Below are positions 1 through 64,000 of a stretch of DNA of 64,000 nt, one piece after another. The stretch is from Symbiotaphrina buchneri (lineage: Eukaryota > Ascomycota > Symbiotaphrinales > Symbiotaphrinaceae). The DNA is taken from contig BCIG01000025.1 in NCBI GenBank assembly GCA_001599915.1, positions 124,001 through 188,000 of the forward strand, given 5' to 3'. The notes beneath the pieces were generated by a model. That model saw only the letters and a list, made by a program, of their open reading frames with translations, was not told the DNA's origin and ran no database searches. Position 1 is the first letter of the stretch, and every line of letters starts with the position of its first letter. A program made the position numbers and the translations under genes.

Positions 1-952
1 GGAGCTCTTGGGTAAAATCCCCAGAAGGAAGTACGTGCGATGGCAGCATGAGATGACTTTAAGCAAACATAAGTTTCTGTGCGGCGGCCTCGTAGTGACG
101 GGCTACTGTTCTTCTGTTCAACCAGGCGAGGCGCAGAGCAGCCATGTTCCAACCAACAGCTTTACGCCCATACAAAAGCCGAGCTTACAGGCGTCGATGG
201 CGGAGGGGCAAGCGAAGTCCGGCATCTGCATGATCATTCGTTCCCACGAGGGGCGGAGATGAGCTCCAGGACGGGATGCCATGATGTTGCGGAGCCAAGG
301 TCCAGACATCCCACAAATTCGGTTCCCGGTTCCTGGGAGAGACATCGGCAAGGGTTCCTTCGCTACCCCTGAATGATCGCCGCGCTAGCGCGCCATCAAT
401 GACTCGGAGTTCCATTTCCAATTTCCATCTTGAACTACTCACCTTCAGCTAGAATTACTTGCCATGAGCTTGCAGATAATCTCGCTCATCGAGTAATAGG
501 CAATCTCCATCAGAGACTTGTTTCATCACCCAGCGGGAATTGATGTAATTATTGCCGTGTTCTATGATCTTGTTGCCGCTGCAGTCCGTAATCTGGAATT
601 ACTCAAGCTCAAGCATAGCAAACATTACATCTATGCAGCTGGCAAGTAGATCAAGGCCACTGCAACTATCGAGTCTGCAGTTCCGAGACCATGGTTCAGG
701 ATCCTGATGTCTCAGGCAACGGATACGGTTCCTTGGAACTCTTGAACCTCCTCATGTTTTCGGCTCAAGCGGATTCTCTGGCTTAGGCCATGGCAGGGAC
801 AGCTCGACGCTATACTGGCTCTATCAGCTTTTCTGATTTTCCTCGTTCTCCCCCTTTCCTTTCTGTTATTTTGTCTTCTAAACCGCTGCTACTCCGGGCG
901 TACCTCACCGGAAGTCGTCTTTAGTCCCTCTTTCTCGCTCTACATTTCAAAC
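1..952. other. left-edge intergenic / 5' region of GH16 gene
   Basis: No reading frame here looks coding on either strand; the short open frames overlap one another and have no recognisable motif. The last 120 bases before position 953 are pyrimidine-rich (long C/T runs around 840-930), typical of a fungal core promoter and 5' leader. I see no RNA gene or repeat. Confidence 0.5.
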
Positions 953-2412
953 ATGAATCCTTCTGCAGCTGGCAGTGCTATCCCAGCTACCTCCAGCATC
1001 ATTAACGCATCTGCACTCAACGTCCAACGCACCCGGCCATCCAGCTCCCAAAGCTCCAGCAAGAGCTCGGCGATCCGCAGGGGTCCCAGCACAAACTACT
1101 TCCGTTCTCGCCGTATCACCCCCGGGGAAGTAGAGCAGCCGTGGTTGAACCAGAAAGATCCCCGGCAGAAATGGCATACAATCATTCCCTTGCTGGGGAT
1201 CGGTATTGGAATCCTCGTGTCCGCGCTGGCGTGTTGGCAGGGCTATCTCTCTGTAGATAACTTCGAGTACTGCCCCGTACTGATCGAGGACTTCTCGAGC
1301 GGTTCGCTTGATGAGGCTGTCTGGACGAAGGAGGTGGAGGTGGGTGGATTCGGGTGAGTTGCACATTTACAGTCTTTGGGATATACAGAACCGGCTAACA
1401 ATGGTGCAGCAATGGGCAGTTCGAGCAGACGACGGACACGGAAGAGAACGTCTTCGTCAACAACGGCGAGCTATGGATCAAGCCCACGCTCCAAGACTCC
1501 AGCCTGATCGAAAATGACTGCATCCTGAATCTCACGGCTCTGGGCATATGCACATCTACTGAAGTCGCCAGCTGCGTGGCCGCCACGAATGTCACAAACG
1601 GTACCATCGTCAACCCAGTCCGTTCCGGCAGGATCAATACGAAGAAAGGAGCTTCCATCAAATACGGCACGTTACCTACTGTCTATTTCCGCAGCACTCC
1701 ACTAACCTCTCCAGGCCGCGTCGAAGTCGTCGCCCAACTCCCCGCCGGCGATTGGCTCTGGCCCGCGATCTGGCTGCTGCCGGTAAACGAGACCTACGGC
1801 GCCTGGCCCGCATCCGGTGAGATCGACATGCTCGAATCGCGGGGGAACAACCACAGCTACAGTCCCTCGGGTATCAGCTCCGGCAACAACATCGGGACCA
1901 GCACTCTGCACTGGGGCCCCGACTCGTCCACAGACGCGTGGATCAAAACAACGAAGCGCACCAGCGCGCTGCACACCACCTACGCGGCGGGGTTTCACCT
2001 GTTCGGCCTCGAGTGGAGCCCCAAGTACCTATTCACGTACATCGACAGCCGCCTCGCGCAGGTGCTGTACGTACCCTTCAAGACTCCGCGCTGGGGCGCC
2101 GGGGAGTTCCCCTCGGCGGCGCCGAATGGTACGCGCTATGTGGATCCCTGGAGCCAGACGGGACGGCCTAGTAGCCCGTTCGATCAGCCGTTTTATCTCA
2201 TTTTGCATGTGGCGGTGGGCAGCACGAATGGCTGGTGGAGGGATGGGTATGCGGGGAAGCCGTGGGTGGATGCGAGTGAGACGGCGAAGAGGGATTTTTG
2301 GGACGCGAGAGATGAGTGGTTTCCAAGCTGGAAGAACGGAGGGCAGTTGAGGGTGCGCAGTGTGAAGATGTGGCAGCAGGCTGGGTACGAAGGGTGCGTT
2401 GGAAAGAAGTAA
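953..2412 (+). CDS. membrane-anchored GH16 family beta-glucanase/transglycosylase
   Basis: Predicted 451-aa type II membrane glycoside hydrolase of family 16, acting on beta-1,3/1,4-glucans, most likely at the cell wall. Exons 953-1353, 1410-1666 and 1715-2412 (1356 nt). Seen: a Ser-rich cytosolic N-terminus, one hydrophobic segment at about residues 75-97, then the lumenal catalytic domain starting near EDFSSGSLDE. The GH16 active-site motif reads GEIDMLESRG, matching ExDxxE (nucleophile and acid/base Glu both present), followed by the family-typical STLHWGP block and a Trp-rich substrate cleft. The 56-nt first intron (1354-1409) splits a Gly codon. The second, 1667-1714, is a GC-AG intron of 48 nt without a stop, so an unspliced mRNA would carry 16 extra residues between KYG and RVEV. 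The exact substrate is not readable from sequence; identity as GH16 is firm. Confidence 0.92.
1667..1714 (+). other. 48-nt GC-AG intron, multiple of three and stop-free
   Basis: The 5' site is GC (GCACGT) instead of GT, the branch point is CACTAAC and the 3' site is CCAG. Removing it joins ...KYG to RVEVVAQL, the spacing usual for GH16 homologues of this type. Retention keeps the frame. Confidence 0.7.
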
Positions 2413-2881
2413 TATGTTTGGTAGATATCGCAGCGATCAAGAGGTCGGTGCTGTCTATCCTAGACCGCTAATCTGAAAGCATCAATATTTGGATATCAAA
2501 TATGAGCAATTCAATAATACAAGGCAGTTCCAAATAAAGCTGCAACTTTGATACGCACTTCTCCTTCCCCAAGGACCAGCGGATATCCCTCGGGGCAGCC
2601 CCCTGTGCAGCTTGTTCGTTCAGGGGTTTTATCTCGCCAAAAACAAGCAGGGTCCACCACGGCCCCGCTTCTTCCAACGTCATTGCGCAGATAAGAATCT
2701 CGAACATGCTGGCAGCGAGCGAGAGACCCACACATGCATGCTTCCCTCAGCCGGAGAACCGGCTTCCAAAAGACCCATATCGCACATAACTCGGTGGCCG
2801 TCTAACATGATGACCATGCAAGGCAATACCTCACTGCTTGGTGGTACGACTCCTTAAGCGGCGCGACTGCCTGCCTCTGAA
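2413..2881. other. intergenic, nothing recognised
   Basis: This stretch follows the GH16 stop. An open frame at 2612-2857 on the plus strand has no family features or biased composition. It could hold the promoter and first exon of the putative small gene whose last exon ends at 3310. Confidence 0.4.
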
Positions 2882-3310
2882 GAAAGCGACATCCAAGCAC
2901 GAGACACCTCAGCACGCTGTAAAGCAGGGCAAACGAGCAACAACAGCAAGCAGCACGACACCTCCTCCTCTGCCGCACACGCCGAATCCATCTCTCTCCA
3001 TCTCTCTCCCTCTCCCGCATACCGTCCGCCAAACCGCACCGCTCAGCCCCAACCCCCGCCTTCCCCCCAAAAAACACAAATTCCCGTCATCGACTCAATC
3101 ATAACGGCCGGGCCACGGGGCGCCGCAAAACTCGAGACCGCCGCGGAGGATCTGAAGGAAGACATCCATGAGCGGCGGGCGGCGTCGCGGAGCAAGAGTC
3201 ACGATAAGGATCAGCATCAGGGCGCTGCTGCGGAGAAAGAGACGCAGAGTCAAGAGAGAGCAAAGCGTGAGGAGGATGCGGAGAAGCTTGTTGAGGAGGT
3301 GAGGCGGTAG
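2882..3310 (+). CDS. probable 3' exon of a small charged protein
   Basis: An open frame with no ATG runs from 2882 to the TAG at 3310. Its last 70 or so codons look coding: IPVIDSIITAGPRGAAKLET followed by a highly charged helical stretch (AAEDLKEDIHERR, then EKETQSQERAKREEDAEKLVEEV). The 5' half of the frame is low-complexity and is probably leader or intron, so the real exon likely starts near 3050-3090 after an unlocated 3' splice site. The product would be a short, soluble, Glu/Lys/Arg-rich protein with coiled-coil tendency. I do not recognise the family. Without a start codon or first exon this remains tentative. Confidence 0.35.
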   Translation, partial: ESDIQARDTSARCKAGQTSNNSKQHDTSSSAAHAESISLHLSPSPAYRPPNRTAQPQPPPSPQKTQIPVIDSIITAGPRGAAKLETAAEDLKEDIHERRAASRSKSHDKDQHQGAAAEKETQSQERAKREEDAEKLVEEVRR

Positions 3311-3921
3311 GGGAGGGGTGGGGTGGGTAGCATATGAAAAATTGGAGAATTGGGAGCAGGGCGAATGGGGAGGAAGGGGACCGGGACGGGCGAGTGTGGG
3401 CTTGCATGAGGATGGATGGGCATGGGGATGGGGAGTGGGCTGCAGGATCAGGAGATGGAATGAATGTCAGTCAGCACTGCAGTGCTCTGGCATAAAGAGC
3501 GAGTGAGCTGTCAGTGGAATATGGCTGCTATAATCAGTCCTATGAGGTCCAGCCTGGACAATTGGAGGCCGAAGGAGTGCTGACAAGAGAAGTATGAGGT
3601 GGACTCTCACTTCGAGACTCAAGCAAAATTCCGGATGCTCTTTTGGGGGACTTCTGACCTGGGCTGTGTGTCTCCTGGTTTACAGAGAGTGGAGGTACTA
3701 TCTCTCGATGGGTGTGGAGATCAACAGCAATGGTTCCAAGTGAACAGAGGGATGACATGAGTCGTAACGAACGCGGCAGAGAGATCAACTGCATACTGAT
3801 ATATCGATTTTTTAACTGTTTCCTCTGCTGTATAATGCAATGCTTGCGACCAACTGACATCCCCATCCAGCGACTAACCCATCTCCCTTCCAGAAGACCT
3901 ATCACTCCTCAAGCCAGCCGC
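3311..3921. other. intergenic, 3' flanks
   Basis: Purine-rich sequence downstream of the putative small gene (runs of GGGGATGGG type at 3310-3440), then the 3' flank of the RpiB-type gene on the minus strand. No coding signal seen. Confidence 0.4.
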
Positions 3922-4410
3922 TCAAGACATATGCTCCCTCTCAACCTCATGAATCGCCTCAACCTTCTGCTTACTCTTACTGCTGGGATCAAACCTATAG
4001 CCGACCCACTCCTTCGCCAACCTCTTCGCCAGCTCCAGCCCCACGACTCTCTCACCCATACACAGCACCTGAGCATCATTACTCAAGATCGCTCTCTCCA
4101 CACTAAAGCTATCATGCGCCGTGACCGCGCGGATGCCCTTGACTTTATTCGCAGAAATCGCCACGCCGAGCCCCGTGCCGCAGATCAGCAGCGCCCGGTC
4201 CACCTCTCCGGACTGGATTTTCTTGCCGGCGGCTGCGGCGATGTGTGGGTAGGCGGTCTTGTCGTCGGTGTGGTCGACGCCGACGTCGATTACGGACTCG
4301 ACGTAAGGGGATTTCTGGAGTTCGGCCGTGATGGCTTTTTTGTAGGAGACGCCCGCGTCGTCGCTGCCGATGGCGATGCGGAGTTTGGGGAGGTCGCCGT
4401 TGGTCGTCAT
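3922..4410 (-). CDS. RpiB/LacAB-family sugar phosphate isomerase (putative D-erythrulose-4-phosphate isomerase)
   Basis: 162-aa single-exon protein. I chose the ATG at 4410 ([20 protein letters not shown]) because the 25 codons upstream are unlike the family. RpiB features: the SDDAG N-terminal loop (phosphate and substrate Asp), the CGTGLG motif with the catalytic Cys near residue 75-80, and [11 protein letters not shown] with the conserved His. RpiB enzymes interconvert aldo- and ketose phosphates. Fungi use an RpiA-type enzyme in the pentose pathway, so an extra RpiB is usually catabolic. The neighbour 847 bp upstream is a TIM paralogue on the same strand. This pairing is that of bacterial EryI/EryH and of EYI2/EYI1 in the Yarrowia erythritol cluster, so I infer erythrulose-4-phosphate to erythrose-4-phosphate isomerisation. 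Family is certain; substrate is inferred. Confidence 0.85.
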
Positions 4411-5257
4411 CGTGTTGGCTGGGTGGATGGGTGGGATTGAAGGTGAGGATTGTTTCTGCTGAATGGAGAGTGCGGGGTAGATCAAGCGTGGAGACGTTGT
4501 TCGTAATGCAAGATTGCTTCACAATACTTTTTCTCTCAAGCCAAGTTTCGACGACAGGAGTTGGAGGTTCAAAGAGCAAAGAGCAGAGAAAATAGAATAC
4601 AAGACGAAGAAATTCGCCTCCGGCCCAAGTCCTCCAATTTTTGACTTTATCCAGCCAGCAGCGCGCTCCCAATAATATCCGCAATCACTGCCAACGAGGG
4701 GGCCAAGGGCCACACCGGGGTTAACGCCGGCCTGGGCGCCGGCACGTTTCCCCAGCTTGCTTCGGATTCGCCAAATCGGGCAACCCGGGGCCCGTGGGGT
4801 CGGGCTTCCGGGGCGAATCGTACCGACCGTCAGCGGCGTCAGCGAATTTTACTGGCTGGGAGTTTTGGATTGGCAGTGATGGACGAAATAATAGAAAATA
4901 TGAAGGGTCATGGTTATTTTTGAGGAATCAAGCATGACAGACTGTGAAGTGGACATCTCGGGCTCAATAATGCTGGAGTGACCATCACGCAGCCCAGATG
5001 GACAAATTGCTATGGCCGGGGAGAGCTGCCGGGTCATCAGATTCAGATCGTCAACTCGGTAGGGCCCTCTCCTCTTAGTTGGGATGCTTCCTTCTCGCCC
5101 TCAATGCATGCATGTATGGAGCGACCCTTCAGCAAAGCCCGTTGCAAGATCGACTGCCGAAGGTATCTTCAGCTAGCAGCTGACTTTGATCCCGGGCCCC
5201 TTCTTCGCATCCATCAACTCCACGCTCAACCACTGTATGCTCATACAACTCCACCTA
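4411..5257. other. promoter region of the RpiB-type gene and 3' flank of the TIM-type gene
   Basis: No coding signal. The segment 4715-4830 is strongly GC-rich, with an inverted GCCGGC pair near 4725-4745 and a CCGTGGGG element at 4792-4799, which fits the CreA-type SYGGRG core. This is the likely upstream control region of the minus-strand isomerase. Confidence 0.45.
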
Positions 5258-6130
5258 TCAAGGCACAGCCATCTCCTCAATGACCTTCTTCAAATTCCCC
5301 ACATCATGGGCAAACCTGCCCAAAAACAGGCCATCGCACTGACTCTTGAGCCCCTCAAACGTGCCCGGCCCCGCGCTCCCACCATAAAGCACCCTAACCC
5401 TGCCTTCCCTCCTCTTAACACTATCCAACTCCCTAATCCCCTTCACCACGCCCAGCACATGTTCCTTCGCCGCCGGTTCGCTGGCCCCAATCGCCCACAC
5501 CGGCTCATACGCCAACACGACCTCGGCATCCCTTCCAATCCCCTGCTGGTCCAGCGCCAACAGCACCGCATCGACCTGCAGCGCGACCTCCTCAACCGCA
5601 ATCCTCACGCCCGCGTCATCGTTGTCGTCCGCAGATGCCGCGCGCGTTACCTCCCCGATGCACACCAGCGGGACCATACCGTGCCTCGCGACCGCCACGC
5701 TCTTCTTCGCCACCTCAATGTCCGTCTCGTGGAAGATCCGCCGGCGCTCGGCATGCCCGACCTCGACGATGCGGACGCCCGCCTCGGCGAGGTCCGCGGG
5801 GGACACTTCGCCCGTGTACGCGCCCCGGTCGGCGTAGAAGGTGTCTTGCGCCCCGAGCCAGATCTGCGATGACGGCGTGGAGGAGGATGGGTGCGCGGGG
5901 GTTGTGGGGTCGTCGGTGGAGGGTGAGGATGTGGAGGAGAGGATCGAGGCGGAGGGCACGATGCTGAGGAAGTCGGGCACGACGAACAGGTCGATGTTGT
6001 GCTTGGCCGCGAGGGGCCCGAGGGGCAGGAGGGCGTTGATGTAGGACCGTGTCTGCGATAGGCTGAAGTACATTTTCAGCGAGACGCCGACGATGCGGCG
6101 CCGTGATGGGGGTGGGGCGGGGTCGGCCAT
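5258..6130 (-). CDS. triosephosphate isomerase-family enzyme (putative erythrulose-1-phosphate isomerase)
   Basis: 290-aa single-exon TIM-barrel enzyme. Start set at 6130 (MADPAPPPSRRRIVGVSLKM) rather than ten codons upstream. TIM catalytic residues are present: Lys in SLKMYF (glycolytic TIM has NWKMN), His in VEVGHAERR, Glu in VLAYEPVWAIG, and the phosphate loop YGGSAGPG. It differs from glycolytic TIM in the N-terminal SLKMYF and in a Ser/Pro/Thr-rich insertion of about 25 residues before IWLGAQDTFY. Fungal genomes also carry a canonical glycolytic TIM, and the SLKMYF type beside an RpiB gene matches EryH/EYI1, converting L-erythrulose-1-phosphate to D-erythrulose-4-phosphate. The partner RpiB gene would do the next step. 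No erythritol dehydrogenase, erythrulose kinase or Euf1-like regulator is in this window. Confidence 0.85.
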   Translation of the reverse strand: MADPAPPPSRRRIVGVSLKMYFSLSQTRSYINALLPLGPLAAKHNIDLFVVPDFLSIVPSASILSSTSSPSTDDPTTPAHPSSSTPSSQIWLGAQDTFYADRGAYTGEVSPADLAEAGVRIVEVGHAERRRIFHETDIEVAKKSVAVARHGMVPLVCIGEVTRAASADDNDDAGVRIAVEEVALQVDAVLLALDQQGIGRDAEVVLAYEPVWAIGASEPAAKEHVLGVVKGIRELDSVKRREGRVRVLYGGSAGPGTFEGLKSQCDGLFLGRFAHDVGNLKKVIEEMAVP

Positions 6131-6691
6131 GGTATGTTCTGAGGTCGTAGGGTGATGCATGCGGGCGTCAAGGATATATGCGACTCATGTTTTGAGAAGC
6201 AAACACACGATGGAAATAGAGAGCCAAATATATTTGACAGCACCGGATCTAAGATCAATTGAGTTCAGGCTTGTGGATCTAGTCGCGGACCCAGCTGGGT
6301 GGGTCTCTCTTGGTCTCCGGTGATGTCGCCGATGCAACCAACCCACAACCGTGTGGGGAAAGGGAAAACGCTCTCGGATGCCCCTTCCTGGCCCGCTCCG
6401 TGTGGGGACCGCACCGCAAACTATGAGGTAAAGGTGCCAAAAGACATCTCCACTTGGCCATGTCTTGACCATAACCCTTAACTCGACGACATCCTACAGA
6501 AATTTCCCTTGGCTGGTGTGAAGTATCGTGAAGGAAGGTAATCCGCTAAATCAAGTAGATTGCTAGAATAGAACCCCAACCTGAACCCCTGGACAGCACC
6601 CTAAACTCCTAGCTACCATGCAGCAGAAGTTATCGTACAAGGTATCTCCTGTAACATTCCCATGCCACACTGCAAGAGAACAAGAACCACT
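6131..6691. other. intergenic: promoter of TIM-type gene, 3' flank of PDI gene
   Basis: No coding signal. It contains a repeated CCGTGTGGGGA element (separate entry). The PDI gene on the same strand ends at 6692, so this segment contains both its terminator and the TIM-type promoter. Confidence 0.5.
6349..6408. promoter_or_regulatory. two direct copies of CCGTGTGGGGA (CreA-like)
   Basis: Exact 11-nt copies lie at 6349-6359 and 6398-6408, about 220-280 bp upstream of the TIM-type start codon. Each contains GTGGGG, which fits the SYGGRG binding core of the carbon catabolite repressor CreA/Mig1. Inference: glucose repression of the isomerase, expected for an alternative-carbon pathway. Confidence 0.4.
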
Positions 6692-9105
6692 CTAGTCGAC
6701 CTTGCCGTTGGCCCCGCCGCCTCCAAGAAGTCCTTCCTTTCCATCAAGTCTAAAGAAGCCACCTCCGTTTCCTCCACTGAAACCACCGGGGCCCTTTGAG
6801 CGCCTGATTCTGCCCCTTCCATAGATCGCCAACACTATTATGACCCCTATGAAAACTCCGAAAGATATCCACGGATGCCCAGAACATGCTTGACGAAGGG
6901 TGAAGAAGAACCTTTCGATCCTTCCGGTTGTCGACTTGGAACTCAATTTGGGAGGGTTAGAGATGACCTTGGGTAAAGTCTCGAGTATGGATGTGCGCGA
7001 GGGAACCAAATAGCCTCCAGCGGCTGAAGTATCCCAATACCTTCGATTCTGAAACAAGGTCAGCGGAGATATTCCAAGGGCTTCTGGGAAACTTACATCC
7101 TCATCATTGATAATGACGCGGTCGCCATCCTGCTGCACATCAATACCGTAGGTGGTCCGAATCCATCGTTCCCAGAACACGCCATCCACCCAAGCGAAGC
7201 CAACTTCCTTGCGTCGATGCTCGTCCATGTTGATGCGGATGCTCTTTGCGTTCCTCAGAGCTCGCTGGTCATTACGGTCTTCCGCTTCCTCAATTCGAAG
7301 TTGCTTGGCATCACGTAGTTCTTGTCTCTCGGTCTGGAAGGCCTTGACCTCCTTGTCCATCCATTCGAGAGCTGCATTCTTCAACTCACGCTTGGCGGCA
7401 GTGAAGTCATCCCCACGGCTTCTATCAAGAATACCCAACACGACGATCTTCCCGTGCATGATATCGCGAGAGTTGGATGCAGTAAGCTCCGGTACGATTG
7501 GAAGCCAGACAGACTGCATCCAGGAAAGAATCGCCCGATAATCACGCATTTCCTTCGGCATCAAACCTTTGTAGTAGGACGGTCTGCCATCCCGTGAAAC
7601 CAACAGACGTGGCCATGTCGAGATCTTGAACCTCTCAGCAAGCACTGCACTGTCAGTCTTGACAAGCTTGGCATGACCGATCAAGCTCAGAGTGAGGCGT
7701 TCAATAGCAGCGAAATCCTCGCTCGTGGTGGCATGATCATAGAAGTAAAGGAAGATGACGTCTTCCTTTTCTTCCAGCTCTTTGAATGCCGCTGCATCCA
7801 CAGATTTCACCCCATCCGCGCTATCGATCGCTTTGTTTGAGAACGACAATAGATCCCCCAGGCCCCTCAACCCGTCATACTCGACTCGCTCACCGCCACG
7901 GAAGAACAAGAGGGTTGGATATCCGGTAAGTCGCACATCCTTACATAACCGTTGCTCTAGCTCGCAGTTCACCTCCCCAATGTTGAGTTTTCCTTTCATC
8001 TCCTTTCCAAGCTCAGCCCATACCGGAGCAAGAGCTTGACAATGGCCACACCATGGAGCGTAGAATTTGATGAACCACGGATTCATGGTCGTTGTCACCA
8101 GTTCTTGAAAGCTCTCTGCGGTAAGGGGCATAGACGTTCCCAAGGGGTTAGGCGTCGCTTGAGGCTTGGTTGGCTTATCCAGAACCTTAGAGCCTGGCTT
8201 TGGAGACTCCGTTGCCAATGCAGCAGCTTGCTCATTGTGTTTGGCACCAGCAGCTGCACCTGCTTTGGCATCTTTGTCTTTTGCAGCAGGGACATCAGGC
8301 TTGGCTGCGGCGTCGACATGATCGGCACCGACTTCCGGAAGTTTTACACCTTCTTTTGGCCGGGATCCAGGTCTGATTGACTCAAGGGTCTCCTCCACGA
8401 ATGCACTGAGACCGGCAAGGTCTCTAGCTCCAGTAAATTTCTTTACCTCTTTCCCATCCTTGAACAGAATAAAGGTAGGGAAAGCATGCACACCATTGGC
8501 TTCGCAAGTTCCTCCGAAAGCAACACAGTCCAACTTGGCAAAGTGAAAGTTGTAGTACGGATGAAACGAATTCAGGGAGGATTGTGAGTCGGACTTTGGA
8601 GACGATGGGACTGGCTGTGATGTCTGATAGAAGGTTAGTGCAAGACGGGCATGGACCAGAGGGCATAACTGACATAATAGAACTCATAAAGCGTCTGATA
8701 TGCCGGTGCAATGGCTTTGCAATGATGGCAATATGGAGAATAATGCTCTACGAACCTGCAAGTCACCATTGTTAGCAATCCGTGATCGAGAAAACGCGGC
8801 TGAACCAAATCCACCGTCGTCTATGACGAAAGCAAGACGTACCAATATCCATCCTTTATATCCTCCGCAAATGTGTTCCCCTTCAGCTCTTTCATCGGCG
8901 GTACTTCCACGCCATTGAATGTAGTGTATCCGGACTTGTCCTCCTCGTCGGATGAGGCAGCTTTCTCCGGCGCTGCCGTCTGGATGCCTAGGGTGTCTGC
9001 GACTGAGGAAGCAACATCGGCAATCTTCTCGAGAGGCGGAGGAGCAGCAGCCACCGAAGAGGCTAATAGGTACGAGACCAGAGATATCGGTAGTAGCATC
9101 CGCAT
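6692..9105 (-). CDS. ER membrane protein disulfide isomerase, Eps1-like
   Basis: 742-aa secreted-pathway thiol oxidoreductase. Exons (minus) 9105-8843, 8755-8674, 8623-7097 and 7048-6692; introns of 87, 50 and 48 nt. Signal peptide at residues 1-20 (MRMLLPISLVSYLLASSVAA). A first thioredoxin domain has SPYCHHC (Cys97/Cys100) and a second has APWCGHC (about 307/310). They are separated by an Ala/Lys-rich linker. A degenerate thioredoxin-like third region follows, then one membrane span at about 683-701 and a basic Gly-rich cytosolic tail. This layout matches yeast Eps1, a membrane PDI of ER quality control. CHHC in domain 1 is unusual. The last intron (7049-7096) is 48 nt and stop-free, so retention would insert 16 residues. 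Divergent from the complex I subunit gene. Confidence 0.9.
7049..7096 (-). other. 48-nt GT-AG intron, multiple of three and stop-free
   Basis: GTAAGT donor, CTGAC branch point and TTTCAG acceptor are all good, yet the sequence translates without a stop (begins VSFPEALG). Splicing joins INDED to NRRYWD. This is the second such intron in the window. Confidence 0.7.
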
Positions 9106-9604
9106 CTTGTGTGCTTTTGGGAATGAAGGCGGAATCTGTGGTCGATAGGAGCACCACTTGATATCCCCCTATGGAGCGGGTATTCGCAGTTTCTGGTCGC
9201 ACAGGCAGCTCAACGGTTGAGCTCCGTGTGAAGCACGTTGTGCGTGCCACCCAGCAACAGCCTTGTAGAAGCTCTTCCCTCTGAGCTTGCCAGTATCCCA
9301 GCCCCTGCTGCAAGAAGTTGACTTCCTATATTGCGACGTTTCTCGATCCACGGGGCTGAGAAAAGAGTTGTCGCGTTGTCAGATCATTGCCCCTTGGAGT
9401 GCTTCGGACCTCGCTAGCGAGTCCCAATGTGGAGTAGGTCGCTTAGTGCTCTGAGGTACCGAGGAAAGTGTACAGCACAGCACTGGAGTTCACATCAAAG
9501 CTTCATCGAGGACCTCTCAGCTTTACGACCGACTTGAGCGAGTCCCAGTCTCACAGCCAGCTGATTGCTCCAACTACTCCAACAAGCCCGGCGGTCAATC
9601 AATC
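9106..9604. promoter_or_regulatory. 499-bp divergent promoter (PDI gene / complex I subunit gene)
   Basis: Non-coding interval between two divergent start codons at 9105 (minus) and 9605 (plus). No TATA box or palindrome stands out; a C/T-rich and CAA/CTCC-rich leader precedes 9605. Confidence 0.6.
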
Positions 9605-10537
9605 ATGAGGGGCACGACAAGGCTACTCGCGCGGTTCCTTGAACCGAACTCGCCGACTGGCCTCACCGGCCTCCTAACGCATCCCGCTCCGCGGAGTACC
9701 CTCATCTACCTTTACAGCAGCGCATTGGAGAAGCTTAAGAAACTGCCAGACTCTTCGGCGTACCGCACGTCCACTGAAGCGTTGACAAAGCATCGTCTCG
9801 CGATCGTGGAGAGCGTCAAGCCTCCGGGATACGATGAATGGAAGGAAAGGGCGAGCAAAGTAATTGCAGCAAATCCGGATATATTCAAGGAGCCTGCAGG
9901 AGAGATAGGCAAAGTTGGGTCAGGAGCGATGACGGAAGCTGCTGGGAAGAAGTTCCTTCACACCGAAATTCGAGAAGAGGGGGATGAGAGGGATGTGGAA
10001 TGGGACGGAGAAGATCAGGCATATCTGGAAGGACCCAGCCCGACGAAAAAGGTTGCTATGCACAAGGCGATAGGCATGGGAGAGGATCCGGATGAGGGCA
10101 AGAGAACGATATCTTGGGAGCCTGAGCCACCATTGGAAGCTAAGCAGTACGTCTCTTTTGATTCATGCTTCTTTGACCGGCAGCATCCAATCTCTACGTC
10201 TCATACAAGACTACAACACGTATTCATGGCTGATGCGTTGTCTAGGGTCGAGGAGATCGAGCAGAAAATCGGTGCTGGCCTGATAGAGGAAGTCATTCAG
10301 GTTGCAGAGGGCGAACTCAAGCTCATAGATACCATGACTGAGGCTAAGGTGTATGTACCCTCCTGCGGAATTATACGAAGCATCTCTGCCTGGGCTTGCA
10401 GGCGGTCAATGTAGTATACCTTACTAACTTTTCTATCGAACAGGTGGGAAGAACTGGAAGAGAAGCCCGTCGAAGGACAATGGAAGTATTTTGAGCGCGG
10501 AACATACGGGAAAGAGACACCAAAGCCTCCGCAGTAG
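9605..10537 (+). CDS. NADH:ubiquinone oxidoreductase accessory subunit, NDUFA5/29.9 kDa family
   Basis: 246-aa subunit of mitochondrial complex I, located on the matrix arm. Exons 9605-10146, 10246-10350 and 10444-10537; introns of 99 and 93 nt. Seen: a basic amphipathic N-terminus (MRGTTRLLARFL) fitting import, the NDUFA5 block TGLTGLLTHPAPRSTLIYLYSSALEKL split by its characteristic PRS/LIxLY pattern, ALTKHRLAIVES and the GYDEW motif, then the long fungal-type C-terminal extension ending in WEELEEKPVEGQWKYF. Mammalian NDUFA5 is about 115 aa; the extra C-terminal half is normal for the fungal 29.9-kDa orthologue. Both introns fall in the extension and were placed by restoring the WEELEEKP motif. 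Confidence 0.92.
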
Positions 10538-12982
10538 ACGTGTTGTTATACAAAGGGCAGTTGTTGATTGTAAATATATCATGAGAGCAGACAATAAACA
10601 GCGTCGAAGGATTGGAATGCTCTGATTGGACGATTAATCAATAACAGATGCAAAGGCTATTCCCGTGACTGGCTAGTTATTTCCGTTGAATGGCGGGTGC
10701 ATCTTCCGCAGCATGGCCAGCCCTCTCTGAGAGAGCCTTTCGCTGGTGGATTACATAACGACCGCGTCAGCGTTTCGTGGTTTGATATCCCTGCACCAAC
10801 TGCCACCAAATAGAGTCAAGACTCAGCGATGAAACCTTGTAAGAGGACATGCCAACCTTACCTTAGGTAGGTAGTGAAAAGCACGCACTTTCATGTGCCT
10901 CTACAGAAGAACACTTGATGTGTACTCCGTACCTAGTCGAACTCTTACCTACCCAGTACGCAGATCATTCCACATCGTAATTTCATGATGATAAAAATAA
11001 GTACGTCATAGCGTCCTGCGATCTTGATTCGAGACGCGTTTAAATTCCGAACCTTGCTTCCTCTCATCCGCTAGCTGAAACATATCCATGTTCATCATCA
11101 GGTTGCGAATCATCATACCGCACTGCCCCCTGAACGGGCTCGACCGTATATGGATTAACGCATTGCGCCTCCTCGGCATATCCTGCGCGCGCTCGAGGGC
11201 CGATGACTGATGATGATTGGCCGGGCCGAGGCAAGCAAGCCATGTTCGCCTACCTAAATGCCTCGTTCGGCTTTCGCCGGTGGTGCGATTTCTGCAACGG
11301 GAGAGGCGCTGATGGTGCAAGATAGTGCGCTGCTCCTGGCAGGCTTTCCGTGGCAGGGATCCCGTCTGAACACGAATTCCTTCGTATCGCAGCGTTCGAA
11401 GTAGGCTCTCAACCGCGGCACATTCACAGGTGTAATCAAATTTGGTGATTGACGATCTTAGTCGAATGGCAGTGATAGGGACACATCCACGGCTTCTCCG
11501 GCAGTGTACGTAAATTGCAGCAGCAGCGAATTAAGACTGTATGCACCGGAGGCCTAATTATAATAAGAATGACGAAAGCGGTGAAGCTGTTGTTGGTGGA
11601 CGTTGCATTGTCCGTCGGTGATGTTGGGCAGGTTTGCAAGCAACTAGGGGGGACAACCACTCGCGCCGTGCTCGTACTTCGTTGTCGGTATGGTATCGCC
11701 GCAGGTTTGGCCTTGTCTGTCAGTGTCAGCGAGATGCCCAGGAGATTTCTCGGTGTTGGAGTCTGTTTCCGGTTAACGTGTGGCTAGTTGCGGGAAAGCT
11801 GGAACGGTTAGTTCCTGGATTTCTTATTAAGCGCCGCATCATTCTCACGCCAAAAACTCTGAATCCAGAACCTTTTTGGTGCCCAGATGCGCGCTCAGTC
11901 GTAGATATCAGCGCTGCAAAAGGCCGCAAGAGTCAGCAGCTTATGGTGGTGTCCTCCGTTACGTGTAGGTGTAGGGGTGCCAGTGAGTCCGATCGCGGGA
12001 AGATATGTCAGATTAGAAAAATTTGTGCAAAAATTGAGTGCTATGTGTGTGTGCTATGATGTTGTCCTCTGATACCGGCCCTACCAAGGTTGATGTGATT
12101 CCCTCACTCATCATCCGCCGCCCTCTCTAGCCTGCAAGTCGTATCGGATCGTCCACCTTAAACCGCAGACAGTCAGAATGTCCCTCAAATTATGCTCGAA
12201 CTTGCCCTGAGCAATCCTCGACAGTCTCTTCACCCGCCCACACCCCCCATATCCTCCTCCAATCCCAAATCTTTGGTCCCTGTAGATCCACTTTCTCCAA
12301 ACTCACGTTCAGATGCTTAATCGAGCCTCATCATACAATCCCATATCTTGAAACGTACAGCAGCGACATACCGAAGACCTGTCAACAAGAGTGGAGACCT
12401 GGATCGCACCGCATCTTAGCAGGCAAGCTTATCCGCCGTTTGTGGTCCCGGTACGGCACACGCGCGGTGGAGACCTCTGATTAGATCTGCGCGACCTGGA
12501 TTCTCCCACCAACACCACAAGCGCTTCAACGGATTACGCGCAGTAGGCAAACCTACGCCAAGCCCTCGTCGAGCAAAACGACACCGGAACAAGACCTCAT
12601 CTCCTTATTGTCCATCACCGCGTCTTACATATCGAGGGTCATCGTGCAGGAGAGTCGGCATACTGGTGGCGAGGCTTTAGAAGGAGAGGAATACTCGTAC
12701 AGTCACGGCTTGGAGGGGTACACAATAGCAAACCAGTCAGGGTTTGATTACATTCACCGCAATACAGTGCCCCGAAGAGGACACTTCAGAGACAATAGTC
12801 ATTGAGGACTATTCACTTCGTGGCACCCGGAACAATACTGCTCTTCTCTTCCAGGACCACGATCATCTGGATATAAAGGTCCGGTCAGACTCTTCAGTGG
12901 ACGGTGCCTGTTGGCATTCCGATGCTGTTGCATAACTTCGATCCTGATCCTGTTCCTGGTCTGCCTTTCTCTCTCAGCTAAG
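10538..12982. other. 2.4-kb intergenic region and long 5' leader of the C2H2 regulator
   Basis: No gene I can support. Short inverted copies of GGTAGGTA/TACCTACC lie near 10866-10875 and 10945-10955. Two weak minus-strand frames (11254-11439 and 11006-11320) have partly protein-like composition (PRLRAYFERCDTKEFVF) but no family match and no plausible splice join. From about 12120 the plus strand turns C/T- and CA-rich and contains several short upstream ATGs, consistent with a long transcribed leader for the regulator at 12983. Confidence 0.4.
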
Positions 12983-15900
12983 ATGGACCCTCGGTTCACC
13001 GCAACCGTATCGAGTCATCCGTCCAACCACTCTCTGGGATCCCTTTCTGCACTGGCCGCTCATCAGATCCAGCAACAATCGTCGCAAAGCCTCCCGTCAC
13101 TACAGCATGCCACTATGAACATAGGACAATCTCTCTACGGAGAGACGTCCGGTGCGCCTCATACGCCTCCCGTCTCCCATGGCTCGTCACCGAGCGGATA
13201 CAATCACATCTCTCAGGCGCAATACGGGCATGGCGGACAGTCGTATCAATCTGCATCAATGATGGGCGGCCTTTCTAATACATCGTCACACCTACACCCT
13301 TTGGCGCCTGCTCCAGCTCCCTCACAATCTGGCCGATTACCGGTACCCCTCCGTCCAATGCCTAGCGGTGGCCTTGCTCAACAAATGTCCTTGCCGTCCC
13401 AGTATGGAACCTCGCAGCTGCTTTCTCAAGCACCGGTTGCGCACGAGCCACCTAGACCGACTCATGTCGTCGGTTCACAAGGGCGACGCGGAATCCTTCC
13501 CAGCGCACCCGGACGCGCGGCAGTTGTAGCAGGGTCAGGTGCAACAGGGAAGGGCGCGGTTGTCCCCGCGAAAGATGCAGATGGGAAGTTCCCGTGCCCT
13601 CATTGTACAAAGACATACCTTCATGCCAAGCACTTGAAGCGCCATCTCCTGCGACGTAAGTTCTCTTGTCCCTTTCGCCAAGTTTCTTTCACTGACAGAC
13701 AGTCTAGACACCGGTGACCGACCATATATGTGCGTCTTGTGCGAAGATCGATTCTCGAGAAGTGACATTTTGAAGCGGCATTTCCAGAAATGTTCTTTAC
13801 GAAGAGGCAACCCAACCGGAGCAAGCCATCTATCACATCCAGGAGCACATCTCAAGAAGTCTCACCCCGTCCAAAACAAGACAAACGATCCTTCAACGGA
13901 CTTCATTGGTTCTGCTATTGATGGGATTGTTGATGGGTCTTTTAGCCAAGGGCATTCCATTGAGTCAAGCCCAACAAAATTCACGAACCAGCAACTCCCA
14001 AATGGATTATCGAGGCACAATAGTATGAAGGGCAAACTTGACGCCTCTGAACGGTCGAGGAATCTGACAATACCCACGCCTACCGACTCGAACCGGTCAA
14101 GTTGGTATGGCGATCAAGGAACAACGGCGGGAGTGAATCAGTCGATCGCTGCCTTTTCCATGCCGCATGATCCTCAGCAAGGCCACTATTCGCAGTCTTT
14201 TGGCTACAACGGTCATGATCATGGTGCCGTACTACAGCAGAATGGGCATCAGAATATGAACCATTTCGACGGATTTCATGGCGGGCATGGCAATGAGCTG
14301 GATTGGTCGTCACTGTTTCACGCAACGGGGCAAGATGGACATATGAATAATATGTACTCATCCAATGTAGGGCAAAATCAAATCAAGAGCGAACAGGCCA
14401 TGAACAACAACTCATATCAAACAGAAAACCACCCCGACGGTCTCTTCAACGGAATATACCCCCACTCGATAAACGTGGGGAATGATGTCATGCTTGGGAC
14501 CGGATCACCCCATTGGAATTTTGACATGTCCCAGACCGACCCCTTGCAGTCCAAGGTCAACCAGCTGATCGCGTTTGCATTCCCTTACGGATCGGATCAG
14601 GCGCTTCCGGAGCAAGAAACGGCTGAAGATCTGAAACGTCTCTTGACCGTGGACAATCTTAAGCATTTCTTGGATTTGTTTGCGGGTGATTTCCTGTGGC
14701 ATTGGCCGTTGATTCATATGCCTACCTTCAACATCTTGGAAGCATATGATGGCCTGGTCATGACAATTATATGCATTGGTGCGGTATACTCGGATCGCGT
14801 CAACATGGCTCAAGTTAGGGGACTCATGGAAAGGGCATGGAGCGCTGTCGAGAGGACTTCTTCTATTTTCGCGACTGCCAAGGCAGAAGAAAATGAAAAC
14901 GTCATCGGTGGCACTGTTTGGGGTGATTCAAGATCCGTTGAGGAGCTGCAGGCCTTGGTCATGCTACAGACGATCTTCACTTGGCATGGAAATCAGCAAC
15001 AGAGAGCGGAGGCACGGGGAAGATGGAAGAGCGTTGTCAACGTCGCGCGCAAAGCAGGTCTATTACGACCAGCACCACCTGGTAGTCCATCTTGCAGTAC
15101 ACTTCATCAGCCAAACATCAATCCGGATATCCTCAGCCCCAGCGCCTTCGATTGGTTGAGCTGGGTCGAGCAAGAGAAACGATCAAGGGTCATGTTTACT
15201 GTGTTTCTGTTGGATACGGCACTCGTCATATACTTCAACAACAGGCCATGTCTGGATCCTCTTGAGATCCATCTTCCATTACCAGCGGACGATGCTGCTT
15301 GGGAAGCCAGAGATACAACAGCTTGTGCAGATGCTCTTGGTCTCCACGGCCCTGCTGTGCAAGAGTTAAAGAACATCACTGGAAGTCGCCGGAAGAAGCA
15401 GCCTGAAATGCATCTTGCATTGAAAGCTCTTCTGCATTCAGCTTACGAGCTACAACCGCGAACGACCAACATTCAGTCGAAGTTCATCCTCATCCATGCT
15501 CTGCATATTCAGATCTGGAATGTACAGAGGCAGATGGCTCCTGCTTTGGCTCCAGATGCTATCAATATCCCTTCGATCGGAACCATAAGCGGCCACAGCA
15601 GTGGTACTTCGACGCCTATTTCTCAAGTAGACTGGATCAACAATGATGGAACGATCAGCAGTGGCCACCAAACGCCCGTAGAGGCACAGTCGCCTGGAAC
15701 GCATCAACTTCTCAAAGCTACTACAAGTGCGCTGGAAAAGTGGAAGAAGTCATGGGATACCGACATGACATTACAATACCCTCCATCTGCAACCTCCCAC
15801 CGGAGATTTGGCTTTTGCCGCGATGGCGTCCACTTCTACTGGCTTGCTAAAGCTTTCCTTCGCAACAATCGTGCTATGGACTGGCAAGCTCCACCTGACA

Positions 15901-16127
15901 CTCGCTTCATGCAGGTGATAACTTTACTCAAGAAGGTCCGTGCATGGGTGGCCTCGGATAATGCTCAAAGAGGAGAAGACATTGGCTCCGTCGGAGATAT
16001 TGACGAAGCCTATGGTATGGAAGATCTGACCCTCGACATGAAGCTGCTCTTCAAGCCCGTCAGCCAGCAGACTCGCTCACCTGGTGGTGTTGTTGGGATG
16101 GGGAACGTCGGTACGACTATATACTGA
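12983..16127 (+). CDS. C2H2 zinc-finger transcription factor with fungal_trans domain
   Basis: 1030-aa nuclear regulator. Exons 12983-13655 and 13708-16127; the 52-nt intron lies between the two zinc fingers and splits the His of the HTGDRPY linker. I preferred the ATG at 12983 (MDPRFTATVS) over one 72 nt upstream because the upstream stretch is a hydrophobic run not expected in this family. Residues 1-200 are Ser/Pro/Gln-rich. Tandem C2H2 fingers at about 205-253: FPCPHCTKTYLHAKHLKRHLL, then YMCVLC with RFSRSDILKRHFQKC. These are followed by the RRGNPTGASHLSHP block typical of these proteins. A fungal_trans (PF04082-like) region starts near residue 560 (LDLFAGDFLWHWPLIHMPTF). The layout resembles AmdX/Klf1-type factors; target genes cannot be inferred. 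Complete, with no damage seen. Confidence 0.9.
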
Positions 16128-16916
16128 CGAGATGACAAAGAAGACTTCTCAAGTTGTCCATTCAACCTGCTACGGGGTGCTCTTCCCCGATCGCCTTTTT
16201 CAGAATCCTTGATTTGCCTGTTTTTTCACCCGACTCCCCTCGTTCGTTGTTTCTCACTTGCGATACATCAGAAAAAAGCTTATAGAATGGGATGGTGTTA
16301 ATTGTGAACTTTCAGACCCAGCGCGGGATGGGGTGGTCGTCTGCTTACTGCTTACTGCTTTCTGGTCCTTGAGGCTTGCGTTAGACTTGCTTTGGTCGCT
16401 TCAAGTACAAGACTGTTATAGACGGATGGAGCTTTTTGGGCTTTCCTTAACGCGTCACGCCATCAATGTCAATAGAAACAATAGAAGGCTAAAAGCCAGG
16501 TCGGGACGGGAACGGAGCGCGGATCCCATTGCATTGCTTGCTTTTCTTGGTTTTTTTGGCATGGCAATGGGGAAAGGGGGGATGGACATGCGATAGACAA
16601 CAGCGATGGAAAGCGGCTTCAACGATGCTTTGTACAAAATAATTAGAAGAGTCTTGGGCGCTTTAGAGCTTGAGCATGAAGAATGATTTCTCTGCTGCTA
16701 TCACATCCCGCATGCTGTGTATTGTTGCCTTCCGGACATTGCTGAAGTGATTATCGAGGTTGGCTATTAGGAACAGGAAAAGGTCAAGCGTCAAGTCTTG
16801 GCGCAACGTCAGTGAGGACTTCCGAAGGTTGTCCCTCACTTCTGCGTTTCTCGTACATCCTTGCTGCTTGCCGTATCGCAACCGGAGTCTGCCATTGAGC
16901 AGCAATTGCTATCAAA
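16128..16916. other. intergenic, 3' flank of regulator and promoter of DHODH gene
   Basis: No coding signal. T-rich sequence just after 16128 fits a 3' UTR. GC content rises towards 16900. Confidence 0.45.
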
Positions 16917-18899
16917 ATGAAAAGGCCATTGCCTTCCATACCTCCGTATGTACGGATGGCACGATTACCACTCTCGTCACGGAAGTTCAGCTCAATAGAT
17001 GGTGCGCTGCCGCGTCGCCCCGTCCTCCGCCCGACCACCGCCCTCAGGCCTCACACCGTACGCACGAGCATCCTCTTGACCACCCGCAAGGCTTCCACGG
17101 CTGCTGTAGATGCTAGATCTGCAGCTACGCGTCTCAATAATGTCATTTACGGCACCGCCCTCCTGCTGTTCACCTCGGCAACAATATACTATGTTACCGA
17201 CACCCGCGCAAGCATCCACCGATACGTCGTTCCTCGAGTTATCCGCTACCTCTATCCTGACGCCGAAGAAGCGCATGAAGTGGGCACACAAGCTCTCAAA
17301 GCCCTCTACACGTTTGGACTTCACCCCCGTGAGCGGGGCAACCCGGATGGGCAAGGCGACCTCGCTGTAGAGGTGTTTGGGCAGACCCTTTTGAACCCAA
17401 TTGGGATATCTGCCGGCTTGGACAAAGGCGCCGAAATACCCGATCCCCTGTTTGATATGGGCGCGGCCGTGGTGGAGGTTGGTGGCATAACGCCTCTACC
17501 CCAAGAAGGCAATCCCAAACCCCGCGTCTTCCGCATCCCGAGCCAGAATGCGCTGATCAACCGGTATGGGCTGAATTCCGAGGGCGCAGAGTTTGTGGCT
17601 ATTCGCCTACGGCAGAGGGTGGGAGAGTTTGCATATGCGATGGGATATGGTCTGGGAAGGGATGCGGAAGAGAAGGTGCTCAATGGCGAGGCAGGGGTAC
17701 CGCCGGGGTCACTACAACCGGGGAAACTGCTCTGCGTGCAGGTCGCGAAGATGGCGACGACACCAACATGGGATGTACAGAAAGTGACACAGGACTACGT
17801 TTCTTGCGTGGAACGAGTGGGAAAATATGCGGACGTCGTGGTTGTCAACGTCTCGAGCCCAAATACCCCGGGACTACGAACTTTACAGCGTGTTGAGCCG
17901 CTTACGGAAATCCTCAAGGGTGTGGTGGGTGCCGCACAGAAAGTGAATCGGAAGGAAAAGCCCAAGGTGATGGTCAAAGTCAGCCCCGACGAGGAAACTG
18001 AAGAGGAAGTCGAAGGTGTGTGCGAAGCCGTGTGGCTGAGTGGTGTTGATGGCGTCATTGTGGGCAACACGACTCGGCGGCGTCCCGATCCCGTGCCCAA
18101 GGGATATGTGCTCCCTGAGAGTGAAGCGCGAACCCTTCTAGAGGCGGGCGGCTACTCTGGACCGCAGATGTTCGAACGAACCCGTGATCTCGTGCGGAAA
18201 TACCGCCGCACCCTCGATGCCATCCCTCGCCGGAACCAGGCCTCATCATCGCCATCAGCAGCCGCCGCCGACACGCTCGCACAGGGCGAAACGGGTGATC
18301 AGCCGGAAAACACGCTGCTAGCAAAGGTGGCAGAGAAAGTCCCGGAGCAGCCCGGCAATGCCATCATCTCCAAAGTCGCCGACGTCGTCTCGCCGGCCAA
18401 ATCGCCCTCGTCCCTGTCTTCCTCCACATCCGACTCCTCCACCTCAACTCCCTCAGCCTCCTCCGCCCTCTCCGCGCTGCCCTCAGCTCAAGCAGCGCAC
18501 ACCTCGCCTTCAGACAGCGACCCCTTCGCCCCCGCGCCTTCCCCCTCCGACCCGAGCGAAACCACCACGTCTCTCCCTCTCACGTCCCCCGTCACAAAAT
18601 CGCGCAGCAGCAGTACCGGTGCCTCATCGCCAGATGAGACCGCCGCGCTGAACCCCGCGCACAATACCAGCGGCGCGGCGCCTCGTGCTGCGCCTGCTAC
18701 CGCTGCGGGGCCGGAGAAGGCAGAGAAGGTCATCTTCGCGACGGGCGGGATTACGACTGGAGAGCAGGGGCTGGATGTGCTGAATGCGGGTGCGAGTGTG
18801 GCGATGATGTATACCGGTGTGGTCTATGGCGGTGTCGGCACGGTGACGAGGGTGAAGAAGGAGATGCGGAGCAATTTGAGGAAGGAGGATAGGAGGTAG
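16917..18899 (+). CDS. dihydroorotate dehydrogenase, mitochondrial class 2, with long internal insertion
   Basis: 660-aa, single exon. It catalyses the fourth step of pyrimidine synthesis (dihydroorotate to orotate, electrons to ubiquinone) on the mitochondrial inner membrane. Start could be 16917 or 16956 (MARLPLSSRKF); both give an Arg-rich presequence. A membrane helix lies at about 76-93 (VIYGTALLLFTSATIYYV). FMN and substrate motifs: NPIGISAGLDKG (160-171), VEVGGITPLPQEGNP, RVFRIP, NRYGLNSEG, and NVSSPNTPGLR (311-321) carrying the class 2 catalytic Ser. Then VMVKVSPD, GVIVGNTT and the C-terminal FATGGI and MYTGVVYGG phosphate-binding loops. Between RKYRR and KVIFATGG sits a Ser/Pro/Ala/Thr-rich insertion of about 165 residues (437-602) with no splice sites of its own, making the protein much longer than usual fungal homologues. 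All catalytic motifs are intact. Confidence 0.95.
   Translation: MKRPLPSIPPYVRMARLPLSSRKFSSIDGALPRRPVLRPTTALRPHTVRTSILLTTRKASTAAVDARSAATRLNNVIYGTALLLFTSATIYYVTDTRASIHRYVVPRVIRYLYPDAEEAHEVGTQALKALYTFGLHPRERGNPDGQGDLAVEVFGQTLLNPIGISAGLDKGAEIPDPLFDMGAAVVEVGGITPLPQEGNPKPRVFRIPSQNALINRYGLNSEGAEFVAIRLRQRVGEFAYAMGYGLGRDAEEKVLNGEAGVPPGSLQPGKLLCVQVAKMATTPTWDVQKVTQDYVSCVERVGKYADVVVVNVSSPNTPGLRTLQRVEPLTEILKGVVGAAQKVNRKEKPKVMVKVSPDEETEEEVEGVCEAVWLSGVDGVIVGNTTRRRPDPVPKGYVLPESEARTLLEAGGYSGPQMFERTRDLVRKYRRTLDAIPRRNQASSSPSAAAADTLAQGETGDQPENTLLAKVAEKVPEQPGNAIISKVADVVSPAKSPSSLSSSTSDSSTSTPSASSALSALPSAQAAHTSPSDSDPFAPAPSPSDPSETTTSLPLTSPVTKSRSSSTGASSPDETAALNPAHNTSGAAPRAAPATAAGPEKAEKVIFATGGITTGEQGLDVLNAGASVAMMYTGVVYGGVGTVTRVKKEMRSNLRKEDRR
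18225..18722 (+). repeat. low-complexity Ser/Pro/Ala/Thr-rich coding insertion in DHODH
   Basis: About 165 codons dominated by TCx, CCx and GCx, with a weak internal duplication (ENTLLAKVAEKVPEQPG then NAIISKVADVV). It keeps the frame and separates the last two beta-alpha units of the barrel. Confidence 0.7.
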
Positions 18900-19189
18900 G
18901 ACGGAGTGCTGGAATAGATGAGATCGTGTAGCATGTACAGCACATTGAAAAGGAGTGTAGCAACACAGGATAGAGCTCGAGGAAATAAAGCATATCTAGA
19001 CCTTATTCTGCACTGAAGGATGCATTTAGGAGAAAATGATCAAGATCTTTGTCTAGTCTTTTCGTTGCCTCGACGAACGCTGCGATATGGATGCCCATGC
19101 GCTAATCGTACATATCTACACTTCCCTGCCCTTCAATCCCGCCAATCTCCTCACCCCCATCAATAGCGGATCACCCAGAAAGAGCGCGT

Positions 19190-20312
19190 TTAGAAAGGCT
19201 GTCGACCACGAATTCATTAGCCAACTGGATGCTTCGATCGAGAACTTACACCAAACACCCATAGCATGCGCGGAATGTAAAGTCAAGCCACGAGGGGGAG
19301 ATGTGGTCAAAAAAAAAACACGACATACATTATCCTCCGGCGGAATCTCCTGGTGCCAGTACTCGCCGATGACAGGGATGTTCTCGAGGATGTCGCGGTG
19401 CACGCGCGGCACGCCGTTCAAGAAGAACAGCGCGGCGATGCCGGCAAAGATGCCGAAACCGGCGCCGATGGGGCCGCTGTTTTGAGAGATCGTGTTAGTT
19501 TCTGAGGGTTGGTTGGTGAGAGGATGGGAAGTGAGGGAGGGGAGTGGGGGAGGGGGAGGCCTACATTCGCTTGATGTGCTCGGTCGTGAAGCCGTGGAGG
19601 TTAGGTCGGATCTTGTATCTGTGGGGAAGGCAAGGTGTTAGCATACGGATGAGCATGTTCCTGTGCTTGCTTGGTGATAGGACGTGGCTCAGTGTTCTTG
19701 GGGTCTGCTGGGTGGAGATGGCTTGCGGCCTTTATTCCTTCCTTCTTCCGACTGATTTTCCTCTTCCAATTGGGACAACCGGATTTGATGCCATTTCCAG
19801 ATCTCCCACCCGCTACAACGTATCCACCGACTTCCACTCGTCCTATCTCTTCCATACCCGCATCTCCGCATCCCACCCCTCAGCAACCGGCCAGAGCCAC
19901 GTCCAAGCAACCGCAAAAACATCCGCAAAAGAGCAGCAGGTAGTACATACTGAGGGCCATAGGGACTCTGATAAGCGCCGTAGTTCGGGCGCACCTGCCA
20001 CGGCTGCAGGCCATGATGTCCTTCCAGACGAACCTGCAGAGAAGAGCCCAGACGTCAGCTTCCGTGTGTTCCTTTGCTTATGGACCTTCGCTTTCGAGTG
20101 TCCGTCCACGATGGCGCGCCATGGATATGAGCCTTAGGCCTCCGCTTTGAGGGTGAGAGCCTAGCGGTATCACTTCGACTCAGGGCAGTTGGGGAGCCGG
20201 ACGGTCGGTGCGGACGAGCACGCTCTCTTCCTTCATCTGCCGGCGCCTGTCTCGCTCGAGCCGCCTCACCTCCAACACCTCCAAGGGGGAATTGCAAAGG
20301 ATGACTCACCAT
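19190..20312 (-). CDS. QCR10: cytochrome bc1 complex subunit 10 (QCR10), five exons
   Basis: 98-aa subunit of mitochondrial complex III. Exons on the minus strand: 20312-20310 (ATG only), 20033-19951, 19618-19565, 19476-19329 and 19198-19190 (CCT TTC TAA); sum 297 nt. Introns are 276, 332, 88 and 130 nt and all GT-AG. The spliced protein begins MVRLEGHHGLQPWQVRPNYG and continues YQSPYGPQYKIRPNLHG, then HIKRIGPIGAGFG, a single membrane span with GIAALFFLNGVP, and ends with RDILENIPVIGEYW and PPEDNPF. These are the RPNYG, LHGFT, VPRVxRDIL and PPEDNPF signatures of fungal QCR10. The first and last coding exons are 3 and 9 nt, so ORF-based gene finding would miss both ends. Convergent with DHODH. 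Confidence 0.9.
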
Positions 20313-21024
20313 CTTGAGGAATTCTAGAACAGAAGGATGCAAAAAGCGAGGTTGAGGTGATGCAATTGCGGTTCAAGACCGGAGAACGAGATCGTTGACG
20401 TTTGCTTTGGAGGTTCTCGATGGTCACTGAGCGTGCCAAGACCCAATGGGTGCGACCGGATTGTAAGTGTGACAGAGAAGGTTAAAGCGGCGAGAAGGAA
20501 TTACGGTTTCGGCTATTTGCATCACATGATTCTTGCGGTCATCTCGCCGTCTGGTTACGGTAAGGAACTTTGGCAGGAATTTGTTAAGAGCGCGAGGATG
20601 TGAGGCAACGGGAATCAAATACACCTGCTTTGGAGGGAAGGATCACCATCTATACAGAAAGGACGCCCAGCCAAGGGACGCCGGTCACATATGAAGTGGA
20701 TGCTCAAGCGTCGCGACACGGTACAGATTTGTATCATGACTCAAAAATGTACAAGCAAGCCTCGAACGTCTGCTGTAGTTCATGATATGTACGAGCATCT
20801 TTGAAGATGCTAGTGTAATAATGGTTGAATACCTTCCCGTATATCCCGAAGCCTTAATACTCCTTGTTCGAACGACCCATCCTGCAAACCCGGAAGACGC
20901 CCCTGGAACGCCATCACAGCCCACATTTTCTTATCAGCGCGTGATTACAAAGTCAGGCAGCCATGCAAAGTAGAGCAAATGCATCAAAGTTTCGGCTCTC
21001 TGTGGTACGCGTCCCAAGATGGGA
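20313..21024. other. intergenic, promoter side of QCR10
   Basis: No coding signal on either strand. It contains the QCR10 promoter (right of 20312) and the 3' flank of the minus-strand gene ending at 21025. Confidence 0.45.
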
Positions 21025-21606
21025 TTACAGGCTAAGCCGGTCCCAGCTCGAGCTGTCGAAACTCCGCTGCCTCTTCACGACACCAAGCTTGTAGAACCGT
21101 TCTTCACCGACAGCATTCCGTCCACCGATATACCACTTCTCTCCTCCCAGTGCATCCCGGAAGCCCTCGCTGCTGGAATCTGAACCACGGCGGGCGCGCG
21201 ACTGTGACCGATTTGTAGGGCTGGCAGGACCGTTCACTGCTGTGGCTGCCGATCCAAAAGATGTGGATGTGGCTGGAGGAGAGGTCGAAGTCGGTGATGT
21301 GGATGTGGCCGGTGCAGGTCCCGGAGATCGGGATAGAGGCTGCCGAGAAGCGTATGCCGGACCGGTTTTGGCTATACCGCGAGGAGCGGATGAGGAGGGC
21401 TGTGATGAAGCTTGCTGAGATGTGGGATTTTGGGCGGATGTGGTGGTTGATGTTGTGAAGGTCGAGTAGTCGCGAGGGCTGTAGTTGTTGCTCGTGTTGT
21501 TGCTGGTTGTGGAGCGGCTGGACAGCGAGCCGGTGGGAGATGAGTGCGCACGGAAGGCGGCAAGGAAAGAAGTGAGGAATGGTCGATTTGATGTACCGGT
21601 CGGCAT
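21025..21606 (-). CDS. conserved-looking fungal protein of unknown function, Ser/Thr-rich
   Basis: 193-aa single-exon frame. The N-terminal three quarters are Ser/Thr/Pro-rich and probably disordered. The C-terminus is distinct and ordered-looking: RARRGSDSSSEGFRDALGG, EKWYIGGRNAVGEERFYKLG and a basic RQRSFDSSSWDRLSL end. The RxRSxDxLSLDRLSL-type tail with repeated RxxS sites could be phosphorylated by basophilic kinases. I believe similar proteins occur across Pezizomycotina but recognise no named family. There is no signal peptide or membrane span. Confidence 0.65.
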   Translation of the reverse strand: MPTGTSNRPFLTSFLAAFRAHSSPTGSLSSRSTTSNNTSNNYSPRDYSTFTTSTTTSAQNPTSQQASSQPSSSAPRGIAKTGPAYASRQPLSRSPGPAPATSTSPTSTSPPATSTSFGSAATAVNGPASPTNRSQSRARRGSDSSSEGFRDALGGEKWYIGGRNAVGEERFYKLGVVKRQRSFDSSSWDRLSL

Positions 21607-23164
21607 GTTCGATATGGTTGGTGGTGTGTTGTAGAAGAGTCGGTGAGGAGTAGTGGTGATGCAAGGCCGGGAAGATGTCGGGTTGCAACGGAAGATCAGG
21701 ATGTCTTCAACGGGTGTATGAAACCCGGAGTTGCGAAGATCGTGTCTAAATCATGAGCAGGATAGAAGTGCAATAGAAAGATCAAGATCGTGTTTTGTCT
21801 ATCTTTGCGGGGAAGAAGCACAAAAGAGTCTATGCGGGGGGAGGACGGGAAGATTAATATTTGAGTACGGAGAAGGTTCGTAGGTCGGCACACAAAGTCA
21901 GGCCGCACGAAGGATGTTAGCATCGGGTATGGCATGTTCGGCTGGGTGGTGTGGTCGGAGAGACCATCCGCGGACTGGAGCTAGCGAGATCGAGAGATCG
22001 GGCCTCGTGTAAGCAGCACCAAGCCCTATGCTCATTGGTCCGAGATATATGGCATTCTGGGCCAAGCACCATTTCATCGTTACCACGTCGGCGGCGCCGC
22101 CGATGGACAAATGGAATTATCAACCGCCAACACAACAGCCAGTCACTGCCTTATCCGATCTGCGGGGAAGCTGTCTCCTCCCTCTCACTCGGCGATATCA
22201 TTATCTGGAGCAACACATCAAGTGAGATGTGGAGAGCCTTCTACAGGAATTGCCTCGGCAAGCAAAGTATACACGGAAGGCATTTCCCTCTTGAGGCCTG
22301 ACAGGCGAAGTCAGCTTGTCTTTCACCATGAAGAATTAGCTCACAGCTCCCATTTGATCAGGGGCCCACAATTACCTGCTACGTGTTAGGACCAACTGTA
22401 TCTAATTATCATCACTAGCAACATGCTCTTAATCGTTGTCCTCAGAATCTTGTCACCTTCATTTGCAATTGCAATCTCCGATGACATCGAGTAAGAAGAT
22501 GCTTATAAGGATGCATATCATCTTCCATGCATCGCTCTCTTCTCTCGACACACGATATACCCATGCTCTTCGTATGCTCCCTTTGCGGGTATCTCCATTT
22601 TAGAGCCTCTCTCTGTCCGGTCTGTGACAAAGTAGAAACTCCAGTCGCTATCCAATGATACAGTGGACAGGTTTCAAGGGTCGCACGATCCATTAAGCGT
22701 CTACCTATTGGATTTTTCCGGAAACTTGCCTGATACCTTCACGTAGAATCTACATCCTTTGGGGAAGGTGCGCTGTACTGTATGTAGTCACTGTCAACCC
22801 CAAGCAGACAAGGGATATGATACGGGCCATTCCTTTCTGGTTATTTCGTGCATACTGCTAGTACAAACCTTCTCCACTGCCGTGTACATCTCACAGGCAT
22901 CCACAGCTGAATGAAAGGTTGCCTTCTTTCTGATGGTGGTCGCCTTCGCCGTATGGTAGTCTCCATATCGATGCATCCCCTCTCTAACATAGCAATTAGA
23001 ACCATAAAACATAGTCTCCACCGCATTGGTCTTTCCATGTTCGATCCAGTCGATTGTAATTTGCACGCGATGGTGACACCGAGGCTTGCTCGTCCCATAC
23101 TCTGTGTTTGTTCTTGCGATTTGCAAATCCGACGTCCACATTCTTGAGAATATTTAATTGGTCC
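21607..23164. other. 1.6-kb intergenic, nothing recognised
   Basis: Minus-strand promoter of the 21025-21606 gene at the left. The remainder has only short overlapping frames without bias. A GC-rich GGCGGCGCCGCCG palindrome lies near 22090. Confidence 0.4.
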
Positions 23165-24429
23165 ATGGCTACCGGAATAGGAGAGGCTTCCGCTTTAATA
23201 AGCATTGGTTTTGCCTTTCTCTCCGTCTCAAAAGAGCTTCGGAGCTGTTATAAAGCGCTATCAAATGCCCGAACAGAAGCAAAAGCGGTCGTAGACGATG
23301 TGAGGATGTTCTCAAGCGTATTGAGCATGGTCAACGACGCCAGGGAGCGAGTCCAGAGCATACCACGCTATTACCGCCAGGACCAGGAGGCTAAGGTTGG
23401 TGATATGCTGGTGAAGAGATGCGAATGTATACTTTTTGAGCTCAAGGCTCTGCTCCTTAACCTGGAGCCCCTGAGACGAGACACTGCGGCACCAATGTTC
23501 AAGCGTGTACGTGCTCGTATTGACTGGTACCTCCAGAAAACGGACTTCGTGGTTGTGCAGCGATCTTTGGACTCCACCAAGTTAACTATGATCCTCTTCA
23601 CTGGCGTCCTAGACCTTTCTATTAAAATGAATCAAGCTGAGAAAATGGAAGTCGTACCACAGCATCTGGTGGACGAAATGTCAGTATCTTTCCCATTCTG
23701 CCCGCAGGACATTCTGGATATTGACAAGGACGCAGAAAATTCTTAAGGAGACATATTGGGGACCTGACAGTAGCTTGCAAACAAGCGGAGAGGCGTTATC
23801 AAGAGATGCGGTCACTTCTGCCAACCCCCTTCGAAGCGTACCGAGGCCCGGAGTTCATCGAGGCTGTCATCGTCATTGGAAACTCTGTTAGAGAGCAACT
23901 GCGACATCAAGAGGAAGAAAGGAGTCGAAGGGACAGTCGTGGGCCATCACCTCCACCGCCTGGGCTATCCCTGCCACGGCCACCGCCTCCGCCGCCTCAG
24001 CCTTCTCAACCATCTTATAATAGGAATGTTGGACATGAAGAGGAATTGGCTGCGTGGATGCCAAGTTTCATGCCTGAATATGATAGAGATGCGCCCCTAC
24101 AAGCCTCAGAAGTCCGGACATCTCGTACCCCACCGCCTTCTCAACAGACATCTGCTACTTCTAGTATGGTGGTTGAACCCGAGGAGGTATTGGCTGGTCG
24201 TCGCCGAAGCCTTGTTCCTGAACCTTCTGAAGCTCCTCAAGCCCCTGAAGCTCCTGAAGCCCCTGAAGCCCCTGAAGCCCCTGAAGCTCCTGGAAGTGGC
24301 CCGGGGCAATCCTCAAGAGGAAGACGAGTATACTACCGTTCGGCGGCAAAATTTGGGCGGCTCAGACGGAGCCAACGTTCGGACGTGAAAGATCCAATTG
24401 ACGATATTCAGGAGCCGCAAGGAAACTAA
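23165..24429 (+). CDS. STAND-type N-terminal domain protein with Pro-rich tail; one-base frame offset
   Basis: Residues 1-190 from the ATG at 23165 (MATGIGEASALISIGFAFLS) form an all-helical domain resembling the fungal N-terminal domain of STAND/NLR-like proteins (PF17111-like). The frame closes at 23746, but a second open frame continues the same helical pattern (HIGDLTVACKQAERRYQEM) and runs to 24429. It has a Pro-rich linker, a (EAP)n repeat and a basic tail. No usable GT-AG pair joins them; one extra base near 23735 in the CAGAAAATTC run would, giving about 421 aa. So this is either a frameshifted gene or an assembly deletion. No NACHT/NB-ARC, ankyrin or WD repeats follow, so it is a stand-alone N-domain, as seen for some fungal heterokaryon-incompatibility relatives. 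Function unknown. Confidence 0.55.
24229..24291 (+). repeat. seven 9-nt tandem units encoding (E/Q)AP
   Basis: Units alternate GAAGCTCCT and GAAGCCCCT, with CAA in the second. The perfect 9-nt period makes this region prone to copy-number change between strains. Confidence 0.85.
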
Positions 24430-25227
24430 AAGAAGTGAAGGCAGTGATTCAAGCTGCAATTGTTGCAATAATCAGCTTTCATGTCATGCACATACTAGTG
24501 TTCATTCCTAGCTTGTTAGTCATGTCAAGTATGATGATGGAATTGATTGCTACATGTTTGAATTGCCTTCCTGGGCAAAACTTCGATTCTGCAACGGGTG
24601 CTTTGGACAGACTGCGTCAAAACGCGAGCAACCCTATGGATAGGCATACATTCCATATAACAGCCTCTGGAAATGGGCTCCCAGTAGCTGCACGGAAAGC
24701 ATGCTGCAATGCGGTAGTCATGAGGTCCTTCGCTTCCGGCAGGGCCATACACGGATAGACACAATATAGCCAAGTTCGGATACAACTATCCGTTTGAATA
24801 ATAATCTGCTGTCATGTCTGGCAGCATACAAAAGCTCACTTGCGTATCTCTTTCCGGTTGTTCAGGGGGGAATAGGGTTGCACATCACCGGAGGCCCGGA
24901 GTTTCGTTCCGCCGAACCTGTCACCATCCCCCGGTTTCCCGAACGTTCTCTTGATCGGTTAATCAGCGGTTCAGGGTCCGGGTCCGAGGAGTACAACAAG
25001 GCCGCGCCCGCCAGCCTGACACCATGTCACCTATTATTCTCTACCACAATACAATTTACTGCAGCTGGCAGTTGCCTTTCACATAGTTGCCTCGCTCAGG
25101 CTCCCGTCATCTGTCATTTCTAATCACTGTCTGGAGCGAGAGCGCTCTGTGCCTCATAACATATCATCAAACACCTGAAACCGGGGCACCCCCGCTACGC
25201 CTTGCACAGTCGGAAACTGCCAGCAAA
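24430..25227. other. intergenic, promoter of CHIP-like gene
   Basis: No coding signal. The segment 24860-25020 is GC-rich and CT-rich sequence precedes the ATG at 25228. Confidence 0.45.
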
Positions 25228-26232
25228 ATGTCCGCCCACAAGGCGCAACTCTTCAAGGAAGAGGGTAACAAGTCAGTCAATCCAGGCGGACCATGCCATC
25301 GCTCGCACTAACCAATAATGCAGGTTCTTCACAGCTGGGGACTACAAGAGTGCAGAAGAATGTTACACGAAAGCGTATGTCTTCCCCTGCTCCCACCAAC
25401 CGGGCGGAAACTGATAAATTCCAGAATCACGAAAGATCCTAGCAACCCTCTACTCTTCACCAACCGGGCCTTCGCCCGTCTCAAACTCCGCATGTACGAA
25501 GGGGTGGTGGACGACTGTTTGCTCAGCATCGAACGCCTACCTGAGAACATGAAAGCATATTACTACCTGGCGCAAGCACAACTAGGCTTACATCATCCTA
25601 ACGAAGCCCTATCTTCCGCTCTCCGTGCGTATGAGCTAGCGCTTAAGAGTAGGAGCTCTAGCACCGGTGCCATCTCCTCGCTTGTCTTACAAGCAAAGAA
25701 GGAGAAGTGGGAGGCGCGCGAAAAAGAGCGTGTAAGAAGGCGGAAGGGTTTGTTGTCTGAGCTGGAGAGCTCATTGGACCAAAGGAAAGAGCAGGAACTC
25801 AGAGACATCCAACAAAGGCAGGAGAGCGGTGAAATTGGCAGCATTGAGGCTGATGAAGAGAGAGAAGAGGTCGAGAAGGAGCATCGAGCGAAGATAGAAG
25901 AACTGCGGCGAACATTTGCTGCAGTTGATCCTGAGAATGTTCCTCGGAAGGTATGTATCACCCTCGTATTATGGGATCATCAGCTTACCCATTCCGTAGC
26001 CTGTGCCAGACTGGCTTATTGACAGTATCTCATTCGCTGTCATGCATGACCCTGTCATTACAAAGAATGGGCATTCTTATGAGAGAGCCACCATATTGGA
26101 GCATCTGCGTCGATCACCGACAGATCCTTTAACCAGAGAGCCTTTGAGGTTGAAGACCTCCGGCCAAACTTGCAACTGAAGCAAGCATGCGATGACTACC
26201 TTGAGGAGAATGGCTGGGCCGTCGACTGGTAA
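25228..26232 (+). CDS. CHIP/STUB1-like TPR and U-box E3 ubiquitin ligase; one-base frame offset
   Basis: Cytosolic co-chaperone ligase that would bind Hsp70/Hsp90 tails through TPRs and ubiquitinate clients. Exons 25228-25271, 25324-25374, 25425-25950 and 26000-26232; introns of 52, 50 and 49 nt. The start MSAHKAQLFKEEGNK leads straight into TPR1. Three TPRs fill about residues 5-110 (FFTAGDYKSAEECYTKAI, NPLLFTNRAFARLKL, MKAYYYLAQAQLGL). A Glu/Lys/Arg coiled coil follows at about 120-205. The U-box starts at VPDWLIDSISFAVMHDPVIT and reaches DPLTREPL, then shifts frame: VEDLRPNLQLKQACDDYLEE and NGWAVDW follow one base out of frame at about 26145. Read as is, the protein ends early (TSGQTCN). 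Coding sum is 854 nt, exactly one short of 285 codons. The downstream sequence is perfectly family-like, so an assembly deletion is likely. Confidence 0.85.
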
Positions 26233-26769
26233 ACGGACTCCTCCTTCCCTTCTGCTTGACGATTATTATATTATGGTTTCTTCTAGCGCGCTTCTTTTCC
26301 AGCGTGGAGTTTGGTGTCGTTCAAACTAGCGATCCCTGGATGCATAGCGGGCTTGCGGGTGCACTTCCTGGACGTCGGTTGGACTTGGATTTTTTGGACA
26401 TTGTAGCGTCGATATCCTCATCTCTTTTTATGTATGCTTAATCAAATTCGTATTTATTCTGCCGTGCCTACTCTAAAGAGCAGTTCCTGTCTGGAACCTC
26501 TCCATGTGACCGCCTTCCGTAGAAAGTTCGCTCGGTGACAGTAACTGCCGGTCCCCCGGATTACGTCAGGCCCCAGGGGCCCCGATCTTCCCGTGCACAG
26601 GCGGGCCGTCCCAACGCAACCCCCACCAAAACACTCAAATTGGCCAACTCATTCTTAAATGTTGTAAAGAAGCTCACTCGGTCTTTACACATCACCATAC
26701 ACTTCACGATCGTTAGCAAAGACCTTAGCAACTTGCATCGACATATTTGAACTTGTATAACGAGCGAAT
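26233..26769. other. intergenic, promoter of ACBP gene
   Basis: No coding signal. A T-rich 3' flank lies up to about 26460, then a GC-rich patch at 26545-26610 (GGCCCCAGGGGCCCC palindrome at about 26570) and a CA-rich leader before 26770. Confidence 0.45.
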
Positions 26770-27384
26770 ATGGCTGTTCCTCAATCTGAAGCTTTCCAAG
26801 CTGCGGTCAAGCAGTCCCGCCAGCTGAAAGCCAAGCCGACGAACGATGAGCTACTTGAGGTATGCCTCCTTCCCTGCAACCGCGAACTTTTGGATCGTTC
26901 TCTAAGCCATGTATCCCTGGGGCTCTGATGTCCTTGTATGGTTGGGTCGCGGAAATGCTTGCTGACTCTATGCGTTCTGTTAGCTATACGCTCTCTTTAA
27001 GCAGGGAACGCAAGACCCGCCAATTGAGCAAGCCGAGCAACCAGGAACCTTTGACTTGAAGGTATGTACGATACGCTTCACTTGCCCAAGTTCCTGCATC
27101 CGGCACACTCTTCTGAAAGCTGCTCTCCTGCTCTCCGCCCGGCACATACCCATCCCGAGTGGCTTACATGCCGTTGTCGCTATGGCAGCTGCCACCTACC
27201 AAGAACAGCACTGACGGGTCTTTCCATACAACAGGGCAAAGCCAAGAAGCGGGCCTGGCAAAAAGTTGTCGACGAAGGTGTTACCCCCGAGCAGGCGCAG
27301 GAGAAATACGTGAAGCTGGTGGAAAGCCTCAAGGAGAAATACGGCTACGATGAGAGCAAGGCACCCGAGCCTGTCGGCTCGTAG
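26770..27384 (+). CDS. acyl-CoA-binding protein
   Basis: 105-aa cytosolic carrier of long-chain acyl-CoA esters. Exons 26770-26859, 26984-27061 and 27235-27384; introns of 124 and 173 nt, long for this window. The spliced protein starts MAVPQSEAFQAAVKQSRQL and has the ACBP signature: NDELLELYALFKQGTQ, a gap of acidic residues, GTFDLKGKAKKRAW with the conserved Lys and Trp that contact CoA, and the C-terminal helix KYVKLVESLKEKYG. Length and intron positions fit the four-helix family. The C-terminal tail DESKAPEPVGS is a short acidic extension. Complete. Confidence 0.95.
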
Positions 27385-28608
27385 ACCATCAATGCATCTG
27401 GCGCATTGACCGAGGCGATACGCTTAGAGAGGGAGCTCGGGAGAGAAGTCAACGACGTGGGCATCCACATGAGAGGAGGTCATCCAATGTGCCTAGACTT
27501 TGGGATCCGAGGTTAGATGACGGACGAGATATACTCCATTCTATGTCACCACATTACATACCATGAATCAACTTCTCTATAAGAAGTGTGCTCTTGTGAA
27601 ATGTCTCTCTTTCTGATCTCACCGCCTGTGACTGACTGCACGCAATGCCGAGGCCGGGGATGCTTCCACTTGCGCACATCCATTCTACCATATCAATGGA
27701 TCTTTGACTGAACGGAGAGCATACCCCGCACTTGGAGGTCGTCCCTCCTTTCTTGTAAGGTCCATATTAATTCCATCTTTCCCACGTGTTGCCATGAGTC
27801 GGAGGACTTTGCGCAGACAGACCCCTCAACAATCGCCATTTCAGCGTGCACTCGCTCACTTGGAAGGGTGGGACATCTTGGCTGTCCCATGTGGCGCTGG
27901 TGCTTAGCGGCAGTACTTCGATCTCAGCCTATATCTGGAGCGGATTTGATGTACTCCGGTGATCCACAGAAGCCAATTGCCGTAGGAAGCTTTTTGGGAT
28001 CCGGCTCGCACAGAAGGGGTCATGTCGGGAAGCACCAAAAGTCGGGCACGGCTCTCTGCACCAGCCTCCAGGATGCAAACAACGTCACTAAAATTTATTT
28101 AGCTATGATAGTAGACAGAGCATGTATTGAAGAAATGATTTCTCACTTTCTTGATCCTCCTGAAGCGTGTAGAATACATCTGGGTCCTTTTGCTATGAAA
28201 TGTCTTCGGAAAAGAGGAAAACTATTGGATATCAGCGTTGATAACTCAACCTCTGAGCATCGTAAAAAGAAATGGAAAGTGCATTAAATCCATAAAGATC
28301 AGATTGAAATATTAATCAGGATTTTTCCTGGCTGAAAGTCATGCACGCTTCTCAGATATTTTTTGTCGTGAAAACCAGCTTGATACGATATAAAAAAATT
28401 AATATCCCCCGAACCCACTACACCACGAACCTGAAAATTCCCAGGCTGAATACTGGACTATGCCTGCATATGTCAGGATGATCGAAACGACGAAATTCTT
28501 CCAAGAACCCACCGAAAAAAATTAATTCGATTTTTCAGATAATTTCCTTCTCCGGCACTTATCTCGATCAATTCCTATCCAAAAGAGTTCCAAAAAAGGC
28601 CAAAAAAC
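27385..28608. other. intergenic; AT-rich right half
   Basis: After the ACBP gene no gene is recognised. A plus frame ending at 28287 carries a protein-like stretch (IVDRACIEEMISHFLDPPEACR) of unknown family, possibly a decayed fragment. From about 28080 to 28600 the sequence is clearly AT-richer than its surroundings, with AAAAAAATTAAT-type runs, on the downstream side of the tRNA gene. This is where the accessory island begins. Confidence 0.45.
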
Positions 28609-28710
28609 TGGTCATACTGGGGCTCGAACCCAGGGCCACCAGCTCTTCTACTATTGGGGGGTTGAAGCCCCAGTATTAGACTGGTGCTCTACCGACTGAG
28701 CTATACGACC
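28609..28710 (-). tRNA. tRNA-Ile (anticodon AAU) with 29-nt intron
   Basis: Cloverleaf read on the minus strand from 28710. The acceptor GGTCGTA pairs with TATGACC (one G.T) plus discriminator A. D-stem GCTC/GAGC, anticodon stem CCAGT/GCTGG, loop C-T-AAT-A, T-stem CTGGG/CCCAG with loop TTCGAGC. The anticodon AAT (inosine-modified) reads isoleucine codons. The intron sits at the canonical place after position 37 and spans 28673-28645, leaving a 73-nt body with discriminator. A run of six T follows the 3' end as Pol III terminator, and a TATATA lies upstream at about 28733. Confidence 0.9.
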
Positions 28711-29429
28711 GTTGAAGAAGGCCTTTTTTCGCTATATATTCCTATTTTGATGTAGTTGTGCCGCGAAACAGGCTAAGCGAGGTTAAGCGAGCACGTGACT
28801 AAGCGGGGGAACAGCAGTATGGCGGGCAGGCTCGGCTGCCAAGCAAGGTAGCCCCTGAGCGCTAGGAAAGGGGCCTAACACAGCTCTCCTCCACATGTTG
28901 AAGAGCATCGCTCCTACAGCTACATTGAACTTCCCTTATATCTGAATGAGAGGACCTTGTCCGTGGAAGTCTCGCTTTTCTCACGGCCCAGAGATGGAAG
29001 ATGATCTCCATGGCGAAGGGAGATAAGGTATGAAGGGATGAAAATAGCTGATTCCAAGAGATCTCATTGATCATCGGTTCCCGATGGCATTCACTGGATA
29101 GATCACATATCATCTACCGCAGGAGATCTCCTCAATTTAAGCTAGCTTTGCTGGATTTCACCCCGGGGAATATGTCGCTTTAGGAATCGAGATAGATACG
29201 AGCAATCGAGAAGATCATCTCTTACCCGAGATTTATCGATCTATCTTCCCCCTGGAGATCCACTGCGGAGATCAAAGATCGACAATCTCAGGGAGGGCAT
29301 TGGGGTAAAATCACTTTCAATCTGCGCCGGGATATCTCAGAGACTCCGCTTCCTGCTGACTGTTCATGTATAGGTCGAATGTTATTGGTTCTGGGAAGAG
29401 GAGATGGATTGCTACTGCCATTTGTGGTC
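28711..29429. other. non-coding, dense in GAGATC/GATCTC words
   Basis: No reading frame looks real. From about 28930 to 29350 the words AGATC, GATCT and GAGAT recur many times in both orientations, including GAGATCTC palindromes near 29059 and 29121. See findings. Confidence 0.45.
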
Positions 29430-29860
29430 ATAGAGATCTACATGGGATGGGCCGACACTTCTACGGTGCAACCCCCATGTTTGCTCTGTCTAGCATTGGA
29501 ACAGGACTCTTTGCAAACATGGCGCTTGATGACGCATTGAAACTTGCAATGTCCGTCATTCCACAAGCTCAAGATGTGTCGCGCAAAGCAGTCTTCTTGT
29601 CCGTTAGATGGCCAAAGAAACCAGAACTGTAACCCAGCACATGGATTCTAGCAGCAACCTTCAAGGCTCCACTACAACATTTCTCCGTGGATATTGGTCG
29701 TCCATGCCGCGCTACTATGTATTGCTTCCGCTGGGAGAGTATGACCACTGTGGCGAGAAATCTCTCCACTGGGGAGACACGTCAGCTTGCGGAACGTCGA
29801 TAAGGTCTCGATAGTTCGTGGGCCGTTATGACTATTGCACTGGCGACCTGATCTTATCAA
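29430..29860 (+). mobile_element. decayed fragment of tyrosine-recombinase element (same family as 33-37 kb)
   Basis: From GATGGGCCGACACTTCTACG onward the sequence aligns by eye, with gaps, to the stretch starting at about 34623 (GGGAGAGGCCGACACTTCCG). Shared features include GGTGCAAC, TTTGCTCTGTCTAGCATT, the VIPQAQ(D/N)VS coding block and a common downstream portion to about 29860. It is a short internal piece lacking both the N-terminal and catalytic C-terminal regions. It is heavily decayed and must be an old copy. Confidence 0.7.
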
Positions 29861-30475
29861 ACTTGGTTTGCCGAGGAACAGCTAACAATCCAACGGAACA
29901 AGGAACGAGCAAGGAGCATTGCTTGTATCGGCGGATCCCAATTCATGGGTGCATCCCTTTCCAGTTTCGAAGGCCAACAAGTACATAGAAACACGGTGGT
30001 CCACCAATGATGCAACCAACAGTTCAACGATGCCATGGAGGCAACCATAGACAACATCATTGACATGTATAGCCTGAACTGCTCACCGATAACTGGCAGT
30101 GTCTCTGCCTGCTTCTATGACGCGATTTGACAGACATAACCACTACAACCGGCGCTCAGCCAGATAGAAGCGATACTAGCGCGTGGGTGAGGCAGCGGAT
30201 GTTATACAAAGCCTATCGTGCTCTGCTCCTCTGTTCTTGGCCTTCCTGAAAGTATGAGAAGAGGTAGATAATGAGAAGGAGTTGTAATCGGCGAATTGTC
30301 ACTGCTCAGCTCAAGAAGCCATTTCTAAAAGTCCACGCTAAAATGGCAGCCATCGCGACTACCCGTTTGGGCAAAAGCAAAACAACAGCCTTCACCACCA
30401 ACAACCTCGCTCCTTCCACATTCACTCTCCAGGACCATAACAAAAATAAAAAGAAGAAAAAAAGGGGGCCGAAGC
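29861..30475. other. island spacer, nothing recognised
   Basis: No coding signal; may include further unrecognisable element sequence. Ends in a purine-rich run (AAAAAATAAAAAGAAG) which, on the minus strand, is the T-rich terminator of the tRNA-like gene. Confidence 0.4.
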
Positions 30476-30583
30476 CCGTCCAGCTAGGATTCGAACCTAG
30501 ATTACCGATCACTGCGGCAAGTACTTCCAAGGAAGTAAAGCGGCGTATTGTGAAAGGTGCCATAACCTTTAGACCACTGGACA
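30476..30583 (-). tRNA. tRNA-like Pol III gene, anticodon not assignable, probably degenerate
   Basis: On the minus strand TGTCCAG pairs with CTGGACG (first pair T.G). The internal promoter boxes are perfect: A box TGGTCTAAAGG and B box GGTTCGAATCC with T-stem CTAGG/CCTAG. D-loop GG and A21 are in place, resembling tRNA-Glu. Between the arms, however, about 57 nt fold into an extended hairpin (TACTTCC/GGAAGTA core) and no standard anticodon stem with U33 can be drawn. A GGGCTTCGGCCC hairpin and T7 run follow as terminator. Possibly a pseudo-tRNA or a tRNA-derived SINE head. Confidence 0.45.
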
Positions 30584-32078
30584 TGGCACGAGTGCAGATT
30601 TTGAGAATATGACTCTTGGAATATATAAAGGTTACCTTACGTGTTGTTCTGGGGCAGTCAGAGAGCGGAAGTTTATCATAACAGCGAGCACGGATTGCAG
30701 TAGCAGCTCCTCTCCACTCAGATTCCATCGTATTCACCTATACAAAGCATGAAGATAAAGCGATGAGATGTCGAGCGGAGATTTATACTCTTGATCTGAT
30801 CGCGCCTCATCTACCTAAGCTTTCTCATGCGACGATCTTCAATCTCTATGCAACTTCATCCCCTTGTAGATTCTAGTATGGTATGTTGCAAAACCCAGTC
30901 CCTATGAGCAAACATGGCCTCATAATGTGGCTTGGTACTGACCCAGCTCGATACTTGGGGCATTCTAGCTTGATCATCACCATCACCACTGACCAAACTG
31001 GCTAGGAAAGCAGCAAGATGGACAAAAATAGCGAGATGCAAGATAAGATACCGGGTGAATCAGATTCCCTGAATCTGCTTTAGACGTAGGCATCCACTGT
31101 GGAGGGATTCTAATTAACTGCAGTTCCAATGATCTCCTCAGTCCGTGTGTGTTATTCACTTGCGGAGTCTTCCAATATCAGGATATGCGACCCCTTTTTA
31201 CCCCTATTTTACCAAATCTACGTGTTGGCCAACCCAAATCAAGCTTCTAGTCTTAACATTGGCTGAAATCCGGAATCCCTGCGGCTGGTGACGAGACAGT
31301 ATGTCCCATGGTACATGATGATTCCCCAGTACGCGACATATATATCACCTTTCAAACTCAGTAGGCGCGGGAAGCTTCGTTGGGTGCGGCTTTGCAATTA
31401 CAGTTAAGGTACGGGTAGCTAAATAAGGTAGTTGTCAACGAGGCTTAACTCGAGATATTCTCCGCAGCTATCATCATAAATAGTAAAGCACCCTTTCAGC
31501 GACAATATAGTATACTCCACGTATAGAGAGCCCTATATCACCAATATCTGGCTAGGAGATGCACTTATAGCAACAATACTAAATCCCATCGTCTTTCTTG
31601 ACCGGTGCACCGGTTCTACCTGTTTTGCTGGAGGCATTTAGGCGTCCTGACCATTTCACCCCAGCTGCCCTGACTAAACCCTTCCGGGCCCCATCCGAAC
31701 AATCAACGCCCGTCTCCCGCCAACTCTATCTCGCCCTAGCCTTGTCCTCCTGCTCTCCCATTGGTGTACCTTGTGAAGGCGTTTTGCGACGACCAGGATG
31801 TCGCAAAACTTTGCCCACGCCGCACCCATAAATCCCGCGCTGGCCCCCCGGATCGTTCAGTTGCTTAGCAGCATCTGGATCCATCGTCGCTCTCTGGTAG
31901 ATTGCGCTGTCACTGTCACTGTCGTTGTCGCTGGCCGTCAACTCTTTTCAGAAACCACCCAACAACCGCCTTTATCTGTAGTCAGCCTTCTCGGACTGAT
32001 CTCCTGTCATTTCTGCTGGTCCCAGATTCCGTGGATTCACTCTAGCGCCCGACACCGCGATACCCTTCATCTTCCAAC
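30584..32078. other. 1.5-kb island spacer and promoter of GPI protein gene
   Basis: No gene recognised. AT-rich sequence at 31180-31600 gives way to GC-richer sequence after 31600. It contains a perfect 10-bp inverted repeat at 31781-31809 (separate entry) and a C/T-rich leader before 32079. Confidence 0.45.
31781..31809. promoter_or_regulatory. perfect inverted repeat GTTTTGCGAC-N9-GTCGCAAAAC
   Basis: Arms 31781-31790 and 31800-31809 are exact reverse complements, with spacer GACCAGGAT. It lies 270 bp upstream of the GPI-protein ATG. It could be a dimeric transcription-factor site or a hairpin in the leader. Confidence 0.45.
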
Positions 32079-32594
32079 ATGCAAGTCATTACATTCTGGC
32101 TGGCCATTCTGGCCTCATTCATCCTTTCCGTTGGCGCTCAGCAGACGGTCCTCACCACCACCGTCGTGGGCTCAACCATCACCGCCACGGTCGTCCACAC
32201 CGTCCAGGTGACCACATGCCCTTCATGTGCAGTGGCAGCTGCAACTCCTTCATCCACCAGCACTTCGTCGCCTAGTACCAGCAGTGTGCTCAGCTCTTTG
32301 GCTCTCAGCTCTTCCAGCGCTCTCCTCAGCTCAAGCTCATCTACGAGCTCCTCCGTCAGCGTCTCTAGCTCAATCTCGATTTCAAGCTCAAGCTCAAGCT
32401 CAAGCTCCAGCTCCAGTGCCACGATGCTACCAACATCGACCAACTTGCCGGCAGTGTTCAACGGCACAATGACTTCTACTACCAGCGCAACTTCGGCAAC
32501 CTTCAGCGGGAAGGCGGCACGGGGGCTGTCTGTCCCTGGCACCGCGGAGCTCGGACTCCTTGCGGGATTGGTGGGCATGACATGGTTAATCTAA
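32079..32594 (+). CDS. GPI-anchored Ser-rich cell-surface protein
   Basis: 171-aa, single exon. Signal peptide at residues 1-20 (MQVITFWLAILASFILSVGA). A Thr/Val-rich beta-like segment (TTTVVGSTITATVVHTVQVT) with a CPSC pair follows, then about 70 residues that are nearly all Ser with some Thr/Leu, including a pure Ser run. A short N-glycosylation-bearing stretch (FNGT) comes next, then a C-terminal GPI signal: small residues near SGKAAR, a spacer and the hydrophobic end LGLLAGLVGMTWLI. It would be heavily O-mannosylated and wall- or membrane-linked. The poly-Ser run uses AGCTCx hexanucleotides repeatedly, an expandable tract. Family unknown beyond this layout. Confidence 0.8.
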   Translation: MQVITFWLAILASFILSVGAQQTVLTTTVVGSTITATVVHTVQVTTCPSCAVAAATPSSTSTSSPSTSSVLSSLALSSSSALLSSSSSTSSSVSVSSSISISSSSSSSSSSSSATMLPTSTNLPAVFNGTMTSTTSATSATFSGKAARGLSVPGTAELGLLAGLVGMTWLI

Positions 32595-33371
32595 GGAGTC
32601 AGGTATTTCAATGCAACCGGTGGCCCCTTACCACGCTCGGTGGAATAGACTGGCCTCGTTCTTTGTACATATTACAACCACGCTCTGGGGGTCTTCTAAA
32701 GGCACCTGGAGGCCAGGGACATGTCTAAAAAGAACCTAAAGCCTTCATATCAAGAATCCACTTTCATGCGCACTATCTATCGACAGCGCAGCCTGTCAAT
32801 CGCGGTATTGATGATCTTCTGGAGATCCTGTCAGAGCCATCAACCATGCGTGCATATCCACCTCTTCATGATCTTCTAACGTAGCGTTGCTTGAAGGTAG
32901 ATATACTACCCCTATCATAGCTGGTCGTCACTTCCCTACTCGTCGCCTTCACCGCTGCACCGTTCGTTTCTATGGCAGACAGTGATCATTAACCGATACC
33001 ATTTCCATGTTTGCGTCTTCTTCACGTATCGGTCAGGTGCGGGGCTCCATTGCACGTAGCAAACAAGTCGTGCGGGGTCCACAGGCCTATAGCAAACATC
33101 TTGGGGAACTTATAACAAGCCATGTTCCCCCTGTTCTGAAATTGTTTTCTTGTCGGGCTTCCAGTTATATCATTGCCTACTCTATAACTTTCTTATGCTT
33201 CCCTTTTATATATACATATATATACATATGTATATATAGACATATATACTGCTGTCATTCTACAAGTGCTTGGCTTGGACGTAAGGTCCGCAAACTTGAA
33301 CGCAGGATCCATATGCTGAACAGGTGGTAAGAACAAGCTGCAGTGAGTTATAATCCTTCCTTCCATGGGTC
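32595..33371. other. spacer between GPI gene and element copies
   Basis: No coding signal. Contains an A/T dinucleotide tract at 33207-33249 (TATATACATATATATAC-like), useful only as a microsatellite. Confidence 0.5.
33207..33249. repeat. imperfect (TA)n/(ATAC)n microsatellite
   Basis: Forty-three bases composed almost entirely of TA and CA/GT steps, just upstream of element copy A. Confidence 0.8.
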
Positions 33372-35100
33372 ATGGCTAGTCTAATGTCTTCAAGGCTGCG
33401 CAGGCCAGCCACAAACTCTTCCCATGAGCCGGGTTCAGAGATGCAAAACGAGCGTCCTGGGCCTCAGGCGACGGTGCACACTCCGATTCCGGTCAATGAT
33501 CTACCAGCGGTCACTCCCTTCCTGACGAACGCCGGCTCCACTGGTGGAACCTCGGACGACGACGACGAGGAGCCAACGCCAACAGACGTGAACCCATTGC
33601 GTCTCCGAAAAGTCCTACGCACTGCCAGAGAGACAGGGTTTTTCGACGATATAGAAATGGCACACGATGACGACGCTGTCCGGACCATTGCCGGCGCCAT
33701 ATACTTCCGTCATCATTCCCTGGATGATGACTCCATTCGCGACGAGATAATCTCTTCCCGTTTTGCGACGAAAACTCCCATTTTCCAACTGCACAGGAAG
33801 AAGTGCCTTGCATGGCAATCAGATTGGCAGAGTAAAATTTTGACTTGAGTGGTCAAATCTCTACAGGGCTCGGTGAACAATTTTCGCGGTCCTGAAGCTT
33901 GGGCAAGGAGCGAGGATGACGATCGTTTCGCTGTCTACATAGCTATATTTGAACGAGATCCTCTTGAAATTTCGAAGGGCGCTTGCGGACCAACCCAAAA
34001 CGCTATCGATATACGTGTATACTGGCCAATGCGGAACCAGGTAATGTTGGAGATAATTGGAGGAGGTTCATCTGGGAGACCGTGTGAAGGTGCACACTGT
34101 CTTCGCATTGTCACAAGTCGAAAGACAGCCGGCGTTCAAGTCATGGCCGGCGATCCTGATCTCAACAAGGGACGCGTAGGTGAGAGCATAACTGCCGAGA
34201 CACTTCGGAGCAAAGCTGAAGCACTCTGGTTCTACGCCAGTTGGGAACTTGGGAGGAACGCCCACGACTTGCACCCATGGTGGAACCAGGCCATCACTGC
34301 TGCCGTCCATGGTCTCGCACTAAAGTACGACTTGTCGACCGCGGTTAGAGAGAAGAACTACTTCGGCGTCCCTGAATTGCGGCTGCTACTCGGAGCAGTC
34401 ATGCGGAGGAACACGTGGGTTGCGTGTTACAAGCAAAACTACGTCGCATGCGTCGTGTCGTTTATGACAGGCGTTCGTCCCGGGAGCCTCGGGCTTGCCG
34501 ATAGTTATGAGAAAACCATGCAATGTCTCGTCTGGAAAGACGTTGAGTTCAGACGGACTGTTGGAGCGCCAGGGATCTATGTCCGTATCACCATTCATTG
34601 GATAAAAGGCTACAGAGATCGATATGGGAGAGGCCGACACTTCCGCGGTGCAACTTTCGTCATACGGCCGTGTCGTGATCCCAAGAACTTAGTCGCAGAT
34701 CCGACGTGGTGTTTGCTCTGTCTAGCATTTGAAAGGAGACTCTTCACGAACATGACGTCTGACGACGTGTTGAACCACCCAGCATCTGTCATCCCGCAAG
34801 CTCAAAATGTATCGACCTAAGCAGTCCTCCTGTCTGTCAAAGGGCCACAGAACCCGAAGGTACACCCTGGTAAGCCGATTCTGACGTCGGCCTTCAATGC
34901 TCCACTGCAACATCTATGCCTGGATGTCGGTCTTACATGCTGCGTTGCAATGTATTGCTTCAGAAGGGAGTTCATCACCATGATGGGTTGAAATCTCTCT
35001 ATCGAGGAGGCACGTCAACTAGCCAGCCATCGACCAGCTCTCGATACTTCGTATGGTCGTTACGACTATGGGACTGGCGACCTTGATCTCGCTAAGTCGA
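33372..35100 (+). mobile_element. tyrosine-recombinase element, copy A (DUF3435/Crypton-like), decayed
   Basis: Two long open stretches (33372-33848 and 33849-34820) encode the N-terminal and middle parts of one protein. First comes an acidic N-terminus and the block ETGFFDDIEMAHDDDAVRT, then RDEIISSRFATKTPIFQLHRKK, then a helical middle region. The catalytic-fold segment SFMTGVRPGSLGLADSYEKT carries the first conserved Arg, followed by LVWKDVEFRR and IHWIKGYRDRYGRG. This Arg-containing TGxRPGSL plus W-x-D-V-E pattern is that of the DUF3435 recombinases that include Starship captains; Cryptons are the other candidate. The C-terminal His/Tyr part is not in this copy. It is a DNA transposon type, clearly non-functional with several breaks, and old. 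Copy B follows in the same orientation. Confidence 0.7.
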
Positions 35101-37290
35101 AGTCTCGTTGCAGCGTTGCAACTGCAAGCCTTTATCATACAGCCTAGCCAACTCGGAGTCTTCGTTGCTGCTTCCGGATATCATGGCGAAGCGCAAGGCA
35201 AGCAGTAAGGAGAAAGGCGAATTGCCTCGTTCATCTCGTGTAAGCCTACACTTTGAAGCAGAACCTTCAACGCGACTGACGTATCATCAGAAGCTTGACG
35301 GCGAGAGCGCACGTAGGATCCGCAAGTTACTACGTCGACAAAAACGTGACAAGGTCTTGGTAGGTTGCAGTCCCTTTTCCCATAGGCGATGGCTTATTCG
35401 ATCTTGTCAAGGATGGCCAAAGGCAAGCTAGGCTGGCGAATGCTCAAGCGCAAGATTCCCAGCATCAGACTCTCGGAGCTGAAGCTCGTGCGGTTCAGGC
35501 GGTTCAAGCTCAGCTTTCCGTAGCAACGAATCCCATACCCGTGGACAGACTGCCCGCCAACAACCCGACGAGCAGGAACCGATTGAACCTACGGACCTAG
35601 TTCCAGACCCCATAAAAAGACGTCTAAAGACAGCATAAGAAACTGGGTTTTTTGATGACATAGAGATGGCACATTTCGATGATTTTTCGCGGAGCCTTGC
35701 GTCTGCAATTTTCTTCAGACGTCATAACATTGAGGATGCCATCCGCGACGAAATCATCTCGGCTCGCTTTGCCACGAAAACGCCAATATTTCAGCTCCAT
35801 CGTAAGAAGTGCCTCACGTGGCAGAGTGATTGACAGAATAAGATCCTTACCTAGGTGCTTAATTCCTTGCACAAGCTCATCAGGACTTTTCAGGGCCATG
35901 AGGCTTGGGAACACAGCGACGAGATGGACCGGTTCGCTGTATATACAGCCATTTAAATCAACTGCCGCAATGAGACGGAAGATATTGTACAGATTGGCAA
36001 TTGCGGCTGTCTTGTCTTCTTCTAAATGGGGTCTACCTTGTTCAATTTGGCCAGTTTTACATACTCCCCAGGTCTGTACGATGTTCTGCGTCCGTCCCTG
36101 GCACCATCTGTCCAATGATTGGAGGATCTCCCCCCGAAGGACATGTAGGGTTCTACGTCCATATCCTTCAAAAAGTTCAGGGGCCCGCATATATTTACAT
36201 CGAATCAGAAAGGCAACCGTGATGATCCCGAGAACTACACTCAGAGAGCTCTTGTCTTTGACGTCTCCTCTCCTCGTCGTGTCAACAACATTCAGTTCTC
36301 TATTCCTCACCGTCTGCTCGTTATGGGCATTCGTCGTGGAGTCTTCTCCAATATCCGCTCTATTGAAGAGTGTTTCAAGGATGGCCCACGCCGAATCTCG
36401 ATAAGGGGGTCATACCTGGAACAGTCTGTGTTACTAGCTTCAGCGCCGCGGGGCCTAGGACTTTTTGACCCTCTACGTCCCATGGGAGCTCTGGCTCTGA
36501 TCGAATACCTCAAGAGACGTTCGAGATTGATCGGGTACTCGGAAAACCTAACTTTCTATTGCTGGAGGAACAGGACTTTAACCGAATTCGCAAACTCTGT
36601 CGGCTTCGAAAAGGCAAAGCTCCTCGCTGGCCATACTGACGCGAGTGATGTACTGAAGAGGTACTACTATGAGGCGTTTCAAGACCTTGACCTTGCTGCG
36701 ATGGCCCTAGGAGAGCAAAACCGGTCTACGGAGGAACGTGGCATTTTCACCTTGGCAACTAGCCAGGTCAATACTGCCTGGGCTCATGGTCGCTTCCTTG
36801 ACGCAGCGACTGAGTAACTGATCCGCTCTGATCCTAATTTTCCAAAGGCTGGCACGGTCAAGGAACAACAGCTGTATCGTCGCCGCACCAAGGCATACGC
36901 TCAGCAACTTCTCCTTGACGATCAGCGTAAAGCGGGTCAGAAAGGAGCCGTCCTTCAGGAAAAGAAACGGCCAAACCGGGGGAACTGCGGTATCTGTTCG
37001 AGCTCTGGTCGACTTGGGACGGACAGGACGAAAAGACCCTCAACAAGATACTGCAGCATGGCTCTAGTGCTGCCTAAAAGAGAGTGACCTGCCATTGTGG
37101 CAGAAAGGGCGGGTATGCGGTCGCTGTTGGGACGTGAAATCAGTTGGGCACTTCTACGAGCCTATCTAGGAAGGGCTCGCGGAAAAGGCGTTCACGACGA
37201 GTCTTGATGCTCCAGAGACGACGGACGAGTTCCGCATCATCGACTTTCTGACTGGCAAGGGTTTGACCAGGGATGGCGATGCACATACAC
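35101..37290 (+). mobile_element. tyrosine-recombinase element, copy B (DUF3435/Crypton-like), decayed
   Basis: Starts with a basic N-terminus (MAKRKASSKEKGELPRSSR at 35184) and repeats the copy A block ETGFFDDIEMAHFDDFSRS and RDEIISARFATKTPIFQLHR. It loses the middle, and preserves the C-terminal half absent from copy A: IQFSIPHRLLVMGIRRGVFS, then at 36323-36817 ENLTFYCWRNRTLTEFANSV and KLLAGHTDASDVLKRYYYEA. The Arg, His (AGH) and a Tyr in YYYEAF fit the R-H-Y tyrosine recombinase active site. A tail rich in Arg/Gln (QQLYRRRTKAYAQQLL) follows to about 37290. Copies A and B together cover one complete family member. No terminal repeats or target-site duplication could be recognised. Several breaks; inactive. 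Confidence 0.7.
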
Positions 37291-37447
37291 TACATAGATA
37301 CGTCCAGTGTATATTCTTGTTGATATATATCTGGCCTTCAGTGTTCAATCCATTCTTTATACAAATCTATGCACAGAATTGCAATCCACCTAACCCCACA
37401 CTTCATCATACCCCTATCCCAAACCACCCAACACTACGTTAACCCCC

Positions 37448-39723
37448 TTACAGCCCCGCCTCCCTAACCGCCTCCTCAAACCTCCTCGCGACCTCCAAGA
37501 CCTCCGCATCCGTCCTCGTGCCACCGATCAACGTGACCCCAAACGGCATCTTCTTCGCGCCCTCGGCAGCGTACGTGCCAGCGGGCACCGCAACGCCCAT
37601 CAGGTCGAGCACATTGGCGAAGTGCGTAAAGGTGCCGAGGAACGAGTTGTTGCGGATGGGGTCCGCGAGCATCTCGGCGACGGTGAAGTGCGTCGGCGCG
37701 GTCGGGACGACGAGTAAGGTTATCCCTGACGGATGCCGCGTGAAGATCTGTTCCGCTTGTCGCGTGTAGCTAAGGATGGGGTTAGCGACGTGGATGGATT
37801 GTAGGGTAAAGGAGGATGCGGAGAGTGGCTTACAGTGCCCTGGCTTGTAGATCCCGGAAAGCTTCCACCGCAGTGCTGTTCCTGCTAGAGACCTGCTCGA
37901 AGATCTCGCGCGTCGTCGGGTGCAGATGCTCCCGATTCTTCTCGAGCCAGCCGTCCGGCAGCCCAGCGATGCGCTCCGAGACAAAAGTGCCATCGTACAG
38001 CAGATTGCCGGCCTTCTCGAAGGGCGACCAGTCCACAGGCGTAAGATGCCCGCCAATTTTCTCCAAGATCGACACGGCTTGTCCGAACATCTTTTGGTAG
38101 GCCGGAGTGCACAATGCAATCTCGCTTCCGGAGGTGGGACTCCAAAGTTAAACGCTGTGGCTTGTGGCCCGAGAGAGTGTACGGGCCGCAGGATGGGCGG
38201 GGTGGATTTCGAATACCGATCTTCTGCATCGTAGCCTTCGCATACATCCCACACGGTACGTGCGTCTTCGATGTTGGCCGTGGAGAAGGAGGCACAGTCC
38301 AGAGATAGACAGGCCGGGGTGATACCGGTGAAAGAGACGGTCCCGCGTGTGGGCTTAAAGCCTACCACGCCGTTGAAAGCGGCTGGTACACGACCTGAGC
38401 CTGCAGTGTCGGTTGTGAGCGAGAAGCTGACCAGCTTGGCGCCTACGCTGACGCAGGACCCGCTCGACGAGCCGCCGGAGATGTGGTCCGCGCTATACAC
38501 GGACCTAGGAATGCCATAGGGAGATCGGGTGCCATTAAGGCCGGTAGCCAACTGGTCGAGATTGGTCTTGCCGAGGAGAATGGCACCGGCTTCGATGCAT
38601 TTGGTGTAGATGGTGGCAGACTTTCTTGGAGTGAATGCAAGAGGAGGACATGCTGTTGTTGTGGGTATACCTGCAATATCGATGCTGTCTTTGACGCTGA
38701 ATGGAATGCCGAAGAGAGGCGGAAGTTTGTTTTTATCGGGATACTTCTGCTCCAGTTCCTTTGCCGCTTGTAGAACGGTCTCAAGAGAACACAAATGTAT
38801 CCACACTGCGGGATCGACCTTTTGATACTCTTTGGCTCTCTGGTAGAGCGTGTCCATTACTGTAACCGGGGAGAGGCCCTGCTTATACGCGGCCTGAAGA
38901 GCTGATATCGAGATGTCACCATTCCACGACACCTTTGTCCCGTTCATTATGGGTGAAGTGTAAGGCTTAAGAGCATCAACCAGTGGCTGCAAATGACCGA
39001 CGAAGCCAAATAGGCCTTGTGACCACGGCAGCAGATCCAATGTTGATTGTTTAAGCCATTCGGCGTATCCAGCTGTAGCTTCTGCAATGCCGCCTGCTCA
39101 ATAATCAGCCTAGAATTCTACTGCCTCGTGTGTCCTGACTTACAGCAATCAAATCCCCGGTCATTGGCCTCCCGAATGGTCATCTGGAAGCAGCACTCCG
39201 TCGTTACACCAGCCACGATCAAATGCGTCACGGCCATTGCCTGCAGCTTCTCCATCAATCTTGTGTTCCAGAACGAGCCTTTGCCGGGCTTATCTATCAC
39301 CAACTCTCCTGGTATCGGGTACAGTTCGTCGATTATATCATGTCCATACTCTCCTCTTGTGAGTAGTCGACCCATCGGTCCCTTCTCGCCAATGACCATC
39401 TTGTGCATCTTGTTGCCCGGCATTGCCTTCTGCCGTATCAATTTCGACGATGGGCAATCCGATAGGTCGGGCAGATGGCCTTCCCGTGTGTGAATGACCT
39501 TCAAGCCCGCGCCCCTGAAAGCCTCCAACAGCTGTTTGGTGGGCTTAATGCACTCTTGCACATATGTCAGATCTCCGCCCTGGATCTGCCCGAAACCTCC
39601 TTCCAGCAAGAAATCCCTCTGCATGTCGATTATGATCAGCGCCGTGTGTCGTGGAGGGAATGAGAAGGCGTATGGCTTTGCGTCGAACGACAGCCATGCC
39701 GGCATAGCTTTTGGTGGAGACAT
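37448..39723 (-). CDS. isochorismatase-fold hydrolase fused to allophanate hydrolase (putative bifunctional biuret-degrading enzyme); one-base frame offset
   Basis: Exons (minus) 39723-39144, 39093-37834 and 37769-37448; introns of 50 and 64 nt. Residues 1-210 are a cysteine hydrolase of the isochorismatase/biuret-hydrolase type: Asp33 in IIIDMQRDF, Lys145/148 in IDKPGKGSFW, Cys177/178 in GVTTECC. Splicing at 39143/39094 restores its missing C-terminus (AEATAGYAEWL, then WSQGLFGFVGHLQPLVDAL) and reads on in frame into an amidase whose frame has no ATG of its own, only TTG at that place. The amidase half matches allophanate hydrolase (AtzF, Dur1): Lys328 in SVKDSID, cis-Ser in ISGGSSSGS, nucleophile near Ser426 in DTAGSGRVPAA, and GKTNLDQLATGLNGTRSPYG. 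The sum is 2162 nt, one base short of 721 codons; the frame slips near 38125 and family-like sequence continues beyond (CTPAYQKMFGQ, WLEKNREHLHP). Predicted: biuret to allophanate to ammonia and CO2. Confidence 0.82.
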
Positions 39724-41661
39724 GGTAGCAACTCTATGGCGGCACTGTCCAGGTATGAGACGCCCCGATCGGAAAATAATGCGCCCCTCTGAGGTTCCAG
39801 AAAGCGAAGAACACCTTCCAGCGCAAGCTCTATTTAATTATCTTCAACGGGTGCGCCCTGAGGCCTATCGCGCCTCCGGCGCAAGTCTCCGCCCAGCGCG
39901 GAGAGTGACAGGGGGGTACTTAGCCACATTAGATACAGCCGGTTTAGATCGGGCCCTACGCTTCTTGCACTTGCCGGTTAGAGGGTGCACCGTTTCCGCC
40001 ATAGACTGATTAGACCAGGCTCAAAGGGCTGTTGGGTGGGTGGAGTGGGTCGAATTGCTGCGTAAAAAGTACAGAGACCAGGATCTAGGTGGGGGCTTGA
40101 GGGCGTCATGATCGCCGGCGGCCAGCAGGCCTGCCCGGCTGCAGTGCGATAAGATAAGGCCCGCCGGCGCCGGGGACAGACGCTAAATTTTATGGGTGAA
40201 GGGAAAACGCCGGTGGCACCGCGGCATGTTGGGACCCTTGATATCCATAATCCTGGAGCCCTTATTATTATTGATCTGTCGGACGAAGACCGATTCCAGA
40301 CCCCCAACACAGCGGCGCCTTCCCGTCCTTCGAAGGCTGAATGATCTGATATTCTAGGGTCATTTTCAATGTCCTATATAAGTGCCATTGCCCCCTGGAA
40401 TCTGATATTCGGGTGAAGATGGGCTACTTTGCCAGGCAGAGCAAGAGGTTTATCCTTCCTCCAGAACTCCCCTCCTATCACCAACGGAGAGTTGTGCCTC
40501 TATGGAGAGAGCGTAGACATCCAGAGTATTACAGGACTCGGCAGTATACGTGTTGATGTAACCGCACAAGGGACCACAAAAAGAAGTTGAGATTGTGATT
40601 AAGCAATAGATGCTTGCTTCCTGCTATATAGTAGTTATGGTATGTTCTTGACCTTAGGAAAGCGCAAGGTCTCTTGCCCCCAGTCCTCTGGGAGTGAATG
40701 CGGCCTCCAGTGACTTGACCACCCCTTATCGCCGGTGATCTCTCCACACATATGTGGTGAGTGATAGCCTGGGGATCTCCTTCGGCATATTCACTGTTAA
40801 GAAGTAAGGTAGTCTGCCGTTGACCGTATTTTCCTACGAGAGGTGTGATATTTATTGTTGCTCCAAATTGGAGAGCCGAGCCAACCCTGGAATCTGGATT
40901 CCGGCGGGCCCTCCGAGCAATCAGGTGTTGGCTCGTTATCGACCTGCGGAACCGGAATGCCAAGAGAAGCACTTCCGGTCTCCTGGGTCCCAGCCTCAGA
41001 TATCGATTTTTCTGACTGGCAGAACGAGCGCAGCAGTCTGGCCCTCACAGAACGTGCGGACTGTGAAGAGTGGTCTGCACACTCAACTACCGGTACGAAA
41101 GTACGGTACTTACTACTGTCGAGTGGACCTCTGGTAGCTCGCTTCGGCTTTGGGACACTTTTGACCCTGGGGGCATCTTCCATCACTGACGGTGGTTACT
41201 CCGCCTTAAAACACGACTGCATCACACGACCAAGCAAGATATATACAAACTTGTCTGGACGGGGTATTGGACATCAGCTATCCTCTAAACAATCCAATCG
41301 CCCACGGTTGTTATTTGTTTCCGATTCGCAAATGTCCCACAAGAAGAGCAGGAGGGTCATACGGAGTTCCTAACGGACGGTTCCGTGATATCATAGCCTA
41401 GCAAGCTTAGCCTGGGCGAAGATCCCCACCAGCTGATTCTGGTTCCTGGAGCTCCCCAGAGTTTCATCTGGCCTCGACCCTTCTTTTGGATTCACGCGTG
41501 AGGGTCTGACCACACTCAGCTATCTGGTTGTCCATGGTAGTAGGTTGGATTCGAGATCTACCTTACTTTGACAGCTCTCGAACACCGGCGCGCATCGCGG
41601 GCGCCCAATTCTGGTGGTACAGTCGCTGCCCGACATCGGTCGGCTCTCATTTTACCGAACA
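39724..41661. other. 1.9-kb divergent intergenic region, possible decayed sequence
   Basis: Lies between the divergent hydrolase fusion and the Zn2Cys6 regulator. Short protein-like remnants on the plus strand (near 39780-40009 and 40191-40340) belong to no family I know and look like fossils of an unidentified gene. A 129-codon minus-strand frame at 40797-41186 has balanced composition but no motif. The right third is presumably the regulator's promoter. Confidence 0.4.
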
Positions 41662-44044
41662 ATGATGACTGCCGCCACCGCAGCAACTCTGGAGCCTACC
41701 AATACCAGAAGCCGAAAAGACCGGCCGTGTGACACGTGCCGACGAAGGAAAAGTAAATGTGTCATTCCTGAAGGAGCTGAACGCTGTGTCCTCTGCGATT
41801 TTCATAAGCAGGATTGCACATTTGAGCAAAGTCCCCAACCCAGAAAGAGAGGAACTGACTCAAAGGATGAGAGACCTGCAAAGAGGAGGTAATCACTCAC
41901 CCACCCTTTTATTCTGCGCTCTTAGATGTGATATCGAGCTAATCTGCTTGATAGAGCTTCAGATGCAGAGTCAAATGGCTCGCGGACTCATCCTAACAGC
42001 ATCTCCTCAGGACCTGCCGTGCGATCAGAAATCATCGAGGACTATGCAAACCTCAAAGGCCCATCACTGCTCAAAGAAACCTTGGGCCTTCAGAATCATC
42101 GGCATAGCAAGTACATCGGTGTCACTAGTTATCATGAGCCATATCTCATGAATTCGATTCCTTTTGATAACAAGGATGAGTATGCTTTGGCCACTGGAAC
42201 ATTACGCAAAGTCAGCGAAAGAGACACCTTTCTCCAGCTATCGGACCAGCAGGCTCGATCTGACGAGCTGAGCGATCTCGACGCCATTGAAAATGTCGTC
42301 GCCCCTCACGGTCAGGCACTTATTAATATCTATTTTCGCATTGTACATCCGAATTTCCCCATTTTACACAAGGTCTATCTAGAGAAGTATCGAAGGACAC
42401 ATCGAGAATTCACTCCTCCATTACTGGCAGCCGTCTATATCCTGGCTTTGAATTGGTGGTCGTATAGCGCAGATCTATCAACCTTACCAAAACCAAACGT
42501 CAAAGAGCTGGAGAAATTGGCATTACGAACTATGAATGATGTGGTCCACAGGCCAAAGTTGTCGACCGTACAGGCAGGTCTTTTGCTCCTCCAAAGACCA
42601 GGTGGCGACTCCTGGGCAATGACGGCACAGTTGGTGGCAATTGGTCAAGATCTGGGTCTGCACGCCGATTGCACATATTGGAAAATCCCAGAGTGGGAGA
42701 AAGGACTAAGAAAACGTCTGGGATGGGCGCTGTTCATGCAGGACAAATGGGGTTCAATGATATACGGAAGACCATCTTTGATTTCGCGATGTAACTGGAC
42801 CGTCGAAGATGTCCAGAAGGATGATTTCCCTGAAAATGCTGCGGATGAGGACGACGAGGAAGGAAGCTCGGAAGTTGAAAAGGGCCGGGTGTTGTTCACA
42901 GAGATGATTTCTTTGACTCAAATTCTGGCCGAGATCTTGGAGGCATTTTTCAGTCTGAAATCACTACAAAAGTTGGAAGAAGAAAGCACGAATGCGACAC
43001 TTATGATTTTAGAGAGGGCGAAACCGCTGCAGACGCGCCTGAAGCAATGGTACGCCAACCTGCCCGAGTGTGTAAAGATGGATTCCACCAAAGTCAGAAA
43101 ACTATCCTCGACAGGTAATGACGTTCTTCCACTGCTCCTTTGCCACCTCTAACCTCTCTAAAGGCTACTTGCACCTGGCATATCTTGCCACCGAAATCAC
43201 ACTTCACCGGTGCATCGTGCGGTCAATTGACAGCCACACAGATCCGCACCTCGTACACATCTGCCGCTCAGCAGCCCGCTCGCGGCTCATGGCCGCCATG
43301 GACTTCGTCAACAGCCTGAAGCCCGAGCATCTCCAATCCTTCTGGTACTTCGCGTCCAAGATCAACTTCGCCGTCGTGGGCATGTTCGCAAACCTGCTAT
43401 GGGCGACATCACGAGAGCCCGAAGAGGCCGAATACTACCGCAGCCGGCTGGGCGAGTACCGGTGGACGCTGCGCGTCAGCAGCAAGGGCGCCGAGTTCAT
43501 GGAGTTCGCCGTCGGCGTGCTGGACGAGGCGGCGGGCGTCTTCCAGAAGCGGATCGGGCAGGGCCACTCCCAACCCGCCGCCCACGGACACGGACGCAGG
43601 AACTCCGTCCCGGTGTCGTTCCACGCGCAGCAGCCTCAGCAGCAGAGCAGCATGCAGTGGCCGAATAACCAGGGGCTGCCCCCGGCGGTGGGGGTGGACG
43701 CGTCGCGGCCCAGCAGCACGAGCATCTCGCCCGAGCTGGCGCACAGCGCGCTCCACGGCGGCCAGTTCTGGCTGGACACGCCGCCGGGCATGACGCCGGG
43801 TATGCAGCACTATTCCGCTTCTGCGCAACAGCAGCAGCAGGGGCAGCAGCAGGCTGACGCGACGTCGTTCACGGGCTCGGCTGAGTATGAGGCGTATATG
43901 GCGCCCGGCGGACCGTATGCTGAGCAGACGCCTGATGGGGCAAATGGGGGGTACCATGCTGTTGCGGTGGATGAACGGTGGGGCACGGCGGGTGGGACGG
44001 GCAGGTCGATCTTTGAGGAGCAAGATGAGTTCTTGGGGATGTGA
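41662..44044 (+). CDS. Zn2Cys6 transcription factor, Dal81/TamA-like
   Basis: 755-aa nuclear regulator. Exons 41662-41888, 41955-43114 and 43164-44044; introns of 66 and 49 nt (the second begins GTAATG). Start at 41662 or the adjacent ATG at 41665. The binuclear cluster is CX2CX6CX8CX2CX6C at Cys23-Cys52 (CDTCRRRKSKCV ... CVLCDFHKQDC), followed by the QSPQPRKR arm. A fungal_trans domain begins at ALINIYFRIVHPNFPILHKV, and PPLLAAVYILALNWWSYS, KLSTVQAGLLLLQRPGGDSW and RLGWALFMQDKWGSMIYGRP match my memory of yeast Dal81/Uga35 and Aspergillus TamA. The C-terminus is Gln/Gly-rich. Dal81 supports induction of allantoin, urea and GABA genes; allophanate is the yeast inducer. The neighbouring allophanate hydrolase makes this context suggestive. 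Orthology itself needs a tree. Confidence 0.85.
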
Positions 44045-44585
44045 TGTTGCTGTGGGTGAGAGCTGGCGGGGTGGGTGTTGGCTCCTTGCTTTTCTACCTT
44101 TGATGGGCGCCATCGAACCCACTGGCTCAGCGGGAAGTGTACGTCGGGGCACCGAGATGCGCGGGTGGTTGGTCCCTTACCATATACGAAGGCGGAGGTG
44201 TCATCTGGTCTTTCTTGTCTATATGTTGTGAAGGATATACCCAAGCACTGTCATTTGGGTGGATACTTGTATTAGCGGGATATAATTGGACAGCGACATT
44301 TAGAGAGCCAAAAGCTGATTTTTCATCATTACAGAAATATTTGTTCAAGTGGTATAAAACCCTCCTCGTGCTGCGTAATTCAATGTTCCCTGATATCACT
44401 TTTTAGCGTACTGGTGTAGTGTCATGCGTTGATACTGAAATAGTCACACATGACCTTCATGAAGATCCCTTTTGCCAGCTCGCCTTTCATGGGCCACCAC
44501 AGGTACAGCATGTCATCGAGTCCCGCAGCCTGCCGCAGTGAACGCCCATCCGAACGCCATACAAAACGAACATGAACCAAGACGT
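44045..44585. other. convergent intergenic region
   Basis: The 3' flanks of two convergent genes. AT-rich at 44265-44440. No coding signal. Confidence 0.5.
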
Positions 44586-46663
44586 TCAAGTGACCACCAT
44601 CCGACCAGCTTTTAGCCTCTCATTCAACACGAGGCGTTCCTCATCGCTCCGATCCGAGTACCCATGGGTTCTCATCAGGTGCGCTCGGAGCTCCTTTCGC
44701 TGGCGGTACAGTTTCAGATGACACCTTGTCCCGTCCGGCGGCTCCTCCATGCACCGGTACTGGATGGCCTGGCAGAACCTCTCCCACCGCCTGGTCATGG
44801 ATCGTTTGCGCCGCTGCTCTACCAGCCTTGCCGCCGTCCTGCTCAGCATCTCCTGCGTTCCCTTCTCGGAGATGTATTGCTCCGTGAGCTCCCGAATATG
44901 CTTTAGTGTCTTGTTCTCTCCCGTCCGTCGACTGATCTTCCATTGATCGAGAGGTACATCACATAGACGCAGAGCTCCAGGCACATTGAATCGGGCGTAA
45001 GGGAGGTGTTTGTCTTGTGTGATAGTCTCCATTACTGCGTGGGTCTGCTCCGAATCTGATGCAAGGTCTTTAGCCGCACCAATGTACCGGATATACCTAT
45101 TGATCCCGGGTCGTCCGAAGCGCTCAATGCTGCGCCTGCCTGTGCCGATACTTACAATACCGGCAATCGCTTGCTCCGCACCCCCATTCATCTGCTTTAC
45201 TTCTTCATAAACCTCCCAGGTTGGATTGTTCATGCCATTACCGAAACCTCCGTCGAGAAATTCATCCTTCTCGATTTTCATAGTCTCGAAGTAAGTGGGT
45301 GCCGCGGATGTAGCACGGGCGACCTGCCATATGGGCACATTGGACGGTGGGCCGGGGTTTCGTTCGTAGATATTTGTCTTTAGGCTGCGGATATGCCGGT
45401 ATGAGCGGAACAGATGCGGACCATCATCAAACCCGCAACAAGATTTGCGCCACGCCAGTGCGATGCTATACTGGGTCAGTTGGTTAAGAGGATCACTAGT
45501 GACGAGGTAACTCACGTCCGACACATCTCCTCGCTTGACGGAAAGTAGGTATCACGGAGTTCTTCGGGCCGCTCTTTTAATTGTTCATCCAGGATATGCT
45601 CAACGGCTTGCCGAAGACATTTAGGGTTGTATTTATCTCTTGGCCACCAGATAGGAGGAGGAGAAAGCATGTGGACTTTCCGAGGGTGCCCAAAGACAAT
45701 TTGGCCGAGCTTGCTCCATTGTGTTATGCAGTCGTCAACACACATTCGAAGACGTCCGAGCATGATGGCGATCAACCTGCCATCGTTTAGAGGAGGGAAC
45801 AGGTGCGCTATATCTGAGCATGATGCTTACCCTCCCGTACTTGTCCCGCCAATATAATCGAAATAATGACAGGGAAGATATTGCTTGAGAGACTCGTCTG
45901 GGGTCTGAGTGTGCTCATCGTTCGTCGTCCCATCCTCAGCCCGAAGAGTTGACAAAGGATGGCTGCTCCAATGAACAGGCTCCAAGTCGTGCTGTTCTTC
46001 TAGAGCTTTGATCTTCTCCATAAGAGCGCGCAATATGAGGAGACTGGAGTAGCCTCGAATTCCACCTCCATCTGACACCCATATGAGTAACTATTCTTTA
46101 GTATCACTGAATGGCTTACCGAATGTCAAGATGTTCTTGCCCGTCCAAGGGTCTTCCGGGTCGTTTCTCGAAGACGCGTGAGTACCATCGGTCATCCATG
46201 TCTCTTTCCGACTGGGTAATTTGAAAGACCCAGCGGGAATTGGATTGTGTGGGGTCTCAATGGGAGTACAGTAGATACTTTGTCCGGACGATGCATGCGT
46301 CGAGCTGGAGAACGTCGTGCTCTGCCTCTTTGGAGCCCATGTCTTGGTCTCAGGCCCGAATGAGATCGTCCGCTGTAAAGGAGAAGGGTCTGCTGTGACG
46401 GCACTAGACTGCATGCCATCATTGCCCAATGAGCTAGGGGTTATGGGCACATTCTTGGGACTGTCCCGGATTGCAAAGTCGGCAGCATCTGTCAATCTCT
46501 CGTTGGTGGCATCGGCCACTGGTTCGGGTGACGTGGTGCGCTCCAGCGCGATTGGACTTTCAGCAGTTGGGGAATCTGCTGAGCCTTGACTCGGTATCGT
46601 GCTCAGGGCCGGGGGAGACCATATCGAACGGGCCATACTGCGGCTGCCTGCCATGAAATTCAA
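44586..46663 (-). CDS. patatin-like phospholipase with C2H2-like tail
   Basis: 641-aa serine acyl-hydrolase. Exons (minus) 46663-46120, 46071-45831, 45776-45516 and 45465-44586; introns of 48, 54 and 50 nt. Residues 1-175 are Ser/Thr/Pro-rich, with a basic start. The patatin domain begins at KNILTFDGGGIRGYSSLLIL (oxyanion loop 182-188), with nucleophile elbow GGTSTGG (Ser259) and catalytic Asp420 in FLDGGFGNG, so the Ser-Asp dyad is complete. Conserved CRTIALAWR and WQVARATSAAPTYF blocks are present. The start is 46663 or 46654. The last 70 residues contain a Cys/His arrangement (YRCMEEPPDGTRCHLKLYRQ then LRAHLMRTHG) resembling one C2H2 finger, seen in some fungal patatins linked to non-self or immune-like proteins. 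No ankyrin, TPR or NB-ARC module follows. Substrate likely phospholipid. Confidence 0.9.
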
Positions 46664-47584
46664 TTCTGGGGCAACGAGTGAGAGGCAGCTGGACTTTTTT
46701 AATGGCCACAGCTATACGATTCAGGCTTCTGGATTCGCATATCGAGTTGCTTCTTTCTGGACAAGGCTGCGCTGACTCGAAAGTGGCACCCTTGGAAAGG
46801 TCGCACAACAGGTTCGTGGGCGAAGGCTGCTTACAGCCCACAGTCTCTCAGCCTCCACCACCTACCGAGCGGACGGTTTGAGCGAAGGCACGCAATTAGA
46901 CTGGATACCGTATGGCGAAAGCCACCTAGGTCCATCAAGAACGCCATCCTGGAGACGCTCTGCGGAAGAATGATTCGCGCTGAATACGACCTTATCGGTC
47001 CAAGACGAAGAATGGATAGCAGCACTTTGAACCGCAAGGCTGCGGCAGTAATTGCATGACCAAAGATAGAAAGGGAGTGCTGTGTGACAGATGTTTTGCA
47101 GGGAGATGACTGACCTCGCTCTGCGCCTAGAAGCCCAGCCTTGTGAGCAAGGCAGAGACCATCTACCGATTTTCATATTTCGTCCAGGCTATTTGCCGAC
47201 TGAGGCATCACATAAGGAGTGCTCAGCCCAGTCCATCAAGACCACCGGGCACGTGAGCCTTGTCGGAACAGAAGAAATGTGTTCATGCTCCTCCGTGATT
47301 GGATGCGGATTGAAATCATTGGAAAGCGGCTGAGCCACATTGCCGCCCCGCATGCAGGTTACATGGTGACAATTGGGGGCCAAAACTCAAACAATGCCAT
47401 AATTAACCGAATACATGTCACAGTGGACGCGCCGCTGATGGCCATCTGCTGGGCCGTCGTGAGACTGCGCTTCAAGCCCACAGCCTGGTCCTTTTGTTAT
47501 ATAGAGGGCCAAATGCGCGAAAACTCATGCCCTCGTAGTGCAATAACACAACCAGTAATATCGACATCTCTAGCAACCAGAAGC
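46664..47584. other. intergenic, promoter of patatin gene
   Basis: No coding signal; a plus frame from 47219 upstream of the small orphan gene looks like untranslated sequence. Confidence 0.4.
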
Positions 47585-47993
47585 ATGGTACCTCTTTCTC
47601 GCACATCAACGTCATCGAAGACAATCGAACAAAACAAGCTAAAACCCATACAGCCCCACGAGAAGGTCCTCGTGTACGACCCGGTGGAGCATTTCCTATG
47701 CACAAAAGCTTATGGCGAACTTGAAGGTATGTCTGAATCGGTCAGCACGTTGATAATCGCATCATTCTAAGCTCGAGATAGGCACTGGCTCCCTGCAAGC
47801 ACTTCCGAAATGGAAGAACGAGCTTGACATTTATACGCCAAGTGACATGACAGAGCAGGGCCGTTTCCTTGCTACCATTCATGTGGACCGCCTCGGCGTG
47901 CGGAAAAACTGGCAACGACGTTTCGGCCAGATCAAGGCGCTCTACGTCCAGGGAGCCACGGGCGGAGGATTCGATTTAAGGAGTAATCCATGA
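47585..47993 (+). CDS. small orphan protein, two exons
   Basis: Predicted 117 aa. Exons 47585-47726 and 47782-47993 (354 nt), with one 55-nt GT-AG intron splitting a Gly codon (ELE-G-TGSLQ). The sequence starts MVPLSRTSTSSKTIEQNKLK, continues VLVYDPVEHFLCTKAYGELEG and ends in a Trp/Arg-rich stretch with IHVDRLGVRKNWQRRFGQIK and GGGFDLRSNP. No signal peptide, membrane span or known domain is visible. Composition and the clean intron make it plausible, but it could also be the remnant of a longer gene. I do not recognise the family. Confidence 0.4.
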
Positions 47994-49044
47994 CACCGTG
48001 TGCCAGCTGTCAGACGGTCTGCCGCGAGGTTCCTGATCGCCGCATTTGGTGTGTCCAGCTGGCTCGTGGCGTAACGTTGCTTCCGGTCACCACTTGGTCT
48101 CCTACGCCCATCTCTGCCTCCCTCAGAAATGTTCTCCCTGGTCCAGGGCTCTTCTAGGGTTGGTTTCTTGGTGTTAGCGGTGTGCCGGCGCAGCTCTCGT
48201 TCGGAGAGCCTCTGAGCGTAGTTTTGGAATCAATAAGAGAAATACAATGCAATAAACATAATAAACAGCTGAGATGTATCTTCGCGAGCACTGGAATAGC
48301 TTCAGACGTGAAGGTACCTATTGCTCAGATATTAACGATAGCAGATGCTGAAAACAAGCACCTCAAGCGTAGATCGACAATAATAAGTGAAAGGCAACAG
48401 AGGGACCAACAGAAACAAGAACTGGAAATAAGAACTGGCTCTCCCAACACATAAAGAAAAGCCTTAGAAGTATACAATACCTCCGCAGCGCGTGTTGCAC
48501 TGGTGGAGATAAACGACCATGTAAACCCAGCGATTCATACGCTTGAGCATGAGCCCCAAGTTTGTGGCAGCCATAGATCCGCGACGAGAAGCATTCCTGG
48601 TAAAGAGCTCTGGTCGGAAGATTACAAGAAGTTGCCGTTTTCAACAAGGTGCGGACGATATGCCAGCTTTAAAGACCAGCTCTGCACTGCCTCGTGGAGG
48701 TGTGACGCGGATGTGGAAGGCTGGAACAGGACGCGGTCGGCTAGCCGTAGCAATAGCGCCCTGTCACGTGGTTTTCTCTCATCGAGGGCCCATTTTCAGG
48801 GGCTCGACATCTACAGTTCACGATCGCAGGGAACACGCATTCACTGTTATCCATGACTAACAAACACAAGAACCCCCGAATTTGCGTCATTCGCTTCCGC
48901 TCCCTCTTTTCCTGACCCGACGAGCTGGTCCAGGTCAAACACAACCACCCCTGAGAGGTATTTCCATCATTACTCCAGCGGCCCGCCAGTGGTGACGACA
49001 TTATTAGGTGGGCAGAGCCACAACCATCACGGACAGTTCATTCA
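47994..49044. other. intergenic, nothing supported
   Basis: A frame at 48182-48454 rich in Lys/Gln/Glu (ENKHLKRRSTIISERQQRDQ) looks like a decayed transposase-type tail but is too short to place. Sequence around 48200-48460 is AT-richer than its flanks. The 3' flank of the acetate permease gene is at the right. Confidence 0.4.
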
Positions 49045-50364
49045 TTAGACGCTGTGTTCATGTCGGCCATCCTTCTCCTTGAGCCTTTGACTTCCAGGCT
49101 TGATGAACCGACTGAGATCTCCGACGGGGATCTGAAAGGGAAAGTCTAAGGCGGCCAGCATCTGGGCAAAAAAGATATACCACCCTAAAAGAGAGGCGAT
49201 CAAACCCCAGGCGCCAGCTCCCTATAAATGCATTAGAGACTGGTGCCTTACTTGCTTTTATAAGTAGAAGGGACAACAATGAGAGACGGGCAAGACTAAC
49301 TGTCTGTAGCCGGCTCGCGAGTGCTGCAGCGCCATTGGCAGCTTGCCAATACGTTCCTGCCAGCAGACCAAAGGTAAGGAGGAGAGATAGGAAGATTCCG
49401 AAGAAGACCACGTTGGTGCGTAGAGCGCATATCATGTACACGAAGGACATAAGCCCCATAAAGAGCATGAAGAATGCTGCGGCCACAAACAGACATGGTC
49501 AGCACAGACCTCAGTCATGGTGGAGACTAATTGATGATACTCACCGAAAGTGGCTGAGAATTGAGCAGTCTGAAGTCCCGCGGCAGCGTCCGCTGGGTCT
49601 GGAGAGTAAAAGGAGTACGAATTAAAGCTTTGCGTGAGCGTACTGCCGAATGATAGCCAAAAACCACCTTCAGGGAACATATCAGTGTCCGACTGCGGTT
49701 ATAGCTGACAATGGCCCCGATTAGAGGCAGCGGCTGCTTACCGAAGGATGCAAAAACCACAAATGGGAAGGTATTTCCCAAGAAGAATTCCAGCAGACCA
49801 CCAAGGAGCATGAGAATCCCTCCCATGAAAAAGAAAACACCACTGCGCAAAGATTGTCTGCATTAGCATGTACAGGACCTGTTAGGGTAGCCAGAACTTA
49901 CTTGATGGCTGTTCCACTACCTCCGGATCCTCTCCAGCCCATCAAAATGCAAGAGAGCGGCGTTAGACTCATTATGAAGCCCAGTAAGGCCCTGGCGTAC
50001 GTCAACAAACTTGAAGGTACAGTCCGGATATGTCAAAGAGCAGCAATGAAGCGGAGAGTACACAGGCTCAGATAGTAAAAGCAGGAGCCAGCAGACTGGA
50101 AATTGTTCCTTACAATGGTGTCGGGTTCCCGAAAGTCTTCCGTAAGTCACCCTTGACAACATTCTGCGGTGAAAGGTAGAGCTTCTCGAACAATTCAGGC
50201 GATATAGATATGCTTCCTGCCGTCCGGATCCTATGCAGAGCAGTATCACTATCTGCGTCAGGGCCCAGGTGGAGGTCCCCGTTGCCGTTGCTCATTGGCG
50301 AAAAGTCTTTCTGCAGAGGTTCTCCATTCCTGGGCCGCGCGGTTGTATTTGCTTCAGTCGCCAT
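49045..50364 (-). CDS. acetate permease, GPR1/FUN34/YaaH (Ato) family
   Basis: 305-aa plasma-membrane transporter of acetate and related monocarboxylates. Exons (minus) 50364-50114, 49991-49902, 49842-49742, 49667-49545, 49476-49301 and 49221-49045; introns of 122, 59, 74, 68 and 79 nt; sum 918 nt. A hydrophilic N-terminus of about 80 residues contains SPQNVVKGDLRKTFGNPTPL. The family motif NPTPLALLGF opens the first of six membrane spans. The others are seen in GVFFFMGGILMLLGGLLEFF, FPFVVFASFGGFWLSFG, AFFMLFMGLMSFVYMICALR, TNVVFFGIFLSLLLTFGLLA and AWGLIASLLGWYIFFAQML. The conserved aspartate-bearing GDLS and basic tail follow. Highly intron-split but fully consistent. Confidence 0.93.
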
Positions 50365-52576
50365 TCTCGTATTTGATGCTTGATGAGAGACACACGACCG
50401 GATACAATCTGATATGACTGTGGAAAGAAATCAAAGAAGGCGGCTCAATTCGCGGGACTTGAAGCATGTTATAGGAGGACGATGCTGAGAATTCGGTATA
50501 AATGTCCACGGATTGATGACCCCGCCGTACTGCTATGCATCCCATGCATGTTTGTATGTTTGCAAGGAAGTGAAGGGATAGTACGCCGTCATTCCCTAGA
50601 CTTGCGTCACTAAGCCCGTAAGAGACCGAGGACTCTCTATCATTGGTACGGTTGATAGTTGGCGCTTTGTCTAGAGGGATAATCCGGACACCTATCGATG
50701 GTGGAGTGGACCCCGTTGACTTGTCATGGCGCTCTAGCATCCCTGTAATCGACCCGCGAAATGGAAAAGGTGACTCGGCAATCAGGACTTTCAACCCAAC
50801 AAGCCGTGTTTATTATTTGTGCATACGAGAAGGAGAAAGGAGTCAAAGCGTTGACGGCTCCTGAGCAAATCAGTGCGTAAGCCATCCGCCGCCGATATCC
50901 GTGTCGTGCAGGCCGGGATGCAGACAGCTGTCTTCTCAAACATCAGCAAGCATCCGATATCTGCCGCTTCCACGTGAAGGACTGAATTGTTTGAGATGAT
51001 GGCACACGAAAACTGGTCGGACAAGATAAGATGCTCGTACAATCGTCGTGCCATCAATCAACCCATCTTGCACAGGCGGATGTGTCCGCAGCAAATGCGA
51101 TCTGGCTTCCCCTGGCCCCCGGCCAAATGGAAATTGTGGTTCGGGCCTGCGGACGTGGCTGAAGGCTCGAGATTCGCACTAATACCTGCCGGACTTATCA
51201 TGCGGGCGGTCGCGCTTTGCCCACGGGAACCAGCTTGTTGACTTGGAGGTTTAGCCTAACCGACCCGCCCGGATCGACGCCAAAAACTGCGGGGGATTTG
51301 TGGGGTAGCACACCCACCACCGACGGGAATAACGAACAACGAATAACGAATAACGCAATCCCGCCAGTAGATAGGAGACGCCGCGATATTTCTCGGCACT
51401 TGCGGCCCCCCAACCAATGCTTGCGCTTTCTAGGTACCTCTAGATTGAGGCACACTCGGCCCGCATTTCTAGGAAGGTTCCGGCCACAACACCGCTGGCG
51501 ACGTCTCTTTCGCCGGATCCGCATCGGGTCCGCTTATCTCGCAGATCGACCGGAAAAGGAATTTCTGCGGGTAATCTCGCTGTTCTGTAACATCATGCGT
51601 GATTGTCCACTACGATAGGCTGCTAAACGGAACATAGCATCGCTTGGTGTGACGTGCTAGCTCAATCGAGTCCCTTTGTGCAAAGTTCCGATTGCAAGGG
51701 TCTTATGGCGATGCCTCATCAGTGGAGTCCTGTATGTTGCTGCATGGTCAGCATACGGTTGCAATTGATCGCTCAACAAGCGACCTAAAGCGGAGGTGGA
51801 TCCCTGCTCCTATACAGTAGAGTTGTTCGAGCGCCCCTTGAGCTCTCCCTCTAACCCCGCTTTTAGAGACATGATTCAATGCACACGTGTGAAAAGAGAA
51901 CGTACGACGCGGATAGAGGCTGCTTGCACTTCACTGCAGATGTGGGCGGCCAGCAACCCAGTACCAGCGTGCTCCTGTCAACAGAAGAACCCCGACCTCG
52001 GTATAATGGGAACTCGGCGCTCGGTGCAACGTAGTTCGCTATCCGGTGTGCGGAAGGTCAGATGTGAAGGGAGATATCCGTCTTGTAGTAACGTTTCTTC
52101 AGCCGCATTTGTCATTGTTTTGTGCGGTCAGTCGTGGTGGACTGGAGCGTTGCAGAACTAGGAGTAACATCACATAGGTAGGGGCCAATTGCAAGATTTG
52201 TTGTCCTGGTAGACATCTTGGGTGTTGTCTGCGCCAGATCATTCAAGCATGCGCTGAACATCAAGGAGAGTCAGCCTCGCTCCCGACGCAGTTGATTGTC
52301 TTGTACAGATTCTCGAACCAATGCAAGCGATATGTCGCACCAACTCTGAGAGCAATCAATTTGACATCATCATGTAATCGGGACGCTCAACGTTGCGACG
52401 CTGGGAACAATGGTCGGTCCTTCATCCAAGTTAGCCCGCCCAGTCCAGCGCTGTCCCATGGCTTGCTTGACCGATCACAGTGCTCGAAACTCCGGTTCCC
52501 CTGTATGCCGTCGATATGCAATATTATAACCAATGCCCGGACCCAAAGTACTCCTTTAAATGCCGGCACGTTACTC
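50365..52576. other. 2.2-kb intergenic region, promoter of acetate permease
   Basis: No gene recognised. GC-rich elements at 51230-51540 include GGGGGATTTGTGGGGT. A weak open frame at 51217-51618 is a GC-driven shadow. Likely a long regulatory region for the permease plus unassigned sequence. Confidence 0.45.
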
Positions 52577-53351
52577 CTAACCAACCATATCATCATCCTC
52601 TTCATCGCCCTCTTCGTAGCCCTCTCCTTCCGTCTCTCTCCTGGCCACTTCCTTTGCTTTCCCTAGCACCCTTAACCCATCCACTACTCCAGCAATGAAT
52701 GCCCTGCCCTCGCCGACCTCCATTGCTCCCACTCCTTTTAGACTGACAAGACCTGCGCCATCCAGCACTTTTGTTCCGGCACGCATCTTGGCCATTCGTA
52801 CCTCCCTAAGATCCCTCAACAAGACTCGGAGCAGATCCGGCTCGGGCAGGTCATCTGCGGCATGTGCTAGTAATTGTTCGCTCATCTCCAGATAGTGGTA
52901 TGGTAATGCAGTGGGAGGTGCATCATGTGTGGCACTCTTCAGGAAGGGTGGAGAAGTCGAGGTGTGCGGAGGCAGCGGTGGTGGGGGAGAGAACGTGGAG
53001 GAGACCTCGGTCTCCAGTTTGAGGATTGTCTCGAGTGATGATGGGTGAAGCCATGGTGGTGGAAGGATGTTTGCTCTTTTTTGACGCTTGAGTAACAGCG
53101 CCAACCACAGAGGTAATGGTGTACGGTGAGGCGGTTGGAGGGCAGGCGTCGGTCCCTGCGCATATGCAACGTATTAGTTACCTAGATAATTCAATGGGCT
53201 GGAGTTCTGAATGCAAGAGCCTCCACTCTCAGCTTACCCCGAGAAGATGCAGGGCTTCAAGGCGCTGGCGAGGAATAACCGTGACGAGTTCCATTTCGCA
53301 GAGAAAGGCAATCTCCGGAGGCGTGAGGCCGGGCGGCAATGTGTGAGCCAT
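52577..53351 (-). CDS. PSF2: GINS complex subunit Psf2
   Basis: 230-aa subunit of the GINS tetramer, part of the CMG replicative helicase in the nucleus. Exons (minus) 53351-53238 and 53155-52577; intron of 82 nt. The first exon carries the start [20 protein letters not shown] and [18 protein letters not shown]. The second gives the Psf2 core: [20 protein letters not shown], then [19 protein letters not shown] and [20 protein letters not shown], and the diagnostic [16 protein letters not shown]. An acidic fungal tail ends [12 protein letters not shown]. The N-terminal exon is short and was placed by the [13 protein letters not shown] motif. Divergent from ALG10 with a shared short promoter. 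Confidence 0.95.
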
Positions 53352-53580
53352 GACTTTGACTTGCGAGCACAGCTCAACGGGTTAAGAATTGAGCCTTCGC
53401 AGTACCACCATGTGTTGTCATACAGAACGTAAGGGACCGGTGCGTACGAGAAAGTTGAGGGCGGAATCAATTTGGCGGGGCACGACAGACGCGCTTTCGC
53501 GTAAGGCGTAAATTGATCGAGTGACAGCAAGGCATCTACTCCGACAACACCCAGACAATGGAAAACCGGAACAAATAAAG
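53352..53580. promoter_or_regulatory. 229-bp divergent promoter PSF2/ALG10 with MBF/E2F-like sites
   Basis: Contains TTTGGCGGG at 53471-53479, the classic E2F-type core, and ACGCG-CTTT-CGCGT at 53489-53502, an inverted pair of MCB half-sites overlapping TTTCGCG. G1/S control by MBF (Swi6-Mbp1 type) is expected for replication genes such as PSF2; ALG10 may share it passively. Confidence 0.6.
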
Positions 53581-55567
53581 ATGCCTCCACAAGCTGCAAA
53601 TGGGGGCAAAAAACTCGGAATGATGCGATCCTTCGACGTCGTATGGATTTGTGCTGCCATTGCAGCCATCGGCTTCCCATGGTTAGGGCAATACTGGTTC
53701 CAGAAAGTCAACGAACACGTCCCTGAACCATACCTAGTGAGTGCTTCCCCTGCATCTGATGAGAATGGTATCCCTGATGTGTATCCGTTTTAGGATGAGG
53801 TATTCCACGTAAGACAAGCGCAGGCTTATTGTGAAGGGAACTTTCGAGTTTGGGACCCTAAAATAACCACGCCGCCAGGCTTGTAAGCTTTACGAGATAT
53901 TCACAAAAATCCACATATTGATGGCTATGCAGATACCTCATATCCTACATAGCCAAAATATCCCCCTGGTTTACATGCTCTACGACCGACTTGAGGTTCA
54001 TAAACTTTGTGGGACTTCTCCTGGTCACCCAAGTGCTCCTGGCCAACATTGCCTTCCTCCTCTACGAGAACGATGTCTCTCCAGAGCCTAGAGCGTCAAA
54101 ATCTAGGGAAATGCAGCGATATATAAGAGACTGGGATGGACAACAGATCCACCGAATACTGAATATATGCCTTTTCCCACTCTTATTCTTCTTCTCGGCG
54201 CTGTTCTATACGGACGTCTGGTCAACCATATTCGTCCTGGCCAGTTACCGTCTATTCCTAGGCCAGAAGAGACGGTTGAGTTATGGTGCTTATTCGAGCA
54301 TGTCGATGATGTCCCTTACCGTGTTCGTCAACTGTTTAGCACTGCTCTTCAGACAGACCAACATCTTTTGGGTGGCCGTGTTCATAGGGGCCTTAAAAGC
54401 CGTTGAGCTACTGGAGACAAGAGCTAAGCTCTCCTCTGCGCTCGGAAACAACCTCGATGGATCCTTTTCTGGCATTCTACGGAAGAGCTGGCAACAGTCT
54501 TTGATATATGACGTCGAAGTTGCTGATGCGAGCATAGAAGGTTCGCATACTGTTACATGTCAGTTGTTCCTGGCCGCTGCTGATCCAAGCTATGACAGAC
54601 TACATAAAGACAGCCATGTCAATTGCAACAGCAGCTCTAGCGAACCTGCCTGCAATTATACTGGCATCGAGTAGCGAAATCATCACTTTGGGTCTTTTTG
54701 GCGCCTTCGTATTGTGGAATGGCGGGGTCGTCCTAGGTAAGATTCCAATCCCAGAGCTGCCGCCGGACTCATCCAGTCACGCTGACAATATGCATAGGAG
54801 ACAAATCCAATCACGTCGCTACTCTTCATCTCTCTCAAATGCTCTACATCTGGCCTTACTTTGCCTTCTTCTCGTTTCCTGTCATCATTCCATATCTCTT
54901 CCAAGCTGCTATCCGACCTGCCTTCCTGCCGGCGTCCCTACGCGCCCCAATATCCTCGACCAACGACTACCGATACCTTCTACTGCCGAGATGGTGGCTT
55001 TTCGCTCTGTTCACTGTCATTGCCCTTCCGATAGTGCACTTCAACACGATCGTCCATCCGTTTACACTTGCTGATAATCGTCACTACATGTTTTACATCT
55101 TCCGCATCCTCCTCTTTCACCCATACTTCAAGTACTTCGCCACGCCCATCTACGTCATAACTGGCTGGCTGTGTATTCGGAGCCTGGGCTCATTCCGCAC
55201 TGCGTCTTCAGGCAATAATCCAACGTCTGCTCTCAAGGCATCGAATGGCAACAAGACGAGCTTTGTCCTCGTTTGGCTCACGGCGACCGCTCTCTCGCTC
55301 ATCACGGCCCCCTTGGTCGAGCCACGCTACTTCATCATTCCCTGGGTAATGTGGAGACTCCATTTACCTCTGATCTCCTTCAGCGGTGGTCCGTCGAAGC
55401 CAGGTACGTCTGGTGCAAAAGTCGAACAACGGCGCGGGTACGATTACCGCCTTTGGTTGGAGACACTGTGGTTTCTTGCCATAAACGCAGGCACGGGTTA
55501 TATCTTCTTGTTCTGGGGCTACGAGTGGAAACAGGAACCTGGAGCAGTGCAAAGGTTCATGTGGTAA
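53581..55567 (+). CDS. ALG10: alpha-1,2-glucosyltransferase ALG10/DIE2
   Basis: 586-aa ER membrane enzyme adding the third, terminal glucose to the dolichol-linked N-glycan precursor. Exons 53581-53736, 53794-53882, 53933-54540, 54599-54736 and 54798-55567; introns of 57, 50, 58 and 61 nt; sum 1761 nt. Motifs: [16 protein letters not shown] and [15 protein letters not shown], the catalytic lumenal loop of the family; [54 protein letters not shown]. Twelve or so hydrophobic segments. The C-terminal block [23 protein letters not shown] is intact. A hydrophilic insertion near residue 485 ([19 protein letters not shown]) is variable in fungi. Complete. Confidence 0.95.
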
Positions 55568-55872
55568 AGCGCAATGAGCAACCCAGTGGATCACAACTTT
55601 GGCTCGCAAGTTTACCGCTCAAGGAGAAGCATGCGTGATGTGGCTCCAGTCTATTGCTAAATATTGGTCCGTAGTAACGGTAAACTGTTAACTCTCAAAA
55701 TGATGCAAAGACATCCACGTGCCGTGACATTGCAGACACACCCAGAGCTTTTGCCATATTCCTTACTCCTTTACCCCTCATAACGCCCTCTGTGCCCATG
55801 CTGATCAAATGCAGCGGAAAAGCAAATATGTATGCAACTAGCCCCTGAGTTCCATTGAGCAAAGCCCAGCAA
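55568..55872. other. convergent 3' flanks
   Basis: The 305 bp between two convergent stop codons; no coding signal. Confidence 0.6.
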
Positions 55873-57223
55873 TCATCTCGGCATTGGACCACCATCCTTT
55901 CCCCAACCCTTAGCCCTCATAAACTCCTCGATCGAGCCCCAGATACTCTCCACCACCTCTCTGTCCCTCCAGCGGCCCTGCACGCCTGTGTGATTATTCC
56001 ACTTATCCACACCTGCCGTAATGACACCTCTACCCCAGCCTTTTACTGTACCGGGCACGTCTTCGCCTCTCCAACCGACATAGATACCGAGGGTGCTCCG
56101 GAAAAGGTCGGGCGGGCTCTGCCACTTGTACGTTTTGAACTGCCATGTCTGACCAGTGGTGAACACAGCGACCACACGGTTCCAATAATCGGGCTTGAAC
56201 TGCTCAGGTGTGTCGACAAGGATGAAGCGGAAGGGGCGGTTGGGGTCGATGGAAGGTAGGAGCCGTGAGATGTGAAGAATGTTGGCGGTATTCGAAGAGC
56301 CAGCGAGAGCCGAATCCGCCGGAATGTACACACCAGACTCGAGGAAGGACTTAATATTGCTCATACGGAGGAGAGAAGAAGCGGATGGTGAGAGGAGAAT
56401 AATTGGGTCCGGACGGCGGTTGGATTTCTTGCCTCCAGGAACGAGGGCAGCTGTTGGTGCAGGAACGGCAGCAGCGGGAGGAGCTTGACCATGTCGTGAT
56501 TTGTTGCGGCCAAGAAATGTCTCTGTGATCTTGCGTACATGCGAAAAGTCCTGTCCTGTCTGAGCTACAATAATCCCCACGAACGAGAATGAGCTATCCA
56601 CATACCGTAGGCTTGATCCCTCTAAGGACTGTATTCCTATCTCCCATTCGTCTCTCGCCACTGTATATCTGCGCAAGCCGGGGATCAATTTGCTTGCCTG
56701 GTCTTGCTCCTGAAGCACCACTTGGCACTGTTGGAATTCCACCGGTAGCCCCAGATGCGACTTGCGCGGACCCAGCAGCTTGCGCAGATGTAGCCTCTGT
56801 CTCAAGCGGCTTGATGTACTCGCTTTCATCTGCAGCGCCCTCCAACCATGTGATCAAATCGAGCCTCTCGACGAAGACCAGATTCTGCACCTTCCCTCCG
56901 GCACCTCCAGGTCCAGACAGCTCATCGTTAAGGCGCTGGGTGGATGCGATGTAATCAGGAATTGTGTCATCTTTCTTTTGGTAGGCAAAGAAAATACTCC
57001 GCAGATCGACAGATTGTCCGGACGAGATGAATCGAGTAGGCGTATCCAGTGCGAACGTCTTGCGCGTGGGTGCTGTAAACTCCAGATGTGTAGCTATCGC
57101 AAGGTTTGGATTGACGTCTCCATCGATCTCGGCAGACGTCGTAGGCAAGGGCAGTTGGTTTGCAGCGATAGCCTCACGGAGGCAGTGCAGCGGATCTGCC
57201 AGCAGAGCGTCCGAAGAAGCCAT
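55873..57223 (-). CDS. CDC73: Paf1 complex subunit Cdc73 (parafibromin homologue)
   Basis: 434-aa subunit of the Paf1 transcription-elongation complex that binds RNA polymerase II. Exons (minus) 57223-56606 and 56559-55873; intron of 46 nt. N-terminal block DPLHCLREAIAANQLPLPTT and the conserved LDTPTRF and VDLRSIFFAYQKKD segments; a central Ala/Gly/Pro-rich linker; the DPRLAQIYSGERRMGDRNTV motif; and the C-terminal Ras-like domain from about residue 265, with DPIILLSPSASSLLRMSNIK, RPFRFILVDTPEQFKPDYWN and VAVFTTGQTWQFKTYKW through EEFMRAKGW. Complete. The intron 3' site is TAGCTCAG followed by ACAGGACAG, so a competing AG eight nt downstream exists but breaks the frame. Confidence 0.96.
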
Positions 57224-60200
57224 GATGTGAGGCGCAGATTGAGCGGAAAGAGCTGTCGCCCTTTCGTTGAAGATGGCTCTCAGTTGATATATGGTGGTGG
57301 TGGGCCGCTAGACGCTATTGAGGAATTGGACAATAGGATTCCAGGTCACGTGCACTGGCGTCTCGGACGTGAACTGGCGGCTGGGCTGGCTGTCGCAAGT
57401 TCGCTGCTTTTTCGAGGTACAAATTTGACAATGCGCCTTAACCTATTGTACCGGCCCTTTGCTGATCTGAATGACTTTTAGTCGTCGATAATCGTATGCC
57501 CACTAATCTGATAACTTTCTGCATTGGACATGAAACCATGCGAGTCGCAATGTCCTTGCAGAAACACGCGTCTCACTCATCCGCGACTGACACCAGAACA
57601 GCGATGGAATGCGCTGCGCTTCAGAACTTTCACCAGTGCACAACGCGATATTGTGCAATCTTGGCCGTGCCATCGAGTGCTATTTGAAGCCTCAATCTAA
57701 CAATAATTGGAATCAGGTCAAATAGAATCCAGGAATATCCATTCCTAGTTGAGCCCTCCTCCTGTCACTGGTTATACGACTTCAGTGCAAGAAGAACACT
57801 GCCGACCCCAGAATGAGAAACACAAAACCGCGAATAGACACAGGTACAGCTGGGAAAGGCCAAGCCTACAGCCGGAAAGGGCGGACAAGTTGATATGCTT
57901 CCTGGACATATGCAACGAATGCTTGCGAAGATGGAGCTCAGGGAAGACATCATAAGCTGAGCGGACAATTTTACATCGCGATATCCTACGTGGCCGATCA
58001 GCTCTAGACGCCGCGCTCCAAATCCAGCTCGTTCTCATATTGAAGACTCGTGCGAAGGGGGCAATACAGGGCGCAGAGAAGAGAAAGCAAGGGTACTCCG
58101 GCAAAGCGTCGACGTCGACATCCACGGTGGAGATAGGAAGTATGCGGTAATGGCAGTACTTCGGGACTTGGGAATGGTCACTACAACACTGACCGCTGTG
58201 CAGGAACCTTCGCCATCCCTGATATGAAAGTGACTGGAATATCGAAGTGTGTAAATGACGAATGGCAACCTTTTTCAAGAACTGTTAGGTACTGCACGGA
58301 TGGTGTTCCAGTCTTTATGTGACCTCGATCTCTACATATGTCCTGAAGGAGATATTCGCTTATGCGCATTGATATCCTGCTTGAAGCACTCCAGCGCCAG
58401 AATGTCATCCACTGCTCTACGGTCAAAAGCTTCAGACCAGCTTGATTGGTCTATACGCACCCGTATACCGAAGCAGAAGGAGATAGCAACGCATCTGGTG
58501 GACAGCACAGAGTATTGCAAGTTTTTGTCTGCCTGAATAACGTTGTAGGCCCCTTATTCTCTCCATCCAGCGTGGACCGGTGGAACTCACTCCGTTAGTT
58601 TCATTGAAGGGGCTCCGGACTCGTCATGCAAGTGACAAATCTTATTGCTTCATTGTTAGATACATGCCGTCTGCAATACCTACGCGCGAACTTTACACAG
58701 CATTCTACAAAACCTAAATTCGCTGTGTTGGCGTAGACTTGAGGTCTCGCAATAAGGAAGCCTCGGTCTTACGCAAGGCGCACACCGAGTCAGCGAAGAG
58801 TACCGTACTTGTGCTCTAAGTAACCGTAAGTCAGGTAACCCAGGATGAGGTAGGGCGACCGGTAGGCAGCAGCAAAGGGCCGCGCGGTGTGACGGGGGCG
58901 CGCGGTTGCAAAAATCGATCGCTTGCTGCATCGTGGCTTCCACGTGGTAGTTCAAGACCATTGCAACCGGTCTGGCTTGATTTGCTGCAAGCGCCTGGCC
59001 GGAGGGAAGCACTAAACCTGACGGCTTCACCTTATTTACATGAACCAGACTACTTGCTACAACAACACGAAAAATTCTGCTCTTGCCGTCCCGAGTAAAA
59101 AGAAAATTTTGTAGACGAAGGTAGGGTCTAGATGCGCCAGGCTTCTCGGGCGAGAACTGCGGCTTTCTGCTGAATGCTGGCGGTCCGCAGCGGAAATTCC
59201 TGTAGCCAAAGGGGTGCCGCAGGACGGGATGGCCGAGCTTTGACCTTTGACAGCCGTGGGAATTCTGGCTAAGGAAAACTCTAAAGAGAAAAGCGAAGCG
59301 AACAAGGACATCAAACTTCAAAGGGAATTCAGATCGGACACGAAACCCGTCCTGTCCGTTCCAGAAGCCCTCCAGAAGGTGTTCCGTCAGATCTGGCCTC
59401 ATCCTTGTTTGGGGCTTCCCCGACCCGGGACTAGCTACCTTATGTAGCGGAATGAAGGGCTGAGAGATGCCGCCCAGAGATACCACCAGGCTGTTATGGA
59501 GAAGACGAAATCTTTTGTATATCTCGCGGTCAGCAGTAATAAAAATCATTGCTTCGCCTAAAGTAAAGGGGTGAAAGCCCTAGGCCAGGCCAAGACGGCA
59601 TCGACTCAGTCAATACTGCCAAGTGAGATTGTCTCTCTTCGAGCTGCAAAATTGAGGTAAATTGAGTGGCCCGCTGGTCGGTTATCCCACGTGTGCGCCA
59701 AAACGAGCCGAGATCCACATACCCTGCAGCCACGCGAGGCGCCCGCAACCCTTACGTCTGTTCTTGCGCACTCGTCCCGTTCTCTGCGAGTCTGGTTGTT
59801 ACAAAGTACGAGTACAGCCTGCCAAGCCACCCCGGGCGCACTTTCTGTTCCAGGTTACAGCCGACTGCTGCAGATTACTTTGTACTTCGTACCTCGGCTT
59901 GCGTACGAGGTACTTTGTACGTACAGCATTAAAGGGGTTGTGTATGGCCAGAGCATGTCTCGATGAAAGACTCCTCGTCTCGGCGTCATTTTTCAGTTGA
60001 CTGCAGTCATGCTAGATTGCACCAGTTTAGTTCATCTCGGCCGTCTCAGTAGCAAATCCTGATTTCGTTTGATCTCGAAATCGGTGTCCTTTGGGGCCGA
60101 GAACCTCCGGAGACGACCGTAGCGTGGGCAGTTCGCGGAGAGTTGCGCTCCTGGTTCCCACGCCATCAGCATTGAAAAGAAGTTTGCCGAAGTTGGTGAT

Positions 60201-63200
60201 GCTTCAAACGAGATTTCTATTTGTAGATCCACATGGCACTTAGCTCGCAGGTCAGCCAAACTTTCAACCTGCGCAACTGGATTGGTCCGATTTCGATATG
60301 AGCGCTCCTACATCCTGTAAACGTAACTGCCGCTCAATCTCCGATTGATGAACATAGGTCTGTAAGAAGATTTTGCCGTAGATTTCTCGGCGGTTATCGC
60401 GCCATTATTGTTGATGTGGTTTGATGTGAAAACGATCATGTGCTTTGCAAAAGACAGATCCTAAGACTGCCGGTGCCCGAAGATCCCGCAGTAGTGTACC
60501 CTTGTACTGGTACGCATGGCACGCCAGCTGGTGGAAAGAAACGTGGCATGCTCCTGCTCTGTCTGTGAAACGCGCCTTACTGGCCGGTTAGTAAGATACA
60601 GCGTGGTCCACCAATGCCCGCGTGGGATGATCCCCACCGTGTGCTGTTATTATTCCGAAGATACCAGCGCAAATAATGCAATCTCATTTTCCTAGCATAC
60701 CCAATGTGCATCGTTTCCTTGGGACTCACCGCCATTTCGCGTTGGCCTGCCCCGGAGATCGTGGGCAGCTCATGACATTACTGATGCTGCACCTAGAAGT
60801 ACCCTGTCCTCTGCACATTCAGGAGTAGCCAGAGTGGGCATGATAGTCAATGTATGACGCCACTACGTACATGCAGTGAAGAGAGATGGGCGGATATCTA
60901 GCTCTTGGACGAAGTGACCAGGAAGCCATGTGATCTTTTGAATGCGGAGATGGGCATCCACAGGTAGGCGCCGGACATGGAACGAAGTACCCTTCGGGGT
61001 AATAATCAATGATGATCAAAGCAAGGGGGGTGGATGCATCTATCGCTTCGACGATCGACAAGCCACCTCGTGGTTTCTGTAGGTTTGCGGCACTGCTCCT
61101 CGTGGAAAACAGGTACAGTACCTGGTACCAAACGTGCGCGAAATTTAGTACTGGGTACCTCCGAGCGGCACGCATTATAATCCACGGCTTCTCAGACAAG
61201 CAAGACTGGCAACAAAGGTTATGGACCATAATGTGGTCACCAAGCGTCATCTTCCTGGTGGTACAGAATGACGATAAATAATAGCTTCATTCATGACCGG
61301 GTAGGCGGAAGCGCAAGTCGCACAAAGGCCTCTCACAGGCAGCCAATGCATGCCTCAATCCGCGCCCAGGCACATTGTGCGATATCAAAGACTTCTAGAT
61401 CAACGGTCGTCACACGAGCACAAAGAATGGCTGCACGAGTCCTAGTTAAACACGCAGGGTCACCACAGGTCTTGAAGCAATCATATAATAAAGAAAACGA
61501 CTTCCGTGTGCTCGGAGATCTGAATAATGCATAATAATGAACGAGAGTTGATAGCCTTTGCCCGCCGGTAGCTTTTCTTTAAGGTTCTTTGTCGCCAGTG
61601 ACAGTATTTACCTTTACTGGGTGGAATCGTCTGCATTTTTGCGATCCCGAGTCCGGGACGATACACCGAGATTTACTTCTCCAGGTTTTGATACAGAGTT
61701 CGACCGGTCTCAGACAGATGCACTTCGGGCTAGATCACTACCCGAGTAAGATGTGTGTTCCAGCACCGAATCCAACTTCAGCACCAGTGTCAAGTTACAG
61801 GCTCTAACCAGAGAATGAGCATTGCGCCCGTCCGGAAGACTGGAGAATTCACGGTTTATCATTATTCAGGTGCTCGCCAGTGTTTGCCTTGTCTTGCCCT
61901 CGGTTTCAGAGATCTTTTCCAGAAGCAGTGCCGAAACCGATGGTGCGACGACTTAAACGACCTAGCATGCAACGCCATTCCTTTCACAGGCATCCCTTTC
62001 AGCACAGCCATCGCCAATCTCCTCGGACGCACGCTGGAAGCTGGGTACTGCTCGGCCCAAGGTTGGAAGCCAAGGCTAAAGAGCCACGGCTCGTTCCCGC
62101 CCTTCAGCAACGTGGTCCTCCGCACAGTTTTTTGATCCTTCCCTTTAATTAAAGTATTATTGACGCAACCAGCAAAAATCGAAGGGCCAAAGCGGACTCG
62201 GTATCGACCTTCCCCCCAAACACCGAGCGACGGAAATCTGCGCATCGTTAACCACAACACAAACTGTTATCTTGGTCTTAAAGACCGGTACTTCCATGAT
62301 AAAAAGCATAGTATTACTATGCTAATACGGACGCCGTCAGCATTTCCAGTCAGCACGAGTGCTCTGTGAAGATACGGAAACCTGTACACGATAGACCAGC
62401 TTCAGTTGCGAGGATTGAGTCGGCGGTCGGAAAAAGAAATACTTTCGTCTTAAGGAGGTTTCTTATTTAGGACGACAACGACATCAGGCTCACGCCTAGC
62501 ACAGCAAAGCGAGAGGAGGTACGACATCTTCTTTTGGTGCAAAAGGTCTTGTTTCCGCTCGCCGTACCTGCTACATACGCTGGTCCTGGTCTAGCTCGGG
62601 CTGGCTGCAGCTTAAATCGTGGCCCCCCTGCTGCGAAGCTACAGGCCACGCTTGACAGGGATAACCCATCAATTGACCGGCTCTCCTTAGAGTTCGAGAG
62701 TCGGTTCGTGCAGGGATTGCCGACGTGCACCAATTGTTCGCCTCTTCTGGAGCGCCAAAAGAAGCCGTTTTCCATCCCGTCGTCTGCCTTGTCCATCATC
62801 TAAGCTTCCGAGGTCAGGTCGGAAGAAGTCAGAGTCAGAACAATTGTCTCCCCCCCTGGCGCGCTGCCCGCTCGGTCTCCACCTTCTTCCGTATTCACCA
62901 CCCCTCAGCTGTCACCGCCAGCGTCACCTGTCAATCTATTACATCCCTTGTCTGCCGATATCATTCGCCGACTCGCATATTACCGCGCATTCACCTCAAG
63001 CCAGGGACTGCTGGCATATCTTGCATCCCAAAATCTGTCAAATTAGACACTGGCCCAAGGCACCGTTGCAGCCTTCGGCCCTCGACGACAGCGGTTTACG
63101 AAGAGACGTTTGTCTGCCAACCCTGCCTGATTATCCGTCCTTGCTTGTCTCACTGCAAGGAGCATCTTGGACATTTTTGGCTTGTTGGGCTCTTCGCATC

Positions 63201-63699
63201 AACGAGGCTCGACCGACCACCAGCAATCAAGTTAAGCCTACGGTGGAGACTCGAAGGGAACCAAGTGAAGACGAGAAGATTGCTTCCGGTATTGCTTTCG
63301 CTAGCTGTGGCCTCGTGGCTCATTCCCATCTCCGGCAGGAAAACGCGCCTTATTTTCGCAGCCGAGGCAGGTTCCACAATTCTTCAAGCGGCCCCGGAGA
63401 CAAAACTCATATTAATAGCCGGCCAGCTAGAAGCTCCAGCGTGGTCTCGAAGTCATCTCACAGGATATCCCTTGCACAGCAAAAGCAGAGAATCTGTCCC
63501 TTTACTTAAGAGTTTAGGGGTCGAACCCCACCTCACGTTTTCCATGAGGGATCTTCATACGCTAGCCTCAAGGTAACTCTTCTCGTCGCGCTCGACCACG
63601 AGTAACAAGAAGTCTGTTACACTCCCCACCCAGCCTTGGTCATCCGGGACTTCTGGGATTGATCGGCGCTTCCAGTCAGGCCACCCAGACGCTATCTAG
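57224..63699. other. 6.5-kb region without a recognisable gene
   Basis: Only overlapping frames without family motifs; the two longest (58680-59549 minus and 62725-63576 plus) have Arg/Ser/Pro-rich, shadow-like composition. A small inverted repeat GTACCTCG/CGAGGTAC lies at 59889-59913 beside TACTTTGTAC repeats. From about 62850 one plus frame turns more protein-like (LSPPASPVNLLHPLSADIIR, then RLAYYRAFTSSQGLLAYLAS) and may be an early exon or leader of the gene at the right edge. Confidence 0.45.
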
Positions 63700-64000
63700 A
63701 GGTTCTCATTTCCAGATATCCGCTTTTTCGTCCCAACCCTCCGGGATCTTCGAGAAGCTGGCGCAAACCCGGCGTACTCTGATTATCATATCAAGACATA
63801 CAACCTGGCAGCGCTTGTGCGTCAAGACGGGGCGACTATTGTAGAGGGCGAGCAAATCAGTGATAAGGCTGCCGGCGGTCTTTCTCTAACACTGGTCCGG
63901 CAACGTCCTACACCAAACTCGCTCCGCACTGTGCCCTCGTTTGGCAGATTGGCAAGACGTGCATCAAGATCCTGGACATCGATTTCATACGGATCGCAAC
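63700..64000 (+). CDS. internal exon of an unidentified gene, cut by right edge
   Basis: One frame is open from 63700 to the end of the window with no ATG. It reads RFFVPTLRDLREAGANPAYS, then DYHIKTYNLAALVRQDGATI and VEGEQISDKAAGGLSLTLVR, ending in a Ser/Arg-rich stretch. Composition is convincingly coding. A CCAG acceptor at 63711-63714 could start the exon. Upstream exons were not located with confidence. I do not recognise the family. Confidence 0.45.

Follow-up and report, generated by a model that had tools for sequence, protein, structure and literature searches.

A spliced gene of Symbiotaphrina buchneri that appears to join an isochorismatase-fold hydrolase of the biuret/triuret clan to an allophanate-hydrolase amidase domain

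Bacteria turn a by-product of triazines into ammonia with a biuret hydrolase and an allophanate hydrolase that they make separately. The gene described here resembles these free-standing enzymes domain by domain. Its first domain is like the triuret hydrolase TrtA of Herbaspirillum (PDB 6XIX) and the biuret hydrolase BiuH of Rhizobium (PDB 6AZO) in fold, catalytic triad and the Lys and Glu that contact the substrate; unlike them, it is fused, and the glutamine that grips the substrate seems to be displaced (S218/Q219). The second has its amidase domain, collinear over three fragments, in common with the allophanate hydrolases of Pseudomonas ADP (AtzF; 4CP8) and of Granulibacter (4GYR), but is devoid of their AH_C domain and carries one frameshift in the present assembly. 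In fungi, urea amidolyase (DUR1,2) is likewise a fusion of allophanate hydrolase with an allophanate-making enzyme. There, however, the partner is urea carboxylase, on the C-terminal side, whereas here it is an isochorismatase-fold enzyme, on the N-terminal side, and among solved structures the amidase described here matches 4cp8 and 4gyr, both free-standing allophanate hydrolases, better (249 and 237 bits) than the urea amidolyase 5i8i (188 bits).

Three further arrangements are relevant. According to Strope et al. (2011; PMC3073912), several Dothideomycetes carry a stand-alone amidase of the allophanate-hydrolase type, distinct from DUR1,2, together with urease and, often, urea carboxylase. 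This set (free amidase, urea carboxylase, urease and no DUR1,2) is also the gene set of the present genome; the main text of that paper mentions neither isochorismatase nor biuret. On a plasmid of Natronorubrum daqingense, a gene of the biuret-hydrolase type is followed, in the same order as in the fungus, by an in-frame allophanate hydrolase, 459 aa long, in which the C-terminal domain is missing. A TAG stop and an ATG separate the two, and the biuret-type hydrolase is 37% identical to the fungal domain, with BiuH-type residues at five of six discriminating positions. Finally, the BA2H construct, as presented in PMC13155557, combines biuret hydrolase and allophanate hydrolase in one gene, but it is man-made for plant transformation and relies on a 2A peptide, whereas the fungal fusion is natural. 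Although the component enzymes are known, their natural fusion appears to be new, no report of one having been found in the open-licence literature.

Architecture and splicing of the fusion gene

The window analysed is the whole stretch of 64,000 nt, drawn from a 23.4-Mb assembly of 82 contigs. The gene lies on its minus strand and encodes, in this order, an isochorismatase-fold hydrolase and the amidase domain of an allophanate hydrolase:

39144..39723, minus strand: exon 1, isochorismatase-fold cysteine hydrolase, residues 1-193, with catalytic D33, K145 and C178
39094..39143, minus strand: intron 1 (50 nt), GTAAGT ... CTGAT ... GCAG
38948..39093, minus strand: exon 2, opening part, which completes the isochorismatase domain at its C-terminus and adds a short linker, all in the frame of the amidase
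38130..38947, minus strand: exon 2, middle part, starting at an in-frame ATG (38947); N-terminal portion of the amidase domain of allophanate hydrolase, including the Lys and both Ser of the amidase signature
38104..38194, minus strand: stretch of the frame change (-1), with conserved protein on either side in two different frames
37834..38147, minus strand: exon 2, last part, where the amidase goes on in the other frame (...SEIALCTPAY...LLYDGTFVSER...)
37770..37833, minus strand: intron 2 (64 nt), GTAAGC ... GCTAAC ... TTAG
37448..37769, minus strand: exon 3, which closes the amidase domain at its C-terminal end and carries the stop codon, with no AH_C domain after it

An earlier note on this DNA, made from the letters alone, had proposed that the 50-nt intron joins the first enzyme to an exon that supplies its C-terminus and then runs without a stop into the amidase, so that both enzymes form one spliced polypeptide. 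This architecture is well supported by the sequence. Intron 1 has a canonical donor, branch point and acceptor, and its retention would stop translation after 201 aa, short of the C-terminus of the isochorismatase fold, which is completed by the first ~48 codons of exon 2, the rest of that exon being amidase. Upon splicing, the match to the BiuH model extends from profile positions 8-179 to 8-221 (from 204.6 to 218.7 bits) and thus reaches the end of the profile, which supports the splice, and the match to TrtA rises from 202.8 to 218.9 bits. Both matches cross the junction, and the exon continues, stop-free, into the amidase homology (PF01425, 5.7e-63; NF006043, 1.3e-92). A combined donor, branch-point and acceptor pattern, composed after the introns had been seen, has exactly two matches in the minus strand of the 2.4-kb region, each where the gene needs an intron, and none in the plus strand. 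In 500 sequences generated by a first-order Markov model the pattern occurred 0.08 times on average and at most twice, and the whole 64-kb window holds five matches per strand. Intron 2 (37833-37770) had been missed by the first reading.

Codon usage favours the frame of the gene in every bin of exon 1 except the first 90-nt bin. Over the first 90 nt of exon 2 (39093-39004) two frames are tied (0.00 versus 0.02), so that the frame in this bin rests on homology. The earlier note had also argued that the amidase frame has no ATG where it would need one, which proved mistaken: in-frame ATGs occur at 38947, immediately ahead of the start of the amidase homology, and at 38857. A missing start codon is therefore no argument for the fusion; the continuous coding exon is. 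The position of the ATG at 38947 would in fact suit two separate proteins, the amidase being made from its own transcript starting there, and the undecided codon usage at the beginning of exon 2 would fit as well, as would the haloarchaeon in which the same order is found as two genes with a single stop codon between them. Nevertheless, we hold this arrangement to be quite improbable, given that retention of intron 1 truncates the first enzyme, that the exon completing this enzyme is stop-free up to the amidase and that a promoter for the amidase would have to sit in exon 1, in intron 1 or in the first 146 nt of exon 2. The direct read-through from the end of the first enzyme into the second, within one exon, speaks against separate transcripts without any fusion. 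The fusion architecture is, on these grounds, taken to be real at the level of the gene, which would be expressed as one protein.

The amidase half and its change of frame

Searched singly, the three amidase fragments are collinear with the allophanate hydrolase model NF006043 at positions 6-258, 266-353 and 362-449 of 600 (1.3e-92, 8.2e-15 and 3.6e-25), each scoring under the cut-off of 487 bits set for the whole protein. The Lys and both Ser of the Ser-cisSer-Lys signature are present, as in an amidase domain. The first fragment matches the solved structures of allophanate hydrolases 4cp8 (5.5e-73) and 4gyr (3.2e-69), and the later ones match 4cp8 at 1.1e-9 (shifted frame) and 6.1e-17 (exon 3). 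The description of this half as a full allophanate hydrolase does not stand, however: the frame changes once inside the amidase and the AH_C domain (PF21986) has no match anywhere in the assembly, nor further downstream in the two minus-strand frames scanned. Homologues with no room for AH_C exist, namely the protein of 459 aa in Natronorubrum and, at five actinobacterial loci, frames that measure 459-493 aa from one stop to the next. Moreover, AtzF cut short of its C-terminal domain stays active in an assay on 50 mM biuret, according to PMC3944691. An allophanate hydrolase might thus hydrolyse some biuret without the first domain, which counts against the bifunctional reading given below.

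The amidase does not form one intact reading frame. Both homology and codon usage place a single shift by -1 near 38130, between 38194 and 38104, and the 549-aa frame is not one protein but partly noise. Past ~38130 the homology to allophanate hydrolase resumes in the other frame, at 38147-37834, and then crosses intron 2 to continue in the original frame up to the stop at 37448. Codon usage follows the same course, frame 0 being best from 39003 to 38194, the bin 38193-38104 undecided, frame 2 best at 38103-37834 and frame 0 again to 37474; the table was trained on 12 of 13 stretches from elsewhere in the genome, one having been dropped for an internal stop, and their orientation was set by the absence of stops.

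In principle, a third intron could reconcile the two frames, and 250 GT/GC-AG pairs of 15-259 nt formally do so. Out of these 250 we inspected 25 GT pairs of at most 160 nt and 30 pairs with better donors. In no case does a good donor occur together with both a branch point and a YAG acceptor around the break, and the pairs that span it would cut out conserved sequence, such as the FNFGVP segment also present in 4cp8. Since both accepted introns have clear signals, whereas the inspected candidates either have no good ones or remove conserved protein, an additional intron is very improbable. With the frame change clear and no plausible intron among the inspected pairs, we call it a -1 frameshift, caused either by an error in the assembly or by a lesion that makes this a recent null allele.

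The latter would make the gene a pseudogene in this strain, with a real frameshift and a dead amidase half, and this deserves serious consideration even if we lean against it. Apart from the clarity of the frame change in both homology and codon usage and the failure to find an intron that would remove it, the weak mobile-element-type match just downstream of the gene fits such decay. Yet the lesion is a single one in ~2.2 kb of coding sequence, with no damage to either intron, to the catalytic motifs or to the other frames; an indel in the assembly would explain it equally well, and no second copy was found for comparison. Were the frameshift real, the enzyme would retain its first activity alone, and the allophanate would break down to urea, feeding urease.

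Affinities of the first domain and its prokaryotic relatives

By its sequence, the first domain is a member of the biuret/triuret hydrolase clan. Exon 1 matches Pfam PF00857 (8.9e-29), and its closest solved structures are TrtA (6xix, 5e-59) and BiuH (6azo, 9.9e-50), in the same order as for the spliced domain (7.6e-64 and 3.2e-53, respectively). The domain is closer, as judged by identity, to triuret hydrolase (51%) than to biuret hydrolase (46%), and it scores 218.7 bits over positions 8-221 of the BiuH model NF050097, well under the curated cut-off of 370 bits. This cut-off is strict, given that the haloarchaeal gene with BiuH-type residues at five of the six discriminating positions reaches only 272.8 bits.

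The residues that bear on specificity were compared in an alignment of 81 TrtA-type and 42 BiuH-type sequences, derived from 141 hits and three references after removal of 14 duplicates, with four rows in neither group. The triad D33/K145/C178 and the substrate-contacting K148, E81 and F38 of the fungal domain are common to almost all sequences of both types, so that the catalytic Asp-Lys-Cys and the second Lys expected of a BiuH are all in place. The six positions at which the two enzymes differ are F35, N41, A134, E160, Y187 and I205 in TrtA, as given in PMC7948467, and Y35, Y41, S134, D160, T187 and V205 in BiuH (TrtA numbering; PMC7948467 and our alignment). The corresponding residues of the fungal sequence are F, G, S, E, Y and L, with a BiuH-type residue at one position and TrtA-type residues at three (F35, E160 and Y187), Gly standing in place of N41 and Leu in place of I205. 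The far-end substrate-binding glutamine (Gln202 of TrtA) is kept in 80 of the 81 TrtA-type and 41 of the 42 BiuH-type sequences; opposite it, the ungapped alignment places S218 of the fungal domain, with Q219 next. The substrate-gripping glutamine hence seems to be shifted by one position, although a one-residue change of register with a compensating gap also aligns the glutamines, which leaves the displacement suggestive only.

A tree of 117 rows places the fungal domain inside the TrtA side, with support of 99/89 for 39 TrtA-type rows plus the fungus from a bootstrap that had not settled. The fungal branch is very long (2.9), and in an AU test on a tree of 61 rows two other placements, with BiuH (p = 0.159) and outside TrtA (p = 0.617), are both compatible with the data.

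Relatives in bacteria and archaea were sought in a genome scan, from which the best 80 of 481 confirmed loci were kept. In all 80, the top match has TrtA rather than BiuH as its closer relative, and 39 also hold a BiuH-type gene. At 19 of these best loci the fetched DNA contains an allophanate-type amidase as a neighbour of the hydrolase, always in another reading frame. Twelve bacterial genomes were picked by hand, eight of them for a nearby amidase, a choice that makes them evidence that the pairing occurs, not of how often. Four have a BiuH over the cut-off (404.7-422.6 bits) and eight have only matches below it; the next-scoring group in the 12 genomes, at 231-283 bits against the BiuH model, is mostly of the TrtA type. 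An amidase lies nearby in seven of the eight genomes without BiuH, where 'without' means none over 370 bits, a threshold that the haloarchaeal BiuH-type gene also misses.

These comparisons bear on the possibility that the first domain acts as a hydrolase of triuret, or of both triuret and biuret as a generalist, the fusion coupling triuret or another acylurea to allophanate hydrolase. Besides the higher identity to TrtA, the three TrtA-type residues and the placement in the 117-row tree, the eight picked genomes that hold a TrtA-type gene and no BiuH over the cut-off, seven of them with an allophanate-type amidase in the fetched DNA, would be in keeping with it. However, a triuret hydrolase by itself produces carboxybiuret, which gives biuret and not allophanate (PMC7948467), and the genome revealed no other biuret hydrolase. 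Furthermore, N41 and Q202, each kept in 80 of the 81 TrtA-type sequences, are both changed in the fungal domain, whose very long branch and AU results weaken the placement with TrtA. We therefore consider a dedicated triuret or generalist function unlikely, though by no means far-fetched.

No fused homologue was found in the prokaryote searches. In the phylum of Millisia, 71 of 296 genomes have a match, and among the matches listed none spans both domains. Of 427 plasmid records, 28 have one place that covers at least 80% of the two-domain query; among the 40 listed, the one single-piece match over both domains is that of Natronorubrum daqingense, two genes split by a stop codon. As these haloarchaeal genes abut in frame, the fungal order is a small step from prokaryotic arrangements. 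TrtA homologues are stated to occur in some fungi (PMC7948467). A search for viral relatives gave 86 pattern matches, none of which was confirmed.

Partner genes and proposed role

The fusion gene was found in a single copy. No second copy of the first domain scores above 25 bits in the assembly, which holds nine other isochorismatase-family stretches, and none of the amidase part scores above 87 bits; neither another allophanate hydrolase nor another BiuH or TrtA copy was found elsewhere in the genome. A cyanuric acid hydrolase is encoded on contig C14 (7.5e-111), closer to 6bum (1.1e-69) than to barbiturase (1.5e-48), and its family is found in none of 14 prokaryotic control genomes. Urease is present, as are two urea-carboxylase-type genes, one on contig C27 that combines a biotin carboxylase, a biotin and both carboxyltransferase domains, and one on C9 with biotin carboxylase and one carboxyltransferase match. 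None of the 55 amidase matches reported in the assembly lies on C9 or C27; with the carboxylase-type domains on these contigs and the amidase on C25, the genes do not make up a DUR1,2. In the window, the neighbours are a fungal transcription-factor domain (41932-43149) and a patatin-like frame (44589-45551), which are not obviously related to the fusion gene. Domains of fungal-specific transcription factors and the introns are in keeping with a fungal origin of the DNA. Just downstream of the gene there is also a weak, below-cut-off match to a mobile-element-type domain.

Taken together, these observations suggest that the gene probably encodes a single-copy bifunctional enzyme that takes biuret, and perhaps triuret, to ammonia downstream of cyanuric acid. 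The cyanuric acid hydrolase of the genome would open the ring of its substrate to give carboxybiuret, a compound that decarboxylates spontaneously (PMC7948467 and PMC3944691), and this decarboxylation would be the source of biuret. The N-terminal cysteine hydrolase could then take ammonia from biuret, possibly also from triuret, to leave allophanate, which the C-terminal Ser-cisSer-Lys amidase would convert into ammonia and CO2 ahead of its decay to urea. The amidase half might also serve the allophanate of the two urea-carboxylase-type proteins. The sequence shows the order of exons and domains, the splice signals, the catalytic residues, one copy and the partner genes; the substrate, the expression as one protein and any channelling are inferred, and direct transfer between the domains is a guess.

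In favour of the bifunctional reading are the continuous frame and the homology across the junction, the two canonical introns, the catalytic residues, the nearness of the amidase to free-standing allophanate hydrolases, the activity of truncated AtzF, the single copy and the partner genes, along with the neighbouring hydrolase and amidase genes at 19 of the 80 best bacterial and archaeal loci. Counting against it are the BiuH score of 218.7 against 370 bits, S218/Q219 and the change of N41 to Gly, and the frameshift in the amidase. The proposal of the earlier note that the fusion would channel biuret nitrogen to ammonia is accordingly retained in part: it is plausible with a cyanuric acid hydrolase in the same genome, whereas the assignment of the first half as a biuret hydrolase is at odds with the greater identity to TrtA and the missing BiuH-type residue at five of the six positions, TrtA itself being nearly inactive on biuret (PMC7948467).

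A bolder version, about which we are doubtful, is that of a one-protein eukaryotic nitrogen scavenger that would release the whole of the ammonia in biuret, and perhaps in triuret, within one polypeptide, its substrate loop having been rebuilt by a move of the Gln by one residue so as to give a specificity unlike that of TrtA or BiuH. Such an enzyme would complete the mineralisation of cyanuric acid in fungi, and its bacterial counterparts would be the pairs of TrtA-type enzyme and allophanate hydrolase that occur without BiuH.

Cyanuric acid hydrolases are reportedly known from fungi, and nothing was found in the open-licence literature on the fate of the resulting biuret there. A fused biuret-type and allophanate hydrolase in the same genome offers a concrete, testable answer. 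It would be a second fungal arrangement, beside DUR1,2, that keeps unstable allophanate from decaying to urea, and it points to a question in bacteria, namely the role of TrtA-type enzymes paired with allophanate hydrolase in genomes that have no BiuH.

Amidase and cyanuric acid hydrolase genes of the fungal genome

The Symbiotaphrina buchneri assembly is rich in amidase-family genes, and among its 55 reported PF01425 matches none lies on contigs C27 or C9, which carry the two urea-carboxylase-type genes of this genome (locus L031/L156 on C27 and L030 on C9). Several of the amidase matches contain internal stops, which represent either introns or broken copies. A fungal cyanuric acid hydrolase, matching its profile over nearly the complete length, is encoded on another contig:

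C14:694778-695779 (locus L154, C14:688000-697999), cyanuric acid hydrolase, profile positions 2-358 of 358

A 2OG-Fe(II) oxygenase lies close to this gene, as does a frame for a major facilitator transporter.

Downstream flank of the fusion gene

Immediately downstream of the fusion gene lies a weak match, which possibly represents the remains of a mobile element:

window 36149-36814, + strand, DUF3435 (E 0.0065, below cut-off)

Bacterial relatives and variant residues

In seven bacterial loci (L032, L035, L037, L051, L056, L075 and L090), a triuret hydrolase (TrtA)-type gene is located near an allophanate-type amidase, and none of the respective genomes encodes a biuret hydrolase scoring over the curated cut-off (370 bits, NF050097). 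In the Bacillota TrtA-type sequences L058, L074 and L099, Glu160 is replaced by His and Tyr187 by Phe (TrtA numbering throughout). Further variants were found in three relatives:

L128 at about 1528, divergent TrtA-type paralogue, Ser202 and Leu205
L125 at about 1498, subgroup member, biuret hydrolase clan
L169:2265-2978, subgroup member, biuret hydrolase clan

The L128 paralogue resembles the fungal domain in Leu205 and, as that domain reads in the ungapped alignment, in Ser202. The separate subgroup that includes the L125 and L169 proteins is marked by W35, E41, V187, F202 and R205; in L169, a further isochorismatase and an allophanate hydrolase come after the subgroup member. This subgroup probably acts on another substrate.
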